Source: Rhodobacteraceae bacterium F11138
Lineage (GTDB): Bacteria > Pseudomonadota > Alphaproteobacteria > Rhodobacterales > Rhodobacteraceae
Length of the DNA: 64,000 nt
Assembly: GCA_016521575.1 (NCBI GenBank)
Contig: JAEKDP010000001.1
Span: forward strand, 1-64,000
Reading direction: 5' to 3'
Part shown: in pieces, positions 1 through 64,000 of the stretch
Numbering within the stretch: position 1 is the stretch's first letter
Layout: each line of letters starts with the position of its first letter
The notes under the pieces: model-generated
The model's database searches: none
The model's input: only the letters and a program-made list of their open reading frames with translations
Told to the model about the DNA's origin: nothing
Translations under genes and position numbers: made by a program

Positions 1-1
1 C

Positions 2-1177
<1,176 letters not shown>

Positions 1178-1201
1178 GATGGCCTCCTTTAGTCAGTCGG
1201 G

Positions 1202-1254
1202 GGTCGGGCCGCAGCCCGACCTGCGGATATGGGCAGGGCGGGGTCGCCCCCGCC
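1202..1254 (-). other. Two hairpins in the fusA-tuf intergenic
   Basis: The 84-base gap between fusA and tuf holds two perfect GC-rich stems: 1202-1209 with 1214-1221 (loop CGCA), and 1237-1243 with 1248-1254 (loop TCGC). Neither is followed by a U-run on the minus strand, so they look more like processing or partial attenuation structures than a full terminator. They could set a different tuf dosage relative to fusA. Function is inferred. Confidence 0.45.
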
Positions 1255-1261
1255 ACGCCTT

Positions 1262-3385
1262 TTATGCGTATTTCGCCTGGATTTCGTCGCTGATATTCTG
1301 CGGCACCGGATCATAGTGATCGAACTGCATGGTGAACTGGGCACGACCCGAGCTCATCGAACGCAGCGTGTTGATGTAGCCGAACATGTTCGCCAGCGGC
1401 ACCATCGCATCGATTGCGATGGCGTTGCCGCGAGGTTCCTGTCCGGTCACCTGACCACGACGGCTGGTAAGATCGCCGATGATACCGCCGGTATATTCTT
1501 CCGGCGTGATCACTTCGACCTTCATGATCGGTTCCAGCAGCTTTGCGCCGGCTTTCCGCATGCCTTCGCGCATACACATGCGTGCCGCGATCTCGAAGGC
1601 CAGAACGCTGGAGTCCACATCGTGGAACTTGCCATCGATCAGCGCGACCTTGAAGTCGATCACCGGGAAGCCTGCCAGCGGGCCGCTGTCCATGACCGAC
1701 TTGATGCCTTTTTCCACGCCCGGAATATATTCCTTGGGAACGGCACCGCCAACGATCTTGGATTCGAAGGAATATCCTTCACCCGGCTCTGTCGGGGAAA
1801 TGACCAGTTTCACTTCGCCGAACTGACCCGAACCACCAGACTGTTTCTTGTGGGTATAGGTGTGCTCGACTTCGTGACCGATGGTCTCGCGATAGGCCAC
1901 CTGCGGCGCACCGATGTTGGCCTCGACCTTGAATTCGCGCTTCAGACGGTCGACCAGGATGTCCAGGTGAAGTTCGCCCATGCCCTTCATGATCGTCTGC
2001 CCCGACTCGAGGTCGGTTTCGACGCGGAACGAGGGGTCTTCGGCAGCCAGACGGCCCAAGCCCTGGGACATCTTTTCCTGGTCGGCCTTGGTCTTGGGCT
2101 CAACCGCGATTTCGATAACCGGATCCGGGAAGGTCATGGTTTCAAGCACCACCTGCTTCTGCGAATCACACAGCGTATCGCCAGTCGTGGTATCCTTCAG
2201 ACCTGCCAATGCGATGATGTCGCCTGCAAATGCCTCTTCGATCTCTTCGCGGTCGACAGCATGCATGATCATCATCCGGCCAACGCGCTCGCGCTTGCCT
2301 TTGGTCGAGTTGAAGATCTGATCGCCCTTGTTGATCTTGCCCGAATAGATCCGGGTAAAGGTCAGCGATCCCACAAACGGGTCGTTCATGATCTTGAACG
2401 CCAGGGCCGAAAACGGCTCATCGTCGGACGCCTTGCGCGGGATGTTGCGCTCTTCGGTTTCGTCGTCGGGCGAGAAACCCATCAGCGTCGGCACATCCAG
2501 CGGACCGGGCAGGAAATCCACCACGGCGTTCAGAAGCGGCTGCACGCCCTTGTTCTTGAACGCGGAACCGGCCAGCATCGGGAAGAAGCTCAGCGACAGC
2601 GTGCCCTTGCGGATCAGCTTGCGCAATGTCGCCTCGTCGGGCTCGTTGCCCTCGAGGTACTGCTCCATCGCGTCGTCGTCCATTTCGACGGCGATCTCGA
2701 TCATGTTGGCGCGCCATTCGTCGGCCAGATCTTTCAGTTCGTCGCGGATCGGACGGCGTTCCCAGGATGCACCCAGATCTTCACCGATCCAGACCCATTC
2801 TTCCATCTTGATCAGGTCGATCACACCTTCCAGCGTGTCCTCGGCACCGATCGGCAACGCGATCGGACAGGGCAGCCCGCCGGTGCGTTCCTTTACCATC
2901 TTCACACAATTGAAGAAGTCCGCGCCGATCTTGTCCATCTTGTTGACGAACACCAGGCGCGGCACCTTGTACCGGTCTGCCTGACGCCAGACGGTTTCGG
3001 TCTGCGGCTCGACGCCGGCATTGCCGTCCAGCAGCGCGACCGCGCCGTCCAGAACCGCCAGCGACCGCTCGACTTCGATCGTGAAGTCCACGTGACCGGG
3101 GGTGTCAATGATGTTGAACCGGGTCTTGGTGTCGGAGGTGCCTGCAGGCGTCGGGTCTTCCTGACGCTGCCAGAAGGTCGTGGTCGCCGCCGAGGTAATC
3201 GTGATACCGCGCTCGGCTTCCTGCTCCATCCAGTCCATGGTGGAGGCACCGTCGTGGGTTTCGCCGATCTTGTGGTTCTTGCCGGTATAGAACAGGATCC
3301 GCTCGGTCATCGTCGTCTTGCCCGCATCGATGTGGGCCATGATGCCGAAGTTGCGGTACCGTTCCAGGGGATATTCGCGTGACAT
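1262..3385 (-). CDS. fusA: Elongation factor G
   Basis: Translocation GTPase that moves mRNA and tRNAs through the ribosome and helps recycling. The 707-residue product matches bacterial EF-G length. The N-terminal GTPase domain has the P-loop AHIDAGKTT, then DTPGHVDF and NKMDK. Domains II to V follow to the C-terminus. The gene lies 20 bases after rpsG in the streptomycin-operon order rpsL-rpsG-fusA-tuf, so co-transcription from the promoter at about 4500 is expected. The canonical motifs make this EF-G rather than a tetracycline-resistance-like paralogue. Confidence 0.98.
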
Positions 3386-3405
3386 GTGTTTTGTCCTCTG
3401 CCGAT

Positions 3406-3888
<483 letters not shown>

Positions 3889-4260
3889 TTATTTGGGACG
3901 CTTGGCGCCGTATTTCGAACGACGTTGCTTACGGTCTTTGACACCCTGGGTATCCAGAACGCCGCGCAGGATATGATAGCGCACACCGGGAAGGTCTTTG
4001 ACACGGCCGCCGCGGATCAGGACAACCGAGTGTTCCTGAAGGTTGTGGCTTTCGCCGGGGATATAGGAGATCACCTCGAACCCGTTGGTCAGGCGCACCT
4101 TGGCAACCTTACGCATCGCCGAGTTCGGCTTTTTCGGCGTCGTGGTATAAACACGCGTGCAGACGCCGCGCTTTTGCGGGCACTCCTGCAGGTGCATGGA
4201 TTTCGAGCGTTTAACTTTCGGCTGCCGCGGCTTGCGGATCAGCTGTTGGATCGTTGGCAT
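3889..4260 (-). CDS. rpsL: 30S ribosomal protein S12
   Basis: Decoding-centre protein that controls translational accuracy. The product is 123 residues with the conserved [15 protein letters not shown] segment. Lys43 and Lys88, the positions where substitution classically gives streptomycin resistance, are both the wild-type lysine, so a streptomycin-sensitive S12 is predicted. It is the first gene of the str operon, preceded by a leader of about 220 bases and a consensus-like promoter near 4485-4513. Confidence 0.98.
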
Positions 4261-4284
4261 TCCGGTTCTTTCCCCGTCTCATCA

Positions 4285-4312
4285 ACACATGTGTCTGCAC
4301 GCATGTGCGTGC
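4285..4312 (-). repeat. Adjacent palindromes in the rpsL leader
   Basis: ACACATGTGT (4285-4294) is a perfect 10-base palindrome. Two bases further, GCACGC-ATGT-GCGTGC (4297-4312) is a perfect 6-bp inverted repeat with a 4-base loop. Both fall inside the predicted 5' leader, 25-52 bases upstream of the rpsL start, so they could form RNA hairpins or bind a protein. No known family was matched. Confidence 0.4.
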
Positions 4313-4484
4313 GGTTCAAATTCGTGCAACTTACGCGTCCGCAAGCGCAAAAACCGCAAACGCTCCCATTCCGAGGTGAACGTCGCGGTGGGCATTCAGA
4401 GGATCGGAGCGTCAGGTGCCCGGATCTTGACCACTACAGTATGGATTCGACCTGCGGGGCGACCCCCACTGCCGAGATAGCGGG

Positions 4485-4513
4485 CGTATAGGGGGAGTCG
4501 CGGCCTGTGTCAA
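4485..4513 (-). promoter_or_regulatory. Sigma-70-type promoter of the rpsL-rpsG-fusA-tuf operon
   Basis: Read on the minus strand there is a perfect -35 box TTGACA (4508-4513), a 17-base spacer, and a -10 box TATACG (4485-4490). The transcription start would fall near 4478, giving a leader of about 218 bases before rpsL. Box quality and spacing make this the best housekeeping promoter seen in the window. Confidence 0.75.
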
Positions 4514-4744
4514 CAGCTTGCCGAACACTCGGCACGCCCCTGCGGCAGGCCATTTTTCCCGGCGGGTGCGGCGGACAGTTTGGCGGGTAGAGTTTCACAG
4601 GTTTGCCAGAATTGTCAAAGGCCGGCGGCGGCGCGCGGCATCCTGTGTCAGATCGCGCTGGCCGGGCGTGCCGCAGGCTTGCATCCTTCGCCCGGCGCTG
4701 CGACAGTCACCCAAGCGATCACCGGAAAGGCAGCACGGGGCAAC

Positions 4745-5557
4745 ATGCAAGTCATTGGTATTTGCCGGTTCTCCTATCCCGGACATGGCGGGTTTCAGGT
4801 TCAGCACGACAGTCTCGAAGAGCGGATCGCTTATCTCTATGCAGCCGACCGTCTGGAAGAACGATTTCGGTTCCTTGAAACATTTACCTTGCCGGGGCTT
4901 CGCGCCCAGTTCGATCCGGATTTCACCTTCCTGATCGTGATCGGCGACAGCCTGCCCGACCGGCATCGCCGACGCCTTGAGGCGCTGGTCGCCGATATTC
5001 CACAAGCGGTTATCCAGTCACACCCGCCGGGCCGGCACCGGGCGGTGATGCAATCCGCGATCAATTCGGTGCGCCACACTGGTTCCGAGCCTTGCCTGCA
5101 ATTCCGGCTGGACGATGATGACGCGGTGGCGTTTTCATATGTGCACAAACTGCGCCGCGCGGCCGCCGACGTCAGTGGCCTGCTGCGCGAGAACCGACAG
5201 ATCGCAATTGATTTCAACCAAGGCTACATCGCCCGTCCCGGCCCCGACGGCATCGCCGCAAAACCGATACAAAACCCCTATTGGACCGCTGGCCTGGCCC
5301 TGATGTTCCGCCCGGACGTGCCGATGAGCGTGATGAACTTCGGACATCATTCCGTGTTCAAGACCATGCCGACCGTGACCTTTACCGGCGAGGACATGAT
5401 GCTGCGCGGGCACAACGGCTTCAACGACTCGCGTCAGGGGGCACGGGCGAAACCGGTTGCGCTGACGCCTTTGGATAGAGATGGCGAGCTGCTGTTTCAG
5501 ATGACCTACGGCATCGACGCCGATCACGTCCGCCGCGTGTTCTCGGCCCCGCTCTGA
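4745..5557 (+). CDS. Putative rhamnosyltransferase-family glycosyltransferase
   Basis: Predicted cytoplasmic glycosyltransferase of the family annotated as putative rhamnosyl transferase (PF11316-like), acting on an unidentified polysaccharide or glycan acceptor. The 270-residue product begins MQVIGICRFSYPG and carries an acidic RLDDDDA motif at residues 121-127, the expected nucleotide-sugar/metal-binding DxD-type site, followed by a conserved F-x-GEDMMLRGHNG region. The ATG at 4745 was preferred over upstream in-frame codons because homologous N-termini start here. It is the only plus-strand gene in the first 19 kb, inserted between the str and rpo blocks, with no other polysaccharide gene beside it. 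Substrate unknown. Confidence 0.75.
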   Translation: MQVIGICRFSYPGHGGFQVQHDSLEERIAYLYAADRLEERFRFLETFTLPGLRAQFDPDFTFLIVIGDSLPDRHRRRLEALVADIPQAVIQSHPPGRHRAVMQSAINSVRHTGSEPCLQFRLDDDDAVAFSYVHKLRRAAADVSGLLRENRQIAIDFNQGYIARPGPDGIAAKPIQNPYWTAGLALMFRPDVPMSVMNFGHHSVFKTMPTVTFTGEDMMLRGHNGFNDSRQGARAKPVALTPLDRDGELLFQMTYGIDADHVRRVFSAPL

Positions 5558-5596
5558 CAGGCGCGCATCCCCAACCCGTGCGATGCTTCGGGAACG

Positions 5597-5626
5597 AAAA
5601 GCCCCCGCGCGAGACCGCGCGGGGGC
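5597..5626 (-). terminator. Rho-independent terminator after rpoC
   Basis: A perfect 11-bp stem GCCCCCGCGCG / CGCGCGGGGGC (5601-5611 with 5616-5626) has loop AGAC. On the minus strand it is followed directly by TTTTCGTT, giving a classical terminator about 30 bases past the rpoC stop codon. On the plus strand the stem is followed by AATAGG, so it is less convincing as a terminator for the converging glycosyltransferase. Confidence 0.85.
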
Positions 5627-5655
5627 AATAGGTCCGTTTCGCAAACGGCCCGGAG

Positions 5656-9897
<4,242 letters not shown>

Positions 9898-9946
9898 TTT
9901 GCGTCCTTACACATTGGGATGGGATGAGTTTGGGGCGAAGCCGCCC

Positions 9947-14080
<4,134 letters not shown>

Positions 14081-14263
14081 GTCAGGTGTCACCTTTGTCA
14101 ATTTCTCACCGGTCAAGGATGCCGCCGGGCCCCGGCACCTTGCCCATACGAGACAGCGCGTTCGGATCAATTCATGGCCGCCGTCCCGAATGGCAGCCTC
14201 CCGACCCTGTGAACCGCGCCTTGGAAAAAGCTTCTTACGCAAAGCCTTTGCCAAGACAGGTTC

Positions 14264-14293
14264 GGCTGGACCCGGATTTCTCCGGACCCAGCC
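14264..14293 (-). other. GAAA-tetraloop hairpin in the rplL-rpoB intergenic
   Basis: On the minus strand a 13-bp stem (two G-U wobbles) capped by a GAAA loop spans this position, between the rplL stop and the rpoB start in a 246-base gap. There is no following U-run. In Escherichia coli the equivalent gap holds an attenuator and an RNase III site. A processing or attenuation element here is an inference from position and structure. Confidence 0.55.
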
Positions 14294-14326
14294 AATTTCA
14301 AACGGCGGGTGTCCCCACCGACCGGC

Positions 14327-14701
14327 TTACGCCAGCTCGACTTCGGCGCCAGCTGCTTCCAGCTTGCCTTTGACTTCTTCGGCTTCCTCTTTCGAGACGC
14401 CTTCCTTGATCTTGCCGCCGGCTTCGACCAGGTCCTTGGCTTCTTTCAGGCCCAGACCGGTGATGCCGCGAACTTCCTTGATCACGTTGATTTTCGAAGC
14501 GCCGGCGTTCTTCAGAACGACGTCGAATTCGGTTTTTTCTTCCTCGGCTGCGCCACCGGCGTCAGCAGGACCGGCCATCATGACAGCGCCGCCAGCAGCG
14601 GGCTCGATGCCGTATTCGTCCTTGAGGATGGTTTTCAGTTCTTGTGCTTCAAGCAGGGTCAGACCAACGATCTCTTCTGCCAGTTTCTTCAGATCAGCCA
14701 T
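14327..14701 (-). CDS. rplL: 50S ribosomal protein L7/L12
   Basis: Acidic stalk protein, present as multiple dimers on L10, that recruits and stimulates the translational GTPases. The product is 124 residues. It has the N-terminal dimerisation helix [22 protein letters not shown], the Ala/Gly-rich hinge near residues 38-52, and the globular C-terminal domain ending [14 protein letters not shown]. It lies 75 bases after rplJ, the normal L10-L7/L12 pair. The strong hairpin downstream may lower expression of rpoBC relative to this gene. Confidence 0.97.
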
Positions 14702-14776
14702 TGTATCAGCTCTTTCCGTTTTTCAGTTCGTGTGTTCCAACGACGCGTGTTTTTCCACGTGCCGGACTTGCGTTGC

Positions 14777-15292
14777 TCAGGCGGCCGCCTTGTCCTCGAT
14801 GGTGGACAAGATGGACGCGATGTTGCTTGCAGGTGCGCCAATGGCCCCGGCGATGTTGCTTGCAGGTGCACCGAGCATGCCAGCGATGGTCGCGATAAGT
14901 TCTTCGCGCGACGGCATTTTCGATACGGCCTGAACACCGGCCCGGTCCAACGCGTTCTCACCCATTGCGCCGCCAAGAATCTCGAATTTCTTGTTTTCCT
15001 TGGCGAAGTCCTCGGCCACCTTGGCTGCTGCCACGGGGTCCTCGGAATAGGTCAGAACGGTCATGCCCGTCAGGAGCGATGTGATGGATTCACACGGCTT
15101 ACCCTCAAGGGCGATCTTGGCGAGCCTGTTCTTGGCAACACGCACAGACCCGCCCGCTTCGCGTGCACGCGCGCGCAGGTCCTGCATCTCAGCAACTGTC
15201 AGTCCGACGTAGTGGCTTACCACGACGACGCCAGAGCTTTCAAAGATCTGGCCGAGTTCCTCGACCACTTTCTCTTTCTGGGCTCTATCCAC
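14777..15292 (-). CDS. rplJ: 50S ribosomal protein L10
   Basis: Base of the ribosomal stalk; its C-terminal helix carries the L7/L12 dimers and its N-terminal domain binds 23S rRNA near L11. The product is 171 residues and starts at a GTG codon ([17 protein letters not shown]). The C-terminus holds two near-identical 11-residue units, [11 protein letters not shown] and [11 protein letters not shown] (141-162), where L7/L12 dimers dock in the family. The underlying DNA is a 33-base-period tandem repeat. In other bacteria L10 with L7/L12 represses its own leader; a 228-base structured gap upstream could serve that role. Confidence 0.97.
14817..14869 (-). repeat. 33-bp-period tandem repeat inside rplJ
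   Basis: The 20-base sequence gcgatgttgcttgcaggtgc occurs at 14817-14836 and again at 14850-14869, exactly 33 bases (11 codons) apart and in frame. The two copies encode the repeated GAPASNIA units of L10. The identity extends to codon choice, which suggests duplication or gene-conversion-like homogenisation rather than protein-level convergence. Confidence 0.85.
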
Positions 15293-15520
15293 AGTTTCAC
15301 TCCAAGTATGGGGGTTTCCCCCCGGCTCTCACTTCACCCCGGTCAGACCGGGGCATCGGGTCCAATTTCAGGGTCCCGAGCCAAAACCACCCGAAGGTGC
15401 AAAATGTCTCGCTTCCCATCTCAGGAAGGAATTATTCGGGGTGACCCCCGAACCCTCCGTCTCGGACAGAACAGGGCCGATCGTCTGGCCCTGCCATCTG
15501 GGGCCGAAGCCCCAAATCTC
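15293..15520 (-). other. Structured rplA-rplJ intergenic (possible L10 leader)
   Basis: This 228-base gap contains several perfect inverted repeats. Just after rplA is GGGGC-TTCG-GCCCC (15500-15513, minus-strand reading with a UUCG loop). Next come a 6-bp stem at 15473-15478/15487-15492 and a 7-bp stem at 15435-15441/15446-15452. A CCCCGGT/ACCGGGG stem lies nearer rplJ. None has a proper U-run. The density of structure fits a leader for autogenous control by L10-L7/L12, which is inferred from what is known in other bacteria. Confidence 0.4.
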
Positions 15521-16219
15521 TTACTCGCCGGTGGCGTTGGCGACATCGATGCTGACGCCAGGCCCCATGGTCGAGGTGATGAAAATCTTCTTCAGATAGG
15601 TGCCTTTGGCGCCTGCCGGCTTGGCCTTGGCGACCGCGCCGACAAAGGCACGGACGTTCTCGACCAGCTTGGCTTCGTCAAACGACGCCTTGCCGACACC
15701 GGCGTGAACGACACCGGCCTTTTCCGCCTTGAACTGCACTTCGCCGCCCTTGGCCGCGGTCACGGCCGCTGCGACATCCATGGTCACGGTGCCAACCTTG
15801 GGGTTCGGCATCAGGTTGCGCGGGCCCAGGACCTTGCCCAGACGGCCGACGACCGGCATCATGTCGGGCGTGGCGATGCAGCGATCGAATTCGATCTTGC
15901 CGCCCTGCACGATTTCCATCAGATCCTCGGCACCGACGATATCGGCACCTGCAGCCTGCGCTTCTTCGGCCTTGGGGCCACGGGCGAACACGGCAACGCG
16001 TACGGTCTTGCCGGTGCCATTGGGCAGGCCGACAACGCCGCGGACCATCTGGTCGGCGTGGCGCGGGTCGACGCCCAGGTTCATGGCCAGCTCGACGGTT
16101 TCGTCGAATTTCGCATTGGCGTTGCTCTTGACCAGAGCGACGGCATCCTCAACCGACAGGTTGTCCTTGCCAGCAAAGGCTTCGCGTGCGGCGCGGGTAC
16201 GTTTTCCAAGCTTTGCCAT
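15521..16219 (-). CDS. rplA: 50S ribosomal protein L1
   Basis: L1-stalk protein that binds 23S rRNA and helps eject deacylated tRNA from the E site. In many bacteria it also represses the rplKA mRNA. The product is 232 residues with the usual [15 protein letters not shown] start and the conserved [12 protein letters not shown] and [16 protein letters not shown] segments. It begins one base after the rplK stop, so the two are translationally linked. Confidence 0.98.
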
Positions 16220-16220
16220 C

Positions 16221-16646
16221 TTACTTTACCTCGATGCCCATGGAATTGGCAGCGCCAACAATGGTCTTCATCGCCGCTTCGATATCATTGGCGTTCAGAT
16301 CCTTCATCTTCGCTTCCGCGATTTCGCGCACCTGCTTGACGGTCACCGAACCCACGACTTCGCGCGACGGGGTCTTGGCACCGGACTTCAGCTTGGCGGC
16401 TTTCTTCAGGAAATACGACGCCGGGGGCGTCTTGATGTCCATCGTAAAGGACTTGTCCTGATAATAGGTAATCACGGTCGGGCACGGCGCGCCCGGCTCC
16501 AGATCTGCGGTCTTGGCATTGAACGCCTTGCAGAATTCCATGATGTTGATGCCGCGCTGACCCAGCGCCGGCCCCACTGGCGGGGACGGGTTTGCCTGCC
16601 CGGCGGGCACTTGCAGCTTCATGCTGCCAACGAGTTTCTTGGCCAT
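16221..16646 (-). CDS. rplK: 50S ribosomal protein L11
   Basis: GTPase-associated-centre protein, needed for stringent-response signalling and the target region of thiostrepton. The product is 141 residues, with the proline-rich [33 protein letters not shown]-terminal segment (split here only for description) and the C-terminal rRNA-binding domain ending [18 protein letters not shown]. It is preceded by AAGGAGAAGG and is tightly coupled to rplA. Confidence 0.98.
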
Positions 16647-16712
16647 TGGCCTTCTCCTTTTCCAACACCGTCAGGGCGCGCCCTTCCGGCTTCTGTCGCT
16701 GTGGTCCGGGTC

Positions 16713-16762
16713 GGGCATCGCGATGCCCTCGCCTCCCACATCACAAGACGGCTTGCGCCGTC
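16713..16762 (-). other. Hairpins between nusG and rplK
   Basis: The 139-base gap holds GACGGC-GCAA-GCCGTC (16747-16762 on the minus strand, GNRA-type loop) soon after nusG, and a perfect 16-base palindrome GGGCATCGCGATGCCC (16713-16728) before rplK. Neither has a U-run. They may be processing sites or partial attenuators separating secE-nusG from rplKA. Function is inferred. Confidence 0.4.
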
Positions 16763-16785
16763 AGGCGGACATTGCCGCCACCCAG

Positions 16786-17319
16786 TCAGGTCTGTTTCGT
16801 GACCTGAGTGAATTCCAGTTCGACCGGGGTTTCGCGGCCGAAGATCGACACCGACACCTTCAGGCGCTGGTTGTCGTCGTCGACCTCCTCGATCATGCCG
16901 TCGAAATCCTCGAACGGGCCGTCGTTGACCTTGACCTTCTCACCCACCTCATAGTGGATCAGGGTACGCGGCGTTTCTTCGCCTTCCTGCACCCGGTTCA
17001 TGATCGCGTTCAGCTCGGCATCGCGCATCGGCATCGGGCGGCCCTGAGGCCCCAGAAACCCGGTGACGCGGTTGATCGAGTTGATCAGGTGATAACCCTG
17101 GTCCGACATCTCCATGTGTACCAAGACGTATCCCGGCATGAACCGGCGTTCGGCCGTCACCTTCTTGCCCCGGCGCACCTCGATCACCTCTTCGGTGGGC
17201 ACCAGAACCTCGTCGATCTCATCCTCCAGGCCGTGCTCGGCGGCCGAGGTACGGATTTGTTCGGCGATCTTTTTCTCGAAATTCGAGAGAACACTGACCG
17301 AGTACCACCGTTTCGCCAT
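16786..17319 (-). CDS. nusG: Transcription termination/antitermination protein NusG
   Basis: RNA polymerase processivity factor that couples transcription to Rho and to the ribosome. The product is 177 residues: the N-terminal NGN domain ([20 protein letters not shown], then the [11 protein letters not shown] strand) and a C-terminal KOW domain with [22 protein letters not shown]. It follows secE with a gap of 224 bases, a conserved bacterial pairing, and precedes rplK. No feature of the specialised paralogue RfaH or LoaP was seen. Confidence 0.97.
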
Positions 17320-17543
17320 GAACCTTGCCGTCCTTGTCCTGCCCGACCGCCATCACGCGTTTGTCGAAATCTTCCAATCTTTCAAGCGGCTGACCCGCCC
17401 ACCCTGGAACAAAAAGCGGCGCGCAACACGAATCGCCGCACGCCAATATCCAAAGTCTGGCGTCACCTAACCGCCAAATGCCTGTTGTGCAAGGCCCATC
17501 ACGTCAAATTGTGCCCGCCAGGCCGTGACCGTCACCGCAGCTG

Positions 17544-17741
17544 TCATCCAAACAGGTTGAGCACACCCTGCAGCCCGCTGCGGATCAGAATATCCACCAA
17601 CGCAAAGAACAATGCCGTCAGGGCCGCCATGATGAACACCATCACCGTGGTCAGGAACACTTCCCGCCGGGTCGGCCAGACGACTTTCGCGATCTCGCCG
17701 CGGACCTGCTGGATGAACTGGATCGGGTTGATGGTGGCCAT
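17544..17741 (-). CDS. secE: Preprotein translocase subunit SecE
   Basis: Essential small subunit of the SecYEG channel in the inner membrane. The short single-span form of 65 residues starts MATINPIQFIQQVRGEIAKV. It shows the amphipathic cytoplasmic helix with the diagnostic VVWPTRREV motif (residues 20-28), then one transmembrane helix (about 30-57). The start at 17741 was chosen by family length; an upstream extension in frame would run through the promoter and is rejected. It is transcribed from the TTGAAT/TAAATG promoter just upstream. Confidence 0.95.
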   Translation of the reverse strand: MATINPIQFIQQVRGEIAKVVWPTRREVFLTTVMVFIMAALTALFFALVDILIRSGLQGVLNLFG

Positions 17742-17772
17742 GCGCGCATTCTTTCTGCTTTCGGATGCACGG

Positions 17773-17801
17773 CATTTAGACGTAGCCGCGGGTGAATTCA
17801 A
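17773..17801 (-). promoter_or_regulatory. Predicted promoter of secE-nusG
   Basis: On the minus strand: -35 TTGAAT (17796-17801), 17-base spacer, -10 TAAATG (17773-17778). The expected start of transcription lies about 25 bases before the secE start codon. Five of six consensus bases match at -35 and four at -10, so the call is reasonable but unproven. Confidence 0.6.
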
Positions 17802-17935
17802 GCCCACAGCTCGCCGCAAAGCACGACCGGGCAGAACGCCAACCGCATCGGGCGCAGGCCGTACATATCGAACCCGGCTGGTCCGGGCCGGCACCTCAGC
17901 CGCGCGTTGGCCCCCCCCCGCGCAACGCTTGGGCG

Positions 17936-18748
17936 TCAGGGATTCGAATGCGGATGTCGTGCGGCGAAAAAGGCGTCGGTCGGCCCGTGACCATGCCCCA
18001 CGTTCAATCCGTCAGCAGCCACTATCGCGCGGCGCGTAAAGGTCTTGGCCGCCTGTGCGGCCTTGGTCAGATCGCCGCTCAGAGCCAATTGGGTTGCCAG
18101 GGCCGAAGACAATGTACAGCCCGTCCCGTGGGTGTTGACGGTCGCGACGCGCGGCGCGTCGATCCACAGATGACCGGCATCGGACAGCAACAGATCAGGG
18201 CTGTCCTGACCACCCAGATGCCCGCCTTTCAGAAACACCGTCCGCGGCCCCAATTCCAACAACGCCTGCGCCTGGGCTATCATCTCTGCCCGGCTGGTGG
18301 CCTCTGTTTGCTCCAGAAGATCGGCTGCCTCGGGCAGATTCGGGGTAATGACGGTCGCCAGCGGGACCAAGCGATCGCGCAAGGCCCCGACGGCGTCCCG
18401 CGCCAGAAGGCGGTCGCCGCCCTTGGCCACCATGACCGTGTCGACAACAATGGGGACGCTGTGCGCCCGCAGCGCCGACGCCACGACATCGGTGATCGTG
18501 GCCGTTCCCAACATGCCGATCTTGACCGCATCCACGGCGATATCGTCAAAAACCGCCCGAATCTGTTCGGCCACGAATTCCGGCGACACCATCTGCGCGG
18601 CCCGCACCCCCATGGTGTTTTGCACCGTCAGGCCAGTGATCGCGGCCATGGCATATCCGCCATTGGCTGAAATCGATTTGATATCGGCCTGAATGCCCGC
18701 CCCGCCGGACGGGTCCGAACCGGCTATTGAAAGGATATTGGGTATCAT
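17936..18748 (-). CDS. thiD: Hydroxymethylpyrimidine/phosphomethylpyrimidine kinase
   Basis: Phosphorylates HMP and then HMP-P to HMP-PP, the pyrimidine half of thiamine. The start at 18748 gives [24 protein letters not shown], the ribokinase-fold N-terminus with its SGGAG substrate loop. The C-terminal [14 protein letters not shown] anion-hole/catalytic motif is intact. Length is 270 residues. A TPP riboswitch and a helix that covers the ribosome-binding site lie directly upstream, so expression should fall when thiamine pyrophosphate is abundant. An in-frame ATG at 18760 is an alternative start, but the riboswitch architecture favours 18748. No other thi gene is in the window. Confidence 0.95.
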
Positions 18749-18753
18749 CCGGG

Positions 18754-18789
18754 TGCCCGCCATTCTGCAAATCGATCTACGGGCGGGCA
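18754..18789 (-). promoter_or_regulatory. Shine-Dalgarno-sequestering helix of the thiD leader
   Basis: In the minus-strand RNA, UGCCCGCC (18789-18782) pairs perfectly over 8 bp with GGCGGGCA (18761-18754) across a 20-base loop. The downstream arm contains GGCGGG, the only ribosome-binding-like sequence before the AUG at 18748, five bases away. Upstream, the riboswitch 3' edge (GGAGGAAG) faces CCUCCUUCC, suggesting alternative pairings. This fits a translational off-switch. Confidence 0.6.
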
Positions 18790-18821
18790 AGGAAGGAGGC
18801 CCTTTACAGAGCCAATTCCGC

Positions 18822-18897
18822 GACTTCCTCCGCCAGCATGATCTGGTTCAGGTTCTAAGGGTGCGTCTCAGCCGCTGTATTGCGGCGCCCCTGTCAC
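18822..18897 (-). promoter_or_regulatory. TPP riboswitch (THI element)
   Basis: Minus-strand RNA with the hallmark conserved segments in order: AGGGGCGCC, GCUGAGA (CUGAGA at 18871-18866), CACCC, GAACCUGA (18855-18848), CCAGAUCAUGCUGG and CGGAGGAAG. This is the thiamine-pyrophosphate aptamer. It ends about 75 bases before the thiD start codon. The intervening RNA can form the sequestering helix listed separately, so regulation is most likely translational. No U-run terminator was seen. Confidence 0.95.
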
Positions 18898-19053
18898 GCC
18901 CATCACTTGTCATGGCGCTGCTGCGTTGTCCAGACGGGCGCAGCACGCGCGCCCCAAGACCCCGAATGTGTGACCCCGATTACAGTCAGCGCAGTCGCCC
19001 GATGATACGGTTTTGGCGCGTTTCAAGACAATTTTCGATTCGAGGGCCGTCCG

Positions 19054-19203
19054 ATGCAGTACATTCAGGACAAATACACGCGATCCCTGGCGACAGCCGA
19101 ACAGCCCCGGCAAAGCGTTTTGCGCAAACTGATCGTTGCCGTTCTGAACATCCGGGTTCGCGGCCACCATATGCAGGCGAAAATCGACAGGTATCACCGA
19201 TAG
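19054..19203 (+). CDS. Small basic protein upstream of tex (uncertain)
   Basis: An open frame of 49 codons starting [20 protein letters not shown] and ending KIDRYHR. It is basic (many Arg/Lys/His), with a central hydrophobic [11 protein letters not shown] stretch that could be an amphipathic helix. It lies 95 bases before tex on the same strand, in an otherwise gene-free interval between the riboswitch and tex. No family was recognised and no strong ribosome-binding site is present, so it may be chance. Confidence 0.35.
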
Positions 19204-19298
19204 GCTGGCCGCATACCCGGTGCGGGTCAAAGGTTTCGCTTGGCGTGGCGACACGGCTTGGCTATGTCTCACCTCCCGATCACCGACAGGAGGCTTCC

Positions 19299-21620
19299 TT
19301 GGACACCACCCAGCGTATTTCCGGACTCATCGCAACCGAGATTTCCGCCCGCCCCGAACAGGTGCAGGCCGCAATCGCCCTGCTGGACGATGGCGCGACG
19401 GTGCCCTTTGTGGCCCGCTACCGCAAGGAAGCCACCGGCGGGCTGGACGACACGCAGCTGCGCACCCTGTCGGACCGGATGACCTATCTGCGCGAACTGG
19501 AAGCCCGGCGCGGTGCGATCCTGGATTCGATCCGCGCCCAAGACAAGCTGACCGATGAACTGTCCCGCGCGATTGCCGGGGCCGAAACCAAGGCCGCGCT
19601 GGAAGATATCTATCTGCCATACAAGCCGAAACGCCGCACCAAGGCCATGATCGCGCGGGAAAACGGGCTGGAACCGCTGCTGAACGCCATTCTGGACAAC
19701 CGCGCCGCCGACCCCGAAACTCTGGCGACGGGCTATCTCGGACAGGCAGTGCCGGATACCAAGGCCGCCCTGACGGGGGCCCGCGACATCCTGGCCGAGC
19801 GCCTGAGCGAGGATGCCGAGCTGCTGGGCGCGCTGCGCGACTTCATGCACCGGGACGCCATTCTCAGCGCCGACGTGATCCCGGGACAAGAGGAAAAAGG
19901 CGCGAAGTTTTCGGACTATTTCCAGCACCGCGAACCCTGGTCCAAAGTGCCATCGCACCGGGCGCTGGCGATGCTGCGCGCCTCAAAGGAAGGCATCGTG
20001 ACGGTGGATATCGCACCGGACCCCGAAACCGGCACCGCACGCGCCGAAGCCATCGTGTGCCGACGGCTGAACCCTTCGGGCACCGGACCAGGCGATATCT
20101 GGCTGCGCGCGGCGGCGGGCTGGACCTGGCGGGTCAAGCTGGCAACCACGATGATGATGGATCTGTTCAGCGATCTGCGCACGCGCGCCCATGAAGAGGC
20201 CATCGCCGTCTTCGCGCGCAACCTCAAGGATCTGCTGCTGGCGGCCCCGGCCGGATCACGGGCAACCTTGGGGCTGGATCCCGGCATCCGCACCGGGGTC
20301 AAGGCCGCGGTGGTGGATGATACCGGCAAGCTGGTCGCGACGGACACCCTGTATCCGTTTCAGCCCAGGAACGATGTGCGCGGCGCACAAGCCGCCCTGC
20401 TGCATCTGATCCGCCAGAACGGGGTCGACCTGATCGCCATCGGCAATGGAACCGCCAGCCGCGAAACCGAACGACTGGTGGCCGATACGCTGGCACAGTT
20501 GCCCAAGGGACAGAAGATGCCGACCAAGGTCGTGGTCAGCGAAGCAGGGGCTTCGGTCTATTCCGCCTCGGAACTGGCGGCGCGCGAATTTCCCGATCTG
20601 GATGTTTCGCTGCGCGGTGCGGTGTCGATTGCACGACGATTGCAGGATCCGCTGGCGGAACTGGTCAAGATCGAGCCGAAATCCATCGGCGTCGGACAAT
20701 ATCAGCACGATGTGGATCAGCACCGTCTGGACAAGGCGCTGGCCGCGGTCGTCGAAGACGCGGTGAATGCGGTGGGGGTCGACCTGAACACCGCCTCGGC
20801 CCCGCTCTTGGCGCATGTGTCCGGCCTGGGACCGGGACTGGCGGAAACCATCGTGGCGCATCGCGACATGCAGGGCGCCTTCAGATCGCGCAAGGATCTG
20901 CTCAAGGTCGCGCGCCTTGGTCCGCGGGCCTTTGAGCAATGCGCCGGCTTCCTGCGCATCCGCAATGGCGAAGAGCCGCTGGATGCGTCAGCGGTCCACC
21001 CCGAAGCCTATGGTCTGGCGCGCCGCATCGTGTCGGCCTGCGGCCGGGATCTGCGCGCGCTGATGGCGGACCCGACCGCATTGCGGCGACTGCGGGCCGA
21101 GGATTTCGCCGACGACAATTTCGGGCTGCCAACAGTGCGCGACATTCTGGGCGAGCTGGAAAAACCCGGTCGCGATCCCCGTCCGGCCTTCAAGACTGCG
21201 GTGTTCAGCGATGGTGTGGAAACCATCAAGGATCTGAAACCGGGCATGCGGCTGGAAGGGACCGTAACCAACGTGGCGGCCTTTGGCGCCTTTGTGGATG
21301 TGGGCGTGCATCAGGACGGGCTGGTGCATGTCAGCCAGTTGGCGGACAGGTTCGTCAAGGATCCTCACGAGGTGATCAAGACCGGCGACGTGGTGCAAGT
21401 GCGCATCACCGAGGTGGACATTCCGCGCAATCGCATCGGATTGAGCATGCGCAGGGACAGCGGCCCCGCAACGCGCAAGGATCATGGCGCGCGCAAGGGA
21501 TCGCCAACCGACAAGGCCGCGCCACGCCGTGCGCACCCTGCCAAGGCCCCCGCGAAGGGTTCCGGCGACCAGACCAGCGCCCTGGGTTCAGCCTTGCTGG
21601 ATGCCATGAAACGGCAGTAG
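19299..21620 (+). CDS. tex: Tex family RNA-binding transcriptional accessory protein
   Basis: Bacterial homologue of eukaryotic Spt6-like factors; a cytoplasmic nucleic-acid-binding protein linked to transcription and toxin expression in other species. The start is the TTG at 19299 ([21 protein letters not shown]), preceded by CAGGAGG with 5-base spacing. The resulting 773 residues match the usual Tex length. Visible domains are the N-terminal helical Tex domain, a YqgF-like RNase-H fold ([16 protein letters not shown]), a helix-hairpin-helix segment ([19 protein letters not shown]) and a C-terminal S1 domain ([21 protein letters not shown]), then a basic tail. It is probably monocistronic. 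Confidence 0.93.
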
Positions 21621-21808
21621 CCGCCCCGACAGTGCGACCCAGCGTTGATCACGGCACCCCGGCTTACGGCGGGCGGGCAGGAATGCCCCGCATGAGCCGC
21701 GCGTACTGTCAAAGGGGCTTCTCATTCTTTCCGGCTTGACCCACAGTGCCGGTGCGCTTGCGTCGGGCAGGTTCCGATACAGGCAATCAAATCAACCAAG
21801 AGGCCCTG

Positions 21809-22858
21809 ATGAATAACAGAATTCCGGTATTCGATGGCCACAACGACTCCATTCTCAAGCTGGAGATCGCCGCACGCACCGGGCAGCCGCTGGATTTTCG
21901 CCACCCCGCCCAAAAGCTGGACATCGACATCGCCAGCGCAAAGGCCGCCGGATTTGCCGGTGGACTGTTTGCGATGTTCACCCCGTCGCGCCCCGACCGG
22001 CTGGGACAGGAGTTCGATCCGGACGATCCCGCGAATTTCGCCCCCATCGCACAGCCGCTGGCGCTGGAATTCACCCTGTCGATGTTTGCCCGGCTGCGCC
22101 GGTTGGCGCGCAACCTGCCCAAGGATCTGGCGATCTGCACGGATACCGGACAGGTGCGCGACGCGATGGCGGCCGACAGGCTCGCATTGGTGCCGCATAT
22201 CGAAGGGGCGGAGTGCATCGATACCGATTTCGCGGCGCTGGAAGTGCTGCACGCCGCAGGGCTGCGGTCGCTTGGACTGGTGTGGTCGCGTGACAATGCC
22301 TTTGGCCACGGCGCACCGATGCTGCGCCAGCCCGACCTGGACCCCGGCAAAGGTTTGACCGCCGCCGGTCATGCGCTGGTGCGCGAATGCAACCGGCTGG
22401 GTATCCTGATCGACCTGTCGCATCTGACCGAGGCCGGATTCTGGGACGTCGCCAAATCCACATCGCGCCCGCTGGTCGCGTCGCATTCAAATGCACATGC
22501 GATTTCACCCAGCACACGCAACCTGACGGACCGGCAATTGGCCGCTGTGGCCGAATCCGGCGGGCTGGTCGGATTGAATTTCCATGTCGCATTCCTGCGG
22601 CCCGACTGTCAGAACGACAAGAATACGCCGCTGGACCTGATGATCCGGCATCTGGATCATATGCTGACCATACTGGGCGAGGACGGCGTGGCTCTGGGTT
22701 CGGATTTCGATGGCTGCACCCTGCCCGGTGCCATCGGTGACGTCGGCGGTCTGCCGCACCTGATCAATGCCATGCAACACGCGCAGTTCGGAGACCGGTT
22801 GATCCGGAAAATCTGTTGCGACAACTGGCTGGCGGCACTGGACCGCGCGGTCGACTAG
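21809..22858 (+). CDS. Membrane-dipeptidase family (M19) peptidase
   Basis: Zinc-dependent dipeptidase of the renal dipeptidase/M19 amidohydrolase fold, expected to cleave dipeptides, possibly with a D-residue. The product is 349 residues and starts MNNRIPVFDGHNDS, after AAGAGG at good spacing. Metal-site signatures are present: DGHND near residue 9, VPHIEGAE for the bridging Glu, SHSNAHAI for His, and LGSDFDG near the C-terminus. There is no signal peptide, so it should be cytoplasmic. It sits alone after tex; specificity cannot be read from sequence. Confidence 0.88.
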   Translation: MNNRIPVFDGHNDSILKLEIAARTGQPLDFRHPAQKLDIDIASAKAAGFAGGLFAMFTPSRPDRLGQEFDPDDPANFAPIAQPLALEFTLSMFARLRRLARNLPKDLAICTDTGQVRDAMAADRLALVPHIEGAECIDTDFAALEVLHAAGLRSLGLVWSRDNAFGHGAPMLRQPDLDPGKGLTAAGHALVRECNRLGILIDLSHLTEAGFWDVAKSTSRPLVASHSNAHAISPSTRNLTDRQLAAVAESGGLVGLNFHVAFLRPDCQNDKNTPLDLMIRHLDHMLTILGEDGVALGSDFDGCTLPGAIGDVGGLPHLINAMQHAQFGDRLIRKICCDNWLAALDRAVD

Positions 22859-22873
22859 GGAGTTGACAATACG

Positions 22874-23068
22874 TCACACACCCTGGCGTTGCGCGTTGTC
22901 ACGGGTCTTGTCGCTCAGGAAATAGGCCGTGCAGCTCAACAAGGTCGTGGTCGACCCCATACCGGTATAGGCAAAAATCGAATCCATCAGAGTGCCGCCA
23001 GCGTACAATGTCGATGTCCCCGCCAGCAGGCCACAGACGGCCCCCAAAATGACAAAAACAACGATCAC
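22874..23068 (-). CDS. Small two-span membrane protein of unknown function
   Basis: A 64-residue frame starting at a GTG (MIVVFVILGAVCGLLAG) with AGGAGA nine bases upstream. The same frame could extend 27 codons further, to a TTG at 23149, but the ribosome-binding site favours the short form. Residues 1-17 and about 36-52 are hydrophobic, giving two likely membrane segments; the tail is charged (SDKTRDNAQRQ). It is divergent from the polysaccharide-export pair, so a role at the envelope is possible but not shown. No family recognised. Confidence 0.45.
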   Translation of the reverse strand: MIVVFVILGAVCGLLAGTSTLYAGGTLMDSIFAYTGMGSTTTLLSCTAYFLSDKTRDNAQRQGV

Positions 23069-23172
23069 CCTTTGGCTTCTCCTATAGGTTGCGATTATTC
23101 TGGGTTGTGAACTCTGCTCAAGATTGCACCAACTTCGCACCTGCGCCAAAATATTTTGCCCCGATAGGCCAA

Positions 23173-23296
23173 TTTCTTCCGAACCCGCCCGAGCGGTCGG
23201 CGATTAATTGCCACTGAACGATCTGTTGCAGGATCGGCACGGCGCAGGCTTCGTTTCGGAAACTCCACCTGACAATGTGTGATTTTTCTTCCGAAC
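23173..23296 (+). repeat. 12-bp direct repeat in the export-pair upstream region
   Basis: TTTCTTCCGAAC occurs at 23173-23184 and again at 23285-23296, the second copy about 60 bases before the export-protein start. Exact 12-base repetition in a non-coding divergent region suggests a possible regulator-binding site, but no known consensus was matched. Confidence 0.3.
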
Positions 23297-23356
23297 GATT
23301 GAAAAACCGCCTAAAATCCCGCAGGGGCGTAAGGACCGACCACATAGAGAAAGCCC

Positions 23357-23971
23357 ATGATGAAACAGTTTCTACTACTTTTGGCGAGCCTGCTGATCGT
23401 ACCACTGGCCGCGACGCAGGCGCTGGCGCAGAACAATTACAAGATCAAGTCGGGCGATGTGTTGCGAATCGAGGTTCTGGAAGATGCCAGCCTGAACCGG
23501 GAATCGCTGGTTCTGCCGGACGGCCGGGTTTCGGTTCCGCTGGTCGGCAGCGTTCAGGTCGGCGGGCGCAACGTCGATCAGGTCCGCGACGAGATCATCC
23601 AGCAATTGCGTCCGAATTTCGCTGCCGATCCGACCGTGTTCGTATCGCTGTCGCAACTGGCACCGCCGCGCGCCAGTACCAACGCCGGCGGCCGTACTCT
23701 GACGGTCTATATGCTGGGGGAAGTCGCCGCGCCGGGCGCGATGGAAGTCAAGCAGGGCACGACGTTCCTGCAAGCTTTGGCCCAGGGTGGTGGTGTGACC
23801 CCGTTTGGCGCAACCAAACGTCTGCAACTGCGCCGTGCGGGGACGGACGGCCGGCAACAGGTATATACCTATAACGTCAAGGATATCATCAATGGCAAGT
23901 CCAGCATCCGCACGCCGGTGCTGCAAGAAGGTGATGTAATCATCGCGCCGCAACGACGGCTGTTCGAATAA
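23357..23971 (+). CDS. Periplasmic/outer-membrane polysaccharide export protein (Wza/KpsD-type)
   Basis: Member of the outer-membrane polysaccharide export (OPX) family, which guides capsule or exopolysaccharide across the periplasm and outer membrane. The 204-residue product has a signal peptide (MMKQFLLLLASLLIVPLAATQALA) without a lipobox Cys. A Poly_export domain follows (YKIKSGDVLRIEVLEDASLN... LPDGRVSVPLVGSVQVGGRN), then one SLBB-like domain (LTVYMLGEVAAPGAMEV... FLQALAQGGGVTPFGATKRL). It is short and lacks the C-terminal membrane-spanning helix of true Wza, so it probably needs a separate outer-membrane partner. The next gene, 22 bases on, encodes a beta-barrel and could be that partner. 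Confidence 0.88.
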   Translation: MMKQFLLLLASLLIVPLAATQALAQNNYKIKSGDVLRIEVLEDASLNRESLVLPDGRVSVPLVGSVQVGGRNVDQVRDEIIQQLRPNFAADPTVFVSLSQLAPPRASTNAGGRTLTVYMLGEVAAPGAMEVKQGTTFLQALAQGGGVTPFGATKRLQLRRAGTDGRQQVYTYNVKDIINGKSSIRTPVLQEGDVIIAPQRRLFE

Positions 23972-23993
23972 CATCCCGGGCAAGGGGGCAGTA

Positions 23994-25412
23994 GTGAACA
24001 AGGGACTGATCGCAAGCGCTGCCCTGGCCGGTGGCGTTCTGGTGGCACTGAATCCGGCGCTTGCGCAGGACGAAGAAGAATTCGGCACCCTGCGTCAAAG
24101 GCTGAAGATCGAACAGGAATTTGGCGCGGGTGACAACCTGGGCCTGGAGGTTCCCGGCGAAGGCTCGACATCTCTGTCGACCACACGGCTGACCTATGGG
24201 CTGGAAAGCAAAACCCGCATTCAGGAACTTGCCCTGGCCATCGGGGGTGCCCTGCGGTTTGGCAACGTGGCCGAAGGCAACACCCTGAAAACCGGGTTTA
24301 CGGATCCGTTGATCGGGCTGCGCTACCTGCGCGACACCGGAAACGCCGATTTCTCGGTGGACCTTGATTATCGCCAAACCGACATTTCACTGTCTGCACC
24401 CCTGTGGACCTTCCTGGATCAGGACGGGATCATTCGTCCGCCGCGTGACTTCGGCAATATCCGGGGCTCAGGCGAGCGCCGCGGGTATAATTTCGACACA
24501 CAGCTGGAACTTGGTAAAAAGGCACCGTTCGGGATGCGGTTCACCGCGGGAACCAACGGGGTCGATTACGTGGATGCGACCGATCCGTCGCTGACCGACT
24601 ATGACTATACCAATCTGGGCGCATCCGCGCTGTTCCGGTTCAATCCGCTGACGACCGGATATATCGATCTCTACTACCAAACCTACGACAATCAGGACAG
24701 CCTGAACACGGAACGCGTCACGGAAACACTGCAGGCGGGCTTTGACCGCGTCCTGTCGGCCCGGTCGGTCCTGAGCTTCCGCGCCGGTTACACCGATGTG
24801 GACACCACCATCACCAATCCGTTTACCCGGATCGAGTCCCAGACCAAGGAATCCGGTCCCAGCGGCAGCATCAGCTATGTGACCGAAATGCCCAACGGCG
24901 ATTTTGCCGCGAATTTCGACCTGACCCAGAATTTCGAAGGCCAGCGCGGCACCCTGCGGTTTTCGCGCAGCCTCACGCTGCCCACGGGCAGCCTGTCAGG
25001 CAACATCGGCCTGACCAGCTTTGACAGTTCCGACCCGGAATTCATCGGCGGCATTTCCTGGCGGCACCAGATGCCCAGCAGCAGTATCAACATCCGTCTC
25101 AGCCGGGACGTCTATACGGATGAAAACGACGAAGACCGTTTCAGCAACTATCTGGTGGCCGGCTACAGCCATGACATCAATTCGGTGTCCAGCCTCACCG
25201 CCGATCTGTCGCTCAGCTATAATGAATCCACCCCGTCTCTGGAGTCGACGCAACGGGCGACTGCGGTTCTGGTCTACAACCACACGCTGACGCGGGACTG
25301 GAGCATGAACGCAGGCATCGAGTACAACATGCTGGATGAAGAACCCGACGGGCGCGCGGATTCAACATCGGTGTTCTTCGGAGTCGCGCGGAATTTCGAC
25401 TGGACGAACTGA
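23994..25412 (+). CDS. Outer-membrane beta-barrel protein paired with the export protein
   Basis: Predicted outer-membrane beta-barrel of 472 residues beginning at a GTG (MNKGLIASAALAGGVLVALNPALAQ), a signal peptide cleaved after ALA. The mature part is a long run of alternating hydrophobic/polar strands with Asp/Gly/Asn-rich turns (for example SVDLDYRQTDISLSAP and RDVYTDENDEDRF), as in exopolysaccharide-export porins. No cysteine pair and no helical domain was seen. It is translationally close to the OPX protein and likely co-transcribed. Its exact family could not be named with certainty, and the channel role is inferred from the pairing. Confidence 0.7.
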   Translation: MNKGLIASAALAGGVLVALNPALAQDEEEFGTLRQRLKIEQEFGAGDNLGLEVPGEGSTSLSTTRLTYGLESKTRIQELALAIGGALRFGNVAEGNTLKTGFTDPLIGLRYLRDTGNADFSVDLDYRQTDISLSAPLWTFLDQDGIIRPPRDFGNIRGSGERRGYNFDTQLELGKKAPFGMRFTAGTNGVDYVDATDPSLTDYDYTNLGASALFRFNPLTTGYIDLYYQTYDNQDSLNTERVTETLQAGFDRVLSARSVLSFRAGYTDVDTTITNPFTRIESQTKESGPSGSISYVTEMPNGDFAANFDLTQNFEGQRGTLRFSRSLTLPTGSLSGNIGLTSFDSSDPEFIGGISWRHQMPSSSINIRLSRDVYTDENDEDRFSNYLVAGYSHDINSVSSLTADLSLSYNESTPSLESTQRATAVLVYNHTLTRDWSMNAGIEYNMLDEEPDGRADSTSVFFGVARNFDWTN

Positions 25413-25420
25413 GCGCCCCG

Positions 25421-25807
25421 TCACGGTGCCGCCAGATCGTTCAGAATCGGACAATCCGGGCGATTGTCCCCCGCGCAGGCCTTGACCAGACCCGACAGCG
25501 TATCGCGCATGCTTTGTAATTCGGACAGTTTGCGATCAATCTGTTCCAGCTGTTCCAAAGCCACCCGTTTCACGTCCGCGCTGGCCCGGCCGTCGTCTTC
25601 GTACAGCGCCAGCAGGGTGCGGCAATCCTGAATCGAGAACCCCAACGCACGCGCCCGCGCCACAAAAGCCAGCTTGTGACATTCGCTTTCGCCAAAGGCA
25701 CGATAGCCATTGGAATCCCGGCCGGGCCGGACCAGACCGATATCTTCGTAGTACCGGATCGTCTTGGTTGGCAGGCCAGTCCTGGCTCCGACTTCACCGA
25801 TATTCAT
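25421..25807 (-). CDS. cueR: Cu(I)-responsive MerR-family regulator CueR
   Basis: Copper-sensing activator that binds the copA promoter and untwists it on Cu(I) binding. The 128-residue product has the MerR winged helix (MNIGEVGARTGLPTKTIRYYEDIGLV), the dimerisation helix and the metal loop with C111 and C119 (CAGDNRPDCP). Serine at position 77 is the residue that separates CueR-type Cu(I) sensors from divalent-metal sensors. It starts nine bases after copA, with its AGGAG overlapping the copA stop, so it is in the same operon that it should activate. Confidence 0.93.
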   Translation of the reverse strand: MNIGEVGARTGLPTKTIRYYEDIGLVRPGRDSNGYRAFGESECHKLAFVARARALGFSIQDCRTLLALYEDDGRASADVKRVALEQLEQIDRKLSELQSMRDTLSGLVKACAGDNRPDCPILNDLAAP

Positions 25808-25816
25808 GTGCGGCTC

Positions 25817-28324
25817 CTATTTTGCGGCAATGGGGGACGGGTCGGACATCGCTTGCGGCGTTTCGGTATCGGAATCGCGCTGGACCGGGCGCAGCGCCCG
25901 CAATCGCAACGCGTTGCCCAGCACGAACACCGAACTCAGCGCCATGGCCGCGGCAGCCAGCATCGGCGACAGCAGCACTCCGAACGCAGGATACAGCACG
26001 CCAGCCGCCACTGGAATCAACACCGCGTTATAGGCAAAAGCCCAGAACAGGTTCTGACGGATGTTGCGCAGGGTGGCACGCGACACATGCAGGGCATTGA
26101 CCACGCCCGCCAAATCACCCGACACCAACACGACATCCGCGCTTTCGATGGCCACATCGGTGCCCTTGCCGATGGCCAGACCCACATCCGCTTCGGCCAG
26201 CGCCGGAGCATCGTTGATTCCGTCGCCGACGAACCCGACCGCGCCGAATTGCCGCCGCAACTGCATGACCGCGTCGCGTTTCCCGTCGGGCAGCACCTCG
26301 GCCATGACTTCGGAAATGCCCAGCTCGGCGGCGATGGCCTGGGCGGTGCCCTTGGCGTCGCCGGTGATCATCGCGATCCGCACGCCATCGTCGCGCAGGT
26401 GCTGCAACGCGGAGCGCGTGCCGGGCTTGATGGGGTCGGACACCCCCAGAACCGCCACAATCTGACCGTCAATCGCCGCCAGCACAGGCGTTTTGCCCTG
26501 CTCCTGCAACGCTTGGGCATCCGCCGCCAAATCGCCAGCATCGACGCCGGAGTCGCGCAGCAGCCGGGCCGAACCGATCAGAATCGTTCGCCCCTCGACC
26601 CGTGCCCGCAATCCAGCCCCGTTCAGCGCCTCGACCTGCGAGGCCGTTCGCAGCTGCAAATCCCGATCCCTGGCCGCAGCCAGCACCGCATGGGCAATCG
26701 GATGTTCCGACTGTGCCTCGGCGGCCGCAATCAGGGCCAGAACCGCGTCATCGGACCAATCGGCGGCACAACGCAGGTCCGTCAGCGCCGGTTGCCCCAT
26801 CGTCAGCGTCCCGGTCTTGTCAAACGCAATCATTCGAAGCCGGCTGAGGGATTGCAGCGCATCGCCCCTGCGAAACAACACACCGATTTCAGCCCCCCGG
26901 CCGCTGCCCACCATGACCGAGGTCGGCGTGGCCAGCCCCATCGCGCAGGGGCAGGCGATGATCAAGACCGACACCCCCGCGACCAGAGCATGCCCCAGCT
27001 TGGGATCCGGGCCGAACATCAGCCAGGCTCCGACGGTCAGGACCGCAACCGCGATCACGATCGGCACAAAGATCCGCACCACCTTGTCGGCCACGGCCTG
27101 AATCGGCAATTTGGCGCCCTGGGCCTGCTGTACCATCTGGATGATCCGCGCCAGCATGGTATCGCGCCCGATCCGTTCCGCACGATACCGCAACACACCC
27201 GATCCGTTGACAGTACCACCGACCAGCCAGTCACCCTGCCCCTTGGCCACAGGTGCCGGTTCGCCGGTGATCATGCTTTCGTCAACATGCGAACGCCCAT
27301 CAAGAACCGCGCCATCCACCGCGACCCGTTCCCCCGGACGCAGTTGCAGAATATCCCCGACAGCGATCGAATCGATTTCGACCTCTGCCGTTTCACCGTC
27401 CCGGTCGACGCGCGCCGTGCGGGGTTGCAACCCGACCAGGCGCTGAATTGCGGCACCCGCGCGGCCGCGCGCCCGTGCCTCCAGCCAGCGCCCCAGCAGG
27501 ATCAACGCGACGATCACGGCGGCAGCCTCGAAATAGACCGCTTGCGCACCCGGCGGCAACGCCCCCGGCACGAACAGCGCGACGCTGGAAAAGGCCCAGG
27601 CCGCGAAAGCCCCCAGCGCCACCAGACTGTTCATGTCGGGATGACCGCGCAGCAGCGCCGGTACGCCCTTGCGAAAGAACACCGCACCGGGACCGATCAG
27701 CACTGCGGTGGTCAGGACGAACTGGATCAGCCACGACATATGCTGCCCGATGGTCCGTGCGATCAGATGATGAAACTGCGGGAACAAATGCCCGCCCATT
27801 TCCATCACGAACACTGGCAACGTCAGCCCCAGCGCGATCAGGGTCAGACGTCGCGCTTGGGCGATTTCCTGATCCGCGCGGTCTTGTGCGCCGTCATCCT
27901 CCGCGGTCTCGAACCCGGCCTCATATCCGGCATCCCGCACCGCACGGATCAGCGCGTTGCGCGCAACCGCCCCTTCGGCAAACTGCACATCCGCCTGGCG
28001 CATGGCGAAATTGACCGAGACCTCAAGAACACCCGGCACCTCGCCCAGAGCATCCTCGACGCGCGCGACGCAACCGGCACAGGTCATCCCCTGGATCTGC
28101 AACGTCTGGCGCGACAGCTGCATCGGGTATCCGGCGGTTTTCAGCGCCTGCCGCACGTCGGGCAAATGCCCCGCTTCCATGTCCAGCTGCGCGGTACGGG
28201 TGGCCAGGTTCACGGTTGCCCCGCGCACCCCCGGAACCGCGCGCAATGCGGTTTCGGCCCGCGCCACGCAACTGGCGCAGGTCAGCCCCTGAACAGAGAA
28301 TTCCATATGAGTCGTTTGTGTCAT
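25817..28324 (-). CDS. copA: Copper-exporting P1B-type ATPase
   Basis: Inner-membrane ATPase exporting Cu(I) from the cytoplasm. The start MTQTTHMEFSVQGLTC at 28324 gives 835 residues. An ATG 33 bases upstream lies inside the -10 box and cannot be used. Two N-terminal heavy-metal domains carry CASC (16-19) and CAGC (82-85). The membrane part has the CPC site in IIACPCAMGLATPTS, the phosphorylation motif DKTGTLT, the nucleotide-domain SEHPIAHA and the hinge GDGINDAPALAEADVG. It is followed by cueR and preceded by a CueR-type promoter. Confidence 0.96.
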   Translation of the reverse strand: MTQTTHMEFSVQGLTCASCVARAETALRAVPGVRGATVNLATRTAQLDMEAGHLPDVRQALKTAGYPMQLSRQTLQIQGMTCAGCVARVEDALGEVPGVLEVSVNFAMRQADVQFAEGAVARNALIRAVRDAGYEAGFETAEDDGAQDRADQEIAQARRLTLIALGLTLPVFVMEMGGHLFPQFHHLIARTIGQHMSWLIQFVLTTAVLIGPGAVFFRKGVPALLRGHPDMNSLVALGAFAAWAFSSVALFVPGALPPGAQAVYFEAAAVIVALILLGRWLEARARGRAGAAIQRLVGLQPRTARVDRDGETAEVEIDSIAVGDILQLRPGERVAVDGAVLDGRSHVDESMITGEPAPVAKGQGDWLVGGTVNGSGVLRYRAERIGRDTMLARIIQMVQQAQGAKLPIQAVADKVVRIFVPIVIAVAVLTVGAWLMFGPDPKLGHALVAGVSVLIIACPCAMGLATPTSVMVGSGRGAEIGVLFRRGDALQSLSRLRMIAFDKTGTLTMGQPALTDLRCAADWSDDAVLALIAAAEAQSEHPIAHAVLAAARDRDLQLRTASQVEALNGAGLRARVEGRTILIGSARLLRDSGVDAGDLAADAQALQEQGKTPVLAAIDGQIVAVLGVSDPIKPGTRSALQHLRDDGVRIAMITGDAKGTAQAIAAELGISEVMAEVLPDGKRDAVMQLRRQFGAVGFVGDGINDAPALAEADVGLAIGKGTDVAIESADVVLVSGDLAGVVNALHVSRATLRNIRQNLFWAFAYNAVLIPVAAGVLYPAFGVLLSPMLAAAAMALSSVFVLGNALRLRALRPVQRDSDTETPQAMSDPSPIAAK

Positions 28325-28354
28325 CACGCAGCACCCCGGTTGTCGCTGCACCGG

Positions 28355-28385
28355 CATATAGGGGTTCCAGTCGCTGGAAGGTCAA
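28355..28385 (-). promoter_or_regulatory. CueR-type copA promoter/operator with 19-bp spacer
   Basis: Minus strand: -35 TTGACC (28380-28385), a 19-base spacer holding the dyad CTTCCAG-CGA-CTGGAAC, and -10 TATATG (28355-28360). The over-long spacer and CCTTCCAGC-type dyad are the hallmarks of MerR/CueR-controlled promoters. The ATG within the -10 element explains why the longer copA frame is not real. Confidence 0.9.
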
Positions 28386-28428
28386 GCCCCAATCCCGCAA
28401 GCAGCTCAGGCCGCCCGGGACCGCGGCG

Positions 28429-28872
28429 TCAGCCCTTTGGCTGATCCGTCTTGTCCAGCTCGTTCAGCAGGTCCAGCAACAGTTCGTATCGATCCGATCC
28501 GATCTGTTCGCGCACAAGCTCCAGCATGGCGAGACTGGTTTTCAGATGGGCTTCGATCAGTTCGGCCCCCTGTTCGGTGATCCGGACGATCTGCTTGCGC
28601 TTGTCATCCTGATCCTTGCGCCGGTTGATGAGCTTCTTGTCTTCCAGCTTTTGCAGAATCCGCGTCAGGCTGGGCAGCAACAGACAGGCCTGTTCCGAGA
28701 TCCGGGTCGGCTCCATCGGGCCTTCTTCGTCCAGCACCCGCAACACGCGCCATTGCTGTTCCGTGATCCCGACGCCCGACAACATATCCCGTATCGGACA
28801 CATCACCCTTTCCCGAGCGCGCAACAACGCAATTGGCAGGGAACGCGATGTTCTCAGTCGAGATTTGTTCAT
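28429..28872 (-). CDS. MarR-family regulator, HpaR type
   Basis: Winged-helix dimeric repressor resembling HpaR of the homoprotocatechuate pathway, which is released by aromatic ligands. The start at 28872 gives MNKSRLRTSRSLPIALLRARE and 147 residues, the normal size. The MarR core is visible in ITEQQWRVLRVLDEEGPMEPTRISEQACLLLPSLTRILQKLEDKKLINR (recognition helix around residues 60-75) followed by the wing RRKDQDDKRKQIVRIT. It is divergent from the decarboxylase-aldolase pair over a 214-base gap. It most likely controls that pair; the ligand is unknown. Confidence 0.85.
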   Translation of the reverse strand: MNKSRLRTSRSLPIALLRARERVMCPIRDMLSGVGITEQQWRVLRVLDEEGPMEPTRISEQACLLLPSLTRILQKLEDKKLINRRKDQDDKRKQIVRITEQGAELIEAHLKTSLAMLELVREQIGSDRYELLLDLLNELDKTDQPKG

Positions 28873-28925
28873 CTGTCTTTTGTGCCCCGCCATGACAACA
28901 AGTGCAACCGGCGCCTGCACATTCC

Positions 28926-28941
28926 CTGCCAACTGTGGCAG
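28926..28941. promoter_or_regulatory. Palindrome in the hpaR-decarboxylase divergent region
   Basis: CTGCCA-ACTG-TGGCAG is a perfect 6-bp inverted repeat, centred about 60 bases upstream of the HpaR-type start codon and 150 bases upstream of the decarboxylase. Size and placement suit a MarR-dimer site, but no consensus was matched. Confidence 0.3.
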
Positions 28942-29086
28942 ACGCGCTGCAAAACCTTCAGGATCCCCACAAGGTCGCTTGCGGTTGCGGCACATTGGCG
29001 GGATCCTGTCGAAAACTCACCTGTCCGCGACCGGATGCGCCGACTGACCGGCCTGTCCCCCAAGCACATCGCATGAGGAACCGAAC

Positions 29087-30499
29087 ATGAAATGGAGCGA
29101 ATTCGCACCCTGGGGCCGCCGTATCTCCGACTGGACCCAGGCCTATCACCAGACCGTCGGCGACAGGCCGGTGCGCGCCCGCACCCAACCCGGCGACATC
29201 CTGAACGCGTTGCCCGTGGTGCCCCCGGAAACGCCCGAAAGCATGGAGCAGGTATTTCAGGACTTCGAACAGATCGTCATGCCGGGGATCACGCATTGGC
29301 AGCATCCACGCTTCTTTGCCTATTTCAACGCGAACGCCGCCGCGCCCTCGGTGCTGGCTGAATTCCTGACCAGCGCCATCGCGCCGCAATGCATGCTGTG
29401 GCAGACCTCGCCCGCCGCCACCGAAATGGAAACCCGGATGATGGACTGGTTGCGCCAGTCCCTGGGCCTGCCTGACGGGTTTTCCGGCGTGATTCAGGAC
29501 AGCGCCAGCAGCGCCACCCTGGCCGCCGTGCTGACCATGCGCGAAAAGGCACTGAACTGGACCGGAAACAGCGCCGGGCTGGCCGGCAATGCCCGGCTGC
29601 GGGTGTATTGCTCGACCGAGGTGCACAGCTCGATCGACCGGGCCATCTGGGTGTCGGGCATCGGTCAGGACAATCTGGTGCGCATTCCGGTACAGGGCGA
29701 TTGGCGCGGCATGGACCCGGACGCGCTGGACGCGGCGATCCGCGCCGACAAGGCCGCCGGGCTGACGCCGGCGGGGGTGATCCTGTGTGTGGGCGGCACC
29801 GGGGTCGGCGCAACCGATCCGATTGCGCCCTGTCTGGACGTGGCCGCAAGGCACGGGCTGTTTTCGCATGTGGACGCGGCCTGGGCGGGGTCGGCGATGA
29901 TCTGCCCCGAATTTCGCGACTACTGGAGCGGCATCGAAGCGGCCGACAGCATCGTATTCAACCCTCACAAATGGCTGGGCGTACAGTTCGACTGTTCCGC
30001 GCATTTCCTGCGCGATCCTGACGACCTGGTGCGCACACTGGCGATCAGCCCGGAATATCTGAAAACCCATGGCCAGGACGGCGTCATCAACTATTCGGAA
30101 TGGTCGGTCCCGCTGGGCCGCAGATTCCGGGCGCTGAAGATCTGGTTCCTGATCCGCGCCTACGGGCTGGAAGGGCTGCGCAGCCGCATTCGCAATCATG
30201 TGGCATGGTCGCGCGCCCTGCACGACCGGTTGGCGGCAACCGCCGATTTCGAAATCGTCACACCTCCGATGTGGTCACTGTTCACTTTCCGATATGCACC
30301 ACAGGACTACCCCGATCTGGACGATCTGAACCTGCGGCTGGTGGGCGCGATCAACGACGACGGCCGGATCTACCTGACCCAGACCCGGGTGGACGGCGAT
30401 CTGGTGATCCGCTTTCAGGCCGGACAGTTCGAAACCACCGAACAGGACGTGATGATGGCCCATGACGTGATCACAGAGATCGCACGCGGGCTGTCATAG
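29087..30499 (+). CDS. PLP-dependent decarboxylase (aromatic-L-amino-acid decarboxylase family)
   Basis: Group II pyridoxal-phosphate decarboxylase, expected to remove CO2 from an aromatic or related amino acid. The 470-residue length fits DOPA/tryptophan/tyrosine decarboxylases. The PLP lysine is K295 in NPHKW, with D263 in HVDAAWAG and H180 in STEVHSS, the usual cofactor-binding residues. The N-terminal WQHPRFFAYFNANAA and the C-terminal RVDGDLVIRFQAG are also typical. It is followed after 45 bases by an HpaI-type aldolase and faces an HpaR-type regulator, suggesting aromatic amine or amino-acid breakdown. The substrate cannot be told from sequence alone. Confidence 0.88.
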   Translation: MKWSEFAPWGRRISDWTQAYHQTVGDRPVRARTQPGDILNALPVVPPETPESMEQVFQDFEQIVMPGITHWQHPRFFAYFNANAAAPSVLAEFLTSAIAPQCMLWQTSPAATEMETRMMDWLRQSLGLPDGFSGVIQDSASSATLAAVLTMREKALNWTGNSAGLAGNARLRVYCSTEVHSSIDRAIWVSGIGQDNLVRIPVQGDWRGMDPDALDAAIRADKAAGLTPAGVILCVGGTGVGATDPIAPCLDVAARHGLFSHVDAAWAGSAMICPEFRDYWSGIEAADSIVFNPHKWLGVQFDCSAHFLRDPDDLVRTLAISPEYLKTHGQDGVINYSEWSVPLGRRFRALKIWFLIRAYGLEGLRSRIRNHVAWSRALHDRLAATADFEIVTPPMWSLFTFRYAPQDYPDLDDLNLRLVGAINDDGRIYLTQTRVDGDLVIRFQAGQFETTEQDVMMAHDVITEIARGLS

Positions 30500-30544
30500 C
30501 GGCCCGCCGTATATCCAAACGCCAATCATACAAAGGAACAGTGA

Positions 30545-31321
30545 ATGCCTGCCCCGATCAACACGCTCAAACAAAAGTTCAAAGCCGGTGACACCACATT
30601 TGGCTGTTGGCTCAGCTTTGCCGAAACCGCCCCGGCCGAAGTGATCGGAACCGCCGGGTTCGACTGGCTGGTGATCGACGCGGAACACGCGGCCAATGAT
30701 ATCCGGTCGATTCGCAATCAGTTGATGGCGCTGCAGGCCAGCCCGTCATCTGTCGTCGTGCGGGTGCCCGTGGGTGAGCCCTGGATCATCAAGCAGGTTC
30801 TGGATGCGGGCGCGCAGACGATTCTGGTGCCGATGGTGGAAAGCGAAGAACAGGTCCGACAGATGGTGCGGGCCTGCACCTATCCGCCACATGGTATTCG
30901 TGGCGTGGGGGCCACGGCCACGCGGGCTTCGTGGTTCTCTGACATCACGGACTATACGCAAACCGCGGATGAACAGATCAGCCTGATCGTGCAGATCGAA
31001 AATCGGGCCGGGCTGGCTGCGCTGGACGATATTCTGACGGTGGACGGTATCGATTGCGTGTTCATCGGGCCCGCCGACCTGGCCGCCGACATGGGCTATG
31101 TCGACGATTTGACCCATCCCGACGTCCGCGCCGCCATTCTGGATGCGCTGCGCCGAATCGCGGATGCGGGCAAGGTGCCGGGCATTCTGGCTTTGGCCGA
31201 CGAAAGCATTCAGGCCTATCTGGACGGCGGTGCAAGGTTTGTCGCCGTGGGGATAGATGTGATCACGCTGGCGCAGGCCGCCAGAGCCACGGCGGAACGC
31301 TGGATCAAACGGCGGCCTTGA
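30545..31321 (+). CDS. HpcH/HpaI-family class II aldolase
   Basis: Metal-dependent pyruvate aldolase of the HpaI type, which in the homoprotocatechuate pathway splits 4-hydroxy-2-oxoheptanedioate to pyruvate and succinate semialdehyde. The 258-residue product has GFDWLVIDAEHA, VRVPVGEPWIIKQVLDAGAQTILVPMVES, then the metal ligands Glu and Asp in QIENRAGL and FIGPADLAADMG. It lies 45 bases after the decarboxylase. Other hpa genes (dioxygenase, HpaD-H) are absent here, so a broader 2-keto-3-deoxy-sugar-acid or other aldolase role is possible. Its 3' end overlaps the convergent DUF3095 gene by 17 bases. Confidence 0.85.
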   Translation: MPAPINTLKQKFKAGDTTFGCWLSFAETAPAEVIGTAGFDWLVIDAEHAANDIRSIRNQLMALQASPSSVVVRVPVGEPWIIKQVLDAGAQTILVPMVESEEQVRQMVRACTYPPHGIRGVGATATRASWFSDITDYTQTADEQISLIVQIENRAGLAALDDILTVDGIDCVFIGPADLAADMGYVDDLTHPDVRAAILDALRRIADAGKVPGILALADESIQAYLDGGARFVAVGIDVITLAQAARATAERWIKRRP

Positions 31322-32459
31322 TCTGGGCCGCCGCCCGCGTATAGCCGCCTGAGGCCCCGTCGATCAGGTGGATATGATCATCCCTGGTGATCGACGGCAC
31401 GAAACACGTGATCATCGCTTCGTCCTGCGCGAACAGGCCGAATTGCAGAATACCTTCGGAGCGGGCCTGCACGAGTATCTGTTGGATCTGACGGTGGGTA
31501 TCGGCGTCGCAATCCAATGTCATCTTCAGCCCGTCGTCAAACTTGCGGTAATCCGCGTTGTCGCTGACCGTCGCCGCATAATGGACCGGGTCGAATTCAC
31601 CTGCCCGTATACCGGTCTTGAAGAAGAAGAAGGCAAACAGTGTTTCCCTGAGCAGCCGCAGTTTGCGCAGGGCCAGGGATCGGCGGCCACGCGACGCGTG
31701 CGCTTCAAGCGCCAGCCCCGGCGGCGGCCAGCGCAACCCCGCCCCCCGGGGCGGAACCGGATGGCCACGGCGCTGCAACTGATCGGCCACCGCCACGATC
31801 TGCCGCGCCGTCCTGGCAAAAGCCACCGGCGAGGCGTCCGGGGCAGGTTCGACAACCACCGACAGGATCGTGCCATTGCTGGCGCGCACGTTGCTCCAGC
31901 GACAGGAAAGGCCGGTCAGATCCGGCACGACGCCCGGTGCGGCAGCCTCGACGCCATACGCCCCCTGCTTCATGCGCCGCTCGGACCAGGACAGGCCACC
32001 ACCGCTGAACATGGCATAATCCACCCCGGATGCTGCCTGATAGCGCGCCAAAGACAGCTCGTGCCCGGCGGCGCGAATGTCGCGGACCGGAACCTGCGCC
32101 GCCCGCAGCTCTATTCCGAACTCATCAGCGGCCCAGCGTTTCACCTGACCCAGGACCTGCCCGGATCGACTGGCCCGGTCCGGGTCGACGGCAAAACTGG
32201 CGCCGTCACCGCCAAAGACATAGGGAAAGCCCTGATCGCCATTGGCATTGATCTGCGCCGAAATCACCGCCGCGCCGATCATGTTGACGGTCTTGTACCG
32301 CCCCGCTGCGATATGGCCGGTGGACCCGACGATATCGGCCGTTCCGATCACCCATCCATCGGGCAGGGGGACATAGGTGTCGGGATCGCTCAGCGCACCA
32401 AAAGCCGTGATGCGCGGCAAGGCGTCATAGAACCCGATACTGTCGTTCTGGCCAACCAT
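31305..32459 (-). CDS. DUF3095 family protein, adenylate-cyclase-like
   Basis: Protein of the DUF3095 family, often annotated as adenylate-cyclase-like, with no established biochemical role. The start at 32459 gives MVGQNDSIGFYDALPRITAF and 384 residues. The N-terminal half resembles a nucleotide-cyclase fold: GWVIGTADIVGSTGHIAAGRYKTVNMIGAAVISAQIN, then FPYVFGGDGASFAVD, where the GGDG stretch sits at the position of a cyclase/GGDEF-like metal site. The C-terminal part contains a Phe-rich segment and a DADTHRQIQQIL helix. It is transcribed away from asd and converges on hpaI. Enzyme activity is not established. Confidence 0.75.
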   Translation of the reverse strand: MVGQNDSIGFYDALPRITAFGALSDPDTYVPLPDGWVIGTADIVGSTGHIAAGRYKTVNMIGAAVISAQINANGDQGFPYVFGGDGASFAVDPDRASRSGQVLGQVKRWAADEFGIELRAAQVPVRDIRAAGHELSLARYQAASGVDYAMFSGGGLSWSERRMKQGAYGVEAAAPGVVPDLTGLSCRWSNVRASNGTILSVVVEPAPDASPVAFARTARQIVAVADQLQRRGHPVPPRGAGLRWPPPGLALEAHASRGRRSLALRKLRLLRETLFAFFFFKTGIRAGEFDPVHYAATVSDNADYRKFDDGLKMTLDCDADTHRQIQQILVQARSEGILQFGLFAQDEAMITCFVPSITRDDHIHLIDGASGGYTRAAAQIKAAV

Positions 32460-32671
32460 TCCACATCCTAGCACCCGCAAAGGTGCAGGCGATACACGTC
32501 GTTGTGTGCTCAGGCCTGCTTTCGCGCATTCCGCATGTCACGCACCCCCATCCGCCGGTTCCGCCGCGCCAGCACGGATGGAATGGATCGAGACACCCCC
32601 TTTAATCCCGGGCGCTTTGTCGTTATGAGGCCGCTGCCGGTCCTGCACCGGCATATATCTGGAGAAAGAAC

Positions 32672-33694
32672 ATGGGTTACCGCGTCGTCGTCGTCGGCGC
32701 CACAGGCAATGTGGGCCGCGAAATGCTGAACATTCTGGCCGAGCGCCAGTTCCCGGTCGAGGAGCTTGCCGTCCTGGCAAGCCGAAAATCGCTGGGAACA
32801 GAAGTGAGCTTTGGCGACAAGACCCTGACCACCAAGGATCTGGACACCTTCGACTTTACCGGCTGGGACATGGCGCTGTTCGCCGTGGGGTCCGAAGCGA
32901 CCAAAATCTATGCACCCCGGGCCGCCGATGCGGGCTGCGTGGTGATCGACAACAGTTCGCTCTATCGCTACGATCCCGACGTCCCGTTGATCGTACCCGA
33001 GGTGAATGCCGACGCGATCACCGGCTATTCCAAGAAGAACATCATCGCCAACCCCAATTGCTCGACCGCGCAGATGGTCGTGGCGCTCAAGCCGTTGCAC
33101 GACCGTGCCCGGATCAAGCGGGTCGTGGTCAGCACCTATCAATCGGTGTCCGGCGCCGGCAAGGAAGCCATTGATGAATTGTGGGATCAGACCAAGAGCA
33201 TCTATAACCCGGTCGATGACAAGCCGGCCAAGAAGTTCACCAAGCAGATCGCGTTCAACGTGATCCCGCATATCGACGTGTTCATGGAAGACGGATCCAC
33301 GAAAGAAGAGTGGAAGATGGTCGCCGAGACCAAGAAGATCGTCGACGCGGCAATCAAGGTCACCGCGACCTGCGTGCGGGTGCCGGTGTTTGTCGGCCAT
33401 GCCGAAGCCATCAACATCGAGTTCGAGGATCACCTGGACGAAGACGAAGCGCGCGACATCCTGCGCGAAGCACCGGGCATCATGGTGATCGACAAGCGCG
33501 AAGACGGCGGATACGTGACGCCGGTCGAATGCGTCGGCGATTTCGCCACCTTCATCAGCCGCATCCGCCAGGACAGCACCATCGACAACGGGCTGAACCT
33601 GTGGTGCGTGTCCGACAACCTGCGCAAGGGCGCGGCGCTGAACGCGGTTCAGATCGCCGAAACACTGGGCACGCGGGTTCTGAAAAAGGGCTGA
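32672..33694 (+). CDS. asd: Aspartate-semialdehyde dehydrogenase
   Basis: NADPH-dependent enzyme making L-aspartate-4-semialdehyde for lysine/diaminopimelate, threonine and methionine. The 340-residue product begins MGYRVVVVGATGNVGREML, the Rossmann NADP-binding loop. It has the catalytic cysteine in NPNCSTAQMV, the STYQSVSGAGKEA phosphate/substrate loop, and RVPVFVGHAE with the catalytic histidine. A GGAG ribosome-binding site lies eight bases upstream. It is followed by a strong symmetric hairpin and appears monocistronic. Confidence 0.97.
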   Translation: MGYRVVVVGATGNVGREMLNILAERQFPVEELAVLASRKSLGTEVSFGDKTLTTKDLDTFDFTGWDMALFAVGSEATKIYAPRAADAGCVVIDNSSLYRYDPDVPLIVPEVNADAITGYSKKNIIANPNCSTAQMVVALKPLHDRARIKRVVVSTYQSVSGAGKEAIDELWDQTKSIYNPVDDKPAKKFTKQIAFNVIPHIDVFMEDGSTKEEWKMVAETKKIVDAAIKVTATCVRVPVFVGHAEAINIEFEDHLDEDEARDILREAPGIMVIDKREDGGYVTPVECVGDFATFISRIRQDSTIDNGLNLWCVSDNLRKGAALNAVQIAETLGTRVLKKG

Positions 33695-33701
33695 AGCAAA
33701 C

Positions 33702-33734
33702 GGTATCCCCTGCTGCCACGCGGCAGGGGATACC
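33702..33734. terminator. Hairpin between convergent asd and carbonic anhydrase
   Basis: A perfect 12-bp inverted repeat GGTATCCCCTGC / GCAGGGGATACC (33702-33713 and 33723-33734) with a 9-base loop lies eight bases after the asd stop and nine bases after the carbonic anhydrase stop. Neither side has a long U-run, but the position and stability suggest a bidirectional terminator or mRNA 3'-end stabiliser. Confidence 0.6.
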
Positions 33735-33742
33735 GATCAGGA

Positions 33743-34393
33743 TCAAACCGGCAGGAACATATTCTTGGCCGGGTCATAGCACTCCAGCCCGCCTTCGCCG
33801 ATATCGGTCCACAACCCGTGCAGGCTGAGTTCGTCATTGTCGATTGCACTGGCGACAAAGGGAAAATTCATAAGGTTTTCCAGTGAGGCCACGACCGCTT
33901 GTTTTTCAAGCTGCCGCGCCTGTTCCTTTTCATCCTCGATGTCCGAAATCAGGTCGTATTTCGGGCGCAGGATGTCCATCCAACGGCCGACAAAGCTTTC
34001 CTTGGCCTCCAGTTCGGGGGCCTTGCCTTTGCACATTTCGATACATCCGGCCACACCCCCGCACTGAGAATGCCCCAGAACGATCAGATGGGCGACCTTC
34101 AGCACCTCGACCGCGTATTCGACCGTGGCACTGGTGCCGTGGTGATCGCCATCGGGTTCATAGGGTGGCACAAGATTGGCGATGTTGCGGTGGATGAAGA
34201 ATTCGCCCCGATCTGCACCAAAGATCGAAGTGACGTGCACCCGGCTGTCGCAGCAGGAAATCACCATCGCGCGCGGCCGCTGACCTTCGTTTGCCAACCG
34301 TCGATACCAACCACTGTTCTCAGCATAGGAGGTGGCTTTCCAGCCATGGTAACGCTGGACGAGATAGGCGGGCAACGGTTTGGCAAACTTCAT
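33743..34393 (-). CDS. Beta-class carbonic anhydrase
   Basis: Zinc enzyme interconverting CO2 and bicarbonate in the cytoplasm, supplying bicarbonate for carboxylases such as acetyl-CoA carboxylase. The product is 216 residues. Zinc ligands are C47, H108 and C111 (SCCDSR and VLGHSQCGG), with the D49-R51 catalytic pair and HRNIANLVPP. The start MKFAKPLPAYLVQRYHGWK is typical. It converges with asd across a symmetric hairpin. Confidence 0.95.
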   Translation of the reverse strand: MKFAKPLPAYLVQRYHGWKATSYAENSGWYRRLANEGQRPRAMVISCCDSRVHVTSIFGADRGEFFIHRNIANLVPPYEPDGDHHGTSATVEYAVEVLKVAHLIVLGHSQCGGVAGCIEMCKGKAPELEAKESFVGRWMDILRPKYDLISDIEDEKEQARQLEKQAVVASLENLMNFPFVASAIDNDELSLHGLWTDIGEGGLECYDPAKNMFLPV

Positions 34394-34562
34394 CTTGTTC
34401 TTCCTGTACTTCGCATAATCTGTGGTCCTTCTGCCCGGATTTTCGCCGGAATTCTACCAAAATTCGATCCATTCCGCTTGTGGCGCGAAACCTTTTGAAA
34501 ACCTGTAGCGGCGAAATATGGGGCACGCCGTGGGGGCGAACACAGACAATGGGTGAGAATTG

Positions 34563-34943
34563 ATGACTCTTATAGCGACGCTTGTTCAGACGGAAACGGT
34601 TCGGCTCGATCAGGACCGGCTGGCCGCGCTGTACCAGCAACTGGGCCATTCCGGGGCCGAGGACGTGGTATGCCGCGCCATCGAGGAACTGGCGGTGCGA
34701 CTGTCCCATTGCGAACGTCTGTGGCGCGAAAAGGACACCGCGAGCCTGCGCAAAAGCGCCCGGTCGCTGATCGCAATCGCGGACCAGATCGGTATGAGAA
34801 CGCTGGCCCAGGTCGCGAATGACGTCACCAATGCGGCGGATGCCGACGACACGACCGCCCTGGCTGCCACGTTGTTTCGTCTGATCCGAATCGGCGAACG
34901 CTCACTGACGGCGGTTTGGGATTTGCAGGATCTTTCCGTCTGA
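34563..34943 (+). CDS. Small helical protein resembling a degenerate HPt domain
   Basis: Predicted all-helical cytoplasmic protein of 126 residues (start ATG at 34563, MTLIATLVQTETVRLDQ). The segment RKSARSLIAIADQIGM (63-78) aligns with the HPt signature in which A-H-x-L-K-G-x-A precedes a conserved Gly. Here the phosphoacceptor His is replaced by Arg67 and Lys by Ile. If this is an HPt fold it cannot accept a phosphoryl group the usual way. It lies 65 bases before the M17 aminopeptidase on the same strand and may be in its operon. Assignment to HPt is from pattern only. Confidence 0.6.
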   Translation: MTLIATLVQTETVRLDQDRLAALYQQLGHSGAEDVVCRAIEELAVRLSHCERLWREKDTASLRKSARSLIAIADQIGMRTLAQVANDVTNAADADDTTALAATLFRLIRIGERSLTAVWDLQDLSV

Positions 34944-35008
34944 GGCACTTGCAGCCGGGCGCTGGGTGACTAGGCTGCAGGTCGGTTTTCCTGACTTGAG
35001 AGCGTAAG

Positions 35009-36391
35009 ATGCCCACCCGATTTGCCGATCCCGACACCAACGCCATCGCGTTGCACATCATTGCCGCCGACGCGCTCGAAGATTGGCTTGCCAAGCATGA
35101 TCCGGCCGTCACCAATTGGGTGCGCAACGCCGGATTTTCCGGAAATCTGTCGGAAACGCTGTTGGTTCCGGGGGATGACGGACAAATCCGGATGGCTTTG
35201 GTTGGCTATGGCACCGCCGACAAACGCAGCCGGGTGCATTTCCCGCTGGCCCATGGTGCCGTGGGGCTGCCCGAAGGCACCTATCGCATAGCATCGGGAC
35301 TGCCCGCTCCGGTGGCGGAAACCGAATGTCTTGGCTGGTTGCTGTCGGATTACCGGTTTGATCGGTACAAGACCAAGCCACGCCACGACAGGCGACTGAT
35401 TGCCCCTTCGGGCGTCGATGCGGCGCGCGTCGAGATCCTGGCCGAGGCCGAATGTCTGATCCGCGATCTGGTAAACACGCCCGCGTCAGACATGGGCCCG
35501 GCGGATCTGGGCACAGCGGCAGAAACGCTGGCGCAAACGCATGGCGCCAGTTTCCACAGCATCGTCGGCGATGATCTTCTGACGCAGAATTTCCCCCTGA
35601 TCCACACGGTCGGACGCGCATCTGCCACCGCTCCGCGGCTGATCGACATGCGTTGGGGAACGAAGGGGCCCAAGCTGACCCTGGTGGGCAAAGGCGTCTG
35701 TTTTGACACCGGTGGGTTGAACATCAAACCCGCCGCCGGCATGGGGCTGATGAAAAAGGACATGGGCGGCGGGGCCACCGTTTTGGGGCTGGCGCAGATG
35801 ATCATGGCGCTGAACCTGCCTGTGCAATTGCGGGTGCTGATCCCGGCGGTGGAAAATTCCATCGCGGGAAACGCCTTCCGGCCCGGCGATATCATGACCT
35901 CACGCAAGGGGCTGACGGTCGAGAACAACAATACCGATGCCGAGGGACGTCTGGTGTTGGCGGATGCGCTGGCCCTGGCCGAGGAAGACGCCCCCGACCT
36001 GATCGTGTCGATGGCAACGCTGACCGGTGCGGCGCGCGTTGCTGTCGGACCCGATCTGGCGCCCTTCTATACCGATCAGGATGCCACGGCGGCAGCCCTG
36101 ACCAAGGCTGCCGAGCAGGTGGACGACCCGGTCTGGAGGATGCCGTTCCATGCCGCCTATGAGCCCCGGATCGAACCGGCCAACGCGGATCTGGACAATG
36201 CGCCCGGCGGCGGGTTTGCCGGTTCGATCACCGCCGCCCTGTTCTTGCGCCGGTTCGTGACGCAAACGCCCTATGTGCATTTCGACATCTATGCCTGGCA
36301 GCCCGAAACCGCACCGGCCCGCCCCAAGGGCGGTGTCGGCATGGGCGCCCGCGCCCTGCTGCAGGCCCTGCCGAACCTGCTGAACCTGTGA
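35009..36391 (+). CDS. Leucyl aminopeptidase family protein (M17)
   Basis: Cytoplasmic di-zinc/manganese aminopeptidase removing N-terminal residues from peptides. The 460-residue product has the M17 active-site segments KGVCFDTGGLNIKPAAGMGLMKKDMGGG (metal Lys/Asp; described, not quoted in full elsewhere) and the signature NTDAEGRLVLADAL. The N-terminal domain is shorter than in PepA, as in PepB-like members. It overlaps the following NlpC/P60 gene by four bases (GTGA), a sign of translational coupling, which points to joint work on cell-wall or other peptides. Confidence 0.92.
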   Translation: MPTRFADPDTNAIALHIIAADALEDWLAKHDPAVTNWVRNAGFSGNLSETLLVPGDDGQIRMALVGYGTADKRSRVHFPLAHGAVGLPEGTYRIASGLPAPVAETECLGWLLSDYRFDRYKTKPRHDRRLIAPSGVDAARVEILAEAECLIRDLVNTPASDMGPADLGTAAETLAQTHGASFHSIVGDDLLTQNFPLIHTVGRASATAPRLIDMRWGTKGPKLTLVGKGVCFDTGGLNIKPAAGMGLMKKDMGGGATVLGLAQMIMALNLPVQLRVLIPAVENSIAGNAFRPGDIMTSRKGLTVENNNTDAEGRLVLADALALAEEDAPDLIVSMATLTGAARVAVGPDLAPFYTDQDATAAALTKAAEQVDDPVWRMPFHAAYEPRIEPANADLDNAPGGGFAGSITAALFLRRFVTQTPYVHFDIYAWQPETAPARPKGGVGMGARALLQALPNLLNL

Positions 36392-37206
36392 GCGATCCGC
36401 GTGACACCCCGGCCAACGCGCGCGTGGCCGCCGCGCATCTGGCCGGAACATCCCCGGAATTGCGCCGGGTGACCGGACGGCCCATGCAGGTCACACGCCC
36501 GGTGGCGGACCTGCTGCGCGCGCCCGGTGGCCCGCGGGATCGCCAGTTGTTGTGGGGCGACGTGGTGGATCGTTTTGAAGACCATCAGGGCTTCAGCTAT
36601 GTCCAGGCCCGCAAGGACGGTTATGTCGGCTATCTGCCCAGTAACGCGCTGGGGCCGCTACAGGCGGCCACCCACTGGGTTGCCAGCCCCGCCACCCATG
36701 CCTATGCGGCGGCGGACATCAAATCGCCGGACCGGCATATGCTGAGCTTTGGCAGCCAGCTGACGGCGCTTTCGGAAACCGGGCAATTCATCGAAACCAC
36801 GGCCGGGTTCGTGCCACGCACCCATCTGCGCCCCGTCGGCCAGTCTCTGGAAGATCCGGTTGCGGTCGCAACGCTGTTTCTGGGCACGCCATACCTGTGG
36901 GGCGGCAACAGCCGTCTGGGGATCGATTGTTCCGGGCTGGTTCAGGCCGCATTCCTGGCCTGCGGTCACAATTGCCCCGCCGACAGTGACCAACAGGAAA
37001 AACATATGGGCCGTACCGTCCAGGGACCGTACCAACGGGGCGATCTGCTGTTCTGGAAAGGGCATGTGGCACTGGTCGTGGATGACAAAACGATCCTGCA
37101 TGCCAACGCATTGCACATGGCTGTGCGTCTTGAACCGCTTCAGGCTGCGATTGCGCGTATTCAGGATCAGGGAGACGGCCCGGTCACGGCGCACAAACGT
37201 CTGTAA
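36388..37206 (+). CDS. SH3/NlpC-P60 family cysteine peptidase
   Basis: Predicted gamma-D-glutamyl-diamino-acid endopeptidase-type enzyme (C40), similar in layout to YkfC-like murein-peptide hydrolases. The start is the GTG at 36388, overlapping the aminopeptidase stop. Residues about 30-150 form SH3-like modules (LWGDVVDRFEDHQGFSYVQA, DGYVGYLPSNAL). The catalytic domain at 155-250 has C181 in GIDCSGLVQAAF, H226 in WKGHVALVVDD and a third polar residue near H238. No signal peptide is seen, so cytoplasmic recycling of murein peptides with the M17 partner is the likely job. Confidence 0.9.
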   Translation: MSDPRDTPANARVAAAHLAGTSPELRRVTGRPMQVTRPVADLLRAPGGPRDRQLLWGDVVDRFEDHQGFSYVQARKDGYVGYLPSNALGPLQAATHWVASPATHAYAAADIKSPDRHMLSFGSQLTALSETGQFIETTAGFVPRTHLRPVGQSLEDPVAVATLFLGTPYLWGGNSRLGIDCSGLVQAAFLACGHNCPADSDQQEKHMGRTVQGPYQRGDLLFWKGHVALVVDDKTILHANALHMAVRLEPLQAAIARIQDQGDGPVTAHKRL

Positions 37207-37239
37207 ATACATGGGCTTCGCGTTTGATGCGGCGCCTTG

Positions 37240-37584
37240 TCAGTCAACCGCGCGGATCAGTTTGCGTTCCAGTACCCGCAGCACGTTCTTCAGATCCGAT
37301 CCACGTTTGAGGATCTGACCATCCATGCCGACCACCGAATACATCCCCTGTCGAAGCCGCAATTTGGGGCGTTTCTCGATCCGATAGAGCGGATATTCCG
37401 CCGTCCGTCTGAATATCGAAAACACGGCCATGTCGCGCAGACACGAGATGCCGTAATCGCGCCACTCTCCCGCCGCCACCATCCGGCCATACAACCCCAG
37501 AATCACCGAAAGTTCGCGCCGGTCAAATGCCACCTGAGCCGGCACAGGGCTTTGGGGAAATGGGTTGGGGGATTGGACCGTCAT
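37240..37584 (-). CDS. DUF2794 family protein
   Basis: Small protein of the DUF2794 family, common in alphaproteobacteria, function unknown. The start at 37584 gives MTVQSPNPFPQSPVPAQVAF and 114 residues. The conserved core is ELSVILGLYGRMVAAGEWRDYGISCLRDMAVFSIFRR followed by PLYRIEKRPKLRLRQGMYSVVG and a basic C-terminal helix RVLERKLIRAVD. It lies 31 bases after paaX on the same strand and could be read through from paaZX, though its wide occurrence suggests an unrelated housekeeping role. Confidence 0.85.
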   Translation of the reverse strand: MTVQSPNPFPQSPVPAQVAFDRRELSVILGLYGRMVAAGEWRDYGISCLRDMAVFSIFRRTAEYPLYRIEKRPKLRLRQGMYSVVGMDGQILKRGSDLKNVLRVLERKLIRAVD

Positions 37585-37615
37585 TCTGTCAGAGTTGCCG
37601 CAAAATGCGGCCAAA

Positions 37616-38413
37616 TCAAGTCTTTCCGGCCAGACGGAAACGATTTTCGGCGGCATCCGTGGCGTTCGGCATCGGTTTCTGCCCCTCGATTTCACTGTCC
37701 AGCCAAGCCTCGGCCAGCGGTGTCAATCCGGCATGGCACCTGGCCACGGAGGCCCGCGGATCGCGCAACGGGGCGTCGTCGGGCATCAGTTCGGGCGCAA
37801 GGTCCGGATACCGCAGGACAATACGTCGCCAGCGATGAATCAGCAGCATCCGTGCCGCCGCCGCATCCAGGGGCCGCGTGATCGGGGTCTCCAGCGCGCG
37901 CAAATCCGACGCCAACGCCATCAGCGCAGACCGATGCCCCGGGTCCAGCATGGCCTGACGGAACCGACCCGACACAGATTGCAAATCCCCTTCGATCCGG
38001 CAATCGGCCGGCCCGACCGCTTCATCCGCCGGACAGATCCGAATGGTCTGTGTCCCGGAAGCGTCCAGCGACACAATGGCCGCCCAGGTTTTGACATCCG
38101 CCGCGCGCGGCGGCGCATAGATGCGGGTGGTGGCCGGGGCAAACCGCGCGATGCCCTGGGCGCTCAGCCGGTATTGGCTGGTCCGCCCCATGCGTTCCCT
38201 GGTGACCCAACCGTCGCTGCCCAATCGCGACAACGCAGTGCGCAGCGCCCCCTGTTCGACCCCGACCCGCCCCAGCACCGCGCGCAATCGTGTGGTCGAG
38301 ACCTGCCCGCCCCGATGCTGCACCAGATCGCCGAAAATGGTGATGACCAGCGACCATACCCGCAACCGCCCCTCGCCATGCAGGGCAGAAATCAGAGGGG
38401 AAAGCGGATCCAT
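37616..38413 (-). CDS. paaX: PaaX-family transcriptional repressor
   Basis: GntR-like repressor of phenylacetate catabolism, normally released by phenylacetyl-CoA. The 265-residue product has the N-terminal winged helix (SLVITIFGDLVQHRGGQVSTTRLRAVLGRVGVEQGALRTALSRL), the PaaX central segment with a WVTRERMGRTSQYRLSAQG wing, and the C-terminal PaaX domain (LIHRWRRIVLRYPDLAPELMPDD). It starts nine bases after paaZ, so it is co-transcribed with the gene it probably regulates. A candidate operator lies between paaZ and paaI at 40498-40509. Confidence 0.92.
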   Translation of the reverse strand: MDPLSPLISALHGEGRLRVWSLVITIFGDLVQHRGGQVSTTRLRAVLGRVGVEQGALRTALSRLGSDGWVTRERMGRTSQYRLSAQGIARFAPATTRIYAPPRAADVKTWAAIVSLDASGTQTIRICPADEAVGPADCRIEGDLQSVSGRFRQAMLDPGHRSALMALASDLRALETPITRPLDAAAARMLLIHRWRRIVLRYPDLAPELMPDDAPLRDPRASVARCHAGLTPLAEAWLDSEIEGQKPMPNATDAAENRFRLAGKT

Positions 38414-38422
38414 CCAGCCGTT

Positions 38423-40450
38423 TCAGCGCGTATAGGAAACCATGGTCAACAGCTCGTACTGCGCCACCTGTTCCGCATCCTGATTGGTCAGCGTCACGTT
38501 CCAGGCCACCTCGCCATAGCTGTCGGTCCGCCGGGTCTTGCGCTTGCAGGTCAGCCGCACGCGGATCGTATCCCCCGGGCTCACCGGTTTCTGAAAACTC
38601 AGCCCGTTCAACCCGGTATTGGCCAGCACCGGCCCCGGATCGGGTTGCACGAACAGTCCGGCGGCAAAGGACAACAAAAGATACCCATGCGCCACGCGGC
38701 CCGGAAAGAACGGGTTTGCCTTGGCGGCATCCTCGTCCGTATGGGCATAAAACGTATCGCCCGTGAATTCGGCGAAATGGGCGATATCCTCAAGCGTAAC
38801 CTGCCGGCTGTCGGTGTTCAGCGTCTCGCCGATCTCGATTTCGTCAAATGTGCGCTGGAACGGATGCTGCGGACCCTCGATTTCCGACGCGCCGGGCTGC
38901 CATTGATCGGTGATCGCGGCGATCACCTGGGGGCTGCCCTGAATGGCGGTGCGCTGCATATAATGCAGCACGCCGCGCACGCCGCCCAGCTCTTCGCCAC
39001 CGCCGGCACGGCCCGGGCCGCCGTGCACCATATGTGGCAACGGCGCGCCGTGACCGGTGGCGTCCTTGGCGCTGGCGGCACCGTTGACATAGATCCGGCC
39101 GTGCCAGGCGGCACAGGTCAGGATCACGTCGCGGGCGATCTGCGGATCATCGGTGAACAGAGACGCCACCAGCGAACCGCCCCCGCGATTGCTGAGCTGC
39201 ACGGCGTGTTCCGTGTCGCGACTGGCCATCAGCGTGGACACCGGGCCAAAGGCTTCCAGTTCATGCACTGCGCGGGCCGCATCGGGCGCATCGCAGCGCA
39301 GCAGGGTCGGCGCCAGAAACGCCCCATCAGGGCCAGCCCCCCGCAAGTCGACCGCCTCGGGGTCACCCGTCAGCCTTACGGTTTCCCCCGCCAGCGCACG
39401 CAGCTTTTCCAGCACATCGGCCTTTTGCGACCCGCTGGCCAGTGCCCCCATGCGCACCGCATCATCGGCAGGATCACCGATCACCACCTTGGCCAGCCGT
39501 TCAGACAGCGCCTCGCTGACCCGCTGCATCATCGGGTCCGGCACGATGATGCGCCGAATTGCAGTGCATTTCTGACCGGCCTTGATGGTGATCTCGTTGG
39601 CCACCTCTTTGATGAACGCATCGAACGCGGGCGTATCCACCCGCACATCCGCCCCCAGAATCGTCGCGTTCAGACTGTCCTGTTCCGCGTGAAACCGTGT
39701 CGAATTGCGCATCAGCGACGGATTTGCGCGCAGGTGCAGCGCCGTATCCATGGAACCGGTGAAACTGACCACGTCCTGCGCCCCCAGCCGGTCAAGCATA
39801 TCGCCCGTGCCGCCGATCACCAGTTGGACCGCCCCTTCGGGCAGGATACCTGAATCGACGATCATGCGGAAACAGGCCTCGGTCAGGTAACAGGTCTGGG
39901 TTGCGGGTTTCACGATCACCGGCATTCCCGCCAGGATGGCGGGGGCAAGTTTTTCCAGCATCCCCCAGACCGGGAAGTTGAACGCGTTGATCAGCACGGC
40001 CACGCCCTGCAACGGCACCGCGATATGCTGGCCGACAAAGGTGCCGCTGCGCGACAGACCCTCGACCGCGCCGTCGACATAAACCTGCCCGTCGGGCATT
40101 TCGCGCCGCCCCTTGCTGGCGATCACCATCATGGTGCCGATGCCACCGTCGATATCAATGGCACCGTCGCGCCGGGTCGCGCCCGTCAGGGGGTTGAGCG
40201 CATAAAGCTCTTCCTTGCGCTCGCCCAAATAGAGGGCCAGCGCCTTGATCAGTCGGGCACGGTCATGAAACCCCATCCGGCGCAACGCCGGCCCCCCAAC
40301 GTTGCGGCCCCAGTCCAGCATGGCCTGCACATCCAGCGGTGCGCCCCCGGCCATGGCGATCTGTTCCCCGGTGACCGGCCCATGTACGGCGCGCGCCTCT
40401 GCACCTGGTTCGATCCATTTTCCCGCAGCATAGCTTGCCGGTCTCAACAT
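38423..40450 (-). CDS. paaZ: Bifunctional oxepin-CoA hydrolase / 3-oxo-5,6-dehydrosuberyl-CoA semialdehyde dehydrogenase
   Basis: Ring-cleavage enzyme of the phenylacetate pathway: the C-terminal hydratase opens oxepin-CoA and the N-terminal dehydrogenase oxidises the aldehyde formed. The 675-residue product has an aldehyde-dehydrogenase domain (1-520) with E256 in HAEQDSLN and C295 in GQKCTAIRR, matching the catalytic positions of the enterobacterial enzyme. A MaoC-type hot-dog domain follows (about 540-675) with FTGDTFYAHTDEDAA and FFPGRVAHGYLLLS. An AGGAGA site precedes the ATG. It is divergent from paaIJK. Confidence 0.95.
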   Translation of the reverse strand: MLRPASYAAGKWIEPGAEARAVHGPVTGEQIAMAGGAPLDVQAMLDWGRNVGGPALRRMGFHDRARLIKALALYLGERKEELYALNPLTGATRRDGAIDIDGGIGTMMVIASKGRREMPDGQVYVDGAVEGLSRSGTFVGQHIAVPLQGVAVLINAFNFPVWGMLEKLAPAILAGMPVIVKPATQTCYLTEACFRMIVDSGILPEGAVQLVIGGTGDMLDRLGAQDVVSFTGSMDTALHLRANPSLMRNSTRFHAEQDSLNATILGADVRVDTPAFDAFIKEVANEITIKAGQKCTAIRRIIVPDPMMQRVSEALSERLAKVVIGDPADDAVRMGALASGSQKADVLEKLRALAGETVRLTGDPEAVDLRGAGPDGAFLAPTLLRCDAPDAARAVHELEAFGPVSTLMASRDTEHAVQLSNRGGGSLVASLFTDDPQIARDVILTCAAWHGRIYVNGAASAKDATGHGAPLPHMVHGGPGRAGGGEELGGVRGVLHYMQRTAIQGSPQVIAAITDQWQPGASEIEGPQHPFQRTFDEIEIGETLNTDSRQVTLEDIAHFAEFTGDTFYAHTDEDAAKANPFFPGRVAHGYLLLSFAAGLFVQPDPGPVLANTGLNGLSFQKPVSPGDTIRVRLTCKRKTRRTDSYGEVAWNVTLTNQDAEQVAQYELLTMVSYTR

Positions 40451-40497
40451 CGCATTTTCTCCTGCCCAGGTTCGCCCGCATCATGCCCGGTCTTGAC

Positions 40498-40509
40498 GTT
40501 GAAATCAAC
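40498..40509. promoter_or_regulatory. Candidate PaaX operator in the paaZ-paaI divergent region
   Basis: GTTGA-AA-TCAAC is a perfect 12-base inverted repeat, 48 bases upstream of paaZ and 59 bases upstream of paaI. A TTGAC hexamer core adjoins it (40493-40497) and another follows (TTGACC at 40514-40519), so it would overlap promoters in both directions. PaaX binds short imperfect palindromes in other species; the match here is by symmetry only. Confidence 0.4.
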
Positions 40510-40567
40510 ACTATTGACCATGCGGTCGGTTTTGTGCAGGCTACGCGCATCCCGGGAGGAGGTTCAA

Positions 40568-40999
40568 ATGACGCCACAGGAACGCGCCACGCGCAGCGCC
40601 AAAGCGATGTGGTCGAACGATGCCGCCTCCCAATGGCTGGGCATCTCGCTTGATTCGGTGGCACCCGGACAGGCAACCCTGTCTTTCACCATACAGGACC
40701 ACCACCTGAACGGACACCAGATTTGTCACGGCGGCTATATATTCACGCTGGCGGACAGTGCTTTTGCCTTTGCCTGCAACAGCTACAATCAGCTTGCCGT
40801 GGCGCAGGAAAATTCCATCACCTACCTGTCGCCGGGGCAGCACGGCGAGCGCCTGACCGCCACCGCCACAGAATCCGCCCGTACCGGACGATCCGGCGTT
40901 TATGACGTAACCGTCACCGGAGAAGACGGCCGCAAGATCGCCCTTTTCCGCGGACTTTCCCGCATCATCAAGGGCCAGCATTTCGAGGAGACACCATGA
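40568..40999 (+). CDS. paaI: Hydroxyphenylacetyl-CoA thioesterase PaaI
   Basis: Hot-dog thioesterase that clears dead-end or toxic CoA thioesters and frees CoA in the phenylacetate pathway. The start at 40568 follows GGGAGGAGG and gives MTPQERATRSAKAMWSNDAASQWLG, 143 residues. The PaaI signature GHQICHGGYIFTLADSAFAFACNSY contains the catalytic Asp and the HGG loop. It overlaps paaJ by four bases (ATGA), so the two are coupled. Confidence 0.94.
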   Translation: MTPQERATRSAKAMWSNDAASQWLGISLDSVAPGQATLSFTIQDHHLNGHQICHGGYIFTLADSAFAFACNSYNQLAVAQENSITYLSPGQHGERLTATATESARTGRSGVYDVTVTGEDGRKIALFRGLSRIIKGQHFEETP

Positions 41000-42189
41000 C
41001 ACACGCTTATCTGTGCGACGGGTTGCGCACCCCTATCGGCCGCTACGGCGGTGCCCTGTCCGGAGTTCGTCCGGACGACATGCTGGCCCATGTGATCCAG
41101 CAGGTCATGCAGGCGCACCCCGACATGCCGGTTGACGAGGTTCTTGCCGGCTGTGCCAATCAGGCTGGCGAAGACAACCGCAACGTCGCCCGCATGTCCG
41201 CGCTGCTGGCCGGGCTGCCCGACACGGTGCCCGGCGCAACCCTCAATCGCCTTTGCGGTTCGGGGCTGGATGCGGTCGGCTCGGCGGCACGCGCGGTGCG
41301 TTGTGGCGAGGCGGATGTGGTCATCGCCTGCGGTGTCGAAAGCATGAGCCGCGCGCCTCTGGTGATGCCCAAAGCGGATGCCGCGTTCTCGCGCCGGGCC
41401 GAAATCTATGACACGACCATCGGCTGGCGTTTCGTGAACAAGCAGATGCACAAGCACTTCGGCACGGACTCTATGCCGGAAACCGCCGAGAATGTGGCCT
41501 CGGATTTCAATATCGAACGCGAGGCACAGGATGCTTTTGCCCTGCGGTCGCAAAACCGCGCCGCCGCCGCGATCACCAGCGGGCGCATGGCGCGCGAAAT
41601 CACCCCGGTCAGCATCCCCCAGCGCCGGGGCGATCCAATAGTGGTGGATACCGACGAGCATCCCCGCCAGACCACGCTGGAAAAACTGGCCAGCCTGCCA
41701 ACCCCCTTCCGCGCCGATGGCTCGGTCACCGCGGGCAACGCATCCGGCGTGAACGATGGCGCGGCGGCGGTGATCGTCGCCTCGGAAACCGCCGTGCAGA
41801 AATACGGCCTGATCCCGCGTGCACGCATCAGCGGCATGACGACCGTCGGCGTGCCCCCCCGGATCATGGGGATCGGCCCGGCCCCGGCCACCGAACGTCT
41901 GCTGGCACAACACGGCCTGTCCATCGGCGACATCGACACGATCGAACTGAACGAAGCCTTCGCCGCACAGGGTCTGGCCGTCACCCGGCGTCTTGGCCTG
42001 CCCGATGATGCGGATCATGTGAACCCGCATGGCGGCGCGATCGCGCTCGGGCATCCACTGGGCATGTCCGGGACACGGCTGGCCCTGACGGCCTCGCTGA
42101 ACATGGCGGACAATGATCTCAACCGCGCCATCTGCACCATGTGCATCGGTGTCGGGCAAGGCATTGCCCTTCTGCTGGAGAAAGCGTGA
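40996..42189 (+). CDS. paaJ: 3-oxoadipyl-CoA/3-oxo-5,6-dehydrosuberyl-CoA thiolase
   Basis: Thiolase acting twice in phenylacetate breakdown, ending in acetyl-CoA and succinyl-CoA. The 397-residue product has the nucleophilic cysteine C87 in LNRLCGSGLDA, the NEAFAAQ motif, the histidine in GGAIALGHPLG and the second cysteine in CTMCIGVGQG. The context (paaI before, paaK after) supports PaaJ over the homologous PcaF of the protocatechuate branch. Stop and next start overlap as TGATG. Confidence 0.93.
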   Translation: MTHAYLCDGLRTPIGRYGGALSGVRPDDMLAHVIQQVMQAHPDMPVDEVLAGCANQAGEDNRNVARMSALLAGLPDTVPGATLNRLCGSGLDAVGSAARAVRCGEADVVIACGVESMSRAPLVMPKADAAFSRRAEIYDTTIGWRFVNKQMHKHFGTDSMPETAENVASDFNIEREAQDAFALRSQNRAAAAITSGRMAREITPVSIPQRRGDPIVVDTDEHPRQTTLEKLASLPTPFRADGSVTAGNASGVNDGAAAVIVASETAVQKYGLIPRARISGMTTVGVPPRIMGIGPAPATERLLAQHGLSIGDIDTIELNEAFAAQGLAVTRRLGLPDDADHVNPHGGAIALGHPLGMSGTRLALTASLNMADNDLNRAICTMCIGVGQGIALLLEKA

Positions 42190-43499
42190 TGAAGGATATG
42201 TCCCCCCGCCCCGGCGACCTTGAACCGATCGAAATCGCCAGCCGCGACGAGATCACCGCGTTGCAGGTCAAACGGCTGAAATGGTCCCTGACCCATGCCT
42301 ATGACAATGTCCCGTTCTACAAGGCCAGCTTCGACGCCGCCGGAGTGCATCCCGACGACCTGACCAGCATGGCCGACCTTGCAAAATTCCCGTTCACGGT
42401 GAAACAGGATCTGCGCGACAACTACCCGTTCAACATGTTCGCGGTCCCGCGCGAGAAACTGCGCCGCGTGCATGCCTCTTCGGGCACCACGGGGCAGCCC
42501 ACCGTTGTCGGATATACGCAGGGCGATCTGGATGTCTGGGGCGAGGTCGTCGCCCGCAGCCTGCGTGCCGCCGGCCTGCGCCCGGGCGACATGCTGCACA
42601 ACGCCTATGGCTATGGGTTGTTCACCGGGGGTCTGGGCATTCATCTGGGCGCGGATTCGCTGGGCCTGTCCACGGTGCCGGTATCGGGCGGCATGACCGA
42701 ACGGCAAGTACGGCTGATCCGCGACTTTGCCCCCAAGGGCATCACCGTCACGCCATCCTATGCGCTGTCGATCCTGGATGAATTCGCCGCCGCCGGCCTG
42801 GACCCGCATGAAAGTTCGCTGCAGGTCGGCATTTTCGGGGCCGAACCCTGGACCAACGCCATGCGCCAGGAAATCGAGGCGGCCTTCGACATGCACGCAG
42901 TCGATATCTATGGGCTGTCCGAAGTCATGGGGCCCGGCGTGTCCATGGAATGCGTTGAAACCAAGGACGGGCTGCACATCTGGGAGGACCATTTCTATCC
43001 CGAGATCATCAATCCCGAAACCGGCGAACCCGTGGCCGATGGCGAACAGGGCGAACTGGTCTTCACCTCGCTGACCAAAGAAGCATTTCCGATCATCCGT
43101 TACCGCACCCGCGACCTGACCCGTCTGTTGCCCGGCACGGCCCGATCGATGCGGCGCATGGAAAAAGTCACCGGGCGGTCCGACGACATGATCATCCTGC
43201 GCGGCGTTAACGTTTTCCCGACACAGATCGAGGAACAGCTGATGACGGTGCACGGGCTTGCACCGCATTTCCAGATCGTGCTGTCGCGTCCCGACCGGCT
43301 GGACGAGCTGCTGGTGCAGGTCGAGGCCACCGAAGGCTTTTCCAACAACGAAGACCGCACCCATGCCGCGGCCGACCTGAAGGCCAAGATCAAGCGCAAC
43401 GTCGGCGTAAGCGTCAAGATCGACGTCGCCGACCCCGGCAAGGTCGAACGCAGCCAGGGCAAGGCGGTACGCATCGTCGACAACCGCCCCAAAGCCTGA
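42189..43499 (+). CDS. paaK: Phenylacetate-CoA ligase
   Basis: Activates phenylacetate to phenylacetyl-CoA with ATP, the first step of the pathway and the source of the PaaX inducer. The ATG at 42189 overlaps the paaJ stop by one base and gives 436 residues (MKDMSPRPGDLEPIEIASRDE). The adenylate-forming P-loop SSGTTGQPTVVGYT lies near residue 95, followed by YGLSEVMGPG and the C-terminal hinge KVTGRSDDMIILRGVNVFPTQIEE. It is the third gene of a tightly overlapping run paaI-paaJ-paaK-tetR. Confidence 0.95.
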   Translation: MKDMSPRPGDLEPIEIASRDEITALQVKRLKWSLTHAYDNVPFYKASFDAAGVHPDDLTSMADLAKFPFTVKQDLRDNYPFNMFAVPREKLRRVHASSGTTGQPTVVGYTQGDLDVWGEVVARSLRAAGLRPGDMLHNAYGYGLFTGGLGIHLGADSLGLSTVPVSGGMTERQVRLIRDFAPKGITVTPSYALSILDEFAAAGLDPHESSLQVGIFGAEPWTNAMRQEIEAAFDMHAVDIYGLSEVMGPGVSMECVETKDGLHIWEDHFYPEIINPETGEPVADGEQGELVFTSLTKEAFPIIRYRTRDLTRLLPGTARSMRRMEKVTGRSDDMIILRGVNVFPTQIEEQLMTVHGLAPHFQIVLSRPDRLDELLVQVEATEGFSNNEDRTHAAADLKAKIKRNVGVSVKIDVADPGKVERSQGKAVRIVDNRPKA

Positions 43500-44068
43500 T
43501 GCCGCGCGGGATCGCCAGAGACCACGAAGAAAAACGCGCCGCGCTGCGCCGGGGGGCGGCGCGATACTTTGCACGGCATGGCTATGACCGGGCGTCGATG
43601 ACCGGTGCCGCACGCGAATGCGGCGTGTCCAAGGCGCTGATCTATCACTACTACGACAGCAAGCAAACCCTGCTGTTCGACATTCTGCAGGCGCATCTGA
43701 CTGATCTGACCGACAGTGTCGATGCTGCGCGCGATCAGGGGCTGCCGGGTCTGATCCATGCCATCCTGGCCGCCTATGCCGATGCCGACGCGGAACACAA
43801 GCTGCAACTGGACGCGCTGGCCACCTTGCCGGTGGACATGCAGGAACCGCTGCTGGATTTGCAGCGGCAACTGGTAAAAATCATGTCCCGGACCATCGCC
43901 GCAGAGAATCCCGGCCTGACCGGGGATCGACTGCGCGCGGTCGCCATGTCGGTGTTCGGCATCCTGAACTGGTTCTATATGTGGAACCGTCCGGGCAAGG
44001 GGCTCAGCCGGTCCGAATATGCCGATCTGGCCGCCGATTTCGTGCGCGGCGGGCTGACCGCGGTCTGA
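43499..44068 (+). CDS. TetR/AcrR-family regulator in the paa operon
   Basis: Putative transcriptional repressor of 189 residues with a TetR helix-turn-helix near residues 15-60 (GAARYFARHGYDRASMTGAARECGVSKALIYHYYDSKQTLL, in two parts: the turn is AARECGVSKALIYHYY). The C-terminal ligand domain contains FGILNWFYMWNRPGKG. It begins inside the paaK stop (TGATG), so it belongs to the paa operon and likely responds to a pathway acyl-CoA, as PaaR-type TetR regulators do in other proteobacteria. The operon therefore encodes two different regulators, this one and PaaX. Confidence 0.85.
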   Translation: MPRGIARDHEEKRAALRRGAARYFARHGYDRASMTGAARECGVSKALIYHYYDSKQTLLFDILQAHLTDLTDSVDAARDQGLPGLIHAILAAYADADAEHKLQLDALATLPVDMQEPLLDLQRQLVKIMSRTIAAENPGLTGDRLRAVAMSVFGILNWFYMWNRPGKGLSRSEYADLAADFVRGGLTAV

Positions 44069-44232
44069 TCCTTTGTCGACTGCCGGTTTCCTCTGCCTGT
44101 CTCCCGCAAGAACCGCGCGTGCCGCTGGGCTTCAGACTCTGACGTTTGGCCTGCTGTTGGCAGCCAAATATTCACACTTTGGCCGGTACAGTTTCCTGCA
44201 ACGCGAGTCGAACGGAGTGCGGGACAGACAGA

Positions 44233-44703
44233 ATGAAACATTGGCATCATCCGCAACGGCTGACCTTTGGTGCGGTGCTGATCGCGCTGATCCTGGCCAC
44301 CGCCGCGCTGGCCCAGACCGGTCAGATCAGCCAGGTCGAGAACCGCGTCGTGCAGAAACGCATGATGGCGATGAACCTGGCCAATACCGCGCTTGGCACG
44401 CTGACCGACATGATGGGCGGGCGCGCCTTTTTCGACGAGGCCCGCGCCCGTGGCGCGCGGCGGTCCCTGATCTCGGCCACCGGCGATATCACGCCGACCT
44501 TCCGCAAACGGCGCAGCGATCCCCTGTCCCATGCCCGGCCCGAAATCTGGCGGCACTGGCGTGACTTCAAGGGTCGTGCCAAAACGGCGCAGCAGGCAGC
44601 GCGCAGGCTGGATACCGACTCGTTGTCCGATTTGCGCAGGACCCTGCCGTCGCTGATCTCGGCCTGTCTGGATTGCCACCGCGCCTATCGCAGCCCGATG
44701 TGA
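44233..44703 (+). CDS. Cytochrome c-556/c'-type four-helix cytochrome
   Basis: Periplasmic class II c-type cytochrome. The 156-residue precursor starting at 44233 (MKHWHHPQRLTFGAVLIALILATAALA) has a signal peptide cleaved before QTG. The four-helix bundle ends in the C-terminal haem motif CLDCH (class II arrangement), and RMMAMNLANTAL near the mature N-terminus offers a methionine ligand, which suggests the low-spin c-556 type. It lies 80 bases before adhC. A cytochrome next to adhI is known in Rhodobacter, but that one is class I, so a functional link is only suggestive. Confidence 0.85.
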   Translation: MKHWHHPQRLTFGAVLIALILATAALAQTGQISQVENRVVQKRMMAMNLANTALGTLTDMMGGRAFFDEARARGARRSLISATGDITPTFRKRRSDPLSHARPEIWRHWRDFKGRAKTAQQAARRLDTDSLSDLRRTLPSLISACLDCHRAYRSPM

Positions 44704-44783
44704 TCGCGAGCCGGACATGGAAGGGGCTTGAATTTTCCCGCACGCTGGATCAGATTCCGCTATGAAACAGCAAAGGATATCCC

Positions 44784-45896
44784 ATGCGTACGCGAGCAGC
44801 AGTGGCCGTTGAGGCCGGAAAACCGCTTGAGATCATGGAGGTGAACCTGGACGGCCCGCGCGCCGGAGAGGTTCTGGTCGAAATCAAGGCCACCGGCCTG
44901 TGTCACACCGACGAATTCACCCGCTCGGGCGACGACCCCGAAGGCATCTTTCCCGCCATCCTGGGCCATGAAGGGGCCGGCGTCGTGATCGAGGTCGGCG
45001 AGGGCGTCACCAGCCTGGAGGTCGGGGACCATGTGATCCCGCTGTACACGCCCGAGTGCCGTGAATGCGAATATTGCCTGAACCCGAAAACCAATCTCTG
45101 CCAGGCGATCCGCACCACCCAGGGCGCTGGTCTGCTGCCCGATGGCAGCACCCGGTTTTCCATGCTGGATGGCACGCCGATCCACCACTATATGGGCTGC
45201 TCGACCTTTGCCAACCACACGGTCGTGCCGGAAATCGCGCTGGCCAAGGTTCGCAAGGACGCGCCGTTTGACAAGATCTGCTATATCGGCTGTGGCGTCA
45301 CCACCGGCATCGGCGCGGTGATCAACACCGCCAAGGTCGAAATCGGCAGCCGCGCCATCGTCTTTGGACTCGGCGGTATCGGGCTGAACGTGATCCAGGG
45401 CCTGCGGCTGGCCGGGGCCGACCAGATCGTCGGCGTCGATCTGAACGACGACAAGGCCACGATGGGTACGCAGTTCGGCATGACGGATTTCGTCAACCCG
45501 TCCAAGGTCGACGGCGATCTGGTGGCCCATCTGGTCGAACTGACCAAGGGTGGCGCGGACTACACGTTCGACGCCACCGGCAATGTCGGCGTGATGCGCA
45601 CCGCACTTGAGGCCGCGCACAAGGGGTGGGGCGAAAGCATCATCATCGGTGTCGCACCGGCGGGGGCCGAAATTTCCACGCGGCCCTTCCAGCTGGTCAC
45701 CGGCCGGTCCTGGCGCGGAACGGCATTTGGCGGCGCACGGGGACGCACCGATGTGCCACGGATCGTGGATTGGTACATGGACGGCAAGATCGAAATCGAT
45801 CCGATGATCACCCACAAGCTGTCGCTGGATCAGATCAACGAAGGGTTCGATCTGATGCATCAGGGCAAATCGATCCGCGCCGTCGTGGAATATTGA
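44784..45896 (+). CDS. adhC: S-(hydroxymethyl)glutathione dehydrogenase / class III alcohol dehydrogenase
   Basis: Oxidises the glutathione adduct of formaldehyde to S-formylglutathione with NAD+, and can reduce S-nitrosoglutathione. The 370-residue product is the typical class III length. It shows the catalytic zinc site (ATGLCHTDEF, GHEGAGVVIEVG), the structural zinc cysteines in CRECEYCLNPKTNLC, and the Rossmann loop FGLGGIGLNVIQG. The partner hydrolase fghA lies about 4 kb downstream. A GNAT gene follows after only two bases. Confidence 0.95.
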   Translation: MRTRAAVAVEAGKPLEIMEVNLDGPRAGEVLVEIKATGLCHTDEFTRSGDDPEGIFPAILGHEGAGVVIEVGEGVTSLEVGDHVIPLYTPECRECEYCLNPKTNLCQAIRTTQGAGLLPDGSTRFSMLDGTPIHHYMGCSTFANHTVVPEIALAKVRKDAPFDKICYIGCGVTTGIGAVINTAKVEIGSRAIVFGLGGIGLNVIQGLRLAGADQIVGVDLNDDKATMGTQFGMTDFVNPSKVDGDLVAHLVELTKGGADYTFDATGNVGVMRTALEAAHKGWGESIIIGVAPAGAEISTRPFQLVTGRSWRGTAFGGARGRTDVPRIVDWYMDGKIEIDPMITHKLSLDQINEGFDLMHQGKSIRAVVEY

Positions 45897-45898
45897 CC

Positions 45899-46393
45899 AT
45901 GTCGGGCGCGGTCGCCCTGCGCCCGGTCCTACCCGGCGATGCAGATGCGCTGTGGGAGATGCTTCGCCCGGTCTTCCGGGCGGGGGATACCTATGCAATC
46001 GACCCTGAGATCCCCCGCGAAGACGCGGTGGCCTATTGGACCCGCGCCGACCAAGGTGTCTGGCTGGCCGAGATCGACGGGCGGCCGCTGGGCAGCTACT
46101 ATCTGAAGACCAACCAGCCCGGTGGCGGCGCGCATGTCTGCAATTGCGGGTTTGTCACCAGCCCGGCGGCGCGGGGTCTGGGCATTGCCCGGCAGATGCT
46201 CGACCACGCTCTGGCGGCCGCGAAACACGCTGGTTTTTACGCCATGCAGTTCAATTTCGTCGTCTCCACCAACACCCGCGCCATCGACATCTGGACCCGA
46301 GCGGGCTTTGAAACCGTCGGCCGTCTCCCCGGGGCCTTCGATCATCCGCGTCAGGGGCGGGTCGACGCGTTGGTGATGTATCGCAGGTTGTGA
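45899..46393 (+). CDS. GNAT-family N-acetyltransferase
   Basis: Predicted acetyl-CoA-dependent acetyltransferase of 164 residues (MSGAVALRPVLPGDADALWEM). The GNAT fold is visible in beta4/alpha3: GFVTSPAARGLGIARQMLDHALAAA, with the R/Q-x-x-G-x-G/A acetyl-CoA loop as ARGLGIA, followed by FNFVVSTNTRAIDIWTRAGFETVGRLPGAF. The start codon is two bases after the adhC stop, so it is almost surely in the same transcript. The acceptor substrate is unknown. Confidence 0.85.
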   Translation: MSGAVALRPVLPGDADALWEMLRPVFRAGDTYAIDPEIPREDAVAYWTRADQGVWLAEIDGRPLGSYYLKTNQPGGGAHVCNCGFVTSPAARGLGIARQMLDHALAAAKHAGFYAMQFNFVVSTNTRAIDIWTRAGFETVGRLPGAFDHPRQGRVDALVMYRRL

Positions 46394-46422
46394 GCGCCGT
46401 TACCCTTCGATAGAACGAACAC

Positions 46423-47157
46423 ATGGCCAACCCCGCAAAACCCCCGCTCCTCGCTGTCCTGATCGACGCCGACAACATATCGGCCAAACATGCCGAAGCC
46501 ATGTTCGAAGAGATCGCCTCGCTCGGCGAAGCCAGTATCCGGCGCATCTATGGGGATTTTGCCGGCGGCGGGCCGCAGGGCTGGACCAAAGAGAAGCTGG
46601 CGGCGCTGGCCATCGTGCCTCATCAGCAGTTTGCCAATACCACGGGCAAGAACGCCAGCGACATCGCGCTGGTGATCGATGCGATGGATATCCTGCATTC
46701 GGGGCGCTTTGACGGCTTTGTACTGATTTCGTCAGACAGCGATTTCACCCGGCTGGCCAGTCGTATCCGCGAACAGGGGGTGGACGTGTTCGGCATGGGC
46801 ATGCGCAAGACGCCCGCTGCGTTCGTCAAGGCCTGCAAGCGGTTCATCTATGTCGAGAACCTGATCAACGAACCTCACAAGCCCAAACCCAAACCGATCA
46901 AAAGCGACGATACAGGCGACTCGCCGCCGCCCCTGGACGATCCGGCGAAACTGGTCATTCGTGCGATGGATGCCATCGAACAGGACGACGAATGGTTCAC
47001 CCTGGGCCAGATCGGGCAGTTCATCACCGCGGCCAATCCTGATTTCGATACCCGCAGCTATGGCAAGCGCAAACTCAGCGATCTGATCGCGACGCTCAAA
47101 ATATTCGAAACCAAGCGCGGTGACGGCAACCAGATCCTGGTGCGCCGGCTCGACTGA
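46423..47157 (+). CDS. NYN-domain nuclease-like protein with C-terminal OST-HTH/LOTUS domain
   Basis: PIN-like NYN domain protein, a fold of metal-dependent ribonucleases, joined to a putative RNA-binding LOTUS (OST-HTH) domain. The 244-residue product carries the acidic active-site residues in LAVLIDADNIS, NASDIALVIDAMD and LISSDSDFTRLASRIRE. A proline/lysine linker (PHKPKPKPIK) leads to a C-terminal winged helix (TLGQIGQFITAANPDFDTRSYGKRKLSDLIATLKIFE). It is 29 bases after the GNAT gene. The family is known; RNA target and role in bacteria are not settled. Confidence 0.88.
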   Translation: MANPAKPPLLAVLIDADNISAKHAEAMFEEIASLGEASIRRIYGDFAGGGPQGWTKEKLAALAIVPHQQFANTTGKNASDIALVIDAMDILHSGRFDGFVLISSDSDFTRLASRIREQGVDVFGMGMRKTPAAFVKACKRFIYVENLINEPHKPKPKPIKSDDTGDSPPPLDDPAKLVIRAMDAIEQDDEWFTLGQIGQFITAANPDFDTRSYGKRKLSDLIATLKIFETKRGDGNQILVRRLD

Positions 47158-47176
47158 GCCTCACGCGCGAACCCCA

Positions 47177-47794
47177 TCAGACACCGTACCGGGCCAGAAA
47201 CGTTTCGACAGCGTTATCAATCACGTTCCGGATCTCCTGGGGCGTGAACTCGGTTTGGATACCCAGCATCGCGGGCATCCACAGCTTGGCTTTGCACAGT
47301 TCGATGAATTGGTCCGCCGCCATGCCCAGATCAGCGATCCGCAGCTCGCCACGCGCCACGGCGCATTGCATGTATTCGACCAGACGGCTGTGTCCGACCT
47401 GTGGGCCGCTGGCATAGAAAGCAGCCGCCAGTTGGGGAAACCGTTCTTGTTCAGCAACACACATGCGAAACACCTGCTGGCAGAAATCCGACAGGATGAA
47501 GGGCACGATCTGATTTGCGGCGATGGTCAAGACCTCGCGCGGGGGGGCGCTGTCCCCGATCAGAGTCAGCGTCTGGCTGGCCATGCGATCGCATTCGATG
47601 GTCGCCACCTCGATGAACAACAGCCGCTTGTCGGGGAAATAATTATACAATGTCGCCTTGGACACCCCCGCCGTCCGGGCGATGTCATCCACGCTGGCCC
47701 CTTCAAAGCCGTCCGCCATGAACACCTCGCGCGCGCCTTGCAGGACCTGATCGAACTTGCGCCCGGTGCGCAGAATGGTGGCTGGCTGACTCAT
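47177..47794 (-). CDS. TetR/AcrR-family regulator, divergent from mbfA
   Basis: Repressor-like protein of 205 residues with start at 47794 (MSQPATILRTGRKFDQVLQGAREVF). The helix-turn-helix is GASVDDIARTAGVSKATLYNYFPDKRLLF, and the C-terminal domain resembles the AcrR-type TetR_C (VFRMCVAEQERFPQLAAAFYASGP). A GGGGG-type ribosome-binding site lies upstream. It faces mbfA across 134 bases that hold an inverted repeat at 47831-47842 and the Irr-type box. Its own promoter is the likely target. Ligand unknown. Confidence 0.85.
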   Translation of the reverse strand: MSQPATILRTGRKFDQVLQGAREVFMADGFEGASVDDIARTAGVSKATLYNYFPDKRLLFIEVATIECDRMASQTLTLIGDSAPPREVLTIAANQIVPFILSDFCQQVFRMCVAEQERFPQLAAAFYASGPQVGHSRLVEYMQCAVARGELRIADLGMAADQFIELCKAKLWMPAMLGIQTEFTPQEIRNVIDNAVETFLARYGV

Positions 47795-47830
47795 CACATC
47801 CCCCGGCTGACATTTCAGCAGCATGATATA

Positions 47831-47842
47831 AACCGATTGGTT
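47831..47842. promoter_or_regulatory. Inverted repeat upstream of the tetR gene
   Basis: AACC-GATT-GGTT, a 4-bp inverted repeat with a 4-base centre, lies 37 bases upstream of the TetR start codon and close to TATAAACC. It is a candidate autoregulatory operator. Evidence is symmetry and position only. Confidence 0.35.
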
Positions 47843-47900
47843 CAGTTACAACACCGCCCCGCGGGCAGAACCACTTGTCTTTATGTCCGGCCTGGGCATA

Positions 47901-47915
47901 TTAGAATTATTCTAA
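47901..47915. promoter_or_regulatory. Irr box (iron-control element) upstream of mbfA
   Basis: TTAGAA-TTA-TTCTAA is a perfect 6-bp inverted repeat with a 3-base centre, matching the alphaproteobacterial iron-control element bound by Irr (TTAGAA-n3-TTCTAA type). It ends 13 bases before the mbfA ATG, so it covers the expected transcription-start region, a position suited to repression of mbfA under iron limitation. Confidence 0.85.
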
Positions 47916-47928
47916 GTAAGAGGCTGCA

Positions 47929-48903
47929 ATGCGCTTTACAACCCATCGCAAACGGTTTCGCGACCTGTCCGAGCAAGAGATCATCGCACTGGCGATCTCT
48001 TCCGAAGAAGACGATGCCCGGATCTATCGCGGCTATGCCGAAACCCTGCGTGCCGAATACCCGGCGACCGCGCGCATCTTCGAAAGCATGGCAGCAGAAG
48101 AAGACGACCACCGTGCCCGGCTGATCGACTTGCACCAACGCAGGTTCGGCGAGACAATCCCGCTGATCCGCCGGGAACATGTGGCCGGGTATTATTCCCG
48201 GCGTCCGGTCTGGCTGATCGAGGCTTTGGGGTTGGAGCGCATCCGCCGGGAAGCCCGGGCGATGGAGCACGATGCCGAACGGTTCTATGCCGCCGCCGCC
48301 GCCCATACCAGCGACGCGGAAACCCGCAAGCTGCTGGGGGATCTGGCCGCTGCCGAAGCCCGGCACGAGAACACGGCCCAGGCGCTGGAACAGCAAAATC
48401 TTGATGACGGGACCCGCAGCGACGAAGATGCCACCGCGCGCCGCCAGTTCATCCTGACCTGGGTTCAGCCCGGGTTGGCCGGGTTGATGGACGGATCGGT
48501 CTCGACCCTGGCGCCGATCTTTGCCACCGCTTTCGCGACCCAGGATACCTGGACCACCTTTCTGGTCGGGGTTGCCGCTTCGGTCGGCGCGGGCATTTCC
48601 ATGGGATTTACCGAGGCCGCCTCGGACGATGGCGAACTGTCCGGGCGCGGCTCTCCGCTCAAGCGCGGGCTGGCCTCGGGGGTCATGACCACGATCGGCG
48701 GGTTGGGCCATGCCCTGCCCTATCTGATCCCGGATTTCTGGACCGCCACGATCATCGCCTTTGTCATCGTGTTCTTCGAACTCTGGGCTATTGCCTGGAT
48801 TCAGAACCGGTACATGGACACACCGTTCTTTCGCGCCGCGCTGCAGGTGGTGCTGGGGGGCGCGCTGGTGCTGGCCGCCGGCATCCTGATCGGTTCCGGC
48901 TGA
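47929..48903 (+). CDS. mbfA: Membrane-bound ferritin-like iron exporter MbfA
   Basis: Inner-membrane protein with an N-terminal ferritin-like (rubrerythrin-type) di-iron domain and a C-terminal VIT1/CCC1-type transport domain, known to export iron and protect against peroxide. The 324-residue product has Glu/His-rich helices at about 10-150 (SSEEDDARIYRGYAETL, MAAEEDDHRARLI, EARHENTAQALE). Three or more membrane spans follow, with QPGLAGLMDGSVSTLAPIFATAF and GLASGVMTTIGGLGHALPYL. An AAGAGG site precedes the ATG. The perfect Irr box just upstream predicts iron-dependent control. Confidence 0.93.
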   Translation: MRFTTHRKRFRDLSEQEIIALAISSEEDDARIYRGYAETLRAEYPATARIFESMAAEEDDHRARLIDLHQRRFGETIPLIRREHVAGYYSRRPVWLIEALGLERIRREARAMEHDAERFYAAAAAHTSDAETRKLLGDLAAAEARHENTAQALEQQNLDDGTRSDEDATARRQFILTWVQPGLAGLMDGSVSTLAPIFATAFATQDTWTTFLVGVAASVGAGISMGFTEAASDDGELSGRGSPLKRGLASGVMTTIGGLGHALPYLIPDFWTATIIAFVIVFFELWAIAWIQNRYMDTPFFRAALQVVLGGALVLAAGILIGSG

Positions 48904-48944
48904 CGGCACTTGCGGCCCGACACACGAGCCGATACGCCTGTCGC

Positions 48945-49886
48945 ATGGTCGAGATTTTCCTGCGCACCCTGCCCTTTTTTGCAATTATCGGAATCGGCTA
49001 TTGGGCCGGACGCACGCGTTTTTTCAGCGAAGACGCCACCGCCTATCTGACCAAGTTCGTGTTCTATTTTGCCCTGTCGGCGATGCTGTTCCGCTTTGCC
49101 GCCAACCTGCAACTGGCAGAGGTTTTCGATGGCCGGCTGATCGTCGGATACCTGTTCGGCAGCACCGTCGTCTATGGCATCGCCACCGCTGTTGCCTTCA
49201 TGCGCGGGCTGGATATGCAGACCTCTGCTGTCGAGGCGCAATGCGCGGTGATCGGCAATGTCGGCTTTCTGGGGCTACCGATGTTCGTGATCCTGTTCGG
49301 AGAAGCCTCGATCGGGCCGATGATGATGGTGCTGGCCACCGATCTGATCGTGTTCTCAAGTCTGATTGTGATCCTGATCCATGGCGCGCGAGACGGGCGA
49401 ATGAGCCCGGGCATTCTGCGCACCATCACCATGGGGCTGGTGCGCAATCCGATGATCGTGTCGATTACGCTGGGGCTGACCTGGTCCGCCCTGACCCTGC
49501 CGATCCCGGACCCGATGAACGATTTTCTGGCCATTCTGGGCGGGGCGGCCACGCCGGGGGCGCTGTTTGCCATCGGCGCGTCGCTGGCCGGAAAATCCGC
49601 CGAGCGCATACAGGTCGCGGGCTGGCTGACCTTCTGCAAATTGATCCTGCACCCTTTGGCCGTCGCCATTGCCGTCTTGTTCCTGGTTCCGCTGGATGGG
49701 TTTTCCGCGGTCATCGTCGTATCCGCCGCCGCAATGCCTGTGGCCGGCAATGTCTATATGCTGGCGCAGCACTTTGGCATCGCGCCGCAACGGGTATCAG
49801 CCGCCATCCTGTTGTCCACGGTGTTCAGCATTCTGACATTCCCCGTCATCATGGCCTGGGTGCAATCCGGCCAGGCGCCTGGCTGA
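48945..49886 (+). CDS. AEC-family transporter (auxin efflux carrier/malonate permease type)
   Basis: Inner-membrane secondary transporter of about ten membrane helices, 313 residues (MVEIFLRTLPFFAIIGIGYWAGRTRFF). The two inverted halves of the AEC fold are visible: VIGNVGFLGLPMFVILFGEAS in the first half and SAAAMPVAGNVYMLAQHFG in the second, each carrying the conserved helix-break Pro/Asn. Substrates in the family are dicarboxylates, malonate or auxin-like acids, and the one here is unknown. It follows mbfA by 41 bases but is probably a separate function. Confidence 0.88.
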   Translation: MVEIFLRTLPFFAIIGIGYWAGRTRFFSEDATAYLTKFVFYFALSAMLFRFAANLQLAEVFDGRLIVGYLFGSTVVYGIATAVAFMRGLDMQTSAVEAQCAVIGNVGFLGLPMFVILFGEASIGPMMMVLATDLIVFSSLIVILIHGARDGRMSPGILRTITMGLVRNPMIVSITLGLTWSALTLPIPDPMNDFLAILGGAATPGALFAIGASLAGKSAERIQVAGWLTFCKLILHPLAVAIAVLFLVPLDGFSAVIVVSAAAMPVAGNVYMLAQHFGIAPQRVSAAILLSTVFSILTFPVIMAWVQSGQAPG

Positions 49887-49975
49887 CAAAAAGTCCGGCG
49901 GGCCGCCCTGTGCACTGGACGTCGGGCGCGTCGCCCGATAGCTCGGTACAAGACTAGCAACACGAGGGGATGAAT

Positions 49976-50806
49976 ATGCAAACCGTTTCGGAAAACGCCT
50001 GTTTCGGCGGTGTACAAGGCGTCTACACCCATGCCTCGGACGCGTGTCAGTGTGACATGACGTTTGGCCTGTTCCTGCCCGAAGAAGCACAGGATGGCCC
50101 GGTGCCGGTCCTATGGTATCTGTCCGGGCTGACCTGCACCCACGAGAACGCCATGACCAAGGCCGGTGCGCAAGCCTGGGCCGCCGAGCACGGCATCGCG
50201 CTGGTCTTTCCCGACACCTCGCCACGCGGTCCCGGTGTGGCGGACGACGACGATTTCGACCTGGGCCAGGGCGCCGGGTTCTATGTCAACGCCACGCAGG
50301 ACCCGTGGGCACCGCATTTCAATATGTGGGACTATGTGACCGACGAACTGCCCGCCCTGCTGACCGATACCTTTGCCATCGACGGCGACCGGCAGGCAAT
50401 CACCGGGCATTCGATGGGCGGACATGGCGCGCTGACCATTGCCATGAACCTCCCCGGGCGTTTCCGCTCGGTCTCGGCCTTTTCGCCGATCTGCAATCCG
50501 ACCGGGTCGGAATGGGGCCGCAAACAATTGACCGCATATCTGGGCGCGGACGAATCCACCTGGCAGCGCCACGACGCGACGGTGATGATGGGGAAATCCG
50601 GCTTTGACGGTCCCGTGCTGATCGACACCGGCAGCAAGGATCAGTTCATCGACCTGCTGCGCCCGGAAACCATGGCCGCAGCCATCGCCCTGCGCCGCCA
50701 ACCCGCCACGTTCCGCCTGCAACCGGGATACGATCACAGCTATTTCTTCGTGTCCTCGTTCATGGAAGACCACGTCGCCTTCCATGCTCAGGCCCTGTGG
50801 GGCTGA
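49976..50806 (+). CDS. fghA: S-formylglutathione hydrolase
   Basis: Serine esterase that hydrolyses S-formylglutathione to formate and glutathione, completing glutathione-dependent formaldehyde detoxification with AdhC. The start at 49976 has GAGGGG at six-base spacing; the ATG six bases earlier is too close to it. The 276-residue product has the esterase-D layout: [18 protein letters not shown] oxyanion region, nucleophile S146 in [12 protein letters not shown], and the catalytic His in PGYDHSYFF. It is separated from adhC by five unrelated genes, unlike the compact clusters seen in some relatives. Confidence 0.95.
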
Positions 50807-50810
50807 ACGG

Positions 50811-51269
50811 TTGGGCGCGGTCTATCTGGATGCCGACGCCTGCCCGGTCCGCAGCGAAGCCGAGCGCGTCGCAACCCGCCACCGCTGGACCCTGTATGTG
50901 GTTTCCAACGGTGGGCTGCGCCCGTCCTCGAATCCGCTGGTAAAATCCATCATCGTCGCCGAAGGCGCGGATCTGGCCGACAAGTGGATCGCCGAACGCT
51001 GCGGTCCCGGCGACGTAGTGGTGACCGGAGACATTCCGCTGGCCGCCAGATGCGTTGCCACCGGCGCGCGCGTGCTGCGCCACAACGGCGAGCCATTCAC
51101 CGAGGCCAATATCGGCCAGCAACTGGCGATGCGCGACCTGATGGCGGATTTGCGTGCGGCCAACCCGTTGGGCACCGGTGGCGGCGGCAAAGGGTTTACA
51201 AAAGCCGACCGCTCCCGTTTTCTGGACAGGCTGGAACTCGAGATCCGCGCCGCGCAACGCGGTGGCTGA
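50811..51269 (+). CDS. YaiI/YqxD family (DUF188) protein
   Basis: Conserved small protein of the UPF0178/DUF188 family, a PIN-like fold of unknown function. The core is [19 protein letters not shown] and VVSNGG, then [43 protein letters not shown]. The start is uncertain. A TTG at 50811, after a GGGG sequence, fits the family N-terminus and gives 152 residues. An ATG at 50784, inside the end of fghA and without a ribosome-binding site, would add nine. Four bases separate the TTG from the fghA stop, so co-transcription is likely. Confidence 0.88.
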
Positions 51270-51305
51270 GCGCCCGAAACCTGCCTGCAGCAAGAGGAAC
51301 CGACC

Positions 51306-51505
51306 ATGCACCCCCAAGCCGTCGCATTCGACACCGGCAACGCGCTGACCGCATGGCAATCCGGGCGTTTCTGTGATGCCCGTTTCAGCCCGGACCGGTG
51401 CCACGACCTGTTCGCGGCTGGCAAACCCATCTGTTCGACGGCCCCGATGGCTGGGCCGACCGGCCGATCCAGGCCGGACGACTGACCCCACAGGAGGCCG
51501 CATGA
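51306..51505 (+). pseudogene. Collapsed HAD-family hydrolase gene (internal deletion)
   Basis: The first 36 codons from the ATG at 51306 read MHPQAVAFDTGNALTAWQ then FCDARFSPDRCHDLFAA, the N-terminus of a YihX/haloacid-dehalogenase-type hydrolase including the nucleophile Asp. From 51413, in a different frame, the text becomes RGWQTHLFDGPDGWADRP and ends LTPQEAA-stop at 51503-51505, the C-terminus of the same family. The whole middle (about 130-150 codons, with the other three catalytic motifs) is missing. The junction CGCGGC could belong to both halves, suggesting a short-homology deletion. The final stop overlaps the next gene's ATG (ATGA), preserving the old operon junction. Confidence 0.85.
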
Positions 51506-52416
51506 CCATTCCCATCATTTCCTTTGACGAAGGCGAAACCCATATGGACTGGCTGGACCTGACCGATGCGCTGGTGCGCGGTCACGACCTGCCCAGGGCC
51601 GAAATAGGCGATACCTTTCTGTACCGCGATCCGGACACGCTGCTGTCGCGGTCGGCCTGGATCGACGGCATGGGACTGGCGGTCAAGACCGCAACGATCT
51701 TTCCCGATAATCCGGCACGGGACATTCCGATGATCAACGGTGCGGTCTGCCTGTATTCAGATCGGGATGGCACCTTGTCGGCGCTGATCGACTTTCATCT
51801 GGTGACCAAATGGAAGACCGTTGGCGACAGTCTGCTGGCCGCCCGCCACCTGGCCCGCAGCGACAGCCGCAACATTCTGATTGTCGGCACCGGCACTGTG
51901 GGCAGCGGATTGTGCGATGCCTTTGCCTGCGGTTTTCCCGACGCCGGGATCACGCTGTGGAACCGCACCCGCGCCAAGGCAGACGCTCTGGCCGCCGCCA
52001 AACCCGGCGTCACCGTGGCGGATGACCTTGAAACGGCGGTGCGCGCGGCCGATATCATCGTGACCGCGACGATGTCATCAACGCCGGTGATCCGCGGCGA
52101 CTGGCTGCAACCGGGACAGCACCTGAACATGATCGGTGCCTATCGCCCCGACATGCGCGAAGCGGATGACACCGCCCTGCGCCGCGCGCGCATCTTCGTG
52201 GACAGCTTTGACACCACCATCGGCCATATCGGCGAAATCCAGATTCCCTTGGACACGGGCGTCATCACCCGCGACGACCTGATTGCGGACTATTACGATC
52301 TGGCCGCCTTTCAGCGCGCACCGAACGATATCACCCTGTTCAAGAACGGCGGCGGCGCGCATCTGGATCTGATGACCAGCCGCTATATTCTGGATCAATG
52401 GCAGGCCGCGCGCTGA
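51502..52416 (+). CDS. Ornithine cyclodeaminase / mu-crystallin family protein
   Basis: NAD(P)-dependent enzyme of the ornithine cyclodeaminase fold. Members convert ornithine to proline or reduce ketimines and related imino acids, some in ectoine or N-alkyl amino-acid catabolism. The 304-residue product has the substrate-binding segment WIDGMGLAVKTATIFPDN, the Rossmann loop ILIVGTGTVGSGLCDAF and the C-terminal IPLDTGVITRDDLIADYYDL. Its ATG overlaps the pseudogene stop. The stop abuts that of the convergent MFS gene with no base between (TGATCA). Substrate cannot be assigned. Confidence 0.88.
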   Translation: MTIPIISFDEGETHMDWLDLTDALVRGHDLPRAEIGDTFLYRDPDTLLSRSAWIDGMGLAVKTATIFPDNPARDIPMINGAVCLYSDRDGTLSALIDFHLVTKWKTVGDSLLAARHLARSDSRNILIVGTGTVGSGLCDAFACGFPDAGITLWNRTRAKADALAAAKPGVTVADDLETAVRAADIIVTATMSSTPVIRGDWLQPGQHLNMIGAYRPDMREADDTALRRARIFVDSFDTTIGHIGEIQIPLDTGVITRDDLIADYYDLAAFQRAPNDITLFKNGGGAHLDLMTSRYILDQWQAAR

Positions 52417-53655
52417 TCAGGCCGCGACGCCCGCCATCGGTCGTTCTCGGATTGGCAGGTGAACGATGGCGCTGAAGGCGCCGACGCCGACGCCGATCCA
52501 CCAGACCAGCGTGTAGTCGCCATTCAGATCGTACAGACGACCGCCCAGCCAGACGCCCATGAAGCTGCCGATCTGATGGCTGAGAAACACGATCCCGTAA
52601 AGTGTTCCCATGTAACGCAACCCGTATATCTGCGCCACCAGTCCCGAAGTCAACGGAACGGTCGCCAGCCACAGCGTCCCCATCACCACGGAAAACAGGA
52701 TCACCGACAGAGGTGTGATCGGCAACAGGATGAACGCCCCCGCCACGACGGTACGCGCGGCATAGATGCCCGCCAGCAGATATTTCTTGGAAAACCGGTT
52801 GCCCGCCCATCCCGCCATGAGCGTTCCGACGATATTCGCCACACCGATAAGCGAAATGGCGATGGCCCCCAACGCCGAGGTCGTGGTGATGCCGATTGTA
52901 TGCAGCATCCCGCCGGGCAGGATAGGTCCGCATAATTCGGTGACAAAGGCGGGAAAATGTGCGGTGATGAAGCCCAGCTGATACCCGCAGCTGAAAAACC
53001 CCATGAAAATCAGCGCATAGGACGGATCTCGCAGGGCCTTGTTCAGGATTTCACCCATGTTTTCGACGGTTTTTGCCGTTTCGCGGCGCGCCGGAAGCCG
53101 CATGAAGGGCAAGGTCAGGATCATCGACAGGATCGCGGCGGCAAAGACCAAGAACACCTGCTGCCAGCTCAGGAAACCCAGCATCCATTCGGCAACCGGC
53201 GCACCCACCACCTGTCCGCCGCTGCCCGCCGCCGTGACAATCGCCAGCGCCATCGACCTGTGTTCGTCCGATGCGGCACGCGCCACGACCGCCAGAATGA
53301 CGCCGAAACCGGTGCCTGCGATCCCGAACCCCACAAGCCAGCTATAGGCCTGATGCGCAAACGGAGTCACCGCCTGCGAAGACAGCACCAGCCCCAGCGC
53401 ATAGACCACCGCGCCAACCACGATGGCCCGCCGATCCCCGATCTTTTCAGCCAACGCCCCGAAAATCGGCTGTCCGACCCCCCAGGCCAGATTCTGAATC
53501 GCGATCGCCAGCGAAAATTCCGTTCGCAGCCAGCCGAATTCCTCGGCGATGGGAATCTGGAACACGCCATAAGATGCCCGGATTCCAAAACTGATCAGTA
53601 TGATCACACAGCCCATGATCAGGACCGGGTTGAACAGTGCTGCCTTGTGATCCAT
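52417..53655 (-). CDS. MFS transporter, oxalate/formate-antiporter-like
   Basis: Twelve-helix major facilitator superfamily permease of 412 residues. The start MDHKAALFNPVLIMGCVIIL at 53655 follows GGAGG; a longer in-frame extension is not supported. The first half has the loop-2/3 region GQPIFGALAEKIGDRRAIVVGAV (MFS motif A-like GALAEKIGDRR), and the second half GWAGNRFSKKYLLAG. The N-terminal SFGIRASYGVFQIPIAEEFGW is typical of monocarboxylate/oxalate-formate type carriers. It converges with the cyclodeaminase gene with no intergenic base. Substrate unknown. Confidence 0.88.
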   Translation of the reverse strand: MDHKAALFNPVLIMGCVIILISFGIRASYGVFQIPIAEEFGWLRTEFSLAIAIQNLAWGVGQPIFGALAEKIGDRRAIVVGAVVYALGLVLSSQAVTPFAHQAYSWLVGFGIAGTGFGVILAVVARAASDEHRSMALAIVTAAGSGGQVVGAPVAEWMLGFLSWQQVFLVFAAAILSMILTLPFMRLPARRETAKTVENMGEILNKALRDPSYALIFMGFFSCGYQLGFITAHFPAFVTELCGPILPGGMLHTIGITTTSALGAIAISLIGVANIVGTLMAGWAGNRFSKKYLLAGIYAARTVVAGAFILLPITPLSVILFSVVMGTLWLATVPLTSGLVAQIYGLRYMGTLYGIVFLSHQIGSFMGVWLGGRLYDLNGDYTLVWWIGVGVGAFSAIVHLPIRERPMAGVAA

Positions 53656-53800
53656 GCCGGACCTCCGTTTCAGACCTTCACCAGTTAACCAAATCGCGCC
53701 GCGGGTCAAATGGGGAATTGTGCGCAACATGATCAGTGCCGCTGATACCGGCCACCGGCCTGCACTTTTCATCCCCACGGCCCCGCGCTATGGCTGCCCC

Positions 53801-54859
53801 ATGACCAGCGTCTCTGAACTATATGCCGCCCGCGTCGCCGATGGCAGTCTTTCGCCGGACCCGGTGCAACAAGCCGTGCTGCCCGAATTGGAACGCATCG
53901 GCACGGCCCTGTCCGCGCCGGTCAAACGCGGATTGTTCCGCCGTGCCCCCGAACCGATTCCGGGCCTGTACCTGTGGGGCGGTGTGGGGCGTGGCAAATC
54001 CATGCTGATGGACCTGTTTGTCGACTCGCTGGACGAAAGCCTCAGCCGTCGGGTGCATTTCCACGCGTTCATGCAGGAAATCCACGCCGCCATGCACGCC
54101 GCCCGCAAAGCCGGCGCGCGCGACGCGATGGAACCGGTCGCAACCGAGGTCATTTCCGGCCTGCGCCTGCTGGCTCTGGATGAAATGCAGATCACCGATA
54201 TTACCGATGCGATGATTGTCGGGCGCCTGTTCGAAAAGCTGTTCGATGCCGGGGTGGTGGTCGTGACCACCAGCAACCGCGCGCCGGAAGACCTGTACAA
54301 GAACGGGCTGAACCGCCAACTGTTCCTGCCTTTCATTGATCTGATCAAGTCCCGCATGGTCGTGCATGAGCTCACCAGCCCAACGGATTACCGCCAGAAC
54401 CGGCTACAGGGCACACAGGTCTATTTCACCCCGATCAGCCCGGACACCCGGGCCGAAATCGCCGCTGTCTGGCGCGATCTGGCCGGGGGGGCGGCCGCGC
54501 CTTTGACCCTGAATGTCAACAAGCGCGAAGTCACGCTGCCCGCCTTTCGCAATGGCATTGCCCGGGCCAGTTTCTATGACCTTTGCGGCACGGCGCTGGG
54601 ACCCGCCGACTATCTGGCGATTGCCGAGGCCGTCCGGGTGTTGGTGCTGGAAGACATCCCGCGACTTTCGCGGCAGAACTTCAACGAGGCCAAGCGTTTC
54701 GTGACCCTGATCGATGCGCTGTACGAAGCCCGCGTGCGCCTGATCGCCTCGGCTGCGGCGCAACCGGAAATGCTGTATGTGGAAGGCGAAGGCACGTTCG
54801 AATTTGAACGCACCGCATCGCGCCTGCGCGAAATGCAGGATCGCGACTGGGGGCGCTGA
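53801..54859 (+). CDS. zapE: Cell division protein ZapE (AFG1-family ATPase)
   Basis: AAA+-like ATPase of the AFG1/ZapE family, which acts at the division site and destabilises FtsZ polymers under stress in other bacteria. The 352-residue product starts MTSVSELYAARVADGSLSPD. It shows the Walker A in WGGVGRGKSMLMD, the family motif HFHAFMQEIH, the Walker B region LALDEMQITDITDAMIVG, the sensor VVTTSNRAPEDLYKNGLNRQLFLPFI and the C-terminal LSRQNFNEAKRFVTLIDALYE. It converges with folC across 65 bases. Confidence 0.95.
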   Translation: MTSVSELYAARVADGSLSPDPVQQAVLPELERIGTALSAPVKRGLFRRAPEPIPGLYLWGGVGRGKSMLMDLFVDSLDESLSRRVHFHAFMQEIHAAMHAARKAGARDAMEPVATEVISGLRLLALDEMQITDITDAMIVGRLFEKLFDAGVVVVTTSNRAPEDLYKNGLNRQLFLPFIDLIKSRMVVHELTSPTDYRQNRLQGTQVYFTPISPDTRAEIAAVWRDLAGGAAAPLTLNVNKREVTLPAFRNGIARASFYDLCGTALGPADYLAIAEAVRVLVLEDIPRLSRQNFNEAKRFVTLIDALYEARVRLIASAAAQPEMLYVEGEGTFEFERTASRLREMQDRDWGR

Positions 54860-54924
54860 CTCTGTTTTCTCGCGGGCAGCCGATCCCAAGGCGCATCACG
54901 AACGCGCCCGCGACACCCGGGAAT

Positions 54925-56199
54925 TCACCCGTTTTCGCGCAGCACCGCGCCAGCCAGATACAAGGATCCGCAGATCAACACCCGGCTGGTGGGGTCTTCC
55001 GCCGCGATGGCGCGCAAGGCATCCGCCACGCTGTCCGCCGTATTCGCCTGCATGCCTACGGCCCGCGCCGCGTCTTGTGTGGCTTGGGCGGGCAGGGTGC
55101 TGTCCGCATCCGGGATTGATACCGCCGTCAGCCCCTGCACCTGCGCCGCGAGGGGACGCAGATAGCCCTCCACATCCTTGGTGTTCAGCATCCCGCAGAT
55201 CAGACGCGTGGGCCGCGGCGCAAGGCTGGCCAACACTGCCCCCAGCGCAGCGCCCGCAGCCGCATTGTGACCGCCATCCAGCCACAACTCGCAATCCGGG
55301 GCCAGCTGGACCAGCGGACCGGTGTCCAGTTTCTGCATCCGTGCGGGCCAGTCCGCACGCGTGACCGCCGCCTCATAGGCCGCATCGCCCAGGTCCAGAT
55401 ACCGCAACGCCGCCAGAGCGGTTCCCGCATTGACGATCTGATGCCCGCCCATCAGGTTCGGCAGGGGCAGATCGCGCAACCCTGTTTCGTCCTGATAGAC
55501 CAATCGCCCGCGTTCTTCCTGTACATGCCAATGCTGACCATGCACCAAAAGGGGCGCACCCACACGGCTGGCGACGTTTTCAATCACCACCATCGCCTCT
55601 TCGGCCTGTGGTGCGACGATACAAGGCACGTCTCGCTTCAGGATGCCGGCCTTCTCGAACGCGATCTTGCCCAATGTATCGCCCAGATACTGTTCGTGGT
55701 CGATCGAGATTGGCGTGATCACGGTCAGGCGGGGGGCGGTGACAACGTTGGTGGCATCCAGCCGCCCGCCCAGCCCGACTTCGAGCAGGGTATAATCCGC
55801 ATTCGCCCGCGCAAAGGCCAGCAGGGCCGCGCAGGTCGTGATTTCGAAGTATGTGATCGGCTCGTCGCCGTTGGCAACATGGCATTCATTCAGGATCGCA
55901 CTCAGCGCGGGTTCATCGATCAATGTCCCCGCCAGCCGGATCCGTTCGTGGAACCGCGCCAGATGCGGACTGGTATAGGCGTGGGCGGTATGTCCCGCCG
56001 CCTCGATTCCGGCGAGGATCATCGCCTGGGTCGATCCTTTGCCATTCGTTCCGGCGATATGGATCACGCCCGGCAAGTCATCCTGCGGATTGTCAAGCGC
56101 GGCCAACAGCCGCCAGACCCGGTCCAGCGTCAGATCGATGATCTTGGGGTGCAGGGCCATCATCCGCTCAAGGATGACGTCCGACTTGGGCATGTTCAT
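54925..56199 (-). CDS. folC: Bifunctional dihydrofolate / folylpolyglutamate synthase
   Basis: Mur-ligase-fold enzyme adding glutamate to dihydropteroate and then to folates. The 424-residue product has the P-loop HIAGTNGKGSTQAMILAG near residue 47, the SPHLARFHERIRLAG omega-loop region, the LGGRLDATNVV and SIDHEQYLGDTLGKIAFEKAGI motifs, and a C-terminal domain with LWLDGGHNAAAG. Its start overlaps the accD stop by four bases (ATGA), the well-known accD-folC coupling. Confidence 0.96.
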   Translation of the reverse strand: MNMPKSDVILERMMALHPKIIDLTLDRVWRLLAALDNPQDDLPGVIHIAGTNGKGSTQAMILAGIEAAGHTAHAYTSPHLARFHERIRLAGTLIDEPALSAILNECHVANGDEPITYFEITTCAALLAFARANADYTLLEVGLGGRLDATNVVTAPRLTVITPISIDHEQYLGDTLGKIAFEKAGILKRDVPCIVAPQAEEAMVVIENVASRVGAPLLVHGQHWHVQEERGRLVYQDETGLRDLPLPNLMGGHQIVNAGTALAALRYLDLGDAAYEAAVTRADWPARMQKLDTGPLVQLAPDCELWLDGGHNAAAGAALGAVLASLAPRPTRLICGMLNTKDVEGYLRPLAAQVQGLTAVSIPDADSTLPAQATQDAARAVGMQANTADSVADALRAIAAEDPTSRVLICGSLYLAGAVLRENG

Positions 56200-57161
56200 G
56201 ACGTGGCGGCGGGTTTGTCGGGCGCAGATCCGTCTTTGGGCTGCGTCTGCTTGGGTTTGGCGTCAGGTTTTTGCTTGGGGTCCGGCGCGGGCAAATCGCC
56301 GCGCACCGCAGGGGGCAGCCCCATCAGCATCCGCGTGATGGAAATCAGCTCATCGCGCATCTCCGTGCGCGCCGTGACCCGATCCAGCATGCCGTGATCC
56401 AACAGGTATTCCGCGCGCTGGAACCCTTCTGGCAACCGCTCGCCCAGCGTCTGCTCGATCACCCGTGGTCCGGCAAAGCAGATCAGCGCGTTGGGTTCGG
56501 CGATCTGTACATCCCCCAGCATCGCATAGGACGCGGTGACGCCGCCGGTCGTGGGATGGGTCAGAACCACGATATAGGGCAGCCCGGCCTCTTTCAGCAT
56601 CTGTACCGCGACCGTGCTGCGCGGCATCTGCATCAGGCTCAGAATGCCTTCCTGCATCCGCGCGCCCCCGGCAGCGGAAAACAGGATCAGCGGGCGTTTC
56701 AGCTTGACCGCTTCTTGCGCGGCCGCAACGATCGCGTTGCCGACATACATGCCCATGGATCCGCCCATGAAGCTGAAATCCTGCGCCACCGCCACGATCG
56801 GAGTACGGCCGATCTCTCCGCTGGCGACCAGCATCGCCTCTTTTTCGCCGGTGCTTTTCTGCGCGGCTTTCATCCGTTCGGGATACTTTTTCTGGTCCCG
56901 GAACTGCAGCGGATCCGCAATCGGTTCGGGCACCGAAATTTCCGCGAAGACGCCGCCGTCAAACAGCGCGGTGAAACGATCGCGTGGCGAGATCACCATG
57001 TGATGGCCGCAATTGGTGCAGACGTTCAGATTGTCGCTGAGTTCGCGGTGAAACAGCATGGTGCCGCATTCATCGCATTTCTGCCACAGGTTCTCGGGTG
57101 TCTCGCGGCGCGAAAAAATCGAATTGATCCGCGGGCGGACGTAATTGGTAATCCAGTTCAT
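56196..57161 (-). CDS. accD: Acetyl-CoA carboxylase carboxyltransferase subunit beta
   Basis: Beta half of the carboxyltransferase that makes malonyl-CoA for fatty-acid synthesis. The 321-residue product has the N-terminal zinc ribbon with C29, C32, C48 and C51, then the crotonase-fold core (SFMGGSMGMYVGNAIVAAAQEA, FSAAGGARMQEGILSLMQM, HPTTGGVTASYAMLGD). The C-terminus adds a Pro/Lys-rich tail (PKQKPDAKPKQTQPK) that looks disordered. It precedes folC with a 4-base overlap and follows a CPBP-protease gene by 60 bases. Confidence 0.96.
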   Translation of the reverse strand: MNWITNYVRPRINSIFSRRETPENLWQKCDECGTMLFHRELSDNLNVCTNCGHHMVISPRDRFTALFDGGVFAEISVPEPIADPLQFRDQKKYPERMKAAQKSTGEKEAMLVASGEIGRTPIVAVAQDFSFMGGSMGMYVGNAIVAAAQEAVKLKRPLILFSAAGGARMQEGILSLMQMPRSTVAVQMLKEAGLPYIVVLTHPTTGGVTASYAMLGDVQIAEPNALICFAGPRVIEQTLGERLPEGFQRAEYLLDHGMLDRVTARTEMRDELISITRMLMGLPPAVRGDLPAPDPKQKPDAKPKQTQPKDGSAPDKPAATS

Positions 57162-57221
57162 TGCGGTGCCTCTGCTGCCCGGACGTGGCGCTCAGATAAG
57201 CGCCCCGGCCGGGAATTGCAA

Positions 57222-58136
57222 TCAACGAGCAATCACGATCCTGGCTGCCAGCCAGCTGACCAGCATCATCACGAAGTCCACCGCCAGCCACGCGCGCAGC
57301 ACGCCGGTGTCCGACATTCCAAAGGGAAGCGTGTACAGCGCCAATCCGCTCAGGCTGTCGGGCAGCGCCACCACCAGCAGTGCCGTCACATTGTTGAACA
57401 GATGCACCGCAATCGCCGGTCCCAGCGTCCCGGCACGCGCCGTCAGATCCGCCGTCACCAGCCCGAACATCCCGGACCAGACCGCGATCAGCAGGGCGTT
57501 GTCACCCGCTTCGGACGGCAGATAATGGCCCAACGCAAACAGAACAGCCGGCCCCCCCATCCAGATCAACGGGTTGCGGAAACGCGCGGCCAGCGACTGC
57601 TGCAGATACCCGCGAAACAGGATTTCTTCGGCTCCTGTCTGGATCAGTACCGCCAACAGCGACACCGGCAGCAGGATCAGCCACAGTCCCAACCGCAGGT
57701 TCTGGCGCAGCTCAACCCCCATGTCATAGGGCGGCAGAACCAGGATCAGCAGCCCGATCGCCGCCAACACCCGCGCAACCCGCCAGAACTGGCGCAGGGC
57801 AAGCGGCAACGGGCCGATCACCTGACCGAGCGTGCGATCCTGCAACAGACGCACCGCCACGGCCACCCCGATGATGGTGAAACCGAAACTGCCCAACAGA
57901 ACCAACATCGACGCCGGGGTATTGCCCATCCCCGACCCCGGTTCGGCCCCAGGTGCAGCGCCGCCCGCCAGGAACAGATCGGGTGCAAGGGCCGTGAGGA
58001 CCCCATACGCCACCCGGTTCAGCAGTGCCATGATCGCAACCACCACGACCAGCCCGGCGAACAGCCGCCACAGCTGCGGGCGGTGCCGCGCCGGGGCGAC
58101 CAGGTGTTCGTGCGGGGCGTAGGCCGGGTCAGCCAT
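57222..58136 (-). CDS. CPBP-family intramembrane glutamic protease
   Basis: Polytopic membrane protein of the CPBP (CAAX protease and bacteriocin-processing, Abi) family, 304 residues with about eight membrane helices. The catalytic signature is intact: EE at 170-171 in TGAEEILFRGYLQQ, R175, H204 in LFALGHYLPSEAG and H245/N249 in IAVHLFNNV. Family roles include bacteriocin immunity and anti-sigma cleavage; the substrate here is unknown. Its start overlaps the end of the upstream ABC/CNB gene by eight bases, so the two are translationally coupled and may act together at the membrane. accD follows after 60 bases. Confidence 0.88.
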   Translation of the reverse strand: MADPAYAPHEHLVAPARHRPQLWRLFAGLVVVVAIMALLNRVAYGVLTALAPDLFLAGGAAPGAEPGSGMGNTPASMLVLLGSFGFTIIGVAVAVRLLQDRTLGQVIGPLPLALRQFWRVARVLAAIGLLILVLPPYDMGVELRQNLRLGLWLILLPVSLLAVLIQTGAEEILFRGYLQQSLAARFRNPLIWMGGPAVLFALGHYLPSEAGDNALLIAVWSGMFGLVTADLTARAGTLGPAIAVHLFNNVTALLVVALPDSLSGLALYTLPFGMSDTGVLRAWLAVDFVMMLVSWLAARIVIAR

Positions 58137-61100
58137 CCAGCTCGTCCATGATCCGATCCAGAGCCTCGGGAACCGTGTTGTCCGCGCTCAGATCCTTGTA
58201 GTTTATGTTGGACCGGGTCAGGATTTCGGCAACCCCGGCCAGATGCCCGGCGACGGCCTCGAGCAACTGCATCGCCACGGTCACATCGCTTTCAATCACC
58301 GCATAGAGTTCTTCGGCGCCGATGCGCAGGAACAGGGCTTCATCGATCGCAACAAGATCCAGCTGGCGCACTTCTCTGGTGATGATCGAAAGATCACCGA
58401 TCAGCCGTCCCGGTGTGATAATGGACAGGGGCGGCTCATCCGCTGGCTTGTCCGGCCAGCGCAGTTCAGCCGTGCCTTTCAGGCACAGATAGGCGGCATC
58501 CGGAGGTTCACCCTTGCCAAACACGACCTGCCCCGGTTCGGCCTTGAACCATTGCGCCCCGAACGCCAGCAGACGCTGGTTGCGGGCATCCATCTTGGCA
58601 AACAGGTCGGCCTGGGCAATCGCCTTCTGCTTGCGCTGCAGATCGCCGCCGCTGCCGTCCGGTTCAGGCTCCTCGGCCCGCGCCACGCCATTCAGCCGAC
58701 CGTTCTTGATCTCGACAAACAGATCATAGGCATCCGGGTTTTCAAACCGGTCCTCCATGAAGATCAGCGTCGCCCTGGGCAACAGTTCGCGCAGCTTTTC
58801 ACGGGTCTTCTGGCGGCTTGCGCTGTCGTGGCTGGCCAGCGCCTTGTCCAGAATCAGGATGTCGGGACGTTTGATGGCGGCCCGGCTGAACGCGGTGCGT
58901 TCCTGAAACACGGTCGGCAGATTGGTGCCGCCCAAGCCGGTCGGCAGATCGTACATGATTGCGGCCACACGGTGCTCAAGGTCATGTTCTTCCATGATTT
59001 CGGCGACCAGGTTCTCGATATCCTCGGCGCGGGACCCGGCCGCCATCGAGATCCGTCCGTAGAGCGCGTTCTCAAGAACCGTCATGCGTGGGAAATAGAC
59101 ATCCGGCGAAATCGCGATATATTGCCCGCCCACCAGACGGCGCAGATCCTCGGCCTTGGACTGGCGCGCCTTGAGGATTTCATCCTTGAACCGGTCAGGA
59201 AAGCTGGAGCCGATCTGTTCGGCGGTCAGCAGGAAAGGCACGGTCAGCAACAGGGACAATTCGCGTTCGCTCAGGCTCTCGTCACCTTTTTCGCGCCGTT
59301 TCTGCACGATATCCGACAGACGCCGGTACATGTCGTCATCCATGCCCAGCCGTCTGAACAGCGGGTGATCGGTGCCATCCCTGCCAAATGTTCTGGCAAG
59401 AATGTCAATCACTTCCTGGCTGATCGACAGCCCCTCTTCGGCCAGGTTCAATTCGTGCAGAACCCGAATGACCGCGCCGTTCTCGACCAGCATGTCCTGG
59501 GTGATTTCATCGACCGGTGCGGCGAACAGCAGGTTGCCACCCAGCGGAATCGTCGGATTGAACCGCTCGGGATCAAACCGGTACACACATTTGTCCATGC
59601 CGCGTTCTTGCAGGCGGCGATGGATTTCCGGGCGAAGCGCGACGATTTCCTTTGCCAGCGTGCTGTGTTTCTTGGGGTCGAACCGCGACCGCAAGGTGCG
59701 CCGAAACATCGCTTCGTCAATGCCCATCGCCCCGACCAGCTGAAACCACCAGTCCCGGATATCGACACCATCCTTCAACCCCGCCAACCCGGGATCGACC
59801 CATTCCCCTTCGGGCATGTCGGTGCTGTTGCCGGACAACCGTGCCTCGGTGGCGCGGCGGTTCTTGCCTTGCGGATCATACAGCACCGATTGCGGCTTGA
59901 CCTTGAGCGGCATCAGAAGGTTGTCGCCCAGCGTGCCGTCAAACAGGTAGGGCCGGGAATGGGCATAGCCGACCCGCGCCGCGATCACCGCCTGATGCAG
60001 ATCGTTCAACCTGTGCCCGGCCAGCGTGACGCTGCCGCGCACCGGCAGCACCTCGCGGGTCAGCAATTCGGCCAGGGCGCTGCGTTCGACCGCGCTGTTG
60101 CACTGAATTGCCACGCGCGATCCCGCCGGTATGGTCAGGGATACGTCCCCCAGCACCGTGTTGCCATCACTGTCGCGCACGGTCACGTCGTCGATTTCGA
60201 TATCGCCTTGAAGGTGGGGCATCGTGGCGGGTTCGCCCTCGAACAGTTCTTCGGGGATCATGTCGCGCGGCGCAAAGCGTTCGGTCACGATTTCCCAGCG
60301 CAGGCTCATGTCCTGGACCTGATTGTAATAGGTCAACAGCTCTTTCCAGGGGCTGGACAGATCCTTGTAGGCCGCGATTGCCGCCACCAGAGCACCCACA
60401 GTGATATCGCCCCGGATCGCCAGATACCCGCCCACCAGATAGAACATGAACGGCGTCATCTGGGTGATCGTGTTGTTCAGAAACTTCATGAAGAATTTCT
60501 TCTGATAGATCTGAAAACGGATATCGAACAGACGGCCCAACCGGTCGGTCAGCATCGCCAAGCGATAGCGCCAGCCGCCATTGGCGCGCAGATCGCTGAT
60601 GCCCGCAGCACTTTCACCGATCTCGCTGGACAGGTGGCGGATCTCTACGATCCGGTCCTTGTTGAGCAGGTTGATCTGACGCTGCAGGCGCGGGATCAGC
60701 CAAGCTTGCAGCGGAATCAGCGCAATACTGGCCAGCCCGAACCAGACGCTTTGCATGAACAGAAAGAACACGATGGTCATCATCTGGCCGAACTGGAACG
60801 CCGGTTGCGCCACCGCATCGCCCATCAACCCGCCCATGGGTTCGGCCTCGGACGTGATCATCGACACCAGTTCGCCCTGGCTGGTGTTGCGGAAATAGGG
60901 CCGCGGAAACCGCATCATGCGACTGATCAGCTGATATCGCAGCCGTCGCAGCATACGTTCGGACAGCACCCCCTTCATCGTGTTGACCCGCATCTTCATC
61001 AACCCGGCGACGATCACCGTGCCCAGGAACAGCAGGCACAACAGCAGCAGGTATTGCACCTGGCTCAGCTGGACGCCCCACAGATCGACCCGATTGCTGG

Positions 61101-61245
61101 TCGCCCCGATGGCATCGTTGATGATCATCTTGGGCAGTTCCAGCGAGGCATAAAGAAACGGGAACGTGATTACCGTGACCAGCAACAGGATCAGTTGCCG
61201 GCGCTTGGAGTACTTCCAGATGAACGAAAATAAGGTGGGTTCCAT
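58129..61245 (-). CDS. ABC-exporter-like protein with degenerate ATPase and C-terminal CNB-like domain
   Basis: Inner-membrane protein of 1038 residues (start MEPTLFSFIWKYSKRRQ at 61245). Residues 1-325 form a type-I ABC exporter membrane domain with about six helices. An ABC-like domain begins near 347 but lacks all catalytic motifs. The Walker A position reads QCNSAVERSA (381-390), the Walker B glutamate is Lys801 in LILDKA, LSGGQ is replaced by VFQERTAF (779-786), and the switch His is Glu831 in FMEDRF. About 275 residues (445-720) interrupt the domain. Residues 895-1015 resemble a cyclic-nucleotide-binding domain (GEPPDAAYLCLKGTAELRW, GRLIGDLSIITREVRQLDL). An ATP-driven pump is unlikely; a ligand-gated or scaffolding role is possible. 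It overlaps the CPBP gene by eight bases. Confidence 0.85.
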   Translation of the reverse strand: MEPTLFSFIWKYSKRRQLILLLVTVITFPFLYASLELPKMIINDAIGATSNRVDLWGVQLSQVQYLLLLCLLFLGTVIVAGLMKMRVNTMKGVLSERMLRRLRYQLISRMMRFPRPYFRNTSQGELVSMITSEAEPMGGLMGDAVAQPAFQFGQMMTIVFFLFMQSVWFGLASIALIPLQAWLIPRLQRQINLLNKDRIVEIRHLSSEIGESAAGISDLRANGGWRYRLAMLTDRLGRLFDIRFQIYQKKFFMKFLNNTITQMTPFMFYLVGGYLAIRGDITVGALVAAIAAYKDLSSPWKELLTYYNQVQDMSLRWEIVTERFAPRDMIPEELFEGEPATMPHLQGDIEIDDVTVRDSDGNTVLGDVSLTIPAGSRVAIQCNSAVERSALAELLTREVLPVRGSVTLAGHRLNDLHQAVIAARVGYAHSRPYLFDGTLGDNLLMPLKVKPQSVLYDPQGKNRRATEARLSGNSTDMPEGEWVDPGLAGLKDGVDIRDWWFQLVGAMGIDEAMFRRTLRSRFDPKKHSTLAKEIVALRPEIHRRLQERGMDKCVYRFDPERFNPTIPLGGNLLFAAPVDEITQDMLVENGAVIRVLHELNLAEEGLSISQEVIDILARTFGRDGTDHPLFRRLGMDDDMYRRLSDIVQKRREKGDESLSERELSLLLTVPFLLTAEQIGSSFPDRFKDEILKARQSKAEDLRRLVGGQYIAISPDVYFPRMTVLENALYGRISMAAGSRAEDIENLVAEIMEEHDLEHRVAAIMYDLPTGLGGTNLPTVFQERTAFSRAAIKRPDILILDKALASHDSASRQKTREKLRELLPRATLIFMEDRFENPDAYDLFVEIKNGRLNGVARAEEPEPDGSGGDLQRKQKAIAQADLFAKMDARNQRLLAFGAQWFKAEPGQVVFGKGEPPDAAYLCLKGTAELRWPDKPADEPPLSIITPGRLIGDLSIITREVRQLDLVAIDEALFLRIGAEELYAVIESDVTVAMQLLEAVAGHLAGVAEILTRSNINYKDLSADNTVPEALDRIMDELDG

Positions 61246-61361
61246 CACCCGGCCCTCGGCGTTGTCAATGTTGCGAGTCGCACCCGGAACGCCCGGTCCC
61301 AGCGATCCGGAAACGGTAATCATTGCGCTCTGCAATTACAAGATGTGCGCCGCCTTCAGAC

Positions 61362-61390
61362 TTGTACACCGCCCGGCGCAGGGCTATTCC
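61362..61390 (+). promoter_or_regulatory. Predicted ilvD promoter
   Basis: TTGTAC (61362-61367), a 17-base spacer and TATTCC (61385-61390) stand 29 bases before the ilvD ATG. Spacing is ideal and the boxes are moderate matches. It lies in the divergent gap with the ABC/CNB gene. No leader peptide rich in Ile/Val/Leu was seen. Confidence 0.4.
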
Positions 61391-61419
61391 CGATACAGCC
61401 AGAAAACCGGAGACCAACC

Positions 61420-63183
61420 ATGCTCAAGCCCCCGTTCGACAAGACCAGATTGCCCAGCCGCCACGTCACCGAGGGCCCCGAGCGCGCGCCGCATCGTTCG
61501 TATATGTACGCGATGGGCGTCAGCGACGAGGAAATCCACCAGCCGCTGGTCGGTGTCGCCACCTGCTGGAACGAGGCCGCGCCCTGCAACATTTCGCTGA
61601 ACCGGCAGGCCCAGGCGGTCAAGCTGGGGGTCAAGGCCGCATCCGGCACACCGCGCGAATTTACCACCATCACCGTCACCGACGGCATCGCCATGGGCCA
61701 CGAAGGCATGCGCAGCAGCCTGGCCAGCCGCGAAGCGATTGCCGACACGGTCGAGTTGACCATGCGCGGCCATTGCTATGACGCGCTGGTCGGGCTGGCG
61801 GGCTGCGACAAATCGCTGCCCGGCATGATGATGGCGATGGTGCGCCTGAACACGCCATCGGTCTTCATCTATGGTGGTTCGATCCTGCCGGGCAAGGCAC
61901 CGCAGATTGATGAAATTCCAGAAGATTTCCGCACCCGCGACCTGACCGTTCAGGACATGTTCGAAGCCGTGGGCCGCCATCAGAACGGCACCATGTCGGA
62001 CGCCGCGCTGGACATGCTGGAGCGGGTGGCCTGCCCTAGCGCCGGGGCCTGTGGCGGCCAGTTCACCGCCAACACCATGGCCTGTGTTTCCGAAGCGATC
62101 GGTCTGGCGCTGATGAACAGTTCGGGCATGCCCGCCCCATACGAAAGCCGCGATCAATTCGCCGAGGCATCCGGGCAGGCGGTGATGAACCTGTTGGAAA
62201 AGAACATTCGCGCCCGCGATGTCGTGACCCGAAAATCGCTGGAAAACGCCGCCCGCGTGGTTGCCTGCACTGGCGGTTCGACCAATGCGGGACTGCACCT
62301 GCCCGCGATTGCCCATGAGGCCGGCATCGATTTCTTCCTGCAGGATGTATGCGACATCTTCCGAGACACGCCCTATTTCGTCGATCTGAAGCCGGGCGGC
62401 CAATATGTCGCCAAAGATCTCTATGACGCGGGCGGCATTCCGGTCGTGATGAAGGAATTGCGCAAAGCCGGGCTGATCCACGAAGACTGCATGACCGCCA
62501 CCGGCCGCACCATCGGCGAAGAACTGGACATGATCAACCGCGAGGCGGACGGTAAGGTGATCCATGCCATCGACACCCCGCTGACCAAGACCGGCGGCGT
62601 GGTGGGTCTGAAAGGCAACCTTGCCCCCGAAGGTGCCATCGTCAAGGTCGCGGGCATCCCGTCCAACCATCAGCGGTTCGTCGGTCCCGCGCGTGTCTTC
62701 GAATGCGAAGAGGACGCGTTCGACGCCGTCAAGGCACGCGGCTATGAAGAAGGCGAAGTCATCGTGATCCGCAACGAAGGCCCCGCCGGTGGCCCCGGCA
62801 TGCGCGAAATGCTGGCGACCACCGCCGCGCTGTCCGGCCAGGGCATGGGCAAGAAGGTCGCGCTGATCACCGACGGACGTTTCTCGGGCGCAACCCGCGG
62901 TTTCTGTGTCGGCCATGTCGGCCCCGAAGCCGCGCAGGGCGGCCCCATCGCGCTGCTCAAGACCGGCGATATCATCACCATCGACGCGCCCAACGGCGAA
63001 ATCAGCGTCGATCTGAGCGACGAAGAACTGACCGCCCGCAAGGCCGACTGGAAAGGCCCGCGCGATACGATCTATGCCTCGGGCGCGCTTTGGAAGTACG
63101 CCCAACTGGTCGGCGCCACCTACAAAGGTGCCGTCACCCATCCGGGCGGTGACGCGGAAAAACACATCTACATGGATCTCTGA
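61420..63183 (+). CDS. ilvD: Dihydroxy-acid dehydratase
   Basis: Iron-sulfur dehydratase that makes the 2-oxo acids leading to valine, leucine and isoleucine. The start at 61420 follows GGAGA and gives MLKPPFDKTRLPSRHVTEGP, 587 residues. Candidate cluster cysteines are C56 (AAPCNISL), C129 (LAGCDKSLPG) and C211 (GACGGQF). The C-terminal ITDGRFSGATRGFCVGHVGPEAA is the IlvD/Edd signature, and residue context favours IlvD over phosphogluconate dehydratase. It is followed by a 10-bp hairpin. Confidence 0.95.
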   Translation: MLKPPFDKTRLPSRHVTEGPERAPHRSYMYAMGVSDEEIHQPLVGVATCWNEAAPCNISLNRQAQAVKLGVKAASGTPREFTTITVTDGIAMGHEGMRSSLASREAIADTVELTMRGHCYDALVGLAGCDKSLPGMMMAMVRLNTPSVFIYGGSILPGKAPQIDEIPEDFRTRDLTVQDMFEAVGRHQNGTMSDAALDMLERVACPSAGACGGQFTANTMACVSEAIGLALMNSSGMPAPYESRDQFAEASGQAVMNLLEKNIRARDVVTRKSLENAARVVACTGGSTNAGLHLPAIAHEAGIDFFLQDVCDIFRDTPYFVDLKPGGQYVAKDLYDAGGIPVVMKELRKAGLIHEDCMTATGRTIGEELDMINREADGKVIHAIDTPLTKTGGVVGLKGNLAPEGAIVKVAGIPSNHQRFVGPARVFECEEDAFDAVKARGYEEGEVIVIRNEGPAGGPGMREMLATTAALSGQGMGKKVALITDGRFSGATRGFCVGHVGPEAAQGGPIALLKTGDIITIDAPNGEISVDLSDEELTARKADWKGPRDTIYASGALWKYAQLVGATYKGAVTHPGGDAEKHIYMDL

Positions 63184-63190
63184 TCCGCTG

Positions 63191-63214
63191 CCCGGGCCAC
63201 AACAGTGGCCCGGG
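63191..63214 (+). terminator. Hairpin after ilvD
   Basis: CCCGGGCCAC-AACA-GTGGCCCGGG, a perfect 10-bp stem with a 4-base loop, begins seven bases after the ilvD stop. There is no U-run after it, so it may be a Rho-linked 3' end or stability element rather than an intrinsic terminator. Confidence 0.5.
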
Positions 63215-63302
63215 AAATCCCGCTCAGGACGATTTCCGGTTTATCCCGCTGCAATCCTTTCGTTAGATACTTGCCAATATGGCAGCGACGGCAGGACGAA
63301 CT

Positions 63303-64000
63303 ATGGGCAGATGGACCGATCGGCTGAGACACCGGGCAACACTGCGCCACTGGCAGCGCATGGCGCGCGCCGCACAACAGACAGACCTCAGCACCCTGCG
63401 TCGGACCCGCAACCAGGCACGGGCTTTGCGCGCACAGCTGGACCGGCTGCTTCATGTCGCGGATGGACGATTGGCGCTGCCGATGATTGGCAGCTCGCAT
63501 TTCGAAAAACCGCACGGCACCGATTGGTCCTGGCGCCCGGACGCATGGCGCGGCCCGATTTCCCCGCCCGGTCTGGCACCGGCGCACAACAAGGCCCGGA
63601 TGGGCGATCAGGTCACGGTGTTTCACGACGGCACGCGCGCGCAAATTACCCTGCACCAGATCCGCAACTTGCGCCCGGACGACCTGGCCCCGTACGGGAT
63701 GCGTCTGGATGTGCTGGAATTCGATGGTTCCTTCGTGTCCCTGGCCATCGAACTGCCGCCAGAAGCCGCCCAGGGCCTGACCCGGTCTCACCTGATCCGC
63801 CTGAACATGATTGTCAGTTCCGAACACCCGATCGACATCATGACGCGGCTGAACATCCAGCACGGTCCCAATACTGAACAGATCAAGCAGGGATTGCCGC
63901 CCGATACCACCGAACCCCAGGTGGAATATGACATGCACTACAGCACGCTGAACGAAAAGCGCATCGACAAGCTGTGGCTGGATCTGATTTTTCAATCGCC
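63303..64000 (+). CDS. DUF6478-like protein (partial, runs off the window)
   Basis: Open frame from the ATG at 63303 (MGRWTDRLRHRATLRHWQRM), after AGGA, continuing to the last base without a stop, so at least 232 residues are encoded. The N-terminus is a basic helix with a likely coiled stretch (TLRRTRNQARALRAQLDRLLHVADGRL). A beta-rich region follows (GTDWSWRPDAWRGPISPPGLAPA, FHDGTRAQITLHQIRNL, FDGSFVSLAIELPPEA). It resembles the Rhodobacterales DUF6478 family, which has no known function. No membrane span is seen. Confidence 0.75.
   Translation, partial: MGRWTDRLRHRATLRHWQRMARAAQQTDLSTLRRTRNQARALRAQLDRLLHVADGRLALPMIGSSHFEKPHGTDWSWRPDAWRGPISPPGLAPAHNKARMGDQVTVFHDGTRAQITLHQIRNLRPDDLAPYGMRLDVLEFDGSFVSLAIELPPEAAQGLTRSHLIRLNMIVSSEHPIDIMTRLNIQHGPNTEQIKQGLPPDTTEPQVEYDMHYSTLNEKRIDKLWLDLIFQS

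Follow-up and report, generated by a model that had tools for sequence, protein, structure and literature searches.

By comparing aligned relatives, we show that the window, the 64,000-nucleotide stretch of DNA from Rhodobacteraceae bacterium F11138 analysed here, encodes a member of a full-length ABC-exporter-like family, mainly of Alphaproteobacteria. Every member examined has a degenerate nucleotide site, while the frame, fold and membrane domain are maintained under selection. Judged from its residues, the protein of this strain, hereafter the pseudo-ABC protein, has very probably lost ATP hydrolysis, and we propose, at a probability of roughly 0.45, that it may be an ATP-independent gated transporter in which cyclic-nucleotide control would replace ATP.

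The gene occupies 58129..61245 on the reverse strand, reading from 61245 to 58129 and encoding 1038 aa plus the stop, with no internal stop codon. Its M1 (ATG at 61245) falls in an invariant column of a 70-row alignment (A1) whose rows were trimmed to begin at the match. The opposite strand holds an open frame of 996 aa (58243-61233, forward), which we take as a by-product of composition. Pfam bore out the exporter fold that an earlier note on this DNA had assigned to the membrane half, with a match to ABC_membrane at residues 54-290 (4.3e-18); it also returned ABC_tran split into two stretches, the best at 366-460 (1.1e-7), and cNMP_binding (PF00027) at 902-987 (8.8e-11), which exceeds the curated cut-off. 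The protein has both the ABC_membrane domain and the NBD fold by which a type IV ABC exporter is recognized, and the PF00027 domain by which cyclic-nucleotide-binding domain proteins are. Along the chain, and all on the reverse strand, lie the transmembrane domain (TMD; residues 1-326, 60268..61245), which is the most conserved region of the protein, the N-terminal half of the degenerate NBD (343-445, 59911..60219), an NBD insert of ~270 aa (446-716, 59098..59910), the C-terminal half of the NBD (717-855, 58681..59097) and the cyclic-nucleotide-binding domain (CNBD; 902-987, 58285..58542). The middle of the insert (545-620) resembles residues 698-775, directly before the signature, and the insert is partly a duplicated module. 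In a structure model of the membrane part, residues 148-175 and 295-300 have pLDDT below 50. The insert, the C-terminal CNBD and a second dead paralogue, described below, had been overlooked in the architecture first proposed.

The residues of the nucleotide site were read by alignment to three working exporters from the same genome. The A-loop position, residue 358 (60172..60174, on the reverse strand like all those that follow), carries Asp where a Tyr would normally stack on adenine. At the Walker A position, residues 382-389 (60079..60102), CNSAVERS departs from the GxxGxGK(S/T) of a functional ABC ATPase, with the three Gly and the Lys replaced by C382, A385, E387 and R388, respectively, and the Q-loop Gln is S430. 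The signature position, residues 776-780 (58906..58920), reads LPTVF where a functional ABC ATPase has LSGGQ, with P-T-V-F for S-G-G-Q. The catalytic Glu and switch His of a functional ABC ATPase are both replaced, the former by K801 within the Walker B position LILDKA (797-802, 58840..58857) and the latter by D832 (58750..58752), whereas S389 (Walker A Ser/Thr), D800 (Walker B) and D807 (D-loop) are retained. The earlier view that the site is dead in every motif therefore holds for Walker A, the signature, the catalytic Glu and the switch His, but not for the Walker B Asp, and its inventory of replacements, although real, had missed the losses in the A-loop and Q-loop.

A search of genome contigs gave 333 relatives, of which the best 80 were retained. 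The losses are common to the subfamily, defined as 120 sequences at at least 47% identity (the pseudo-ABC protein and 119 others; the 120 form 119 clusters at 99% identity). None of the 120 has the Lys of Walker A, the Gln of the Q-loop, the second Gly of the signature, the catalytic Glu or the switch His, and none has the third Walker A Gly; the first Gly is retained in only 1 and the second in only 3, with the Walker A Ser/Thr kept in 59/120 and the Walker B Asp in 89/120. Close relatives with intact motifs, which the earlier note had named as what would refute it, do not occur among these 120. More widely, no A-loop aromatic was found in 204 family members, 199 of which have Asp, Asn, Glu, Ser or Thr at that position, and each of the 193 members reaching the switch region retains at most four of the eight site residues. 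Among the 73 members of the deep clade, 33 retain the Walker A Lys, 29 the Glu and 17 the His, so ATP binding or slow hydrolysis may persist there, a point against the ATP-independent reading. For the pseudo-ABC protein itself, it is improbable that ATP continues to bind unhydrolysed in a structural or regulatory role; the retention of S389, D800 and D807, and of Lys or Walker B residues in several deep members, would fit such a role, but the family-wide lack of the A-loop aromatic and the near-complete loss of the Walker A Gly and Lys from the subfamily speak against it.

Comparison with three near relatives gives a dN/dS of 0.16-0.24 for the whole gene and of 0.175-0.35 for the insert and the parts of the NBD, so the pseudo-ABC frame is subject to purifying selection. 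That every motif is lost together might suggest a pseudogene or a sequencing artefact, but, with 119 relatives having open frames and identical losses and with purifying selection acting, we give this practically no weight. Since the same catalytic residues are absent subfamily-wide, the losses do not represent decay, in agreement with the earlier proposal of selection for a non-ATPase function. Further, conservation is inverted, the membrane domain being more conserved than the NBD, whereas a working exporter from the same 21 genomes shows the reverse. At 26 positions of the TMD, a charged residue or Asn is conserved in 93% or more of the 204 members; 10 of these 26 positions carry the same residue in one or more of three canonical exporters, in a weak alignment (~20% identity); conserved acidic residues are present in this domain.

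A degenerate half-transporter could also draw ATPase activity from a working partner, as type IV exporters commonly pair a degenerate half with an active one. Consistent with pairing, a hand count found a second full-length or nearly full-length copy in all 24 genomes holding a full-length copy at at least 57% identity (the genome of F11138 included). However, the second copy in the F11138 genome shows the same motifs in degenerate form, and the next-best matches in that genome reach only 20-31% identity over part of the length. In a composite site, one half supplies Walker A, Walker B and the His, and its partner the signature; because both copies lack both sets of motifs, a heterodimer with borrowed ATPase activity is very unlikely, although an unrelated partner encoded elsewhere may exist.

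Downstream of the pseudo-ABC gene, and overlapping it by 8 bases, lies a gene for a CPBP (Rce1-like) intramembrane protease (57222..58136, reverse strand), whose product carries EEILFR, FALGH and HLFNN, which we take to be the CPBP protease motifs. The overlap recurs in 47 of 65 loci tested, the start codon nearest the expected one being taken. The genes accD (56196..57161) and folC (54925..56199), both on the reverse strand, are conserved neighbours, and ilvD (61345..63183, forward strand) is the divergent neighbour in 53/81 loci. Among distant relatives, a glycan gene cluster was present at 27 of 40 regions vs. 0 of 20 controls; glycan genes were missing from the other 13 deep regions, from 15/16 regions of paralogue B and from 61/61 loci (L009-L069, flank of at most 5 kb), and therefore an inference about substrate is not directly transferable to these. 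The shorter relatives found in copper operons lack the NBD, and their cytosolic loops are reduced: 4 and 4-9 residues are missing from the loops of the TMD-only relatives. The overlap with a motif-bearing protease, the CNBD and the glycan context of relatives would all suit a signalling receptor or scaffold without transport, in which an envelope ligand would be detected by the membrane domain and reported through the dead NBD and CNBD to partners such as glycan enzymes or the co-encoded CPBP protease. We consider this rather unlikely, although the strongest rival: the strongest constraint falls on the membrane domain, and relatives persist as that domain alone, both of which fit a transport path at least equally well.

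The CNBD favours a regulated gate or receptor among the channel, receptor and scaffold options raised earlier. Cyclic-nucleotide-binding domains have a phosphate-binding cassette of the pattern G-E-(L/I)...R; its G is present in 120/120 subfamily members and its R in 119/120, and the Glu is Asp in the pseudo-ABC protein and in 101/120, so ligand binding may be altered. In rhizobia, the domain is encoded by a separate neighbouring gene. As a gated transporter, the pseudo-ABC protein would use its type IV exporter membrane domain, with a family-specific conserved charged array, to move or gate an envelope substrate, probably anionic and, in the ancestral setting, perhaps a lipid-linked glycan precursor or a lipid head group; movement would be powered by the proton motive force or would run down a gradient. 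The dead NBD dimer and insert would persist as a cytosolic clamp, its position set by the C-terminal CNBD rather than by ATP, and the protein may pair with the second dead copy.

We tentatively suggest, at less than even odds, an ABC-exporter lineage that gave up ATP in stages, apparently separately from SbmA; its full-length members would be 'pseudo-ABC' transporters gated by cyclic nucleotides. The stages, to be read just as tentatively, would run from a partly degenerate NBD (distant members) through a fully dead NBD with a built-in cyclic-nucleotide switch (the subfamily) to the TMD alone, its loops facing the NBD shortened (copper operons). The family may thus offer living intermediates, in culturable and manipulable rhizobia and roseobacters, that bear on how ABC transporters can lose the coupling of NBD to membrane domain and put something else in its place, and may show the conversion of an ATP-driven pump to another use, with a cyclic nucleotide perhaps supplanting ATP as cytosolic control. 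In that case, it becomes possible to study the membrane domain as an ATP-free transporter. Current labels are 'ABC transporter transmembrane domain-containing protein' or 'ABC transporter ATP-binding protein'; our reading, if true, would assign a role to genes so labelled, and the second label would mislead.

The pseudo-ABC family shares the six-helix membrane domain and NBD fold of the type IV (B-family) exporters PCAT1, MsbA, TmrAB and TM287/288 (the last two are among the matches of the protein), but differs in that all members examined lack an intact nucleotide site, and in its ~270-aa NBD insert, fused or adjacent cyclic-nucleotide domain and inverted conservation. CFTR, SUR and other degenerate-site ABC proteins likewise reuse the ABC fold in a non-pump role; those proteins retain nucleotide binding, whereas the pseudo-ABC protein has nearly every site position altered and a cyclic-nucleotide domain in addition. 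SUR2 chains also appear among its matches. The SbmA/BacA (SLiPT) secondary peptide transporters are described as having an ABC-exporter membrane domain that operates without ATP (PMC13316013). The NBD-less relatives, with their shortened cytosolic loops, resemble them, but the pseudo-ABC protein retains a folded NBD and full-length loops where SLiPT proteins have neither NBD nor coupling helices. SLiPT proteins are further marked by a glutamate ladder and by proton coupling. Finally, a transporter of another class with an added regulatory CNBD, as presented in PMC10710835, has in common with the pseudo-ABC protein a transporter core joined to a regulatory CNBD, and differs from it in transporter fold.

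The minus strand of the window carries 1038 codons without a break from 61245 to 58129. Pfam recognises an exporter membrane domain (ABC_membrane), an ABC_tran domain split into two stretches and, over residues 902-987, a cyclic-nucleotide-binding domain, which the earlier note overlooked. An insert of about 270 residues interrupts the nucleotide-binding domain (NBD). ABC motif names and roles are used here in their textbook sense. Alignment to three working exporters from the window's genome shows substitutions at the A-loop Tyr, the Walker A glycines and Lys, the Q-loop Gln, every residue of S-G-G-Q, the catalytic Glu and the His of the switch; the protein has kept the Ser of Walker A and the Asp of both Walker B and the D-loop. 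The earlier observation of a dead site holds, with the correction that Walker B retains its Asp and has lost only the Glu.

Scanning of genome contigs yielded 333 relatives; among the best 80 of these, which were retained, Roseobacter-group names predominate and a few are labelled gammaproteobacterial (Moritella, Chromatiales, Granulosicoccus). For the class, 96 of 289 genomes have a match at E<=1e-60, a count that takes in fragments and membrane-domain-only matches; for the family the figure is 40 of 198 and for the phylum, with a member of the deep clade (L160) as query, 28 of 398. The 204 full-length members (203 clusters at 99% identity) were sorted by identity to the window protein into a "ros" group (at least 47%, n=120, window included) and a "deep" group (below 47%, n=84, being 56 plus 28 added later). 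Full-length members at 55-57% identity with dead NBDs, labelled Moritella, Chromatiales and Granulosicoccus (L078, L082, L084, L086, L087), suggest either that the gene has spread beyond the Roseobacter group or that these contigs were binned wrongly. By hand count in the family scan, a full-length copy of at least 57% identity is accompanied by another copy in each of the 24 genomes that have one.

The altered motifs are indeed common to homologues: the Walker A Lys, Q-loop Gln, second signature Gly, catalytic Glu and switch His are each retained in 0/120 ros members, with the Walker A Ser/Thr surviving in 59 and the Walker B Asp in 89. An aromatic residue at the A-loop position is found in none of the 204 members (Asp 138, Asn 30, Glu 21, Ser 6, Thr 4, Gly 3, Ala 1, gap 1), and none of the 193 members spanning the switch region (11 others run off the retrieved DNA and were set aside) retains more than four of the eight scored site residues. 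Since the 73 deep members spanning this region partly retain the Lys (33), Glu (29) and His (17), ATP binding there is possible judging from sequence, which counts against the strongest form of the dead-site claim. At the Walker A Lys position one deep lineage (L246-L251, L253, L254) has Ala or Gly and other deep lineages have Arg or the original Lys, which suggests that the site eroded independently in separate branches.

Between the window gene and three near relatives (L009, L010, L011), dN/dS (Nei-Gojobori) is 0.16-0.24 over the whole gene, 0.08-0.12 in the membrane domain and 0.175-0.35 in the NBD parts and insert, peaking at 0.80 in a short linker (856-870). This purifying regime, together with identical losses in 120/120 ros members, bears out the earlier proposal of selection, not decay. 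The membrane domain has a mean pairwise identity of 77.8% among 94 sequences of at least 56% identity, against 64.0% and 59.2% for the first and second NBD halves and 52.9% for the insert. A working exporter present in the window's genome and in 20 of 23 others with a window-type copy has the opposite pattern (membrane 67.9%, NBD 79.2%), whereas window-type copies from the same 21 genomes give 77.7% for the membrane domain, 66.9% and 61.7% for the NBD halves and 52.8% for the insert. Constraint in window-type copies is thus shifted away from the NBD, the engine, and onto the membrane domain. Across the 204 members, 26 charged or Asn membrane-domain positions are conserved at 93% or more, 16 of which are unmatched in all three canonical exporters, in an alignment that is weak.

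The nearest PDB sequence to the C-terminal domain is a "cyclic nucleotide-binding protein" chain (5d1i, 5e-8). In ros members the cassette Gly (120/120) and Arg (119/120) are conserved and the Glu position is Asp in 101, the window among them, and Glu in 19; each of the seven fused deep members that were scored has the canonical residue at all three positions. Rhizobium and Mesorhizobium encode the domain in a gene of its own immediately downstream of the ABC gene, and in many further genomes the match continues across one stop codon into such a gene. Because one lineage has the domain fused to the ABC part and another encodes it next door, a working link between the two is probable.

Proteins of 400-434 residues on Phaeobacter and Pseudosulfitobacter plasmids match the window protein only over about residues 1-325, and further membrane-domain-only matches lie on Sulfitobacter and Leisingera plasmids. 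Eight aligned NBD-less relatives (33-42% identity) form one clade in a quick tree (SH-aLRT 97), stop after the membrane domain and share 21 of the 26 conserved positions, each identical in at least 7/8; their first cytosolic loop is short by 4 residues and the second by 4-9, loops which by position we take to be those contacting the NBD in exporters. Such membrane domains can evidently dispense with an NBD. In three records the NBD-less gene sits inside a copper operon with genes for TolC, a copper oxidase, a copper-binding protein and cytochrome c, and copper genes adjoin seven more (L085, L213-L216, L328, L329). Copper-oxidase and copper-binding protein genes accompany L151, L152, L153 and these seven on plasmids and other contigs. 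An annotated CBASS synthase and phospholipase pair (L153, 480-2911) lies next to the copper operon of a conjugative plasmid in Phaeobacter inhibens. Short frames of 323-401 residues in several Alphaproteobacteria (L320-L327; 25-31% identity to the membrane domain) lack neighbours matching the glycan and copper probes, apart from one importer-ATPase match in L323.

Many deep members neighbour glycosyltransferases, a histidine phosphatase, a polysaccharide deacetylase, a peptide-type ABC importer, a methyltransferase and a cyclic-nucleotide gene; glycan-type neighbours also surround a Sulfitobacter dubius plasmid copy (56% identity) and, in part, L086 and L209. The cluster, comprising several glycosyltransferases and the phosphatase, deacetylase, importer and methyltransferase genes, is widely conserved (L159-L163, L167-L173, L177-L190, L194 and, in the window's own genome, contig C22 of G000 at 23.0-40.3 kb). 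Of 40 hand-picked regions (up to 19 kb) around members below 47% identity, 27 contain at least two of its glycosyltransferases, as do 0/20 arbitrary 19-kb control regions from 20 of those genomes, 1/16 regions around copies of the paralogue-B type and 0/61 loci L009-L069 (flank up to 5 kb); the probe proteins were drawn from named relatives' neighbourhoods. The second dead copy of the window's genome lies on the same contig as its cluster, at 47.1-50.1 kb. From these settings together we read the family as ancestrally glycan-linked and the window copy as since relocated. Around 81 loci (L009-L089, some incomplete) the adjoining genes are ilvD in 53, the intramembrane protease gene CPBP in 66, accD in 68 and folC in 66; ilvD and CPBP occur together in 50, and 12 have none of the four. 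The ABC and CPBP frames overlap in 47/65 loci, and the window's CPBP carries the catalytic motifs of such proteases.

At the sequence level, then, catalytic residues are lost in all members examined, with the fold retained and constraint shifted, and the cyclic-nucleotide domain and the genomic settings are likewise observed. We propose that the membrane domain would work ATP-free, as an ion- or gradient-driven transporter or a gate, and that the dead NBD would relay the state of the cyclic-nucleotide domain; the main rival is a pure receptor or scaffold. To judge from the conserved basic residues and the glycan cluster, a transporter or gate of the deep group may act on an envelope compound that is anionic and perhaps linked to a lipid. 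Among the matches listed in a full-text literature search of limited coverage, no title or abstract concerned this family. SbmA-type transporters are reported to lack both the NBD and the coupling helices through loss and to be proton-driven (PMC13316013); the NBD-less relatives likewise lack the NBD and have shortened cytosolic loops. Degenerate or ATP-free ABC folds already exist, and the present family is a variant among them.
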